Assembly: GCA_023250885.1 (NCBI GenBank)
Contig: JAHEZV010000008.1
Coordinates: 1-32,892 of the forward strand
DNA length: 32,892 nucleotides
Direction of reading: 5' to 3'
DNA from: Nitrososphaera sp.
Lineage (GTDB): Archaea > Thermoproteota > Nitrososphaeria > Nitrososphaerales > Nitrososphaeraceae
In this document: piece by piece, positions 1-32,892 of the stretch
Position numbering within the stretch: the stretch's first letter is position 1
How the letters are laid out: every line of letters starts with the position of its first letter
Made by a program: the position numbers and the translations under genes
Notes under the pieces: model-generated
Databases searched by the model: none
What the model was told of the DNA's origin: nothing
What the model saw: the letters and a program-made list of their open reading frames with translations, nothing else

Positions 1-382
1 CGTCGCGCAAAGAGTAACCGCACAGCACCGCGTCAAACGTCCCGTCGCGGAAGGGGATGTATTCAAAGATGCCGGAGGAAAGCGCAGCCTGCGCGTCAGG
101 CAAATAGTTTTTCACCTTCGCAAGCATTTCTAGGATGGGGTCGTACATCACGATTTCTACGTCGCCGCCGGCCTCTGCAAGGGCTACGCGGGACATGTTG
201 CCGTAGCCAGAGCCGGCGTCAAGTATTACGTTGCCGGGCATTACCTGCCCGCGGATTCCATGCAGCCTGTACTCCTCGTCCTTGCCAAGCGAAATGACCC
301 TGTTTACTCTGTCGTAGACGGGGATTATGGCGCGCAGTACATCTATTACCTCGCCCCAGTAGCGGCTTCCGAGACCGGACAA
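1..382 (-). CDS. UbiE/COQ5-family SAM methyltransferase (3' part missing)
   Basis: SAM-dependent class I methyltransferase cut by the left window edge; about 127 residues are visible. The reading frame shows YDRVNRVISLGKDEEYR near the N-terminus, the SAM-binding glycine motif DAGSGYG at about residues 48-54, an acidic motif II region (YDPILEM) and FRDGTFDAVLCGYSLRD, the arrangement of the UbiE/MenG/COQ5 family that methylates quinone rings. The start is taken as TTG at 382-380, because the frame is closed by a TAA just upstream and no ATG lies before the conserved region. Another overlapping frame begins with ATG at 407 but lacks the motifs. It is divergent from the helicase gene. A role in menaquinone methylation is inference; related archaeal proteins also act on other small molecules. 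Confidence 0.75.
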   Translation of the reverse strand, partial: MSGLGSRYWGEVIDVLRAIIPVYDRVNRVISLGKDEEYRLHGIRGQVMPGNVILDAGSGYGNMSRVALAEAGGDVEIVMYDPILEMLAKVKNYLPDAQAALSSGIFEYIPFRDGTFDAVLCGYSLRD

Positions 383-405
383 CTGCCGGCAGATTCTGCG
401 ACGCC

Positions 406-415
406 ATTATTATAG
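406..415 (+). promoter_or_regulatory. TATA-like box upstream of the helicase gene
   Basis: ATTATTATAG lies 32-41 bases before the helicase ATG in the gap between two divergent genes. This spacing suits an archaeal TATA box with a short leader of about 10 nt. The A/T symmetry could also serve the divergent methyltransferase. Recognised by eye only. Confidence 0.4.
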
Positions 416-446
416 ATACAGAAAAGCAATTATCCTGCTGCTGTTC

Positions 447-3023
447 ATGCGGCTTGCAACCATGTTAAACTACCGCTGCCCAAAATGCAGCTCGGCCCAC
501 TCTGTAGGAGTCGACAAGATATTCGACGGCCGACTGATATTCCGCTGTGCAAAGTGCAAAATTTGCTCTATTGTTCCAGCGACAGGCAGCACGGACGAAG
601 CCTACCTTGACTTTCTTGACAGGTATGAAAGCGGCACAGGCTTTGCAGACGCTGCCGACCTGAAGCTCTTGATGGAGCAGGAAAGGATAATCCGGCCAGC
701 CAAAGAAATAGACGCTCTCATGGCTGCCTCCAACACAGCTGGCGACCCGCTTCTTGAAGATGTGCTTCGCTCGCAGCAGGACTATGTCGTCGACTTTCAG
801 GCAATAGAAGAGCCGCCGCCCGAGCTCGGCTCAAGCGTTGAAGACCTGCCGGTGGACGAAGCGATAATCAATGTGCTGAAGGGCAAAAAGATCGAACGCC
901 TTTACAGCTTCCAGGAGCAGGCGGTCAGGAAAATCCTGCAGGGCAACGACGTGGTCATCGCCGCGCCTACCGCGTCAGGCAAAACGGAAGCCTTCTGCAT
1001 TCCTATATTGCAAAAGATCGCGGAGGAGGTGCCACACTTTGGATCATTGCGCACCGGGAAGGGCAAGGTATCTGCAATTTTCGTCTACCCTACAAAGGCA
1101 CTGTCCCGCGACCAGTTGCCCAAGATAAAAGAGCTGGCAGAGCCGCTTGGCGCAAGAGTTGCAGTCTTTGACGGAGATACGCCGGAAAAGGAGCGGAGCT
1201 CGATAATAGAATCGCCGCCAGATGTTATCATCACCAATTTTGACGTGCTGCACTACCACATGATGCACCGGACGAAATTCTCGCGCATCGTAAGGACTGC
1301 CGGGTCTCTGGTGGTAGACGAGGCCCACGTCTACACCGGCGTCTTCGGTGCAAACGTGCACCACATCATTGCGAGGCTTGGGAGGCTCGCCGGCAAGAGG
1401 CTCCAGCTGGTAGCCGCGTCAGCAACCCTGCCAAACGCTGATGAATTTTGCCAGACACTCTTTGGCAGGAAGATGCAGGTCGTGCAGGGCAGGGGCAGGC
1501 GGGGCAGCATAAACCTTGCAATAATCTTCCCCTCGCTCCGCTCGTACCGATCGCTTGCAATCGACCTGCTGCGGCAGACCACAAAGAGAAAGCACCGGAC
1601 GATAGCGTTTGCCAGCTCGCACCTTGGCTCCGAGCTCATGGCGTTCTATGGGTCGCGGCAGGGAGTCAGTATCAGGGTGCACAGGGCTGGCCTGCCGTTT
1701 GCTTTGCGGAAGGAGATAGAGCAGCAGTTCAAGATGGGGCAGCTCATGGCCATATCCGCGACTCCGACGCTAGAGCTTGGAATAGACATCGGCGACGTCG
1801 ACGCAATAATCTCCAACATCGTGCCTGTCAACCGGCTCATCCAGAGGGTCGGCAGGGCGGCAAGACGCGGCCAGCAGGGGTATGCCTTCTTGGCGCTAGG
1901 CAATGACCCGATAAGCCAGTACTACAAGATGCATCCGGCCGACTACTTGGCGGATCACGAATATGCGTACACCGACCCGGCGAACCCATTCGTGCAGGAG
2001 TATCAGGTGCTTGCGATGACGTGCGACAGGCCGCTGTCGATGGCAGAATCAAAGCCTGTGTGGGGAGCGCTCCAGAAACTTGTCTCAAAGGGCGTCGTTA
2101 AAATCGTCAGGGAAAGGTTCGTGCCCGACCTGAAGGAGGCGATGAAAATGTTCGGCGAGTACAGCATCCGGGGAATCGGTAGTAGGGTAGACATCAAGTT
2201 CAACAAGAAAATCATTGGCGACCGGTCGCTTCCACAAGCGCTTGAAGAACTTCATCCAAACGCGATATACTTCCTTGCAGGCCGCAGGTACAGGGTGCAG
2301 GAGCTGCATTTTGAGCCTAACAGGCAGCCCTACGCGGAGCTTGGCACGATCCCGTCCGACTACCCATACTACACAAAGGCGCTGACAGACGAATGGCCCT
2401 CTATCCTGGAGGTGTACGAGAAAAAGGTCGTCTTTGGCATCGAGGTGGCGTACTGCGCGCTCAAGATCCAGCAAAGGGTGCTGGGCTACGCCAACATCGA
2501 GATCGGGCAGGAAGTAGCTCAGGGCAAGAAGGTGACGCTGGACAAGTCGCTTGAATACGAATTCGTGACAAAGGGCTTTGCATTCAGGGCCCCCCGGCCT
2601 GCAGATATCCTGACAAAAGTCGATGACGAGCAGTACGTGGAGATGAGCGGCTTCCACGCTTCAGAACACGTCATCATAGAAGGGAGCGCCATGATAACGG
2701 GCGGAGCGTCGCAGGACCTTGGCGGCATTTCGCTCGGGTCTTCCGGGTTGATTTTCGTCTACGACGGGAGCGTCGGCGGCAACGGCGCGAGCAGGGCGCT
2801 GTTTGACAGGCTCGACAAGGCGTTTGGGCGAGCGTTGCGCATACTGTCGGAATGCCCCTGCAAGAGCGAGAGCGGCTGCCCCCGCTGCACATATTCATAC
2901 CGGTGCGGGAACAACAACGAGTTCCTTCACAGGCGCGCCGCCATCGAGCTAATGAACAGGATAGCCGGAGGCGAAAAAACAGAAATCGGCGACAAGATCA
3001 CTGGCGACCGCGCCCTTGTGTAA
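447..3023 (+). CDS. Superfamily 2 DEAD/DEAH helicase with C-terminal DUF1998 cysteine cluster (Hrq1/MrfA-like)
   Basis: An 858-residue ATP-dependent helicase. The N-terminus holds a zinc-ribbon-like motif (C11, C14, C34, C37). Then come Walker A (APTASGKTEAF, about 172-182), the DEAH motif (VVDEAHVY, about 289-297), motif III (ASATL), and motif VI QRVGRAARR in the second RecA domain. The C-terminus has four closely spaced cysteines (CPCKSESGCPRC...C, about 803-820), the hallmark of DUF1998 seen in yeast Hrq1 and Bacillus MrfA, which act in DNA crosslink and adduct repair. ATG at 447 is used; M6 is an alternative start still before the zinc ribbon. The gene stands alone with its own TATA box. 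A repair role is transferred from the family. No MrfB-type nuclease is adjacent, so any partner is unknown. Confidence 0.85.
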   Translation: MRLATMLNYRCPKCSSAHSVGVDKIFDGRLIFRCAKCKICSIVPATGSTDEAYLDFLDRYESGTGFADAADLKLLMEQERIIRPAKEIDALMAASNTAGDPLLEDVLRSQQDYVVDFQAIEEPPPELGSSVEDLPVDEAIINVLKGKKIERLYSFQEQAVRKILQGNDVVIAAPTASGKTEAFCIPILQKIAEEVPHFGSLRTGKGKVSAIFVYPTKALSRDQLPKIKELAEPLGARVAVFDGDTPEKERSSIIESPPDVIITNFDVLHYHMMHRTKFSRIVRTAGSLVVDEAHVYTGVFGANVHHIIARLGRLAGKRLQLVAASATLPNADEFCQTLFGRKMQVVQGRGRRGSINLAIIFPSLRSYRSLAIDLLRQTTKRKHRTIAFASSHLGSELMAFYGSRQGVSIRVHRAGLPFALRKEIEQQFKMGQLMAISATPTLELGIDIGDVDAIISNIVPVNRLIQRVGRAARRGQQGYAFLALGNDPISQYYKMHPADYLADHEYAYTDPANPFVQEYQVLAMTCDRPLSMAESKPVWGALQKLVSKGVVKIVRERFVPDLKEAMKMFGEYSIRGIGSRVDIKFNKKIIGDRSLPQALEELHPNAIYFLAGRRYRVQELHFEPNRQPYAELGTIPSDYPYYTKALTDEWPSILEVYEKKVVFGIEVAYCALKIQQRVLGYANIEIGQEVAQGKKVTLDKSLEYEFVTKGFAFRAPRPADILTKVDDEQYVEMSGFHASEHVIIEGSAMITGGASQDLGGISLGSSGLIFVYDGSVGGNGASRALFDRLDKAFGRALRILSECPCKSESGCPRCTYSYRCGNNNEFLHRRAAIELMNRIAGGEKTEIGDKITGDRALV

Positions 3024-3181
3024 AAATCGTGTCCAACTGCATGGCAGCGCTTAGCCAAAATGACCTCAAGAAACGGAAAAATGTCACTATGATAATATGG
3101 GATATCACTCTTCTAACAATACACCATAATTTTTAAATCCAAATATTGCAACGATCGACGTCAGCGGAATATGGTGGCACC

Positions 3182-3340
3182 ATGTCTGCCGAAAGGTTGA
3201 ATAACTTTTACGTCTGCAAGAAGTGCAGGACCAGCTTTATTTTCAGAGGAGACATGATCGAGCACCAGAGATCGACCGGGCATGCCGGGATTCTGGAAAT
3301 TTGCTTCGACGGGGCGTACCAGCGTGACGGTATTAACTAG
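3182..3340 (+). CDS. Small single C2H2 zinc-finger protein
   Basis: A 52-residue protein with one classical finger: C12-x2-C15-x12-H28-x5-H34 in YVCKKCRTSFIFRGDMIEHQ and what follows. The start is ATG 3182, preceded by a GGTGG element a few bases upstream, rather than the in-frame ATG at 3146. Tiny one-finger proteins of this shape are common in Thaumarchaeota and are usually assumed to bind nucleic acid or protein; the exact target is unknown. It lies between the helicase and topoisomerase IB genes. This is one of several such genes in the window (compare 7983-8141 and the broken loci near 6.8, 20.1 and 22.2 kb). Confidence 0.75.
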   Translation: MSAERLNNFYVCKKCRTSFIFRGDMIEHQRSTGHAGILEICFDGAYQRDGIN

Positions 3341-3508
3341 CGAATGTTGCCGTGTACGCCATCCCTTTTTGCCGGTTCGCAGTACGGCACCAGATAAATG
3401 CCTCCAGCTTGCCTTGCGGCAGGTCATAATATGCAAAAAATGAGCGATGCGACACTCGTATAACCGGGATAAGGTTTAAGAGTAGTTCCAAACGGTTTTT
3501 AAATAAAA

Positions 3509-5176
3509 TTGGAAAAGGCCGTCGCTGCTACGCGTGCAAAGTGGCATACACTTGAGCACAAGGGTGTCGCATTCCCGTCCGAGTACCAGTCAAGGGGGAT
3601 CGTCGTAACGATCAGGGGTGAAAGGCTGGCGCTCAACCCGGATCAGGAAGAGCTGATCTACGCGTGGGCAAAGAAAAAGGACACTCATTACGTGCAGGAC
3701 GCTGTTTTCCAGGCCAACTTTATGAGCGACCTCAAGCCGGTCCTGCCGGAAAAATACCGGAACATTACGATTAAAGATATTGACTTTTCAACTGCTTACA
3801 AATTAGCCGACGAAGAAAAGCGGATGAAGGAGCACGAAAAGGAAAGGTACAAAACCCTTGCAAGGGAAGAAAAGAAAAAGATCTCGCTAGCCAAAAAGGC
3901 CGAGCGTGAACGGCTCAAGGCGACGTACGGCAAGGCGGTGGTGGACGGGGTCGAAGTCGACATCGCAAACTGGCTGGTCGAGCCGCCGGGATTGTTCATG
4001 GGCCGCGGCCAGCACCCGATGCGCGGGCGGTGGAAGCCACGCGTCAGGCCGCAGGACGTTACGCTGAATCTGGGAGAAAACGCGCCTGTGCTTGAAGGCA
4101 GCTGGAAAGAGGTGGTCCACGACCAATCGTCAACCTGGCTTGCCACCTGGATGGAAAACCTGACTGGCAAACGCAAGTACGTGTGGCTACACGACTCTGC
4201 CGCGCTCAGGCAGGAGAACGACAGGGCAAAGTACGACAAGGCGAAAAAGCTGGCCGAGCAGGAGGGCAGGGTGCACCGCGAAGTGATAAGGAGGATGATG
4301 AAGGGAGGTGACAAGACCGCAACGGTGGCATATCTCATTTTGAAACTTGCCATGAGGGTGGGCGACGAAAAGGACCCTGACGAGGCCGATACGGTGGGCG
4401 CAAGCACGCTCAGGGTCGAGCACATAAAGTTCCCGCAGGCAGGCGGCAATATAGAATTCAACTTTTTGGGCAAGGACAGCGTCCCCTGGCAGAAGAACCT
4501 TGAAGTCAATTCGGACGACACAAAGGCACTGTATCAAAACCTGAAGAAATTCATGCAGGACAAAAAGCCCAGCGACCCGATCTTTGACGGCATCAACTCG
4601 CGCAAAGTAAACGCCTTCCTGCAGGAGATAATGCCGGGGCTGACTGCCAAGGTGTTCAGGACCTGCATTGCCACAAGGGTAGTGCAGCAAGAGCTGTCAA
4701 AGGCCAGAATTGACGGGAGCTCTTCGGAGGCTCGGAAAATCTATGCCGCCAGGAGGGCAAACCTTGAAGCCGCGGTCAAGTGCAACCACAAAAAGGGGGT
4801 CGATCCAAAGAACCCGGCTGCAAAGAAAGCGCTTGAAAAATTCGAAGAAACGATAGCCAAGAAGAAGGAGGCAGTACAGCAGTTAAATGCAGACATTGCG
4901 GCCAGAAAGTGGAAGACCAAGCTTCAGGAACAGCGGCTGAAAGAGCGGCTGGAAAAGATGGAAGTGCAGCTGAAACTGCAGCAGGAAACGCGCGACTACA
5001 ACCTTGGCACGTCGCTTCGGAACTACATCGACCCGCGCGTCGTGAAAGCATGGCTCAACTACGTAGAGCTTGACTGGACAAAGGTCTACACGGCGACGCT
5101 CCAGCGCAAGTTCAAGTGGGTCGAGAGCCACAAGGACAGGAACTTCCGGACGTTCTACCCCGAGACGAAAAACTAG
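3509..5176 (+). CDS. DNA topoisomerase IB (eukaryote-type)
   Basis: A 555-residue type IB topoisomerase that relaxes supercoils through a 3'-phosphotyrosyl intermediate. The N-terminal core begins HTLEHKGVAFPSEY. A lysine-rich helical part follows, then the catalytic domain, a coiled-coil linker (about 415-490) and the C-terminal LGTSLRNYIDPRV motif. Y506 aligns with human Tyr723. Topoisomerase IB is known as a hallmark that separates Thaumarchaeota from most other archaea. The start is TTG 3509; no ATG or GTG occurs in frame before the conserved core. A TATA-like element (AAGGTTTAAG, about 3471-3480) lies about 30 bases upstream; a second AT run at 3496-3504 is too close to serve this start. 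The gene is monocistronic. Confidence 0.93.
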   Translation: MEKAVAATRAKWHTLEHKGVAFPSEYQSRGIVVTIRGERLALNPDQEELIYAWAKKKDTHYVQDAVFQANFMSDLKPVLPEKYRNITIKDIDFSTAYKLADEEKRMKEHEKERYKTLAREEKKKISLAKKAERERLKATYGKAVVDGVEVDIANWLVEPPGLFMGRGQHPMRGRWKPRVRPQDVTLNLGENAPVLEGSWKEVVHDQSSTWLATWMENLTGKRKYVWLHDSAALRQENDRAKYDKAKKLAEQEGRVHREVIRRMMKGGDKTATVAYLILKLAMRVGDEKDPDEADTVGASTLRVEHIKFPQAGGNIEFNFLGKDSVPWQKNLEVNSDDTKALYQNLKKFMQDKKPSDPIFDGINSRKVNAFLQEIMPGLTAKVFRTCIATRVVQQELSKARIDGSSSEARKIYAARRANLEAAVKCNHKKGVDPKNPAAKKALEKFEETIAKKKEAVQQLNADIAARKWKTKLQEQRLKERLEKMEVQLKLQQETRDYNLGTSLRNYIDPRVVKAWLNYVELDWTKVYTATLQRKFKWVESHKDRNFRTFYPETKN

Positions 5177-5234
5177 TGCGTCAGAAGACTTATATCATTT
5201 CCAGCGTTCCTTTTAAGCTTGATCGGTCATTCTA

Positions 5235-6719
5235 ATGATATCTACATATCCTTGGAAAGATGGAGCCCGGTTTTTCATTCCAGGGATGCTTCTCCTTGCT
5301 ACAATCGCCAATATTCCGGCGTCTGCGCAGCAGGAGCAAGGCTATGCTTCCGATTCTCTTTTTATGGCTGTTTTTGCAAACGGCGATGCGCTTGTCGAGT
5401 ACGACGTCAGCATCGAGGATCCGCTTGACAAGGAGATAAGGATCAATCTGTTCGGCGGGGCGCACATAAACGACCTAATCGTCGTGGATTACGAAGACAA
5501 GCTGGTGGACTATGACATTGGGGACAGCCCAAACGAAATCGTGCTGAACACCCCCAGAGTTTCTAACGTCAGGATAAGTTATACGACGCCGGACCTTGTG
5601 GACAAGTCGGAAGGGTTATGGATGTTTTCGCTCAACACTACCACCAACTTTTCAGTAAGGCTTCCGTCTGACACCGTGCTTGTCGACTACGAGCCTATCC
5701 CAACAATCAAGTTTTTCAACGATCAGCCTCTTTTGACGTTTGACGAGCCGGGCAACATTCGAGTCAGCTATGCGATAGGCGTGCTTGGGACTGAGGATCA
5801 GGCAAACATTGACATCCAGCTTGCCAACGTAGCGATCAAAGAAGCCAGCAAAAATCACCCAGACATAGTTCTGGCCGGAGCCGAGGACCTCCTCCAGAGG
5901 GCGGTTGTCGCCCGGGACGATGGAAGGTTCGCCCAAGCCGAGTCGCTGGCAGGCAAAGCAAACGATGCAGCAGTTGCCGCAGGCAGGGACTATGAGGCTG
6001 CTCGAAGTGCAATTGCCGATGCTGACAGCAAGATAGACCAGGCCGCCGGTGAAGGCCGCGACGTTGCGTCTGCCAAGCAGCTGCTGGAACTGGCAAACAC
6101 AGAATTTGAACGTGGCAACTATGCGGCGGCCAAAAGTTCTGCAGAGGATGCCGCTGGAGCAATAGGCACCAAGCCGCCCGAGCCGCAAGTGCCGGTGTCG
6201 GTGATAATCGCCGGAGCAGTAGCCGCGGCAGGCGGCGTGGGCGCGCTGGTCTTTCTTAAAATGAGAAGGCAGCCGGCGGCGCGGGTGCAGAATAGGAACC
6301 CACCAAAGGTCTCTAACAATAGGACGACGACGGTGGTCCGGCCTCCCGCGGCGGTACAGGAGGAAGAAATGGAAGAGGAGCCTGCCGGTGCAGAGGAGCC
6401 GTTTGAAGAGGAGAGCAGCATGCCGATAGCGCCGGGCACAATCCCTGACTCGCAGATCGACAAATCGGTGCTTGGCAGGATAGTTGGCAGGATACTTGAA
6501 GAAAGGCCGCACCTGCGACCCGAAGACCAGCAGGTGCTGAAATTCCTTGCGGAAAAGGAAGGCGCCGCCTTTGAGAGCGAGATCAGGACAAAGTTTCAGC
6601 TGCCCAAGACCACGATATGGCGACTGGTCAAGAGACTGGAAAGGGAGGAGCTCGTCGAGATACGCAAGGCCGGCGGCCAGAACCTTATCAAACTAAAGTT
6701 CGAGGACAAGATGCCTTAG
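5235..6719 (+). CDS. Membrane-anchored protein with extracellular domain and cytoplasmic winged-helix domain
   Basis: A 494-residue protein with four visible parts. An N-terminal signal peptide ends near ASAQQEQ (about residue 32). A beta-rich extracellular region (about 35-200) is followed by an alanine-rich helical segment with two similar stretches (about 205-312). A transmembrane helix (about 321-343, VSVIIAGAVAAAGGVGALVFL) is followed by basic residues. Then come a low-complexity acidic linker and a C-terminal winged helix-turn-helix (about 425-490; the recognition region includes LPKTTIWRLVKRLEREELVEI). The topology implies a sensor outside and a DNA-binding domain inside, as in archaeal membrane-bound wHTH regulators. 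The ligand and target genes are unknown. It stands alone and converges toward no obvious target. Confidence 0.75.
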   Translation: MISTYPWKDGARFFIPGMLLLATIANIPASAQQEQGYASDSLFMAVFANGDALVEYDVSIEDPLDKEIRINLFGGAHINDLIVVDYEDKLVDYDIGDSPNEIVLNTPRVSNVRISYTTPDLVDKSEGLWMFSLNTTTNFSVRLPSDTVLVDYEPIPTIKFFNDQPLLTFDEPGNIRVSYAIGVLGTEDQANIDIQLANVAIKEASKNHPDIVLAGAEDLLQRAVVARDDGRFAQAESLAGKANDAAVAAGRDYEAARSAIADADSKIDQAAGEGRDVASAKQLLELANTEFERGNYAAAKSSAEDAAGAIGTKPPEPQVPVSVIIAGAVAAAGGVGALVFLKMRRQPAARVQNRNPPKVSNNRTTTVVRPPAAVQEEEMEEEPAGAEEPFEEESSMPIAPGTIPDSQIDKSVLGRIVGRILEERPHLRPEDQQVLKFLAEKEGAAFESEIRTKFQLPKTTIWRLVKRLEREELVEIRKAGGQNLIKLKFEDKMP

Positions 6720-6754
6720 CCACGCCTAAATAAAGCAAAATGAATAATTACTTT

Positions 6755-7078
6755 ATGAGCTACGTCCCAGACGAACGTCATCCGAGAGGTGATCTCGAGC
6801 TCGGACTCAGAGGTCCTTGGCATAGTTTCACGCGACGACATTTTTGAAAAGATACGCATGACAACAATGTCGACTGCGCGCACTGCGATCAAGGGTACGC
6901 CTGTTTGCATAATCAACACGAAAGCGATCGTCTTCATGAATGACATCAGCACCGCCAAGCTGGTCTGCCCTACTGCGAATTGCGGTTTGACAGAACAGAG
7001 GGGCTGCCAAGCCACATCAAGAGGCTGCACTCTGGCTCGGGCGTCCTTGAAAGCGACGTCCGGCGCCTGTTTGAATGA
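6755..7078 (+). pseudogene. Two-finger C2H2 zinc-finger gene interrupted by two in-frame TGA codons
   Basis: A single frame from ATG 6755 (or ATG 6740) to TGA 7076-7078 carries zinc-finger sequence and is broken only by TGA at 6845-6847 and TGA at 6941-6943; no TAA or TAG occurs in this frame. The segment before the first TGA begins MSYVPDERHPRGDLE. The middle segment has VDCAHCDQGYACLHNQH. The last segment has a perfect finger, C-x2-C-x12-H-x4-H in the frame around ELRFDRTEGLPSHIKRLH; its first cysteine position reads leucine (LPYC), so that ligand appears altered. TAAATAAA at 6727-6734 sits about 25 bases before ATG 6755. CGA-to-TGA transitions would explain both stops. It converges with the next gene without a gap. 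Confidence 0.5.
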
Positions 7079-7816
7079 TCACCGCTCGCTCAGCGGCGGA
7101 TTGACAATTGCCACCCTGCCAGTAGCAATATCGACGATCACGACCGTATGGACTCCGCTGCGCGGTTCTGACAATAGCCCAAGCCCAACAAGAATGCAGC
7201 CCACCTGCTCTTCACATCCGCCGCTTCCCACTTCGCGCATAAGTGCAACGAAATATGGCTGTTCGGCTTGAAGCTCCCTCACTCTGTCGTCTAACAGGAC
7301 TAGCTTTAGTGCCTTCCCATGACCCTCAGAAAACCGGACATTCTTGGTTCTGTCTGGCAACGGTTCAACCTCTGCAGCAAGCATTGCGTTTGTCTTTCTG
7401 TCGATATCTACCTGAATCCGGTTGTTCCCACTTTCTGTTCTGGCATACCCTACAGCATTTTCAAGCGATCGAATATCGACTGGAACAAAGAATTGAAGAT
7501 CGTCGCTATTGGCAGATATGATGCCGGTAAAGTTCGCGTACAGTGGAGCATAAGACACGGAATCAACTGTTTCGACAGTCACGCGATCCCTGTCAAATGG
7601 CAGCCACCTGTAGTCAAGATCGATTACTGATACACTGCCAAGCATTTTTCGCACCTCAGAAACGGCTAGCATGCTTGATGTCTCGGACCTTTGCTGCAAA
7701 AGCTCTTGTGTAACATCAGGGCTGATCGACGAATTCAACACCGCGGCAAACAGCACAAAAAAGCCAACCCCAATGGCCAGACCGGCTACTACGGGAGCCG
7801 CATTCCCACCGCCCAT
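7079..7816 (-). CDS. Membrane-anchored hypothetical protein with one N-terminal helix
   Basis: A 245-residue protein. Residues 7-28 (APVVAGLAIGVGFFVLFAAVL) form an N-terminal transmembrane or uncleaved signal segment. The rest is a soluble mixed alpha/beta domain with no motif I recognise; it contains two nearby cysteines in a GGCEEQVGC segment (about 203-209) that could form a disulfide outside the cell. ATG 7816 is preceded at about 25-35 bases by the AT-rich element shared with the divergent tRNA-Met gene. Its stop codon abuts the decayed zinc-finger gene. Function unknown. Confidence 0.7.
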   Translation of the reverse strand: MGGGNAAPVVAGLAIGVGFFVLFAAVLNSSISPDVTQELLQQRSETSSMLAVSEVRKMLGSVSVIDLDYRWLPFDRDRVTVETVDSVSYAPLYANFTGIISANSDDLQFFVPVDIRSLENAVGYARTESGNNRIQVDIDRKTNAMLAAEVEPLPDRTKNVRFSEGHGKALKLVLLDDRVRELQAEQPYFVALMREVGSGGCEEQVGCILVGLGLLSEPRSGVHTVVIVDIATGRVAIVNPPLSER

Positions 7817-7839
7817 ATCAAGTAGGTTATGCTTGCATA

Positions 7840-7851
7840 GCTTATATTATG
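7840..7851. promoter_or_regulatory. Shared, probably bidirectional TATA element
   Basis: GCTTATATTATG lies 26-37 bases before the tRNA-Met gene on the plus strand and about 25-35 bases before the ATG of the divergent gene on the minus strand. Both spacings fit archaeal TATA boxes, so one AT block may serve both directions. Confidence 0.5.
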
Positions 7852-7876
7852 TAGTGCGAAATTTCAGGTGGCAATA

Positions 7877-7969
7877 GCCGGGGTAGCTCAGCTTGGTTAG
7901 AGCGTACGACTCATAATCTCAGAAAAATAAGAAATCGTAAGGTCGCGGGCTCAAATCCCGCCTCCGGCA
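7877..7969 (+). tRNA. tRNA-Met (CAT) with 18-nt canonical intron
   Basis: Acceptor 7877-7883 pairs with 7962-7968 (one G-T pair), discriminator A7969; no full CCA is encoded. The D arm is GCTC/GAGC, and the T arm is GCGGG with loop CTCAAAT. The anticodon stem TACGA (7905-7909) pairs with TCGTA (7935-7939) only after removal of an 18-nt intron at 7916-7933, placed at the canonical 37/38 site; the mature loop is CTCATAA with anticodon CAT. It is likely elongator tRNA-Met; a CAT-anticodon isoleucine tRNA (modified at C34) cannot be excluded from sequence alone. The intron boundary can slide by one A. Confidence 0.9.
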
Positions 7970-7982
7970 CCTTCTCTCAATA

Positions 7983-8141
7983 TCAATGGACTTCGGACTT
8001 GTGCTCACGCACGTACTTTTTTTTCCTGAACCACTCGTTGCACTTTCCGCACTTGAACGGCTTTTCAAAATCTTCAAGGAACCGCCTCCTGTGCTCTTCA
8101 GGCGAGTCTATGACGCGGTTCTGGTTATCGATATTTATCAT
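7983..8141 (-). CDS. Tiny C2H2 zinc-finger protein (52 aa)
   Basis: A short frame coding MINIDNQNRVIDSPEEHRRR followed by a single finger, C31-x2-C34-x12-H47-x4-H52, that ends exactly at the last histidine before TGA. The start is ATG 8141. The acidic/basic N-terminal helix and terminal finger resemble other thaumarchaeal one-finger proteins. It lies just behind tRNA-Met, on the opposite strand, and upstream of it on the same strand is another small zinc-binding gene, so the two may be co-transcribed. The biochemical role is unknown. Confidence 0.7.
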   Translation of the reverse strand: MINIDNQNRVIDSPEEHRRRFLEDFEKPFKCGKCNEWFRKKKYVREHKSEVH

Positions 8142-8196
8142 GACAATGGAACGCTACCTTTTTCATTTATTTACTTTAAGATCGTTCTGTACGTCG

Positions 8197-8391
8197 TTAT
8201 TCGTGCTCAATGTTCTTTTTCCGCAACTTTTTGTAGTTGGCAATTCCAAGGTAGAGGTCGGAAAAGCTGCTCGGGTCATGGGGGCCTTCTTCCCTGTCAT
8301 AGATTTCGCGCTTTGCGCCAAGGCCCTTGCACCGGAAGCAGACCAGACCTTCTCCGTATATGGATCCTCCGCAATGAACGCAGTTCGCCAT
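8197..8391 (-). CDS. Small zinc-ribbon protein (64 aa)
   Basis: MANCVHCGGSIYGEGLVCFR opens the protein. Four cysteines in CxxC-x10-CxxC (C4, C7, C18, C21) make a rubredoxin-like zinc ribbon, followed by a charged tail (KREIYDREEG... ANYKKLRKKNIEHE). ATG 8391 is chosen; an in-frame TTG at 8397 adds only two residues. GGTTAAGAATG about 25-30 bases upstream on the minus strand may be its promoter. It is followed by the tiny finger gene at 7983-8141. Function unknown; nucleic-acid or protein binding is the usual guess. Confidence 0.7.
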   Translation of the reverse strand: MANCVHCGGSIYGEGLVCFRCKGLGAKREIYDREEGPHDPSSFSDLYLGIANYKKLRKKNIEHE

Positions 8392-8458
8392 TTCCAATTG
8401 TTAGGTGGAGAACACATTCTTAACCTGCTGTATGTAAAGAAAAACGACAGCTCTTATA

Positions 8459-8620
8459 ATGCCCCTTACCATATCGAGAGTGTTGCCGAGAAAGACGATC
8501 TATGGCAGGTGCCCAAAGTGCAAGACAAAGAGCGAGCTTGAAGTCGTCTCCGGGAACCCGGGCAGGGAAAAGTTCCGGTGCAATCAATGCTACCACAACT
8601 TTGGAATGGACGAGCTTTAA
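8459..8620 (+). CDS. Small zinc-ribbon protein (53 aa or shorter)
   Basis: A frame from ATG 8459 to TAA 8618-8620 with CPKC (C18, C21) and CNQC (C41, C44) separated by 19 residues, a compact zinc ribbon, ending YHNFGMDEL. The start is uncertain. ATG 8459 sits inside a TATA-like CTTATAAT (8452-8459); if that box drives this gene, a leaderless start at GTG 8480 or TTG 8483 is more likely, still leaving the ribbon intact. It is divergent from the zinc ribbon at 8197-8391 and directly precedes tRNA-Phe. Function unknown. Confidence 0.6.
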   Translation: MPLTISRVLPRKTIYGRCPKCKTKSELEVVSGNPGREKFRCNQCYHNFGMDEL

Positions 8621-8629
8621 GCCAGACAC

Positions 8630-8640
8630 GATTATATATG
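8630..8640 (+). promoter_or_regulatory. TATA box of the tRNA-Phe gene
   Basis: GATTATATATG lies 24-34 bases before the first acceptor base at 8664, the standard archaeal TATA distance. Confidence 0.55.
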
Positions 8641-8663
8641 AATTGCAAAACAGTCTCTGCGGT

Positions 8664-8753
8664 GCCGTCGTAGCTCAGCCTGGGAGAGCACTCGACCTTT
8701 TTGGGGTGAAGCTGAAGACCGAGCTGTCGTGAGCTCAAATCTCACCGGCGGCA
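8664..8753 (+). tRNA. tRNA-Phe (GAA) with 16-nt intron inside the anticodon stem
   Basis: Acceptor GCCGTCG (8664-8670) pairs with CGGCGGC (8746-8752), discriminator A8753. The D arm is GCTC/GAGC. The T arm is GTGAG, loop CTCAAAT, CTCAC. Read without splicing, the anticodon arm does not fold: CTCGA faces CCGAG and U33 is missing. Removing exactly 16 nt (8695-8710, ACCTTTTTGGGGTGAA) gives stem CTCGG/CCGAG and loop CTGAAGA with anticodon GAA, a normal tRNA-Phe. The splice point is therefore between positions 30 and 31, not the canonical 37/38. I could draw only a relaxed bulge-helix-bulge around the junctions. The purB stop on the opposite strand lies 2 bases downstream. Confidence 0.88.
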
Positions 8754-8755
8754 CT

Positions 8756-10111
8756 CTATGCTTTTACAGCATTCCTGACCATCTTGGCTACGTTGTCAAT
8801 AATTTTGCCAGAAGCGGCGAGGTGGTTCTTGGCTTCAAATATTGCCACCAGTTCCTGCTTTGACAGCTGCTTTGAAATGCTCTTGTCGTTGCTGGCCGCA
8901 TCGAAAAAGTGATCGCCAGATTCAAGCGCGGCGAAGGCGACTCGCTGAATGTCTCGATACGCTTCGAATCGAGCGACGCCTTTCTTCACCAGTGCCTCAA
9001 GCACAAACTCGGCATAGATCTGCCCCTTTGTCATTTCTATGTTTGACACGATCCTTTCCCTGTTTACTTTCAATTCAGAAATGACCTTGGTCATTGCGTT
9101 AAGCATTTCGTCAAGCAGTATCGTGGCCATAGGCAGAGTAAAGCGCTCATTGGCCGAGTTTGAAAGGTCGCGCTCGTGCCATAATGCAACATTTTCCATC
9201 GAGACGCTGACAAGCGCGCGCAACATTTTTGCAAGCGAAGACACGCGCTCGCTTTTTATCGGGTTGCGCTTGACCGGCACTGCGCTGCTTCCCATCTGGC
9301 CCTTCCTAAAAGGCTCGGCGACCTCGCCTATCTCGGTCCGCTGGAGGTTTCTGATCTCTATCGCAATCTTGTCGAGCGTCGAGCCAATGAGCGCGATGCA
9401 AAACTGCATTTCTGCAAAGCGCTCGCGTGGCACCACTTGCGTGGCTGCCTCCACGGGGTAGAGGCCGAGGCTCTGCGCGACAATTTTCTGCACTTCAAGC
9501 GCCCTGTCCCCCATCAGAGATCCGGTGCCGACTACGCCCAGCGTCTTGCAGAGCAAGAAGCGCTTCTTGCCTTCTTCTATTCGCTCAACGTGCTTGGCCA
9601 TCTCCGCGGCCCATACTGCAAATTTCAATCCAAACGAAATGATGCTGGCGTGCTGCCCGTGAGTCCTGCCAACTGCCGGCACAGCCTTGAGCTCGACTGC
9701 CCTGTCTGCCAATAATAAAGCCAGCTTGCCTACTTTTGACTCGATGATTTTGAATCCGTCGCGCATCTGCATGCAGGTTGACGTATCGACTATGTCGTTG
9801 CTCGTCAAGCCGTAGTGTATCCAAGGCTTGGCCTTTGAAGAAACCTGTTCGCTCAATGCTTCCACCATGGCGGCGGTGTCATGCTCGGATACCGCTTCCA
9901 GCTCCCCGACCCGCGCAAGCGTGACCTTGCCCGAGCGGGCTCCATTTGCAATTTCTCTGGCCGCGTCGGCCGGGATCATGCCTATCTGGGCCTGCGTCTT
10001 CGCAACAGCCGCTTCAAAGTCCAGCTGGTATTGAAGTCGCGTCCCGTCCTCGAAAATCTCGCGAATCTCCCTGCTACCGTAGCGTCCCGAGTCTATCGGC
10101 AGTATTGGCAT
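8756..10111 (-). CDS. purB: Adenylosuccinate lyase
   Basis: A 451-residue member of the fumarase/aspartase superfamily. It cleaves SAICAR to AICAR and adenylosuccinate to AMP in purine synthesis. Visible signatures are the N-terminal MPILPIDSGRYGSREIREIF, the SEHDTAAMVEAL segment, HYGLTSNDIVDTS, the GRTHGQHASI histidine motif and the superfamily signature GSSAVPVKRNPIKSE (about 273-287) with its catalytic serine loop. Length is normal for the family. ATG 10111 gives the expected N-terminus. It stands alone, converging on tRNA-Phe with a 2-base gap. Confidence 0.95.
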   Translation of the reverse strand: MPILPIDSGRYGSREIREIFEDGTRLQYQLDFEAAVAKTQAQIGMIPADAAREIANGARSGKVTLARVGELEAVSEHDTAAMVEALSEQVSSKAKPWIHYGLTSNDIVDTSTCMQMRDGFKIIESKVGKLALLLADRAVELKAVPAVGRTHGQHASIISFGLKFAVWAAEMAKHVERIEEGKKRFLLCKTLGVVGTGSLMGDRALEVQKIVAQSLGLYPVEAATQVVPRERFAEMQFCIALIGSTLDKIAIEIRNLQRTEIGEVAEPFRKGQMGSSAVPVKRNPIKSERVSSLAKMLRALVSVSMENVALWHERDLSNSANERFTLPMATILLDEMLNAMTKVISELKVNRERIVSNIEMTKGQIYAEFVLEALVKKGVARFEAYRDIQRVAFAALESGDHFFDAASNDKSISKQLSKQELVAIFEAKNHLAASGKIIDNVAKMVRNAVKA

Positions 10112-10215
10112 CTGATGTAGAGCGGTATAGTGCTGAAAATAAATCTTGTTAGCGTATATCTCATTCAGAAATCTATTGCAGGTATTTCTTAAAGTATATT
10201 CAGGCAGAAGATTAT

Positions 10216-10794
10216 GTGGTCTCTAGATCCAGAGGTTACATTTCATTATCATCCTTCCTTGCAATCGGAATGGTTGCCATGACGATAAGTCTGAGCGCCG
10301 CCGCAAGGCTGGTTCCAGTGGAAAACGGGGTCATGATGTACGACTATGGCGGGTCAATAGACACCGTCTACAATCCAAAGGCGGTGGCCCAGCATGGGAT
10401 ACTGAACTACGACAGCTATCAGCTGACAGGAGACCCGCAGGCAAGGCAGAATTTCATCAGCGCCGCCAACTGGCTTTTGGCGCAGTCTGTTGACATGGGC
10501 AACTATTCGCTCTGGGAGTACGACTTTAGGTGGAAGTCGTATGGAGGCGTCGAGTCACCGTATGCTTCCACGCTTGCGCAGGCTGAAGGCATATACGTCT
10601 TGGTACGCGCGCACAACATCACAAGCGACGAGTGCGACATTGCAGGAGCGGAAAAGGCCTTTGGGGCCTTCATGGTCGACCATGAAAGTGGAGGGGTTGC
10701 AAGCGACGAAGGGCGGGACAATTACCGTCAGGGGCACATCATCCAGCTAGGCAGGATTTACGAAATAACCAGCGAGGCTATACTAAAGGAGTAA
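10216..10794 (+). CDS. Secreted D-glucuronyl C5-epimerase-like protein, shortened
   Basis: A 192-residue protein with an N-terminal hydrophobic signal (about 8-29) followed by a region resembling the C5-epimerase C-terminal domain (GLCE family): YNPKAVAQHGILNYDSY, then WEYDFRWKSYGGVESPYASTLAQAEGIYVLVRAH. This family inverts glucuronic acid in polysaccharides, so an exopolysaccharide or cell-surface glycan role is plausible. GTG 10216 follows the AT-rich TAAAGTATAT (10191-10200) at leaderless distance. The domain is usually longer; here TAA at 10792 stops the frame, and the same frame continues with a plausible helix, SDRLAAYAKEGL, before the next stop. It may be a truncated or decaying gene; activity is uncertain. 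Confidence 0.65.
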   Translation: MVSRSRGYISLSSFLAIGMVAMTISLSAAARLVPVENGVMMYDYGGSIDTVYNPKAVAQHGILNYDSYQLTGDPQARQNFISAANWLLAQSVDMGNYSLWEYDFRWKSYGGVESPYASTLAQAEGIYVLVRAHNITSDECDIAGAEKAFGAFMVDHESGGVASDEGRDNYRQGHIIQLGRIYEITSEAILKE

Positions 10795-10862
10795 AGCGAC
10801 AGGTTAGCCGCCTATGCCAAGGAAGGCTTATAATTACTTTAAAGGACATAGCAGCAACAGAA

Positions 10863-12338
10863 TTGAGCGAGCTTGTTACAAGGAGCGGCAACCACAGGGT
10901 CAGGAAGGTAAGCGATCTAGAATACCGCATAGACCCAAACCCGGCCACGGGCATGAAGGTCCCAGTCACGATCTACGCAAATGATTCTTTGATTTCAAAA
11001 ATGGTAACTGACAGGACAATCGACCAGGCGGCAAACGTCGCGACGCTGCCTGGGGTTAAGAAACACGTCGTAGTGCTGCCAGACGGCCACGAGGGCTACG
11101 GCTTTCCTGTCGGCGGAGTGGCCGCGACTGATATTGAAGAAGGGGTCATCAGCCCCGGCGGCGTGGGCTATGATATCAACTGCGGCGTCCGGCTTGTGAG
11201 GACGAACCTGACAGAAAGCGACTTGCGGCCGCGGCTAAAAGATCTTGTTAACGAGCTTTTTAAGTCAATCCCCTCCGGCGTCGGGAGCGAGGGTGCAGTC
11301 AGACTTACAAAACCCCAGCTTGACGAGCTCTTGGTGGAAGGCGTAAGATGGGCTGTTCGGCACGGCTACGGAACCGAGGACGACGCAGAGGTGTGCGAAG
11401 AGGGAGGTATGATGGCCGGCGCAGACCCCGCAAGGGTTTCAGACACTGCAAGGAAGAGGGGCGCGCCCCAGCTCGGGTCGCTGGGCTCGGGCAACCACTT
11501 TCTTGAAGTGCAAAAGGTGGACAAAATTCTCGATGAGCGGGCGGCCAAAGCGATGGGCATCAACCAAGCAGGGCAGCTGACGGTGCTTATCCACTGCGGC
11601 TCGCGCGGCTTTGGCCACCAAATATGCACGGACTATCTGCGCGTTTCTGAATCTGCGCTGCGGAAATACGGGCTGACGCTTGCAGACAGGGAGCTTGCGT
11701 GCGTTCCCAACAATTCCAAGGAGGGAGAGGATTATAGAAAAGCAATGTATTCCGCTCTTAATTTTGCGTGGGCAAACAGGCAGATGATCACCCACTGGAC
11801 GCGCAAGACGTTCGAGCGCGTTTTTAAAGCTGGCGAGGACGGCCTTGACATGGATCTCGTTTACGACGTTGCGCACAACATTGCCAAGGTGGAGCGCCAC
11901 AAAGTGGATGGGGAGGGCACCCGCAACGTGGTGGTGCACCGAAAAGGTGCCACGAGGGCGTTCCCGGCAGGCATGGAGCAGGTGCCGGGCAGATATCGAA
12001 GCATAGGCCAGCCGGTGATAATCCCGGGCTCTATGGGGACTGCCAGCTGGATTTTGCTTGGAAACAAAAACTCGCTTGACCTCAGCTTTGGCTCGACTGC
12101 GCACGGTGCCGGCAGGACTATGTCAAGGTCAGCCGCAAAGCGCAGCTACACTGCAGAAGGCGTGAAAAGCGGATTAGAATCAAAAGGCATCTACGTCAAG
12201 GCGCTGACAAGGGAAGGCATCGTCGAAGAAACGCCCGAAGCCTACAAGGATGTCGACGCGGTTGTCAACGTGTCGCACTCGCTTGGCATAGCCACCAAGG
12301 TCGTGAGACTCGTGCCAATAGGGGTGATAAAGGGCTGA
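10863..12338 (+). CDS. rtcB: RNA-splicing ligase RtcB
   Basis: A 491-residue GTP- and Mn-dependent RNA ligase that joins 2',3'-cyclic phosphate and 5'-OH ends, the ligase of archaeal tRNA splicing. Key features: LPDGHEGYGFPVGG, the metal-binding cysteine in GVGYDINCGVR (C107), GNHFLEVQ, HCGSRGFGHQ, and the guanylylated histidine in STAHGAGRTMSR (H414). No intein is present. The start is TTG 10863, giving a normal N-terminus. It overlaps the PDCD5-like gene by 4 bases, so the two are probably translationally coupled. Two intron-containing tRNA genes lie 2-3 kb upstream; both should depend on this enzyme. Confidence 0.96.
   Translation: MSELVTRSGNHRVRKVSDLEYRIDPNPATGMKVPVTIYANDSLISKMVTDRTIDQAANVATLPGVKKHVVVLPDGHEGYGFPVGGVAATDIEEGVISPGGVGYDINCGVRLVRTNLTESDLRPRLKDLVNELFKSIPSGVGSEGAVRLTKPQLDELLVEGVRWAVRHGYGTEDDAEVCEEGGMMAGADPARVSDTARKRGAPQLGSLGSGNHFLEVQKVDKILDERAAKAMGINQAGQLTVLIHCGSRGFGHQICTDYLRVSESALRKYGLTLADRELACVPNNSKEGEDYRKAMYSALNFAWANRQMITHWTRKTFERVFKAGEDGLDMDLVYDVAHNIAKVERHKVDGEGTRNVVVHRKGATRAFPAGMEQVPGRYRSIGQPVIIPGSMGTASWILLGNKNSLDLSFGSTAHGAGRTMSRSAAKRSYTAEGVKSGLESKGIYVKALTREGIVEETPEAYKDVDAVVNVSHSLGIATKVVRLVPIGVIKG
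12323..12328 (+). promoter_or_regulatory. Shine-Dalgarno for the PDCD5-like gene
   Basis: GGTGAT within GGGGTGATAAAGGG, complementary to the archaeal 16S 3' end, ends 6 nt before CTG 12335. It lies inside the rtcB coding end and is the main reason for choosing the unusual CTG start. Confidence 0.55.
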
Positions 12339-12727
12339 CATCTGAAGATCCTGACATCGAGATAATCAAGGCGCGCAAGCTCAAAGAGCTGCGCAAAAAA
12401 GCAACTGCGCTTGAAAAGTCAAAATCGTCAGGCCAGCCAAAGAAGAAAAAGTCCGCCCGCGAAGTAGTGTCAGGCTACCTCATTGACAGGGGCGACGAAG
12501 TGCTCAATTTAGCATACGCACAGTACCCTGCGCAGACAGAGGCGATAATTACAAGGATCGCAGAACTCATGCTGTCGGGCGAAATAACAAGCAGGATATC
12601 CGGGGGCGAGCTCTTGGCGCTTTTCAGGTCAGTCGGCCTCAACGTGAGGGTCAACACCACTATAAAGGTGGAGGACAAGGGCAAGCTCATCTCGTTCTCC
12701 GACAAGTTAAAGCAGCAAAATGATTAA
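12335..12727 (+). CDS. PDCD5/TFAR19-family DNA-binding protein with apparent CTG start
   Basis: A small basic helical protein of the PDCD5 family. Residues DPDIEIIKARKLKELRKKA at the N-terminus are the family hallmark; then KKKKSAREVVSGYLIDRGDE and a C-terminal [15 protein letters not shown]. The conserved N-terminus lies before the first in-frame GTG (12467), and no ATG, GTG or TTG precedes it in frame. CTG 12335, overlapping the rtcB stop as CTGA with GGTGAT 6 nt upstream, fits best and gives 130 residues. Archaeal homologues are proposed to bind double-stranded DNA. It overlaps the next gene by 8 bases. Confidence 0.75.
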   Translation: MTSEDPDIEIIKARKLKELRKKATALEKSKSSGQPKKKKSAREVVSGYLIDRGDEVLNLAYAQYPAQTEAIITRIAELMLSGEITSRISGGELLALFRSVGLNVRVNTTIKVEDKGKLISFSDKLKQQND

Positions 12728-13067
12728 CTTGGCAGTAATAGGCACTTTTATCATCGATTTTCAGACGGTTGATTTTGAGCCGGATGGCAGGATAGCTTTC
12801 GATCTTTTATCCGGCTGGCAGAAAACAATCCAGATGGAAAACGCGTTTGCGCTTGACCCGCCGGTCCAGAGCGCGGGCTGGTCGTTTGCCAAGATGTTCC
12901 TCGCCGGCCAGTTCGTGGAAAAGATATACACGATGTACGCCTACGACGTCAACGCTTCAAAGGGCAGGAAATTTGAGGACAAGTTCATCATGTGGCTGCA
13001 AAAAGAATTGAAAAACAGGGGCTGCGGCGCTCAGATAAAAATGGCACCGGATATGAAATCGATCTAG
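12720..13067 (+). CDS. Conserved-looking hypothetical protein, last gene of the rtcB group
   Basis: A 115-residue soluble protein, [20 protein letters not shown] at the start, with no family I recognise. ATG 12720 overlaps the end of the PDCD5-like gene, and the stop overlaps the stop region of rps11 on the opposite strand by 4 bases. The tight overlaps and normal codon use support a real gene in an rtcB-PDCD5-hypothetical operon. A link to RNA processing is only by association. Confidence 0.65.
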
Positions 13068-13474
13068 ACTCTGCGTCCCCTTCTGCCACCCGGCTTTCTT
13101 GTGGTGTCGTGCGGTATTGGAGTCACGTCGTCTATCCTACCTATGCGGAAGCCTGCCCTCGCAAGCGCCCTGATTGCTGCCTGCGCGCCGGGGCCCGGGA
13201 TTCTTGGTCCTACGCCACCAACAGCCCTCACGCGGATGTGGAGTGCACTGATGCCCTTTGACTTGGCTACGTCTGCTGCCGCAACAGCCGACTTCATGGC
13301 CGCATATGGCGAAGACTCGTACCTGTCAGCGGTAACGTGGCGCCCGCCAGAGCTGAACGAGATCGTTTCGCTCCCGCTCAGGTCGGTGATGTGGACAAGC
13401 GTGTTATTGTAACTGCTAAAGATGTGGGCTACTCCCCACTTTGTCTGGGTAATTTCGTTAGTAGTTTCAGACAT
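13064..13474 (-). CDS. rps11: 30S ribosomal protein S11 (uS11)
   Basis: A 136-residue archaeal uS11. It shows [67 protein letters not shown] and the C-terminal [23 protein letters not shown]. It sits on the platform of the small subunit, near the 3' end of 16S rRNA and the E site. Length and both ends match the family. The gene is separate from the usual archaeal rps13-rps4-rps11 group within this window. It is head-to-tail with thiL, 35 bases apart. Confidence 0.97.
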
Positions 13475-13509
13475 GCAGTTACATTCGTCCCGTTAGAGGG
13501 TTAAAAACG

Positions 13510-14445
13510 TTATCGGATGCGGAAGTGGACATAGCCCCTGTTCTCAAGCAGCTTTTTCCCGACAAAGACATCGCCGGCTCCCCTTTGAACCCTACCTATT
13601 ACGTGCAGGGCTGCTCCAGCTTTCCTGGCTGCAGACATTGCCTGCCTTAGCCTCGATTTCGGGACCGTTGCCACGATCTCGTACTCTTCGCCGCCGTGGA
13701 ACACCAGCTCATGCGCGTCAAGGCCGTTTTCCTGAGCAAATTTCTCCACACCGTCTGCAGCCGGCACGCTATCTATTGCAATTTTGACGCCGCTCCGGCT
13801 AGCCAGCTCGTAAAGCGATGTCGCAAGTCCGTCGCTTGAATCAATCGACGACGAAAAATATTTTGCAAGGGCCAGACCAAAGCGCTGCCTCGGTTTTGGC
13901 ACAAGCACTGACTCGGCCGCCTGCTTTCTGAACGCGCCGGCAGCCGCGGCGTTTCGCATCAGGATTGCAAGGCCGGCGGGCGGAAACCCAAACATTCCAG
14001 ATACTACAACGACATCACCCGGCCTGGCTCCTGTCCTTGTTGGAATCTTGCCGCTGGCAAAGCCTAACATGCTGCAGTCGATGACAAGCCCGTTAGCTTC
14101 GTTCGTGTCGCCGCCAACTATCTTGACGCCGAACTCTTTGACAGCGCCTGCAAAGCCTCTTGCGAGTCCCTCTACATATGGCCGGGTGCAGTTGTTTGGC
14201 ATGCCAAGGGATATCATCGCCGCATGGGGTTTGACGCCCTTGGCTGCGAGGTCGCTGACGCACGAGACAATGCTCTTTCTGGCAACCTGCCAAGCCTCCA
14301 TGCCATTCGGGACATCGGTGCTTGCAACCAGCATATCAGCTTTGAATACGATGCTCCTCCCAAGCTGGGCAACGTCATCAAGGTCAGCTATGCCCAGCTT
14401 CTCAGCAAAGATCCGTATGATCTCTTTTTCATCTAACTTGGTCAT
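13510..14445 (-). CDS. thiL: Thiamine-monophosphate kinase
   Basis: An ATP-dependent kinase of the PurM/ThiL fold that makes thiamine diphosphate from thiamine monophosphate. It begins MTKLDEKEIIRIFAEKLGIA. ThiL landmarks include KADMLVASTDVP, the SDLAAKGVKPHAAMISLGMP segment, the Mg/ATP-binding GGDTNEA, and SIDSSDGLATSLYELA, which binds the substrate. ATG 14445 (311 residues) is chosen over ATG 14472, since the extra residues are outside the family start. It overlaps the end of the upstream phosphohexomutase gene by 17 bases, so the two are co-transcribed. Confidence 0.9.
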   Translation of the reverse strand: MTKLDEKEIIRIFAEKLGIADLDDVAQLGRSIVFKADMLVASTDVPNGMEAWQVARKSIVSCVSDLAAKGVKPHAAMISLGMPNNCTRPYVEGLARGFAGAVKEFGVKIVGGDTNEANGLVIDCSMLGFASGKIPTRTGARPGDVVVVSGMFGFPPAGLAILMRNAAAAGAFRKQAAESVLVPKPRQRFGLALAKYFSSSIDSSDGLATSLYELASRSGVKIAIDSVPAADGVEKFAQENGLDAHELVFHGGEEYEIVATVPKSRLRQAMSAARKAGAALHVIGRVQRGAGDVFVGKKLLENRGYVHFRIR

Positions 14446-15727
14446 ATATTGCCTGAACCTTTTCGCTTGCATTCTTGTAGAGTGACTGCGCTTTATTGGC
14501 TCTGGACTCGACAGAGACCCTGATCGCGTGCTCGGTGTTTGACGGCCTGACCAGCACCCACGAGTCTTCGTCTATTATCGCCTTGACGCCGTCTTCAGTC
14601 ATTATTGAAGACGCTTCGCGCTTGAAAATGTCTGGCAGCTTTTCGATCACTTTTTTGTGAAGCGAAGAGTCGGCCGCTATCTTTGATCTTATCTGCGCAA
14701 ACTGCGATGCAAATTTCAGGCAGCTATCAATCGCCTTCCTGTCAAGCGTTGAAATCGATGCAGCCGCCAGGAGGCCGTCGCGGCACATGTTGAATTTGGG
14801 CATGATAAAGCCGGCGCTGCTGCCCTCGCCTCCGGCCTCTGCGTTCACCTCGAGCATCTTGCTGACGACGTTTGCCTCGCCCACCTTGGAAAACGACACT
14901 TTGCCTTTGTGATCGCGGATGTACTTTTCAATAGCGACGCTGGTGTCTATGCTGGTCACGAACTTTTTCATGCCCAACTCGACTGCCCTAGCTACGCACA
15001 GAAGCAGCGTCGCGTCCGGGCTCAGCTTTTCGCCCCTGCTGCTGACCACAACGAGCCTGTCGGCATCAAGGTCGAGCGCAAACCCGTGGTCGAGCTTGTT
15101 TGAAGTCACGAGCGCGCGTAGGTCTGCGAGCTCGTCTGCAGTCGGGTCGGGGCCCCTTGACGACACGCCTGAAACGCCGTTGATGCTGTAGTACTGGTGT
15201 CCAAGCTTTTTGAACAGTTTTTCGCCGTAGCCACACGCCGCCCCGCCTCCAGGATCGATGCCGACCTTGACCTTCGCGCCGCCCACTGGAATGTCCGCGA
15301 CTTCATCCACATAGCGCGAAGAAATCCGAAACTCGCTTCCAAACTTGTTCTTATGTTCGCTTGGAGACTTGAGCATTCCATCAAGCTCGCGCTCAAAAAG
15401 ACCTCTGCCGCCGATTATGAACTTCAGCCCATTCCATTCCAGGGGGTTGTGGGAGGCCGTTATTATCACGCCGGAGCCGTACCTCCGCGCTTCCCGAAAC
15501 GCCGCCGGGGTGGGTGCAACGCCAAGGTTGTAAACATCAATGCCGCCGGCCATCAGTCCTGCCGCCACGGTCTGGGCGATTATCCTGCCCGACGGGCGGG
15601 TGTCTCTTGCTACTACGCACTTGCCAGATTTTATCAAATTGGCAAACTGGCCTGCAAACCTGCTCACCTCGTGCAAGTTGAGGTCCTGCCCGTAGACGCC
15701 CCTGATGCCCGAGATCGATATCTTCAC
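14429..15727 (-). CDS. glmM: Phosphoglucosamine mutase / phosphohexomutase
   Basis: A 432-residue alpha-D-phosphohexomutase. The N-terminal SISGIRGVYG is the family start. The catalytic phosphoserine loop is ITASHNPLEWNG (S92). The metal loop is FALDLDADRLVVV, with a DxDxDR pattern. The C-terminal phosphate loop is VRPSNTEHAIRVSVE. It probably converts glucosamine-6-phosphate to the 1-phosphate for UDP-GlcNAc supply; phosphomannomutase activity cannot be separated by eye. It is the first gene of the glmM-thiL pair, with an AT-rich intergenic region upstream shared with divergent tRNA-Thr. Confidence 0.85.
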   Translation of the reverse strand: MKISISGIRGVYGQDLNLHEVSRFAGQFANLIKSGKCVVARDTRPSGRIIAQTVAAGLMAGGIDVYNLGVAPTPAAFREARRYGSGVIITASHNPLEWNGLKFIIGGRGLFERELDGMLKSPSEHKNKFGSEFRISSRYVDEVADIPVGGAKVKVGIDPGGGAACGYGEKLFKKLGHQYYSINGVSGVSSRGPDPTADELADLRALVTSNKLDHGFALDLDADRLVVVSSRGEKLSPDATLLLCVARAVELGMKKFVTSIDTSVAIEKYIRDHKGKVSFSKVGEANVVSKMLEVNAEAGGEGSSAGFIMPKFNMCRDGLLAAASISTLDRKAIDSCLKFASQFAQIRSKIAADSSLHKKVIEKLPDIFKREASSIMTEDGVKAIIDEDSWVLVRPSNTEHAIRVSVESRANKAQSLYKNASEKVQAIYDQVR

Positions 15728-15769
15728 ATCGAAAAACTGATCTCGGTGGTATTTATTTTAGCGCCAAGC

Positions 15770-15777
15770 ATTAAATA
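15770..15777 (+). promoter_or_regulatory. TATA box of the tRNA-Thr gene
   Basis: ATTAAATA lies 28-35 bases upstream of the acceptor start at 15805. It fits an archaeal TATA element. Confidence 0.5.
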
Positions 15778-15804
15778 ACGAGTGCCAGAAGTTGCGTATG
15801 TTTT

Positions 15805-15878
15805 GCCCTAGTAGCTCAGCCTGGCAGAGCGAAGGTTTCGTAAACCTTAGGTCGAGGGTTCGAATCCCTCCTAGGGCT
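15805..15878 (+). tRNA. tRNA-Thr (CGT), no intron
   Basis: A 74-nt gene. Acceptor GCCCTAG/CTAGGGC, discriminator T15878. D arm GCTC/GAGC, anticodon stem AAGGT/ACCTT with loop TTCGTAA (anticodon CGT), T arm GAGGG, loop TTCGAAT, CCCTC. No CCA is encoded. Unlike the two other tRNA genes here it folds without removal of an intron. Confidence 0.95.
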
Positions 15879-16011
15879 TCTTTGCCATTCTGTCTCATGG
15901 TTTACTCACTGATGACAAAATCAGACTCTAGACATATCCAGCTATGCATATTATGATATCCAATAAAGATATAGAGAGCATGAGGTAATAAAAAACCAGA
16001 GGTCATGACAT

Positions 16012-16377
16012 ATGAATTACAATAAACTAACTCCCGAAGAAGAAAGAGTCATTGTACGCAAAGGAACGGAACCTCCTTTCAGTGGGGAATACGATAATTT
16101 TTACGAACAAGGAACGTATGTCTGTCGCAGATGCAATCAGCCTCTCTTCCCATCAAAAAGCAAATTTGATGCTGGATGCGGATGGCCAAGTTTTGATGAA
16201 AGCCTACCCAACGCAATAAAACGTCTACCTGATCCTGATGGAAAAAGAGCAGAAATACAATGTGCGAAATGCGGTGCTCATTTAGGACATGAATTTCTTG
16301 GAGAACATTTAACAGCTAAGAACACTAGAGAATGTGTTAATTCATTATCTATCCGTTTCATTCCCGCACAGCCATGA
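16012..16377 (+). CDS. msrB: Peptide-methionine (R)-S-oxide reductase MsrB
   Basis: A 121-residue MsrB that reduces the R-sulfoxide of methionine in proteins. Zinc-site cysteines are C38/C41 (VCRRC) and C84/C87 (CAKC). The catalytic cysteine is C108 in [11 protein letters not shown], and C56 in GCGWPSF may act as a resolving residue. Sequence around [10 protein letters not shown] is typical. Codons here are markedly richer in A/T than in flanking genes, suggesting acquisition. The stop overlaps the msrA start (ATGA), so the two are one transcript. Confidence 0.95.
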
Positions 16378-16928
16378 ATAACAATAAGATGGAGATCGCG
16401 ACACTTGCCAATGGGTGCTTCTGGTGCTCAGAAGCGATCTTCAGTAGACTCAAAGGTGTCAAATCTGTTCTGCCTGGCTATTCAGGAGGACAGGTGGAAA
16501 ACCCAACCTATGACCAGGTATGTGGAGGAAGAACAGGTCATGCAGAAGCTGCTCAAATAGAATTTGATCCAAAGGTTATATCTTTTGAGAAACTACTCGA
16601 TGTTTTCTGGCATACCCATGATCCGACTACTCTTAATAGACAAGGTAATGATATTGGTACACAGTATAGATCGGCAATCTTTTATCATGACGAAAAACAA
16701 AAGGAGATTGCAGAGAAATCAAAAAGGGAGATTGAAAACAAAGGCGTTTACAAAAGTCCTATTGTGACGGAAATTAGTCCTTTTAGGAATTTTTGTGTCG
16801 CAGAGGATTATCATAAAAATTACTATGAACAGCATCAAGACGCTCCTTATTGCAAGTTTGTCATTGACCCCAAAATCCACAAACTGCTCAAGCAGTACGG
16901 AAATGTCCTAAAAGACGAATATAGCTAG
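16374..16928 (+). CDS. msrA: Peptide-methionine (S)-S-oxide reductase MsrA
   Basis: A 184-residue MsrA that reduces the S-sulfoxide of methionine. The [10 protein letters not shown] motif carries the catalytic C15. Other landmarks are GYSGG, the [11 protein letters not shown] segment, [23 protein letters not shown] and the [12 protein letters not shown] end motif. The start is ATG 16374, overlapping the msrB stop by 4 bases; M6 is an alternative. It shares the A/T-rich composition of msrB. Together they cover both diastereomers, useful for an aerobic ammonia oxidiser exposed to oxidants. Confidence 0.95.
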
Positions 16929-17215
16929 TTGTCGCCAATGTTATATTGTTGCAGATAACTCCCAATAACAGTAGAAATATCTTTCCGTCCCATCAACGGA
17001 ACAAGTGCTTTGACTGCAAGCGAGAGAGTGCCAAGACAGGGCTCGCCGGCTCTATGATTGGATTCATCGTAAGTGGATGAACATTATTATGCAGAGAATC
17101 GACCACAAATGATCATTCGAATTGTAATTCCTGCACAATTGCACGCGTGCCCATGTTCCCGGCTACAAACGGCAAGCTGTGTGCGGGGCTGCTGTCACAA
17201 TGCGAATATTCTTGA
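16929..17215. other. Gene-poor 287-base stretch with a doubtful cysteine-rich frame
   Basis: No convincing gene. One plus-strand frame runs from TTG 16949 through NKCFDCKRESAK to TGA 17078-17080, and then stays open, with more cysteines, to TGA 17213-17215. Only one CxxC pair is convincing, so I regard it as possible zinc-ribbon debris or chance. Confidence 0.3.
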
Positions 17216-17494
17216 TTATCTTTTCCACTGGCCGGGCTTGCATATGTGGTAACCTTTCCCGATCCTCCCGTTGCATACGGGGCAAAGCTTGGGAGGGGCC
17301 ACCTTCTTCGGCATATCTTGCATGTTTCCTCTCATTGTCTCGTTATACGCCTTGTGAAGTGCATGCAGCTGCGCCTGCAGCCTGGGGATGTCACGCTTGG
17401 CCTTCTTGTTGTGCATCCTGAGCTGGACCTTGTGTATCTTGTGGCTCAGGTCCCTCAACCTCTTCTTCCTGATGTGGCGGTTACGATCTGCCAA
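17216..17494 (-). CDS. Small basic protein with C-terminal zinc-binding motif
   Basis: A 92-residue, very basic, largely helical protein (KKRLRDLSHKIHKVQLRMHN...), ending in a C71-x2-C74-x8-H83-x-C85 cluster (CPVCNGRIGKGYHIC) that looks like a small zinc knuckle. ATG 17494 follows a gap to the next gene. I do not recognise a named family; the basic helix and zinc site suggest nucleic-acid binding. It adds to the many small zinc proteins of this window. Confidence 0.7.
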   Translation of the reverse strand: MADRNRHIRKKRLRDLSHKIHKVQLRMHNKKAKRDIPRLQAQLHALHKAYNETMRGNMQDMPKKVAPPKLCPVCNGRIGKGYHICKPGQWKR

Positions 17495-17526
17495 TGCCGA
17501 CCGGCGCGCAATTTAGTAATAATAGC

Positions 17527-17877
17527 CTATGCTTGCATCGATAAAAAAGGAAAGGGTGTGTTTCCAAAATGGCCTTCGGTTGCGTCCGGGTCTAGAGATA
17601 TCGCAATCACATTCCCCTGCGATATGGTGATTTCTGTTTCGACATCATTTACCGGGCCTTCTTCCATGGTGACCGTGGACGTGCCTTTCACCGTGGTCAC
17701 GTCGCCCTCCGTCGAGCTGTCGCCATCCTGCGTAAGGTTGTAGATCTCTTGGCTGCGCTGCGCCGAGCAGTCGAGCATTTTCATGTAGAACCCTGAGTGG
17801 AAGTCGGTGATGTTGGTGCTGCCCTTTTCGTTTCTGGAATTCTTTAAAGTAGGAAGCATAGTGACTGCCGCCAACAT
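17527..17877 (-). CDS. Hypothetical protein, 116 aa
   Basis: A short protein with a weakly hydrophobic N-terminus (MLAAVTMLPTLKNS) and a threonine/acid-rich C-terminal half that looks beta-structured (DVTTVKGTSTVTMEEG, VETEITISQGNVIAISLDPD). No family recognised. ATG 17877 is supported by CTTAAATC about 25-30 bases upstream on the minus strand, overlapping the end of the alcohol dehydrogenase gene, suggesting a leaderless transcript of its own. Possibly exported; the signal is not clear. Confidence 0.55.
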   Translation of the reverse strand: MLAAVTMLPTLKNSRNEKGSTNITDFHSGFYMKMLDCSAQRSQEIYNLTQDGDSSTEGDVTTVKGTSTVTMEEGPVNDVETEITISQGNVIAISLDPDATEGHFGNTPFPFLSMQA

Positions 17878-17907
17878 TGCAGTGTATTATTTGTTCATCG
17901 TCTTGAT

Positions 17908-18945
17908 TTAAGGAACCAGCACTGCGCGGGCCTCTACCTTCGATTTTTTCAGCCTTGCCAATACCTCATTGGCCTCTGTCAGCTTGTGCATCTCAATTAC
18001 TACCTTCAGACCGGGATCGCTCGCCAGTTTTACGAGATCTGCCATGTCCTTCCTTGTGCCAATGACGCTTCCCTTCACTATCTTTTCTTCAAAGGTGGGG
18101 AAATTAGCAACATTACCAAGCACGCCCAGAACAACTGTCCCTCCTTTTTTGACAGACCTTATTGCTGTATCTATCACCTTGTCAGAGGGCGCAAAGACGA
18201 TCGCGCTGTCAAGCAGCCCTTCTTCCTTTTTCAGGTTCTTCAAGAACTGTTCCTGCGAATCTTGGTAGACGATGACGTTGTCTGCGCCAAGTTTTTTCGA
18301 CAGGTCAATGTGTTTTTTCGCCCTTGATGCTGCTATCACCCTTGCGCCTTGCATCTTGGCTATCTGTATCGCAAGGTGCCCGACGCCGCCGATGCCGAAA
18401 ATGCCGACTGTCCTGCCGGCCGCCGGCTCGCTTGCCTTGACTGCCTTGTATGCTGTTATGCCGGGGCAAAAGAGCGGAGCAGCATGCTCTGAATCAAGAT
18501 TGTCCGGGATTGGCGTCACAAAATCTTCAAGCGCAGAAATGTACTCGGCGTAGCCTCCCTGCACAGTCTCGCCAGTTATCTCGGCGCTCTCGCAGAGGTT
18601 CTCGCGGCCGGCCATACAGTATTCGCATTGCAGGCACGAGCTGAAAAGCGGCTGGATGCCAACTCTGTCGCCCACCCTGACCTTTTTCACGCCGCTGCCG
18701 ATCTGCTTGACGACGCCCACCACTTCATGGCCGGGAACTATAGGCAGGCTAGAAGGCGCGCCAAACTTTTCCCAGTCGCCTTCGATAATGTGCAGGTTTG
18801 ACCGGCAGACGCCGCACGCCTCTATCTCGAGCAACAGCCCGCTTTTGTTTTTTATCGCCGGCCTGTCGATCGACATCAACTTCAATGGGCGGCTCTCTAT
18901 CAAGGCAAGCTTAGACAAAACCATCGCATGCATTTTTTCTGCCAT
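17908..18945 (-). CDS. Zinc-dependent alcohol dehydrogenase (MDR family)
   Basis: A 345-residue medium-chain NAD(P)-dependent alcohol dehydrogenase. The catalytic zinc site uses C44 (EACGVCRSNLH) and H73 in the PGHEVVG motif. The structural zinc lobe has C104, C107, C110 and C118 (SCLQCEYCMAGRENLC). The Rossmann motif GIFGIGGVGHLA is in the middle. The length is typical for the AdhP/AdhA-type group. The substrate is not predictable. It is followed closely by the start region of a hypothetical gene and preceded by a NUDIX gene with a 6-base gap, so it may be the second gene of an operon. Confidence 0.9.
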   Translation of the reverse strand: MAEKMHAMVLSKLALIESRPLKLMSIDRPAIKNKSGLLLEIEACGVCRSNLHIIEGDWEKFGAPSSLPIVPGHEVVGVVKQIGSGVKKVRVGDRVGIQPLFSSCLQCEYCMAGRENLCESAEITGETVQGGYAEYISALEDFVTPIPDNLDSEHAAPLFCPGITAYKAVKASEPAAGRTVGIFGIGGVGHLAIQIAKMQGARVIAASRAKKHIDLSKKLGADNVIVYQDSQEQFLKNLKKEEGLLDSAIVFAPSDKVIDTAIRSVKKGGTVVLGVLGNVANFPTFEEKIVKGSVIGTRKDMADLVKLASDPGLKVVIEMHKLTEANEVLARLKKSKVEARAVLVP

Positions 18946-18951
18946 ATCCTG

Positions 18952-19518
18952 TCATCGCCTCCTGCCACTTATTTTCATTGTGCAGCAGAGCAGGTATGCG
19001 ATCAGGGTGCCGGCGTTCTCCACTTTTCCTTTTGCTATCAGCTCGCGCAATTGCTTTATCGTAACAGTTTCCATGCGGATCTGCTCGCCGCCGTCGTGCC
19101 TTGTTGCGTTAGCCCTTGCAAGCCCAGTAGCCCTGAATACGTGCACAGACTGCTTTGTCCGGCTCACGGCTGGGTGGTAGCTGTAAACGTATTCGACTTT
19201 CCTCGCCCTGTGCCCTGTCTCCTCCTCAAGCTCCCTCTTGGCAGTGTCGCGCGGGTCCTCTGCCTTGTCAACGTGGCCGGCAGGGAACTCTAGCAGCACC
19301 TTGCCGACAGGGTAGCGGAACTGCCTTATCATGAGAAGCCTTTGCCTGTCAATGAAAGGCACGACTATGACGACGTCTGAAGCGTGGTATTTTGTATAGG
19401 TGAGGACGTTGCCCTTTGGCGTCCTGACCCTGTCCTGATACAGCTCCATGTAGATGACCTTGCCGTCGCCGGCCTTGAAAATCTCCCTGCTTTCGAGGCA
19501 CTCCCAGATCTGCTTCAT
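18952..19518 (-). CDS. NUDIX hydrolase, ADP-ribose pyrophosphatase-like
   Basis: A 188-residue NUDIX enzyme. The Nudix box is GHVDKAEDPRDTAKRELEEE followed by TG, matching G-x5-E-x7-REUxEExG. QFRYPVGKVLLEFPAG before the box is typical of ADP-ribose/nucleoside-diphosphate sugar pyrophosphatases. ATG 19518 (MKQIWECLESREIF) is chosen over the ATG at 19644: a TATA-like CTTTATTATCC lies about 25-30 bases upstream, and the longer N-terminal extension is unlike the family and overlaps the divergent gene's promoter. It probably hydrolyses ADP-ribose to AMP and ribose-5-phosphate. Confidence 0.85.
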   Translation of the reverse strand: MKQIWECLESREIFKAGDGKVIYMELYQDRVRTPKGNVLTYTKYHASDVVIVVPFIDRQRLLMIRQFRYPVGKVLLEFPAGHVDKAEDPRDTAKRELEEETGHRARKVEYVYSYHPAVSRTKQSVHVFRATGLARANATRHDGGEQIRMETVTIKQLRELIAKGKVENAGTLIAYLLCCTMKISGRRR

Positions 19519-19658
19519 CGGCGTACGTACCGGAACCGCGGATAATAAAGGATAATCGTCAATAATCGCAAAAAAATTTGCATGTTCTAGTGCCAGAACA
19601 GGAATGGAACTAGCAGTTCGGAACGCAGGATTATCAGGGTGCACGCGTCAATGCATGC

Positions 19659-20000
19659 ATGAAACAGCTGATTGTAATGGCAATCGCAACCGGAATTCTG
19701 GCTGTAACGTCGGTGCAGCAGTCGTACGCGCAGCACGGAGACGGCGGAGCGGGAGTTACTCCCGAGATCCTGCAAAGGTGTGAGCAACTAAAGATACCAA
19801 GGACCCAATGCAACGAGTATACCGTCCTGCAGGCTCAAAGGTTCGAAATCGCAAAGACTGGCGAAGGGTCTGGCACTTCAATGCTTGCGACAGAAACCGG
19901 CCAGATGGTCGTCTTTATCGGGGTACTTGGCGCGATCTTTGGCAGCGTTGCAGGCGCGTTTTACGTGATGGGCAGGAAGGCAAAACAGGTCCCTGCCTGA
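19659..20000 (+). CDS. Small exported, membrane-anchored protein
   Basis: A 113-residue protein with a clear signal peptide (MKQLIVMAIATGILAVTSVQQSYA, probable cleavage near residue 24), a short extracellular part with two cysteines (C41 and C51, CEQLKIPRTQC) and a C-terminal transmembrane helix (about 82-105) followed by RKAKQ. The layout means a small domain is tethered outside the cell. No family recognised. It is divergent from the NUDIX gene and ends at a T-rich tract. Confidence 0.7.
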   Translation: MKQLIVMAIATGILAVTSVQQSYAQHGDGGAGVTPEILQRCEQLKIPRTQCNEYTVLQAQRFEIAKTGEGSGTSMLATETGQMVVFIGVLGAIFGSVAGAFYVMGRKAKQVPA

Positions 20001-20017
20001 CTCTTTTTATTTTTTGG
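20001..20017 (+). terminator. T-rich archaeal terminator
   Basis: CTCTTTTTATTTTTTGG directly follows the stop of the exported protein gene. Runs of T on the non-template strand are the usual archaeal termination signal. Confidence 0.5.
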
Positions 20018-20024
20018 TGTTGTT

Positions 20025-20194
20025 ATGGCGTACTGCAACGGGGTCTACGCCCGCTACAGGTCAAGCACGCTGGAAGAGTCTAGTGTGCGCTACGCATTTA
20101 GCGACAAGTGGTGATGCTACTGTAGCGTCTTTATCAAGTGGAACGGGAGAGACTGTCCATGCTGCGGACGCGGCTGAGGATAAGGCCGGTGTGA
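20025..20194 (+). pseudogene. Broken small zinc ribbon with TGA at the first CxxC cysteine
   Basis: From ATG 20025 the frame encodes MAYCNGVYARYRSSTLEE and reaches DKW, then TGA at 20112-20114, then CYCSVFIKWNGRDCPCCGRG and TGA 20175. The part CxVFIKWNGxxCPCCGxRLR resembles a small thaumarchaeal zinc ribbon family. The TGA sits exactly where the first cysteine of a CxxC pair is expected, one base from TGC or TGT. The end then needs a -1 frame change to give RRLRIRPV and TGA 20192-20194. Two lesions make a pseudogene most likely; a selenocysteine reading is not supported because the lineage is not known to encode Sec machinery. Confidence 0.55.
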
Positions 20195-20297
20195 AAAAGC
20201 ACTGTTGTCTATTGAACAGCCTTGCGATCCGTACAGGGCATCATTCTACATGATCATCTTTGCTATCCATTAAATAGTAAATTAGTCGTAGTATTGT

Positions 20298-20735
20298 ATG
20301 GGCCGGCCCACAGGGGTCACGATAATCGCAGTCCTGATGGCCATAGCCGGCGTTGTGATGATCGTAGCAGGCATCAGCACAATTGCCTTTCCGCCTTTTA
20401 TCCCGACAACAATCCAAAGCCAGAACCTCCCAGCCGGCATGTTTACAATGATGCTGGGCGGGATCGCCGCTGGGTCAGGCACGTTCATGCTTGCGCTTGG
20501 AATCGCCGGCCTTGTAATATCGTACGGCCACTTCAAGGGAAAAGGGTGGGCTTGGACTGCGGCAGTGGTGCTGTCCATCATCGGGATAGTCATGTCAGTG
20601 GTCGCGATAGTGACCGGCAATTTTGGCAGCGTGATCATCGACGGGTTCATACTGTACTACCTTTACAGGCGACACCTCAAGGCGTACTTTGGCAAGGCCA
20701 TGTCTGCCCCCGCGGCAGACGCGGCAGCGGCCTAA
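20298..20735 (+). CDS. Four-helix integral membrane protein
   Basis: A 145-residue hydrophobic protein starting MGRPTGVTIIAVLMAIAGVV. Hydrophobic segments fall at about 6-30, 45-75, 83-105 and 108-124, with a loop YGHFKGKGWAW before the third. The end is alanine rich. Proteins beginning RPTGVTIIAVL are widespread in Thaumarchaeota as uncharacterised membrane proteins. Function unknown. It is followed 36 bases later by asnS on the same strand. Confidence 0.75.
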   Translation: MGRPTGVTIIAVLMAIAGVVMIVAGISTIAFPPFIPTTIQSQNLPAGMFTMMLGGIAAGSGTFMLALGIAGLVISYGHFKGKGWAWTAAVVLSIIGIVMSVVAIVTGNFGSVIIDGFILYYLYRRHLKAYFGKAMSAPAADAAAA

Positions 20736-20771
20736 CACTTAAGAATTAGTCAAGAAACCTAAATTCTGAAA

Positions 20772-22079
20772 ATGCCTCTTCGTGCAAGCCAGATCAAGTC
20801 CCCGGAATATGTCGGCAGGGAAGTCACGATCAGGGGCTGGGTCTACAGGCTGCGCAAGCAAAAGGAAAACGCGTTCGTGATTGTGCGGGACGACAGGGGT
20901 GGCGTGGTACAATGCATATTTTCAGCCGACAAGGTGGCCGGCCTTACGATAGAATCGTCGATCGAAGTCACGGGCGTCGTAATCCAAGACGCAAGGGCGC
21001 CTGAGGGAGGCTACGAGATAAAGGGCAAGAGCATCAAGGTATACAACATTGCAGGGATTGACTACCCTATAGGCGAGTACCAGAGCGACGAACTGCTGCT
21101 CGACAAGCGGCATCTGGCGCTTCGCACTCGCAAAATGGTCGCGATGGCAAAGATACGTGCCACCGTGCTTGACCTTAGCCGGCGGTGGTTCGTGGAGAAC
21201 GGCTGGATGGAGGTGACTGCGCCCACGATAGTAAAGGGGGCAGTCGAAGGAGGATCGACATTGTTCAAGCTGAAATATTTCGACGAGGAGGCGTATCTGT
21301 CGCAGAGCGCGCAGCTGTATTTAGAGGCCATGATATTTGCGCTTGGACCCGTCTGGAGCCTCACGCCCTCGTTCAGAGCGGAAAAGTCGCGCACCGTCCG
21401 CCACTTGGCGGAATTTTCGCACCTGGAGGCCGAGGCACCCTGGGTCATGCTTGAGGACATCTTGCTAGTGCAAGAGCAGCTTGTGTCCCATGTAATCCAG
21501 AGCGCGATTAAAGAGCGAGCCGAAGAGCTGGCGTACCTGAAGCGCGACACGGCAGACCTGAAAAAGGTCGAGCCGCCTTTTGAGCGGCTGCCATATGACA
21601 AGGCGATTGAGATGCTAAGGTCAAAAGGGTTTGCGATCACCGAAGAAGATGGCAGCAAGCGCGAAATCCGGGTAGGCGATGACCTCAACATCGACTCAGA
21701 GCGCGAACTGACAAAGGACGCAAGCAAGCCGATATTTGTCATAGGCTACCCGATTGCAGTCAAGCCCTTTTACGTCAAGGAAGACCCGGATCATAGGGGT
21801 GTGGGTCAGGCGGCAGACATGCTCGCCCCGGCGGGCTTTGGCGAAATAACAAGTGGAGGATTAAGGGAAGACGACATTGTCTCAATGACCGAGCGGATCA
21901 AAAAGGAAGGGCTCGACCCTGCAGCCTACGACTGGTACCTTGATCTGCGAAAATATGGGTCGGTGCCGCACGGCGGCTTTGGGCTTGGCATCGAGCGCCT
22001 TATGCGTTGGATAACAAACGCGGACGACATCAAGGACACGGTGCTCTTCCCGCGCACGATGTCGCGCGTTACGCCTTAG
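20772..22079 (+). CDS. asnS: Asparaginyl-tRNA synthetase (class II)
   Basis: A 435-residue class IIb synthetase: N-terminal OB-fold anticodon-binding domain (TIRGWVYRLRKQKENAFVIV, about 18-37), then the catalytic domain with motif 1 (about 130-155), motif 2 FRAEKSRTVRHLAEFSHLE and motif 3 GFGLGIERLMRW near the C-terminus. The EGGSTLFKLKYF and AYLSQSAQLYLEAM stretches favour AsnRS over archaeal AspRS, whose related motif differs. It attaches asparagine to tRNA-Asn. If confirmed, Asn-tRNA is formed directly here. The length is normal. Confidence 0.85.
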   Translation: MPLRASQIKSPEYVGREVTIRGWVYRLRKQKENAFVIVRDDRGGVVQCIFSADKVAGLTIESSIEVTGVVIQDARAPEGGYEIKGKSIKVYNIAGIDYPIGEYQSDELLLDKRHLALRTRKMVAMAKIRATVLDLSRRWFVENGWMEVTAPTIVKGAVEGGSTLFKLKYFDEEAYLSQSAQLYLEAMIFALGPVWSLTPSFRAEKSRTVRHLAEFSHLEAEAPWVMLEDILLVQEQLVSHVIQSAIKERAEELAYLKRDTADLKKVEPPFERLPYDKAIEMLRSKGFAITEEDGSKREIRVGDDLNIDSERELTKDASKPIFVIGYPIAVKPFYVKEDPDHRGVGQAADMLAPAGFGEITSGGLREDDIVSMTERIKKEGLDPAAYDWYLDLRKYGSVPHGGFGLGIERLMRWITNADDIKDTVLFPRTMSRVTP

Positions 22080-22089
22080 CTGCGAATTC

Positions 22090-22275
22090 TTATGCAACGC
22101 CAGTTGGAGGAAGTTTTTGCTTGTGCTCAAGGAAATTGTGGCTTGCCAGTTCGACGGCAGTCCGGAATTGCCTCTGGCAAATTTTGCATTTAAAGGAAGA
22201 CGCCTTTTCTTCTTCCTGTATGCACGGGTCACATATGAGACAGAGGCGAAATCAAGCTAAATCTGTACCTGTCAT
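22090..22275 (-). pseudogene. C2H2 zinc-finger gene with in-frame TGA at codon 8
   Basis: The minus frame from ATG 22275 reads MTGTDLA, TGA (22254-22252), then FRLCLICDPCIQEEEKASSF and a classical finger C-x2-C-x12-H-x4-H (KCKICQRQFRT...ASHNFLEHK), ending at TAA 22092-22090. No ATG, GTG or TTG occurs in frame between the TGA and the finger, so the coding part has no usual start after the stop. A single point mutation (for example from TGG or CGA) would restore a 61-residue protein. It could alternatively be expressed from an unusual start such as ATA. It is convergent with asnS. Confidence 0.5.
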
Positions 22276-22431
22276 GCAATTGTGACCGCGGTGTCAGTAA
22301 TTTTGGGATAGGCTCTAAGCCAAAAGGAAGCAAGACCACTAGGCAGGTAACATAATGTAACGCATTGGCAAAGTTGTATTATTGCAATTACAAACAATAT
22401 TCATGCAAATGACGGCCAACGCTACGCATGT

Positions 22432-22971
22432 CTAGTCTGGTGCTTTTTTCTTCTTCTTGCTTGACTTTTTCTTTGCAGCGGTTGAAGACTTTCTTTTTGC
22501 CCTTGGCTTCTTTGCCTTTTCTACTACAACTACGGACACTCCAAGCGTGACGCCGGGGCCTGTTTCTTCGATGGGAATTTCGATTGCCGGAGATGCTGCC
22601 TCTTCCACAGGCACGTGTACATCGATTGCCGGCGCCGCCACCGCTATAGGATTGACTTTAATCAAATGGATCTCGATGCACGACATGCGCTTGATCTCGC
22701 CTGTCGCAATCCTGAGCTCGTCAGTGCCTACCGTTATCGACTGGGTCGCTATGTTGGCCACGTCGCGCTTTATAATCTCTGCGACATCGACTGCAGTCAC
22801 TATGCTGAGGCTTCCGGTTGCCTTGATTGTTAGCTCGCCGGTGTTGTTTATCCTGTATAATGCCGGCGAAACATAGTCAAGCATGCGCTTCTTGCCAATG
22901 AGAAGAACTGAAGGGGAAACCTGCGGCCTTGATTTTGGTGAGGTTTTTTGCTGTACAACAGCTGTCATCAT
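22432..22971 (-). CDS. Alba-domain chromatin protein with lysine-rich tail
   Basis: A 179-residue protein. Residues about 20-106 match the Alba fold: SVLLIGKKRMLDYVSPALYR, then LTIKATGSLSIVTAVDVAEI and IKRDVANI. Alba proteins bind DNA and RNA as dimers. After a proline/valine-rich linker (about 107-150) the protein ends in a lysine/serine/alanine tail (KKPRAKRKSSTAAKKKSSKK, then KKKAPD) like a linker-histone tail. Ordinary Alba proteins are about 90-100 residues, so the extension is unusual. The start is ATG 22971, with M2 as an alternative. It stands alone between the broken zinc-finger gene and metH. Confidence 0.8.
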   Translation of the reverse strand: MMTAVVQQKTSPKSRPQVSPSVLLIGKKRMLDYVSPALYRINNTGELTIKATGSLSIVTAVDVAEIIKRDVANIATQSITVGTDELRIATGEIKRMSCIEIHLIKVNPIAVAAPAIDVHVPVEEAASPAIEIPIEETGPGVTLGVSVVVVEKAKKPRAKRKSSTAAKKKSSKKKKKAPD

Positions 22972-23080
22972 GTTGCCTCGTAACTTCCAGTTTCCAGTTT
23001 AGATACTGTGCGTCAAGGGATGTTGTCCATCGTGTCAATTTACAAAGGTTTTAAACTCCATTGGTAGACATCTACCATTA

Positions 23081-24025
23081 TTGCCAGAGTCGTTTCTCGA
23101 GGCTGCGAAAAAGCGGGTTTTGCTTTTCGACGGCGCGATGGGAACCGAGATCCAGCGCCTCAATCCCAAGCCTGAGGATTTCCCCGACGGCAAGGACGGC
23201 TTTAACGACGGCCTGATTCTCTCAAGGCCAGAGTGGATAAAGCAGATCCACCGGAGTTATCTCGAGGCTGGTGCTGACTGCGTCGAGACCAACACATTTG
23301 GATCAAACAAGTTCAAGCTCGACGAATACGGCTATGGCGACAAAACAGTCAAGTTCAACAAAAAGGCGGCCGAGCTTGCGAGGCAAGTATGCAACGAATT
23401 CAAGGACAGGCCGCGCTACGTCATTGGTTCTATGGGACCGACAGGATACCTGCCAAGCTCTAACGACCCAGACCTGGGGCAAAAGCCGCTTGACGAGATA
23501 CGCGAAGCGTTCATGCTGCAGGCTGAGGGCCTCATCCTCGGAGGAGCCGACGCGCTCCTAATAGAGACAAGCCAGGACATACTCGAGGTCAAGCTGGCAA
23601 TAGAGGCCTGCCACATGGTGATGGAAAAGGTTGGCAAAAAGGTGCCGATAATTGCAAACGTTACGCTGGATCAATATGGCAAGATGCTGCTGGGCACGAG
23701 CATCCAGGCCGCCTACACCACTGTGAGCGACATGAAGATCGACGCGTTCGGGCTCAACTGCTCAACCGGGCCGGCCGAAATGGTGCCAAGCGTGAGGTGG
23801 CTGAGCGAGCAGGGTCTGCCGATACTGGTAATGCCAAACGCCGGCATGCCCCACAACGAGGGCGGGCGCGCAGTCTACAAGATGGGCCCAAAAGAGATAT
23901 CGGGCGCGCTGGCAGAATTTGTCGACAAGTACGAGCATGTAAGAATGATCGGGGGATGTTGCGGCACAAACCCGCAGCACACCGCAGAGCTGAGAAAGGC
24001 CCTTGATAGCTCTAGTACCAGGTAG
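23081..24025 (+). CDS. metH: Methionine synthase homocysteine-binding module (split MetH, N-terminal part)
   Basis: A 314-residue homocysteine S-methyltransferase domain: LFDGAMGTEIQRLNPKPEDF near the start, YLEAGADCVETNTFGSN, then zinc ligands C227 (GLNCSTGP) and C293/C294 (MIGGCCGTNPQHT). In bacterial MetH this is the N-terminal module of one long chain; here it is a separate protein. The start is TTG 23081, about 25 bases after TTTTAAAC (23049-23056), consistent with a leaderless transcript. It should activate homocysteine for methylation by the cobalamin-bearing protein at 24414-26924. The stop overlaps an opposite-strand gene by 14 bases. Confidence 0.9.
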   Translation: MPESFLEAAKKRVLLFDGAMGTEIQRLNPKPEDFPDGKDGFNDGLILSRPEWIKQIHRSYLEAGADCVETNTFGSNKFKLDEYGYGDKTVKFNKKAAELARQVCNEFKDRPRYVIGSMGPTGYLPSSNDPDLGQKPLDEIREAFMLQAEGLILGGADALLIETSQDILEVKLAIEACHMVMEKVGKKVPIIANVTLDQYGKMLLGTSIQAAYTTVSDMKIDAFGLNCSTGPAEMVPSVRWLSEQGLPILVMPNAGMPHNEGGRAVYKMGPKEISGALAEFVDKYEHVRMIGGCCGTNPQHTAELRKALDSSSTR

Positions 24026-24299
24026 CTTCAGGTTCTACTACTGTCTTGGACCTGCTCGGCTCTGAAGCAATGTCCTTGTAGAAATATTCGATTCCTACCT
24101 TGCCAAAGCCCCTTATCCTCTTGATCCTGCCCTGGACTGTAAGACGCGTAATTGCAAACCTTACATCCTGCTTGTTGCCGATCAAATGGTCAAGGTCCTT
24201 GCTAGTGACCTTGCCACTTTTGCTCCTGATGGCGGCATATACCGTCTCTATGAGGCCGGCGGAGCCATTTTTGAATTTGAATTGTTGAATCGTAGCCAT
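24012..24299 (-). CDS. Small winged-helix-like protein between the two MetH genes
   Basis: A 95-residue basic protein. Residues about 15-70 show a winged-helix-like pattern: GLIETVYAAIRSKSGKVTSK, DLDHLIGNKQDVRFAITRLT and GRIKRIRGFGKVGIEYFYK. ATG 24299 is close to AT-rich sequence on the upstream side. It lies on the strand opposite the MetH parts and overlaps the end of the first by 14 bases. Its position suggests it could regulate the pair, but this is only inference. No named family is recognised. Confidence 0.65.
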   Translation of the reverse strand: MATIQQFKFKNGSAGLIETVYAAIRSKSGKVTSKDLDHLIGNKQDVRFAITRLTVQGRIKRIRGFGKVGIEYFYKDIASEPSRSKTVVEPEATWY

Positions 24300-24413
24300 G
24301 CTTCTTACTTGCTTTTTTAATATAGAACAGGCAAGGTAGAATTTTCGGTATACTGTTTACTTTTTTTGACTGTCTGTATAGCAAATATACTGGGTTAATA
24401 AATAAAACATCAC

Positions 24414-26924
24414 TTGGTCCCACGGGTAAGTTCAGCTTTAAAGGCAGTAGATCTGAGGCAAGAGCCCCCACCCCTGATAATAGGCGAGCGCCTCAATACA
24501 CAGGGGTCTAGGAGGGCCAAGGACCTCGTCCTCGCCGACGATTTCGATGGGCTGGTGGACCTTGCAAGGGTGCAGGTGGAGGACGGCGCCCATTGTCTTG
24601 ACGTGTGCGTCGCAACCACAGAGCGGTCGGACGAGCTCCAGTTCATGACAAGGCTGGTCAAGCGCCTGAGCCTCGAGATAGACGCGCCGCTGGTCATCGA
24701 CTCAACAGACCCAAAGGTGGTAGAAGCCGCTGTAACACAGATACCCGGCAGGCCGATAGTCAACTCGATAAACCTTGAAGGCGACGGCTCGCGCTTCCAC
24801 GCGCTGGCACCCCTGATGGCCAAATACGGGCTGCCGGCGATAGCGATGTGCATCGGCCCAAAGGGGATGGCGAAAGCCCCACAGGAAAAGGTGGACGCTG
24901 CACAGCTGCTCTACGACACCGGCAAGCAGTACGGACTGCAAGCCTGGCAGTTTATCTTTGACGTGCTCACGTTCACGCTTGCGACTGGGGAGGCCGAGTT
25001 TGCCGACTCTGCCAAGAACACTCTTGAAGGCATTAGGATGGTCAAGCAAAGATTCCCCGAGTCGTTCACCACGCTTGGCCTGAGCAACGTGAGTTTCGGC
25101 CTGCAGGCAAATGCAAGGAAGGTAGTCAATTCCGTGTTCCTTTACCACGCGCTAAAGGCCGGCCTTGACGCAGTCATAATCAACGCCCGCGACATCATCC
25201 CGTATCCAGAGATCGACGAGCAGCAGAAAAAACTGGCCGAGGACTTGATATTCAACAATCATCCAAACGCGCTTGCAGAGCTCATCACACACTTTGAAGG
25301 CTCCAAGGCAGTTGCCGCCGGTCCCATCAAAAGAGTTGAACTCGACCCGAGCTGGCCGGCTGACAAGCGCTCCTACTTCCGAATTGTCAACAGGCTGAAA
25401 GAGGGGGTAGAGGACGACGTGGTGCAGGCAATTGCCGACCGGGCAAAGGGAGGCAAGGTAATCAGGCAAGATGGCAGGCTGGTGATTAAGGCGCCAACCA
25501 AAGAGGCTGCGCACGAGGCAGCGGTGGAAACGCTCAACGAGGTCCTGCTGCCTGCAATGAAGGAGGTGGGAGACAAGTTTGGCGCCGGGGAACTGATCCT
25601 GCCATTCGTGCTAAAGTCGGCAGAGTGCATGAAGGCGGCAGTGGCAGAGCTGGAAAAATACCTGATCAGGCAGGAAGGAGTGAGCAAGGGCAAGCTGGTG
25701 CTGTGCACGGTCTATGGTGATGTGCACGACATCGGCAAAAACCTTGTGAAAACTATTTTCGTGAACAACGGTTACACAGTCTACGACCTTGGCAAGCAGG
25801 TGCCCCTGCAAAAGATCCTGGAGAAAATAAGTGAGGTCAACGCGGACGCTGCGGGGCTGTCGGCGCTCTTGGTGTCGACCTCAAAGCAGATGCAGTATTT
25901 CGTAGAGCACGCTCGGCAGAACAACATGAAGGTGCCGGTGCTCTGCGGTGGCGCGGCTATAAACAGCAGCTACATCAACAGGATCGCAAAAGAGGAAGGC
26001 ATCTACAGGCCGGGAGTATTCTACTGCAAGACGGCGTTTGACGGGCTGAAGGTGATGAACAAGCTGATGTCGCCTGAGCGCAAGCAGTTCGTCGGTGAAT
26101 GGCACAACAAGCTGGAGAAATGGGACGAGCGGCAGCCAGTCGCAGTCGACCAGTCCCAGCTACCATCCAGCGGCATAAAGCCGGTGGCGCCGCCGGTCCT
26201 GCCTCATGTTAACGAGCCGGTTAGGATCGAGCCCTTGCAGGTAAAGCTCGACGAGGTGTGGAAATACCTCAACAAAAAGTCGCTCTTTGTGCTCCAGTGG
26301 GGAATGAGGGGCAAGGGTGCAAGCGACCAAGACCCTGAGAAGCTGATCGAGCAGTGGAAAGAGCGCGTGATAAAAGAAAGGCTGGTCGAGCCACGCGCGG
26401 TATATGGCTACTACAGGTGTCACAACCTGACGCCAAATCAGGGAGGAGCCGGCAGGCTGGCAGTCGACCTAGCAAATGGCAAGCAGGTGGTGTTTGAATT
26501 CCCGCGCTCGTCAAAGGACAAGCACCTGTGCCTTGCAGACTATTTTGGCGAGGAAGACGTCGCCGCGTTCCAGTCCGTGACGGTCGGCAACAGGGTCACA
26601 GAAGTGATCGACAGGTGGAACAGGCAGGACAAATACACGGACGCCTACTACCTGCACGGCCTTGCAGTCGAGACGGCAGAGGCGATGGCCGAGTGGATCA
26701 ACGCGAAAATCAGAGACGAGCTGAAGATAGGGAGCAAGCGCGGGCTCCGGTACAGCTGGGGCTACCCGAGCTGCCCAGACATCTCGCAACACCACCTCGT
26801 GTGGCAGATACTTGACCCTGCAAAATCCGGCATGAGGCTAACAGAGTCGGGTCAGATAGTGCCAGACCAGTCTACTGCAGCAATAGTCGTCCACCACCCT
26901 GAAGCAGAATATTTCGTGCTCTAG
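24414..26924 (+). CDS. metH: Methionine synthase pterin, cobalamin and activation modules (split MetH, C-terminal part)
   Basis: An 836-residue protein with the remaining MetH modules. Residues about 20-285 are a pterin-binding domain (LIIGERLNTQGSRRAKDLVL). About 330-440 form a helical cap, followed by the cobalamin domain with DVHDIGKNLV, whose H438 should be the lower axial ligand of cobalt. From about 600 onward is the SAM-dependent reactivation domain, with RGLRYSWGYPSCPDISQHHL. The start is TTG 24414, preceded by TTAATAAATAAAAC. It should transfer a methyl from a folate-type carrier to homocysteine bound by the separate N-terminal protein. Confidence 0.92.
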   Translation: MVPRVSSALKAVDLRQEPPPLIIGERLNTQGSRRAKDLVLADDFDGLVDLARVQVEDGAHCLDVCVATTERSDELQFMTRLVKRLSLEIDAPLVIDSTDPKVVEAAVTQIPGRPIVNSINLEGDGSRFHALAPLMAKYGLPAIAMCIGPKGMAKAPQEKVDAAQLLYDTGKQYGLQAWQFIFDVLTFTLATGEAEFADSAKNTLEGIRMVKQRFPESFTTLGLSNVSFGLQANARKVVNSVFLYHALKAGLDAVIINARDIIPYPEIDEQQKKLAEDLIFNNHPNALAELITHFEGSKAVAAGPIKRVELDPSWPADKRSYFRIVNRLKEGVEDDVVQAIADRAKGGKVIRQDGRLVIKAPTKEAAHEAAVETLNEVLLPAMKEVGDKFGAGELILPFVLKSAECMKAAVAELEKYLIRQEGVSKGKLVLCTVYGDVHDIGKNLVKTIFVNNGYTVYDLGKQVPLQKILEKISEVNADAAGLSALLVSTSKQMQYFVEHARQNNMKVPVLCGGAAINSSYINRIAKEEGIYRPGVFYCKTAFDGLKVMNKLMSPERKQFVGEWHNKLEKWDERQPVAVDQSQLPSSGIKPVAPPVLPHVNEPVRIEPLQVKLDEVWKYLNKKSLFVLQWGMRGKGASDQDPEKLIEQWKERVIKERLVEPRAVYGYYRCHNLTPNQGGAGRLAVDLANGKQVVFEFPRSSKDKHLCLADYFGEEDVAAFQSVTVGNRVTEVIDRWNRQDKYTDAYYLHGLAVETAEAMAEWINAKIRDELKIGSKRGLRYSWGYPSCPDISQHHLVWQILDPAKSGMRLTESGQIVPDQSTAAIVVHHPEAEYFVL

Positions 26925-26993
26925 TAAGGCCCTGGCTACCAACCACGCCAGAAATTACTGCCACTCTTAAGTAGCCGGCAAGTACAAATAGAA

Positions 26994-27350
26994 ATGATGG
27001 AATCAGCAAGCGAAGTGGCCAAGCGCGAGCTCCTCAGCTGGGCCGGCGTGACGGCGCACGATCATCGCTTTGGTGGCCTCGAATTTCGCGTCAACGGAAG
27101 GGAGATGGGGCACATGCACGGAGACGAGCTGGCAGACCTGCCGTTCCCAAAAGATGTCGGCAAGAAACTCATAGCCCAGGGCACGGCATCGCCTCATCAC
27201 TTTATCCCGCAGTCTGGATGGATAAGCTACTACATCAACGGGGCGGCCGACATTCCTGGATTGATAAAGCTGTTCCACATGCAATACGAGCGCATGACAA
27301 GCTATGACAAAAGGAAATCTACTCGCGTATCCTTAGCTCAAAATCTCTAA
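26994..27350 (+). CDS. DUF5519-family protein
   Basis: A 118-residue protein with the DUF5519 pattern: a conserved HMHGDELADLPFP segment, then ASPHHFIPQSGWISYYINGA and a C-terminal LIKLFHMQYERM. The histidines could bind a metal. The family is distantly linked in databases to luciferase-like names but has no proven activity. ATG 26994 is used; the second ATG follows directly. It lies 69 bases after the MetH C-terminal gene on the same strand and may share its transcript. Its end overlaps the broken minus-strand gene by 32 bases. Confidence 0.7.
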   Translation: MMESASEVAKRELLSWAGVTAHDHRFGGLEFRVNGREMGHMHGDELADLPFPKDVGKKLIAQGTASPHHFIPQSGWISYYINGAADIPGLIKLFHMQYERMTSYDKRKSTRVSLAQNL

Positions 27351-27611
27351 CCTCAGACTGCAATCCTTCGGAAAAGAGCACCCCCTTGACTGGATAGACT
27401 GCTTCTTTTGCCGGCGCGCTGTTGCGGTTATCGTGATCTGTATCTGCCCCGTCCGCGCATCCTACTTTGTGTTCGGCTTGCTGATGCTCTTTTCAATCCT
27501 GCCCGCGTCGGCGCTTGCGGCCTTGCTCTTGTTTGCTGCAATGACTGCGGCCATTTTGATTGCGGCAATTCTCGCGTCAAAACCTTTTTTCTTTTTACAA
27601 GATTCGTCCAT
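27319..27611 (-). pseudogene. Broken gene with nonsense codon and frameshift
   Basis: The minus strand from ATG 27611 encodes MDESCKKKKGFDARIAAIKM, with codon use like the neighbours, and stops at TAG 27464-27462. The same frame continues with DARTGQIQITITATA. A second frame then carries PAKEAVYPVKGVLF, SEGLQSEVRDFELRIRE and a TAG stop at 27321-27319; the switch is near 27415. The three pieces form a plausible roughly 95-residue protein, so I read it as a decayed gene. A hydrophobic plus-strand frame over the same bases is its mirror image. Family unknown. Confidence 0.4.
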
Positions 27612-27757
27612 CCCTTCGATCTAATTATGCAAAACGAACTCTTACACCTTGTTCAGATACTATCAACCTCCTACATTTTCTGCTGCCAACAAAAACAATA
27701 TTCTTCCCGCAATTCCCTTGATAAGATTATATTATTACAGGGCTTACACTTCATAAG

Positions 27758-28321
27758 TTGCACCTAAGAAGGGGCCACATCATGCTGATCGCCGGCGGGG
27801 CGATGGTTGCCATCAGCTTTTCAATGCTCGGATATTACGGCCTCCAATTCGTAAACAGCATCCAGCAGGATGAAAAGCTCAGGGTGGAGCCGGGCGGCTT
27901 GCTTGAAATAAAGCAGAACATCAACGCGAGCCAGGGCGCCTACGTGGTAGCCTTTCCCGATTTTGAAGGCCGGCCAGTAGTCACCATAAAGGATCCTGAC
28001 GGCCAGATCGTAATTGAGCGAACCATCGATCCGCCAATTGTCATTGAACCCTTCAAGGTCGAGCAGCCCGGCGTTTACACACTCGACCTTTCCAACCCGA
28101 CCGACCAGGTGCTGGAGGCGACCGTAGTCCTCGGGGACCAGGAAACGGTGCTGAGCTTGGGAATCAACCTCTCATCCGCCGTGACTGCGCTTGCGTTCAC
28201 CTCGCTGCTTGGCATAGGCGTAGGCGTAGCTGTGGCAATAGCGGGCGCCGTCATAACAGTTTTAGACAAGCGGCGGATAAACAAGATGAAACAGTTCGGC
28301 GACACCAGTGATCTGGTGTAG
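27758..28321 (+). CDS. Membrane protein with two helices and an extracellular beta domain
   Basis: A 187-residue protein. The first transmembrane segment is about residues 8-32 (IMLIAGGAMVAISFSMLGYY). A beta-rich segment of about 100 residues follows outside (QQDEKLRVEPGGLLEIKQNI ... GVYTLDLSNPTDQVLEATVV). The second helix is about 145-167, then basic KRRINKMKQF inside. The start is TTG 27758. It ends 11 bases before the ABC ATPase gene and is likely its operon partner. A sensing or scaffold role is inferred only. Confidence 0.7.
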   Translation: MHLRRGHIMLIAGGAMVAISFSMLGYYGLQFVNSIQQDEKLRVEPGGLLEIKQNINASQGAYVVAFPDFEGRPVVTIKDPDGQIVIERTIDPPIVIEPFKVEQPGVYTLDLSNPTDQVLEATVVLGDQETVLSLGINLSSAVTALAFTSLLGIGVGVAVAIAGAVITVLDKRRINKMKQFGDTSDLV

Positions 28322-28332
28322 GTTGACATATC

Positions 28333-29121
28333 ATGGCCAAGCTCGAAGCTAGAAACATCGGCAAGCAGTTTGTGGCGGTGCAGGGAACCGATACAAAGCC
28401 CATCATTGCAGTCAGGGGCATCAACCTGTCAATCGACGACGGGCAGTTCGTGTGCTTTGTAGGGCCATCAGGCTGCGGCAAGACGACTCTGCTAAACATC
28501 CTGGCGGGGCTTGACAAGCCTACAGAAGGCGAAGTGATCCTAGACGGCCACCCTGTGATCGAAACGGGCCCGGACAGGGTCATGGTTTTCCAGGAAAACG
28601 CGCTCTTTCCCTGGCTCAAGGTTGCAGACAATGTAGAGTTTGGGCTAAAGATGGCCGGCGTTGAAAAAGACAAGAGGCACGAGCGGGCGATGCACTACCT
28701 CGAGATGATGCAGCTGACCAAGTTTGCCAACGCCTACACTTACCAGCTGTCAGGAGGCATGAAGCAGAGGGTGGCAATAGCAAGGGCGCTTGCGATAGAC
28801 CCCGAAGTGCTCTTGATGGACGAGCCCTTTGCAGCCCTTGACAGCCAAACCCGCGACCTTTTGCTCGTCGAACTGCAATTGATATGGGCCCGGACGAAAA
28901 AGACGATAGCGTTTATCACACACAACATTCTGGAATCTGTCGTGCTCGGGGACAAGGTCATCGTGTTCACAAAGAGGCCGGGCACGGTGAAAAAAGAGAT
29001 ATCCGTCAACTATCGGCGGCCGCGGCTTCCAGAAGACGAGAATCTGCAGCCCTACTACCGGCAGGTCATTGACGCAATGAAGGGCGAAATATCCGCCAAA
29101 GAAGACGACGGCGTCATTTGA
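28333..29121 (+). CDS. ABC transporter ATP-binding protein, nitrate/sulfonate/taurine type
   Basis: A 262-residue ATPase of the NrtD/SsuB/TauB group. Walker A is GPSGCGKTT (about 44-52); the Q-loop is VMVFQENALFPWLKVADNV; the signature is QLSGGMKQR (about 137-145), Walker B VLLMDEPFAALD (about 159-170) and the switch histidine is in THN. The C-terminal region (FTKRPGTVKKEISVNYRRPR) is typical of the group. ATG 28333 is used. No permease or binding protein gene is nearby; the only neighbour on its strand is a two-helix membrane protein. Its stop overlaps the MetF-like gene by 8 bases. Confidence 0.85.
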   Translation: MAKLEARNIGKQFVAVQGTDTKPIIAVRGINLSIDDGQFVCFVGPSGCGKTTLLNILAGLDKPTEGEVILDGHPVIETGPDRVMVFQENALFPWLKVADNVEFGLKMAGVEKDKRHERAMHYLEMMQLTKFANAYTYQLSGGMKQRVAIARALAIDPEVLLMDEPFAALDSQTRDLLLVELQLIWARTKKTIAFITHNILESVVLGDKVIVFTKRPGTVKKEISVNYRRPRLPEDENLQPYYRQVIDAMKGEISAKEDDGVI

Positions 29122-29878
29122 GCTGCTTCAAGAGTTCCAAGCCGGATCCAAAGCTGTTGGGCGAAGTCAGGAGCACCCTATCTCCTATCCTGGCAGCCTG
29201 CCTGACAAAATCTGCTGCGTTCTTTTCATATTCAGACCAGTCAAGCCCGATTACCGAAGCCGACTGCCGGTTCTTGTCGGCCGGGACCATCACCACAGCC
29301 GCCACCTTGATCCCGTGGGGCTTGGCAAGGTCCACAATCTTGCCTAGGTCTGAGAGGGACGAAATGGACTGCGTGACAAGAGAGTGGGGCTTGGCCTCAA
29401 GCTTGTTCCGCACCGACATGGTAGACCAGTTCTGCGCGTTTGCCGGGAACGACAGATCCAGCTTTATGCTCGAGCTGTAGCCTTCCTTCGCGAGCATCCT
29501 GATTGCGGCGCTTGGCCGCAGTCCCGAATCGCTAGGCCCGTCTGCCGGATCATCGCCCATGAGCACCAGCATGCTGTCGACCCCGATCATGATCGCGTCT
29601 GACACTGCCTGGCAGAGGGAAGTGAAATTGCGATCCCGCACCCTGATGCTGCAGCTCAGCTTGCCCACATCCATGCGGCTCTTGATGTAGCCGGCTGCAG
29701 TGATGCTTGACACCCGGGGAATGCCTAGCACCGAGTCCGTCAGGTGTATCCCGCTGACAAGGCCGGCCAATTGCGATGCGCGGTCTGCCATCGCCTGCAT
29801 GTCGGCGTTCAGCTGCGCCAGGTCGAACCTGTCCCCTTTTACCATCTTGGGCGGGTTCAGCTCGTAGGATATCTTCAT
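29114..29878 (-). CDS. Methylenetetrahydrofolate reductase-like protein
   Basis: A 254-residue TIM-barrel protein of the MTHFR/MetF family: an N-terminal MKISYELNPPKM, GIHLTDSVLGIPRVSS, then VLMGDDPADGPSDSGLRPSA and the strand-end DLSFPANAQNW. It is shorter than bacterial MetF (about 290). It probably makes the methyl-folate or methyl-pterin donor used by MetH, 2-6 kb away on the other strand. The start is ATG 29878. Carrier and reductant are not evident from sequence. It converges with the ABC ATPase gene. Confidence 0.75.
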   Translation of the reverse strand: MKISYELNPPKMVKGDRFDLAQLNADMQAMADRASQLAGLVSGIHLTDSVLGIPRVSSITAAGYIKSRMDVGKLSCSIRVRDRNFTSLCQAVSDAIMIGVDSMLVLMGDDPADGPSDSGLRPSAAIRMLAKEGYSSSIKLDLSFPANAQNWSTMSVRNKLEAKPHSLVTQSISSLSDLGKIVDLAKPHGIKVAAVVMVPADKNRQSASVIGLDWSEYEKNAADFVRQAARIGDRVLLTSPNSFGSGLELLKQLK

Positions 29879-29942
29879 CGCTCGTACACAAAATCGACAT
29901 CAGGCATTATTAAATGCGAGGTCGCTTAATGAGAGCATATAT

Positions 29943-30533
29943 TTGACTGGCCCGTTCCCAGAATTGTTGCAAAGGAAAGAGATCTTGTCGCTGCTCAGGC
30001 CGGCCCTCTCAGAAAGGCCGTACCTGCCAGCGGATGCCACTTCAGCAACTCCGGCAGCTGTGCTCGTGATAATCCACTACCACCGCAACAGGCCGCTCGT
30101 GTTTTTGACAAAGCGAAGCTCCAGCCTAAAGTCACACAAGGGCGAGATATCTTTTCCCGGCGGCAGGTACGTCGAAGGCGACGGAACACTCCTTGTCACC
30201 GCGCTAAGGGAAACTGAGGAAGAAGTCGGGATCGCGTTCACGCCAGAGCAGGTGGCGGGCAGCCTGCGCGCAGTCCGCACGATGACATCGAACCACTTTA
30301 TCGTGCCCTTTGTAACGATACAGGATGTGCTGCCAAAGCACAGGACGGCAGCAAGCGAAGTCGAGGCGGTCATTGACGTGCCGCTCATTGAAACGCTCAT
30401 GAGCATCGAGCCAGACACCGAACACTACCGGCTTGCCCGCGACGCGTTCAAGTTCACCTACGGCAACAACGTGATATGGGGGGCGACAGCAAGGATCCTT
30501 AAGCAACTGCACGGTTTGCTCGTCAGCACCTAG
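29943..30533 (+). CDS. NUDIX hydrolase, CoA pyrophosphatase-like
   Basis: A 196-residue NUDIX protein. SSSLKSHKGEISFPGGRYVE precedes the Nudix box, GGRYVEGDGTLLVTALRE and TEEEVGI, matching the NUDT7/YeaB-type CoA pyrophosphatase motif (LxxHxGxxxFPGG). The C-terminal part has FKFTYGNNVIWGATARIL, typical of that group. It likely cleaves CoA or oxidised CoA to 4'-phosphopantetheine. The start is TTG 29943, following an AT-rich element. It is divergent from the MetF-like gene. Confidence 0.8.
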   Translation: MTGPFPELLQRKEILSLLRPALSERPYLPADATSATPAAVLVIIHYHRNRPLVFLTKRSSSLKSHKGEISFPGGRYVEGDGTLLVTALRETEEEVGIAFTPEQVAGSLRAVRTMTSNHFIVPFVTIQDVLPKHRTAASEVEAVIDVPLIETLMSIEPDTEHYRLARDAFKFTYGNNVIWGATARILKQLHGLLVST

Positions 30534-30682
30534 CAGGTGCGCGATTCCTGTATTTCAGCAAATTAGTTCTTTTATACTAGATCTCATCAGACCGTCGTGA
30601 TCTCTTCATCGCGTTTCGCTCCCACGGTTAACAGGTCATCATTTGAGCACCAAATACTGGCATTTGTAACTTATAGAGATAG

Positions 30683-30798
30683 CGGGCCCGGTGGTTTCTG
30701 CCCCTAATTAGGGGCAAACACTTATTGATCTTCTATATTTGCCGCGTGACGAGGCTTCTGTTTGGGCCCGTCGGGATTGCACCTTCAATTTCGAAGGT
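30683..30798 (+). ncRNA. Candidate structured non-coding RNA or DNA element
   Basis: Bases 30683-30690 (CGGGCCCG) can pair with 30763-30770 (TGGGCCCG) as an 8-bp closing stem. Inside lies the hairpin-forming palindrome 30699-30716, and possibly a short stem near GCCGCGTGACGAGGC. Immediately downstream is a 6-bp hairpin with 6-nt loop, ACCTTCAATTTCGAAGGT (30781-30798). A TATA-like box near 30570 could give a transcript through this region. No known RNA family is recognised. It may be a DNA-level operator or remnant of an inserted element. Confidence 0.3.
30699..30716. repeat. Perfect 18-bp palindrome
   Basis: TGCCCCTAATTAGGGGCA is a perfect palindrome, each half nine bases. It may be an operator for a dimeric regulator or a hairpin in RNA. 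It lies between the NUDIX gene and the SHOCT genes. Confidence 0.85.
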
Positions 30799-30876
30799 TC
30801 TAATACTTGACAGCCGCCGCCTAATATGCTTGGAAAAGTTTGTTAAACATGCTTAGGTAAAGTATGAGGTCAGAAT

Positions 30877-31209
30877 CTACTTCAAAGAGTCTTTCATTTC
30901 TTCAAATTCCTCTTTAGAAATTTCGCCTTTGGCAAATCTCATTTCTAAAATCTTTAGCGCCTCCGGGTCAATATTTTGGCAGTCGGTTTCTTTTCCAGAC
31001 TCCTTATTGTTAATGGTAGGTGGAGTGTATTCATTTGGTTGTGGTTTTGATTCATTTGATAAGGATGATTCCGAGACAGTTCTCCCTCTTGCTTTTTCGG
31101 TTCCTCTTGTAGCAGCATCTTTGGCACTATCATAACCTTTAGTACCGAGCTCGACACTCTTCTCTATGCCTTTTTCAGCTGTCTCTTTTAGCTTCTTTAA
31201 GAATCCCAT
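30877..31209 (-). CDS. Small SHOCT-domain protein
   Basis: A 110-residue protein. An N-terminal amphipathic helix rich in Lys/Glu (MGFLKKLKETAEKGIEKSVE) leads into a polar, Pro/Asn-rich linker, then a C-terminal SHOCT motif, about 82-108 (ALKILEMRFAKGEISKEEFE). SHOCT is a short domain found at protein ends and thought to aid oligomerisation. ATG 31209 directly follows the stop of the upstream SHOCT gene (1-base gap), so the two form an operon. Lower GC than the core genes. Confidence 0.75.
   Translation of the reverse strand: MGFLKKLKETAEKGIEKSVELGTKGYDSAKDAATRGTEKARGRTVSESSLSNESKPQPNEYTPPTINNKESGKETDCQNIDPEALKILEMRFAKGEISKEEFEEMKDSLK
30894..30939 (-). repeat. 46-bp direct repeat, copy 1 (SHOCT-coding)
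   Basis: This segment encodes the SHOCT motif of the small gene and is identical at 45 of 46 bases to 31228-31273, 334 bases away. The identity includes synonymous positions, pointing to recent duplication or gene conversion. Confidence 0.85.
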
Positions 31210-31210
31210 G

Positions 31211-31789
31211 TCATGCTAACATCTTTTTCATTTCTTCAAATGCCTCTTTAGAAATTTCGCCTTTGGCAAATCTTATCTTCAATACTTTTAGTGGATCTTC
31301 TGAAGGTTGTGGAGTCGGTGGTGGTTGTGAAGAAGCAGTTTGTGATCCCATACGACCTGGAAGTGCTGATTGTAGATGTTCGATCATTTTTACAATTTTC
31401 CTGTTGTCCTCCAAAGGATCGTATAAATTCTGTGCTCTGTCTGCACTTACTGTAAACGACCTTTCAGTGCCCATCATAAAAGTAATGCTGTCATTTCCAG
31501 CTAAAACATCGCATTGAGATAAATCATAAGACTCGATTATTTTCCTGTCATCATAATTTACAAATAACCACCTCTTGTTAGTTAATGCATAAAAGTGCTC
31601 TTTGACATCTTTCCAAGCAGGACTATTTTTTCTCCATTCTTTTGGTGTCTTGTAAGGACGATGTACCTTTAGCGGACCCCTTTGTGCCGACACACTCTGA
31701 TGATAAACTTCTACCACATGCTCGCCGGCTTCAAGGCCTGTTACCGAAAATTTATCACTGGTACTTGCCGTGGTCCACCCAAACACCAT
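31211..31789 (-). CDS. PH-like domain plus SHOCT-domain protein
   Basis: A 192-residue protein. Residues about 65-145 look like a bacterial PH-like (bPH/YokE-type) fold: EHFYALTNKRWLFVNYDDRK, IIESYDLSQCDVL and FMMGTERSFTVSADRAQNLY. A Pro/Gln-rich linker follows, then a C-terminal SHOCT motif (LKVLKIRFAKGEISKEAFEE). It begins MVFGWTTASTSDKFSVTGLE. The first gene of the SHOCT pair. PH-like plus SHOCT proteins are usually membrane-associated or stress-related, but no function is established. Confidence 0.72.
   Translation of the reverse strand: MVFGWTTASTSDKFSVTGLEAGEHVVEVYHQSVSAQRGPLKVHRPYKTPKEWRKNSPAWKDVKEHFYALTNKRWLFVNYDDRKIIESYDLSQCDVLAGNDSITFMMGTERSFTVSADRAQNLYDPLEDNRKIVKMIEHLQSALPGRMGSQTASSQPPPTPQPSEDPLKVLKIRFAKGEISKEAFEEMKKMLA
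31228..31273 (-). repeat. 46-bp direct repeat, copy 2 (SHOCT-coding)
   Basis: Second copy of the 46-bp segment, in the same orientation and reading frame, at the C-terminal coding end of the PH-like/SHOCT gene. The single difference from copy 1 changes GAA/GAG-type context near the motif end (t to g on the plus strand). Confidence 0.85.
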
Positions 31790-31979
31790 ATTAACTGACA
31801 GTAAAGATACAAGTCTATATAAATTTTGAAATTGATCTTATTATCACTCATGCACTTATTCAAAATGAACCAGTATGATTTGAAATATCTGGACACGAGG
31901 GTCGAAATATTTCCCAAAAAAGGAGCCCACTTGAAGTATCGTTAAATAGTACTTCTAAAAGAATGTGCTAGGAGAAAAT

Positions 31980-32120
31980 ATGGCAACAAAAACTGGGGCA
32001 AGAATCCTCGTTGGGTTGGGAATTGCCATTACAGTACTCGGCTTACTTGCATGCTACGCGTATAATGGAAAGCAAGATGCAGGTACAGGGGTAAAAACCG
32101 TATTGCCTACTGCGAAATGA
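31980..32120 (+). CDS. Tiny membrane or lipoprotein-like protein (46 aa)
   Basis: MATKTGARILVGLGIAITVL leads into GLLACYAYNGK, so residues about 9-27 form a hydrophobic segment ending in a lipobox-like LLAC (C25). The rest is a short polar tail. ATG 31980 follows GGAG (about 8 bases upstream), and GTTAAATAGT (31941-31950) is a suitable promoter further up. It may be a lipoprotein or a one-helix membrane peptide. The next gene begins downstream on the same strand. Family unknown. Confidence 0.5.
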   Translation: MATKTGARILVGLGIAITVLGLLACYAYNGKQDAGTGVKTVLPTAK

Positions 32121-32201
32121 TTACATTTGAATTTTTTCTAGAATATGGTTATATGCTCTACAACCGCCGATGGGCGTCGCAAAATAAGGAGTTCTCCTAT
32201 C

Positions 32202-32892
32202 GTGCAGATCGGGACTAATGCCAGAATTTTCTTTTGGGCTGGGCTGTCCGTAATTGCAATCGGACTAATAGCGCTAATTGTGCTGTTGGCTAATTGCAAC
32301 TTTACCCTCGATCTGGATGAGTCATGCCCGGCGCCAACTCCATCAGTTTGGATAGGCGCACTCTTGGGAGCCTTGACAACATCTCTATTTTTCTTCTTTA
32401 TTGAGAGGCGCGTGAAATCGACACTAGCGGAACTCCGCCTAGACACTAAAGGAAGCAAGACAATAGTAATTTGGGCATCGCTTTTTGTTCTTGGTGTCAC
32501 GGCTATTGCCTATATCGTGCCCGGCATCTACTGTAATATCAATTCTGAATGCCCTACGCCGCTTTGGGCTGTGTGGCTCGGGGCAGTATTTGGAGCCATT
32601 GCTACTGCTTTATTTTTCATGATGATCAACATGCATGTAAATTCAGCCCTCGAAGAATTGGGAAAAATTTACGTTGCTAGGACGTGCGTGCTTAATCTAA
32701 TTGATCTTTTCGGAAAAAAGGACGGAGAGGGTAGAATCAGAAAAGACGAGCATAACAGAGAGTTGTTTCTCACGCGTCTAAAGACCTTGTATATTGTTCA
32801 ATACAACATAAAGGATGAATTAATCAATAATATCTACCACACAGCCAAATACAAGCACGAAAAACCAATCGAGCCGAGTCATGACCATGCAA
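32202..32892 (+). CDS. Internally duplicated four-helix membrane protein (3' end missing)
   Basis: An open frame running off the window end; 230 residues visible. It consists of two similar units, each with a helix, an extracellular loop holding CNxxxxxxExCPxPxxxW-like cysteines, and a second helix. Unit 1: ARIFFWAGLSVIAIGLIALI, loop NCNFTLDLDESCPAPTPSVW, helix GALLGALTTSLFFFF. Unit 2: helix IWASLFVLGVTAIAYIV, loop YCNINSECPTPLWAVW, helix GAVFGAIATALFFMM. A basic cytoplasmic domain follows. The start is GTG 32202, 10 bases after AAGGAG; ATG 32145 in the same frame is possible. No family recognised. Confidence 0.65.
   Translation, partial: MQIGTNARIFFWAGLSVIAIGLIALIVLLANCNFTLDLDESCPAPTPSVWIGALLGALTTSLFFFFIERRVKSTLAELRLDTKGSKTIVIWASLFVLGVTAIAYIVPGIYCNINSECPTPLWAVWLGAVFGAIATALFFMMINMHVNSALEELGKIYVARTCVLNLIDLFGKKDGEGRIRKDEHNRELFLTRLKTLYIVQYNIKDELINNIYHTAKYKHEKPIEPSHDHA

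What the first reader, a model, noticed from the sequence alone, without database searches (positions are those of the whole stretch)
8664..8753. tRNA-Phe with a 16-nt intron inside the anticodon stem (30/31)
The unspliced sequence gives no valid anticodon arm, but removal of exactly 8695-8710 yields a fully paired stem CTCGG/CCGAG and a GAA loop. Non-canonical tRNA introns are known in archaea, but this position for Phe in this lineage would need the splicing endonuclease to accept a relaxed structure; I could not draw a perfect bulge-helix-bulge. Automatic tRNA callers may report it as undetermined or with a wrong anticodon.
Basis: seen in the sequence. Interest (0 to 1): 0.65.

Follow-up and report, generated by a model that had tools for sequence, protein, structure and literature searches.

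The report
tRNA-Phe gene with anticodon-stem intron
This archaeal phenylalanine tRNA gene is interrupted by a 16-base intron in an unusual but already known place; nearly all of its relatives carry an intron at the same spot, with the structure that the tRNA-splicing enzyme recognises, so it is a sound annotation correction rather than a new phenomenon.

Summary
8664-8753 (+) is a tRNA-Phe(GAA) gene interrupted at 30/31 by 16 nt (8695-8710, ACCTTTTTGGGGTGAA). ARAGORN miscalls the unspliced gene Lys(TTT); the spliced sequence is called Phe(GAA). It is the only Phe(GAA) gene found in the 95%-complete assembly. Only the outer helix is weak, which is the known relaxed (HBh') form. In a same-family survey of 70 genomes a Phe gene was found in 61; 58 carry an intron at exactly this site (15-42 nt), always with the 4-bp helix and a strongly covarying inner stem. 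Three same-genus genomes lack it. Other families of the order also have it. The genome encodes a two-protein splicing endonuclease whose catalytic subunit has a CSL-like K-P-K loop, and the window itself holds an RtcB ligase gene. Position 30/31 and thaumarchaeal non-canonical introns are published. Verdict: real, a new member of a known kind, modest interest. Splicing itself was not observed.

The parts
8632..8639 (+). Putative TATA box (TTATATAT) upstream of the tRNA
   Evidence: Sequence; a similar GATTATATA stretch lies at about the same distance in L037, L038, L039 and L041. Promoter activity is inferred.
8664..8694 (+). 5' exon of tRNA-Phe(GAA), positions 1-30
   Evidence: ARAGORN on the spliced sequence
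8689..8692 (+). 5' strand of the central 4-bp helix H (C25 A26 C27 U28)
   Evidence: 4/4 paired in all 63 family introns; 100% of cells paired
8693..8695 (+). 5' bulge C29 G30 ^ A+1; 5' splice site between 8694 and 8695
   Evidence: BHB geometry; conserved in relatives
8695..8710 (+). 16-nt intron at position 30/31
   Evidence: identical intron in G027 (L041) and G034 (L052)
8696..8704 (+). Inner stem-loop h' (CC/GG closing UUUUU)
   Evidence: 2 bp here; 2-9 bp and covarying in relatives
8705..8708 (+). 3' strand of helix H (GGUG, intron -6 to -3)
   Evidence: U28 faces G or A, and C28 faces G in outgroups
8709..8711 (+). 3' bulge A-2 A-1 ^ G31; 3' splice site between 8710 and 8711
   Evidence: BHB geometry; conserved
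8711..8753 (+). 3' exon of tRNA-Phe(GAA), positions 31-73, anticodon GAA at 8714-8716
   Evidence: ARAGORN spliced call
10863..12338 (+). RtcB tRNA-splicing ligase gene, the likely exon ligase
   Evidence: Pfam PF01139, E 2.9e-177

Best explanation
8664-8753 is the organism's single-copy tRNA-Phe(GAA) gene. Its transcript carries a 16-nt archaeal-type intron at 30/31. In the pre-tRNA, C25-U28 pair with GGUG near the intron's 3' end and the intron interior forms a small hairpin, which places 3-nt bulges at both splice sites (CG^A and AA^G). The two-subunit tRNA-splicing endonuclease cuts in the two bulges, and RtcB joins G30 to G31 to give a mature tRNA with a paired CUCGG/CCGAG anticodon stem and GAA anticodon. 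Shown: the gene, the unique splice boundaries, the conserved and covarying motif, the single copy in this assembly, and the presence of endonuclease and ligase genes. Inferred: that cutting and joining occur, and by these enzymes.
For: Spliced sequence is called Phe(GAA), unspliced miscalled. BHB-guided deletion gives this one product. 58 of 61 family genomes with the gene have an intron at exactly 30/31, 50 distinct intron sequences of 15-42 nt, helix H 4/4 in all 63 genes. Covariation 0.429 against 0.161 +/- 0.020 shuffled, 0/500 reaching it, and at most 0.106 when slid. The site is also used in several other families of the order. No other Phe(GAA) gene in this assembly, nor in single-contig genomes G007, G008, G009 and G027. 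Two tRNA_int_endo proteins; the catalytic one matches the endonuclease chain 3p1z_B at E 1.4e-44, with the Y, H and K regions aligned and a K-P-K loop. RtcB lies in the window.
Against: No RNA evidence was available. The outer helix of the BHB is only 2 bp (G24-C32, A23-U33) and competes with the D stem, and the thermodynamic MFE of the naked pre-tRNA is neither a BHB nor a cloverleaf. In the window gene itself the inner stem has only 2 bp.
Confidence: 0.96

Rival explanations
1. The gene is a tRNA-Lys(UUU), as ARAGORN calls it, without an intron.
For: ARAGORN's default call is Lys(TTT).
Against: The anticodon stem is mismatched. A separate Lys(TTT) gene with an ordinary 37/38 intron exists (L014). 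Many relatives have other bases where the UUU lies, while the GAA loop is invariant.
Confidence: 0.01
2. It is a tRNA pseudogene disrupted by a chance 16-nt insertion; a functional tRNA-Phe lies elsewhere.
For: The assembly is 95% complete, so a second copy could be missing; splicing was not observed.
Against: The insert is at the identical site in 58 of 61 family genomes with purifying selection on pairing, and single-contig genomes have only the interrupted copy.
Confidence: 0.02
3. The intron is removed at other boundaries or needs a sequential or special route (for example a strict hBHBh' is never formed and only one splice site is recognised structurally).
For: The outer helix is weak and conflicts with the D stem.
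Against: No other BHB deletion yields a tRNA that ARAGORN accepts. Relaxed motifs are cut efficiently by (alpha-beta)2 enzymes (PMC6379350), and S. tokodaii EndA cut anticodon-stem and D-arm introns at the predicted BHB-like sites (PMC4307357).
Confidence: 0.03

Closest known systems
Archaeal non-canonical BHB tRNA introns (Marck and Grosjean class; Thaumarchaeota set in tRNAscan-SE 2.0)
   Same: Position in the tRNA body other than 37/38, 3-nt bulges around a 4-bp helix, small intron, (alpha-beta)2 endonuclease; thaumarchaeal examples are common enough for a dedicated model (PMC8450103). Position 30/31 is listed (PMC4090602).
   Different: No difference in kind. I found no paper text that names this tRNA-Phe intron; its listing in GtRNAdb could not be checked.
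tRNA-Phe 30/31 introns of the other genomes of the same family and order (L040-L101, L216, L217, L222, L230, L239, L240)
   Same: Same gene, same site, same BHB; the intron in G027 (L041) is letter-for-letter identical.
   Different: Length and loop sequence; some outgroup families instead have D-arm or 37/38 introns, or none.
Split tRNA-Lys(CUU) of Nanoarchaeum equitans and Staphylothermus, joined at 30/31
   Same: Same junction position, joined at a BHB (PMC3218864).
   Different: Those are trans-spliced from two genes; here one continuous gene.
A. pernix tRNA-Trp and S. tokodaii tRNA-Leu introns in the anticodon stem
   Same: Introns inside the anticodon stem; the exon-intron borders agree with the predicted BHB-like structures, and for S. 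tokodaii EndA cleavage was shown (PMC4307357).
   Different: Different tRNA and lineage; here no experimental proof yet.

Membership tests
Archaeal BHB (endonuclease-type) tRNA intron | Removal restores a complete cloverleaf with a coherent anticodon | tested here: met
   ARAGORN spliced call Phe(GAA), all arms paired
Archaeal BHB (endonuclease-type) tRNA intron | Central 4-bp helix with 3-nt bulges, cleavage after bulge nt 2 | tested here: met
   H 4/4 in the window and in all 63 family genes; bulges CG^A (one gene CG^T) and A(A/T/C)^G
Archaeal BHB (endonuclease-type) tRNA intron | Inner helix h' supported by covariation | tested here: met
   All four inner pairs have changes on both sides; 51 cells against 20.2 shuffled, 0/500
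Archaeal BHB (endonuclease-type) tRNA intron | Strict form only: stable outer helix h as well | tested here: not met
   Only 2 bp (G24-C32, A23-U33), competing with the D stem; this places it in the relaxed HBh' subtype of the same family (PMC6379350), it is not a requirement for the family as a whole
Archaeal BHB (endonuclease-type) tRNA intron | Cognate splicing endonuclease and RtcB ligase encoded | tested here: met
   Two PF01974 proteins, PF01139 in the window
Archaeal BHB (endonuclease-type) tRNA intron | Excision observed in RNA | not testable with these tools
   No transcriptome data here
(alpha-beta)2 endonuclease with crenarchaea-specific loop | Catalytic subunit with Y/H/K and the loop bearing Lys-Pro-(Lys/Arg) | tested here: met
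   L035 protein GIPKPKGTDFDAP aligns with DVEKPRGADFEGP of 3p1z_B; DFAVY, GIDHAP and VKKQF also align. Loop rule from PMC12397907. Relaxed-substrate activity of this enzyme was not tested.

The most novel reading that the evidence does not exclude
The intron is kept in tRNA-Phe across the family because it does something beyond being removed, for example controlling the order of modification of the anticodon arm or giving a functional excised RNA; its loss in three same-genus genomes would then mark a lineage that no longer needs it.
Probability: 0.04. Interest if true: 0.45.

Novelty: new member of a known kind. Interest (0 to 1): 0.2.

Why it matters
Practically, the gene is miscalled as tRNA-Lys by a standard tool, so the genome would appear to lack tRNA-Phe. 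It also adds a well-sampled case for intron turnover: one tRNA, one site, 58 genomes with the intron and 3 without in the same family, and different intron positions in the same tRNA in neighbouring families.

Tried and rejected
Lys(TTT) reading: rejected by the stem mismatch, by a separate Lys(TTT) gene and by orthologues. Sliding the intron boundaries: not possible. A second Phe gene at G000:C31 (BLAST hit 7-39): read by eye as an interrupted gene with a CUGUAG loop (probably tRNA-Tyr), not Phe. The idea that the Phe and neighbouring Met introns were lost together by one event: weakened, because G029 and G040 lost only the Met intron. Thermodynamic folding of the naked pre-tRNA was uninformative. 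A first version of the intron script failed on a bad pattern and was rewritten.

Full report
What is there. The sequence at 8664-8753 on the + strand is a tRNA gene. ARAGORN calls the unspliced gene tRNA-Lys(TTT), with a defective anticodon stem. A whole-genome covariance search scores it 43.2 bits, although it was not reported in the faster window scan with the same family. Removing 8695-8710 gives tRNA-Phe(GAA) with every stem paired. The boundaries cannot be slid. When all deletions flanked by a 4-bp helix with 3-nt bulges and an inner stem of at least 2 bp were tried on the 90-nt gene, exactly one gave a tRNA that ARAGORN accepts, and it was this one.

Structure of the splice sites. C25-A26-C27-U28 pair with intron bases -3 to -6 (GGUG). 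The 5' bulge is C29 G30 ^ A and the 3' bulge is A A ^ G31. The intron interior closes with CC/GG around UUUUU. An outer helix of only two pairs (G24-C32, A23-U33) can form, and it competes with the D stem. In published terms this is a relaxed HBh' type of bulge-helix-bulge.

Relatives. A survey of 70 genomes of the same family found a Phe gene in 61. In 58 genomes (63 genes, 50 distinct introns of 15-42 nt) the gene is interrupted at exactly 30/31; helix H is 4/4 paired in all. Recombining intron halves at random lowers the mean inner stem from 4.14 to 2.36 pairs (maximum 2.92 in 2000 trials). On 40 distinct rows, 95.0% of cells pair (shuffled 81.0), covariation is 0.429 (shuffled 0.161 +/- 0.020; 0/500), and sliding the partner by 1-3 columns drops it to 0.106 or less. 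The pairs of the inner stem alternate C-G, U-A, A-U and G-C. The rows were cut from the two ends of each intron, which presupposes the end-anchored register; the slide control tests that register. Shuffles ignore relatedness, so the slide control is the stronger of the two.

Three same-genus genomes (L037-L039) lack the intron and have stem CTCCG/CGGAG instead. In other families of the order the 30/31 intron also occurs (L216, L217, L222, L230, L239, L240), while further families have D-arm or 37/38 introns in the same tRNA, or none (the positions in these outgroups were assigned by eye).

Is it the only tRNA-Phe? Among the tRNA hits of the own genome none other is Phe, and a pattern for the Phe 3' exon occurs once in this assembly and once in each of eight other genomes, including single-contig ones. 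The assembly is 95% complete, so a missing second copy is unlikely but not excluded.

Machinery. The genome encodes two tRNA_int_endo proteins, as expected for the alpha2-beta2 endonuclease that PMC4090602 assigns to Thaumarchaeota. The 181-aa one aligns end to end with the solved endonuclease chain 3p1z_B (E 1.4e-44; Aeropyrum pernix by my knowledge), with the Tyr, His and Lys regions aligned and a K-P-K loop at the place of the A. pernix K44-P45-R46 (residues from PMC12397907). PMC6379350 and PMC12397907 tie that loop and its lysine to relaxed substrates. The RtcB ligase gene lies at 10863-12338 in the same window. That these enzymes act on this transcript is inference. That the organism is a thaumarchaeon of the family Nitrososphaeraceae is inferred from the eukaryotic-type topoisomerase I and the labelled relative.

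What is known. PMC4090602 lists 30/31 among archaeal intron positions. PMC8450103 reports 107 non-canonical introns in Thaumarchaeota and a dedicated model. PMC3218864 describes split tRNA-Lys joined at 30/31. PMC4307357 shows anticodon-stem introns matching BHB-like predictions in Crenarchaeota. The window's genome has further non-canonical introns, including one at 30/31 in tRNA-Pro(GGG). The finding is therefore real and well supported, but ordinary for its lineage.

Noticed in passing
L022 (G000:C44:14768-14869): tRNA-Pro(GGG) of the same genome has a 27-nt intron, also at 30/31, with a full BHB and an 8-bp inner stem.
   Followed up: partly
L037, L038, L039, L053, L054; window 7877-7969: Stepwise intron loss in the genus: G026, G030 and G042 lack both the Phe 30/31 intron and the intron of the tRNA-Met(CAT) upstream; G029 and G040 lack only the Met intron.
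   Followed up: partly
L071, L098-L101 (G041): One genome of the genus carries five tRNA-Phe genes, four with acceptor GCCGCTG and longer introns of 33-42 nt with a pyrimidine-rich 5' half.
   Followed up: no
L216 (G194): A tRNA-Phe gene that appears to hold two introns, one in the D arm and a 13-nt one at 30/31.
   Followed up: no
L025 (G000:C75:18457-18563): ARAGORN calls Ala(AGC); removing a 33-nt BHB intron in the anticodon stem gives Asn(GTT), another miscall of the same sort.
   Followed up: partly
L102 (G000:C31), L103-L105: A heavily interrupted tRNA, probably Tyr(GTA) with two introns including one in the T arm, seen in four genomes read here and missed by the Rfam search of the genome.
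   Followed up: no
window 3509-5176: Eukaryotic-type DNA topoisomerase I, a thaumarchaeal hallmark.
   Followed up: no
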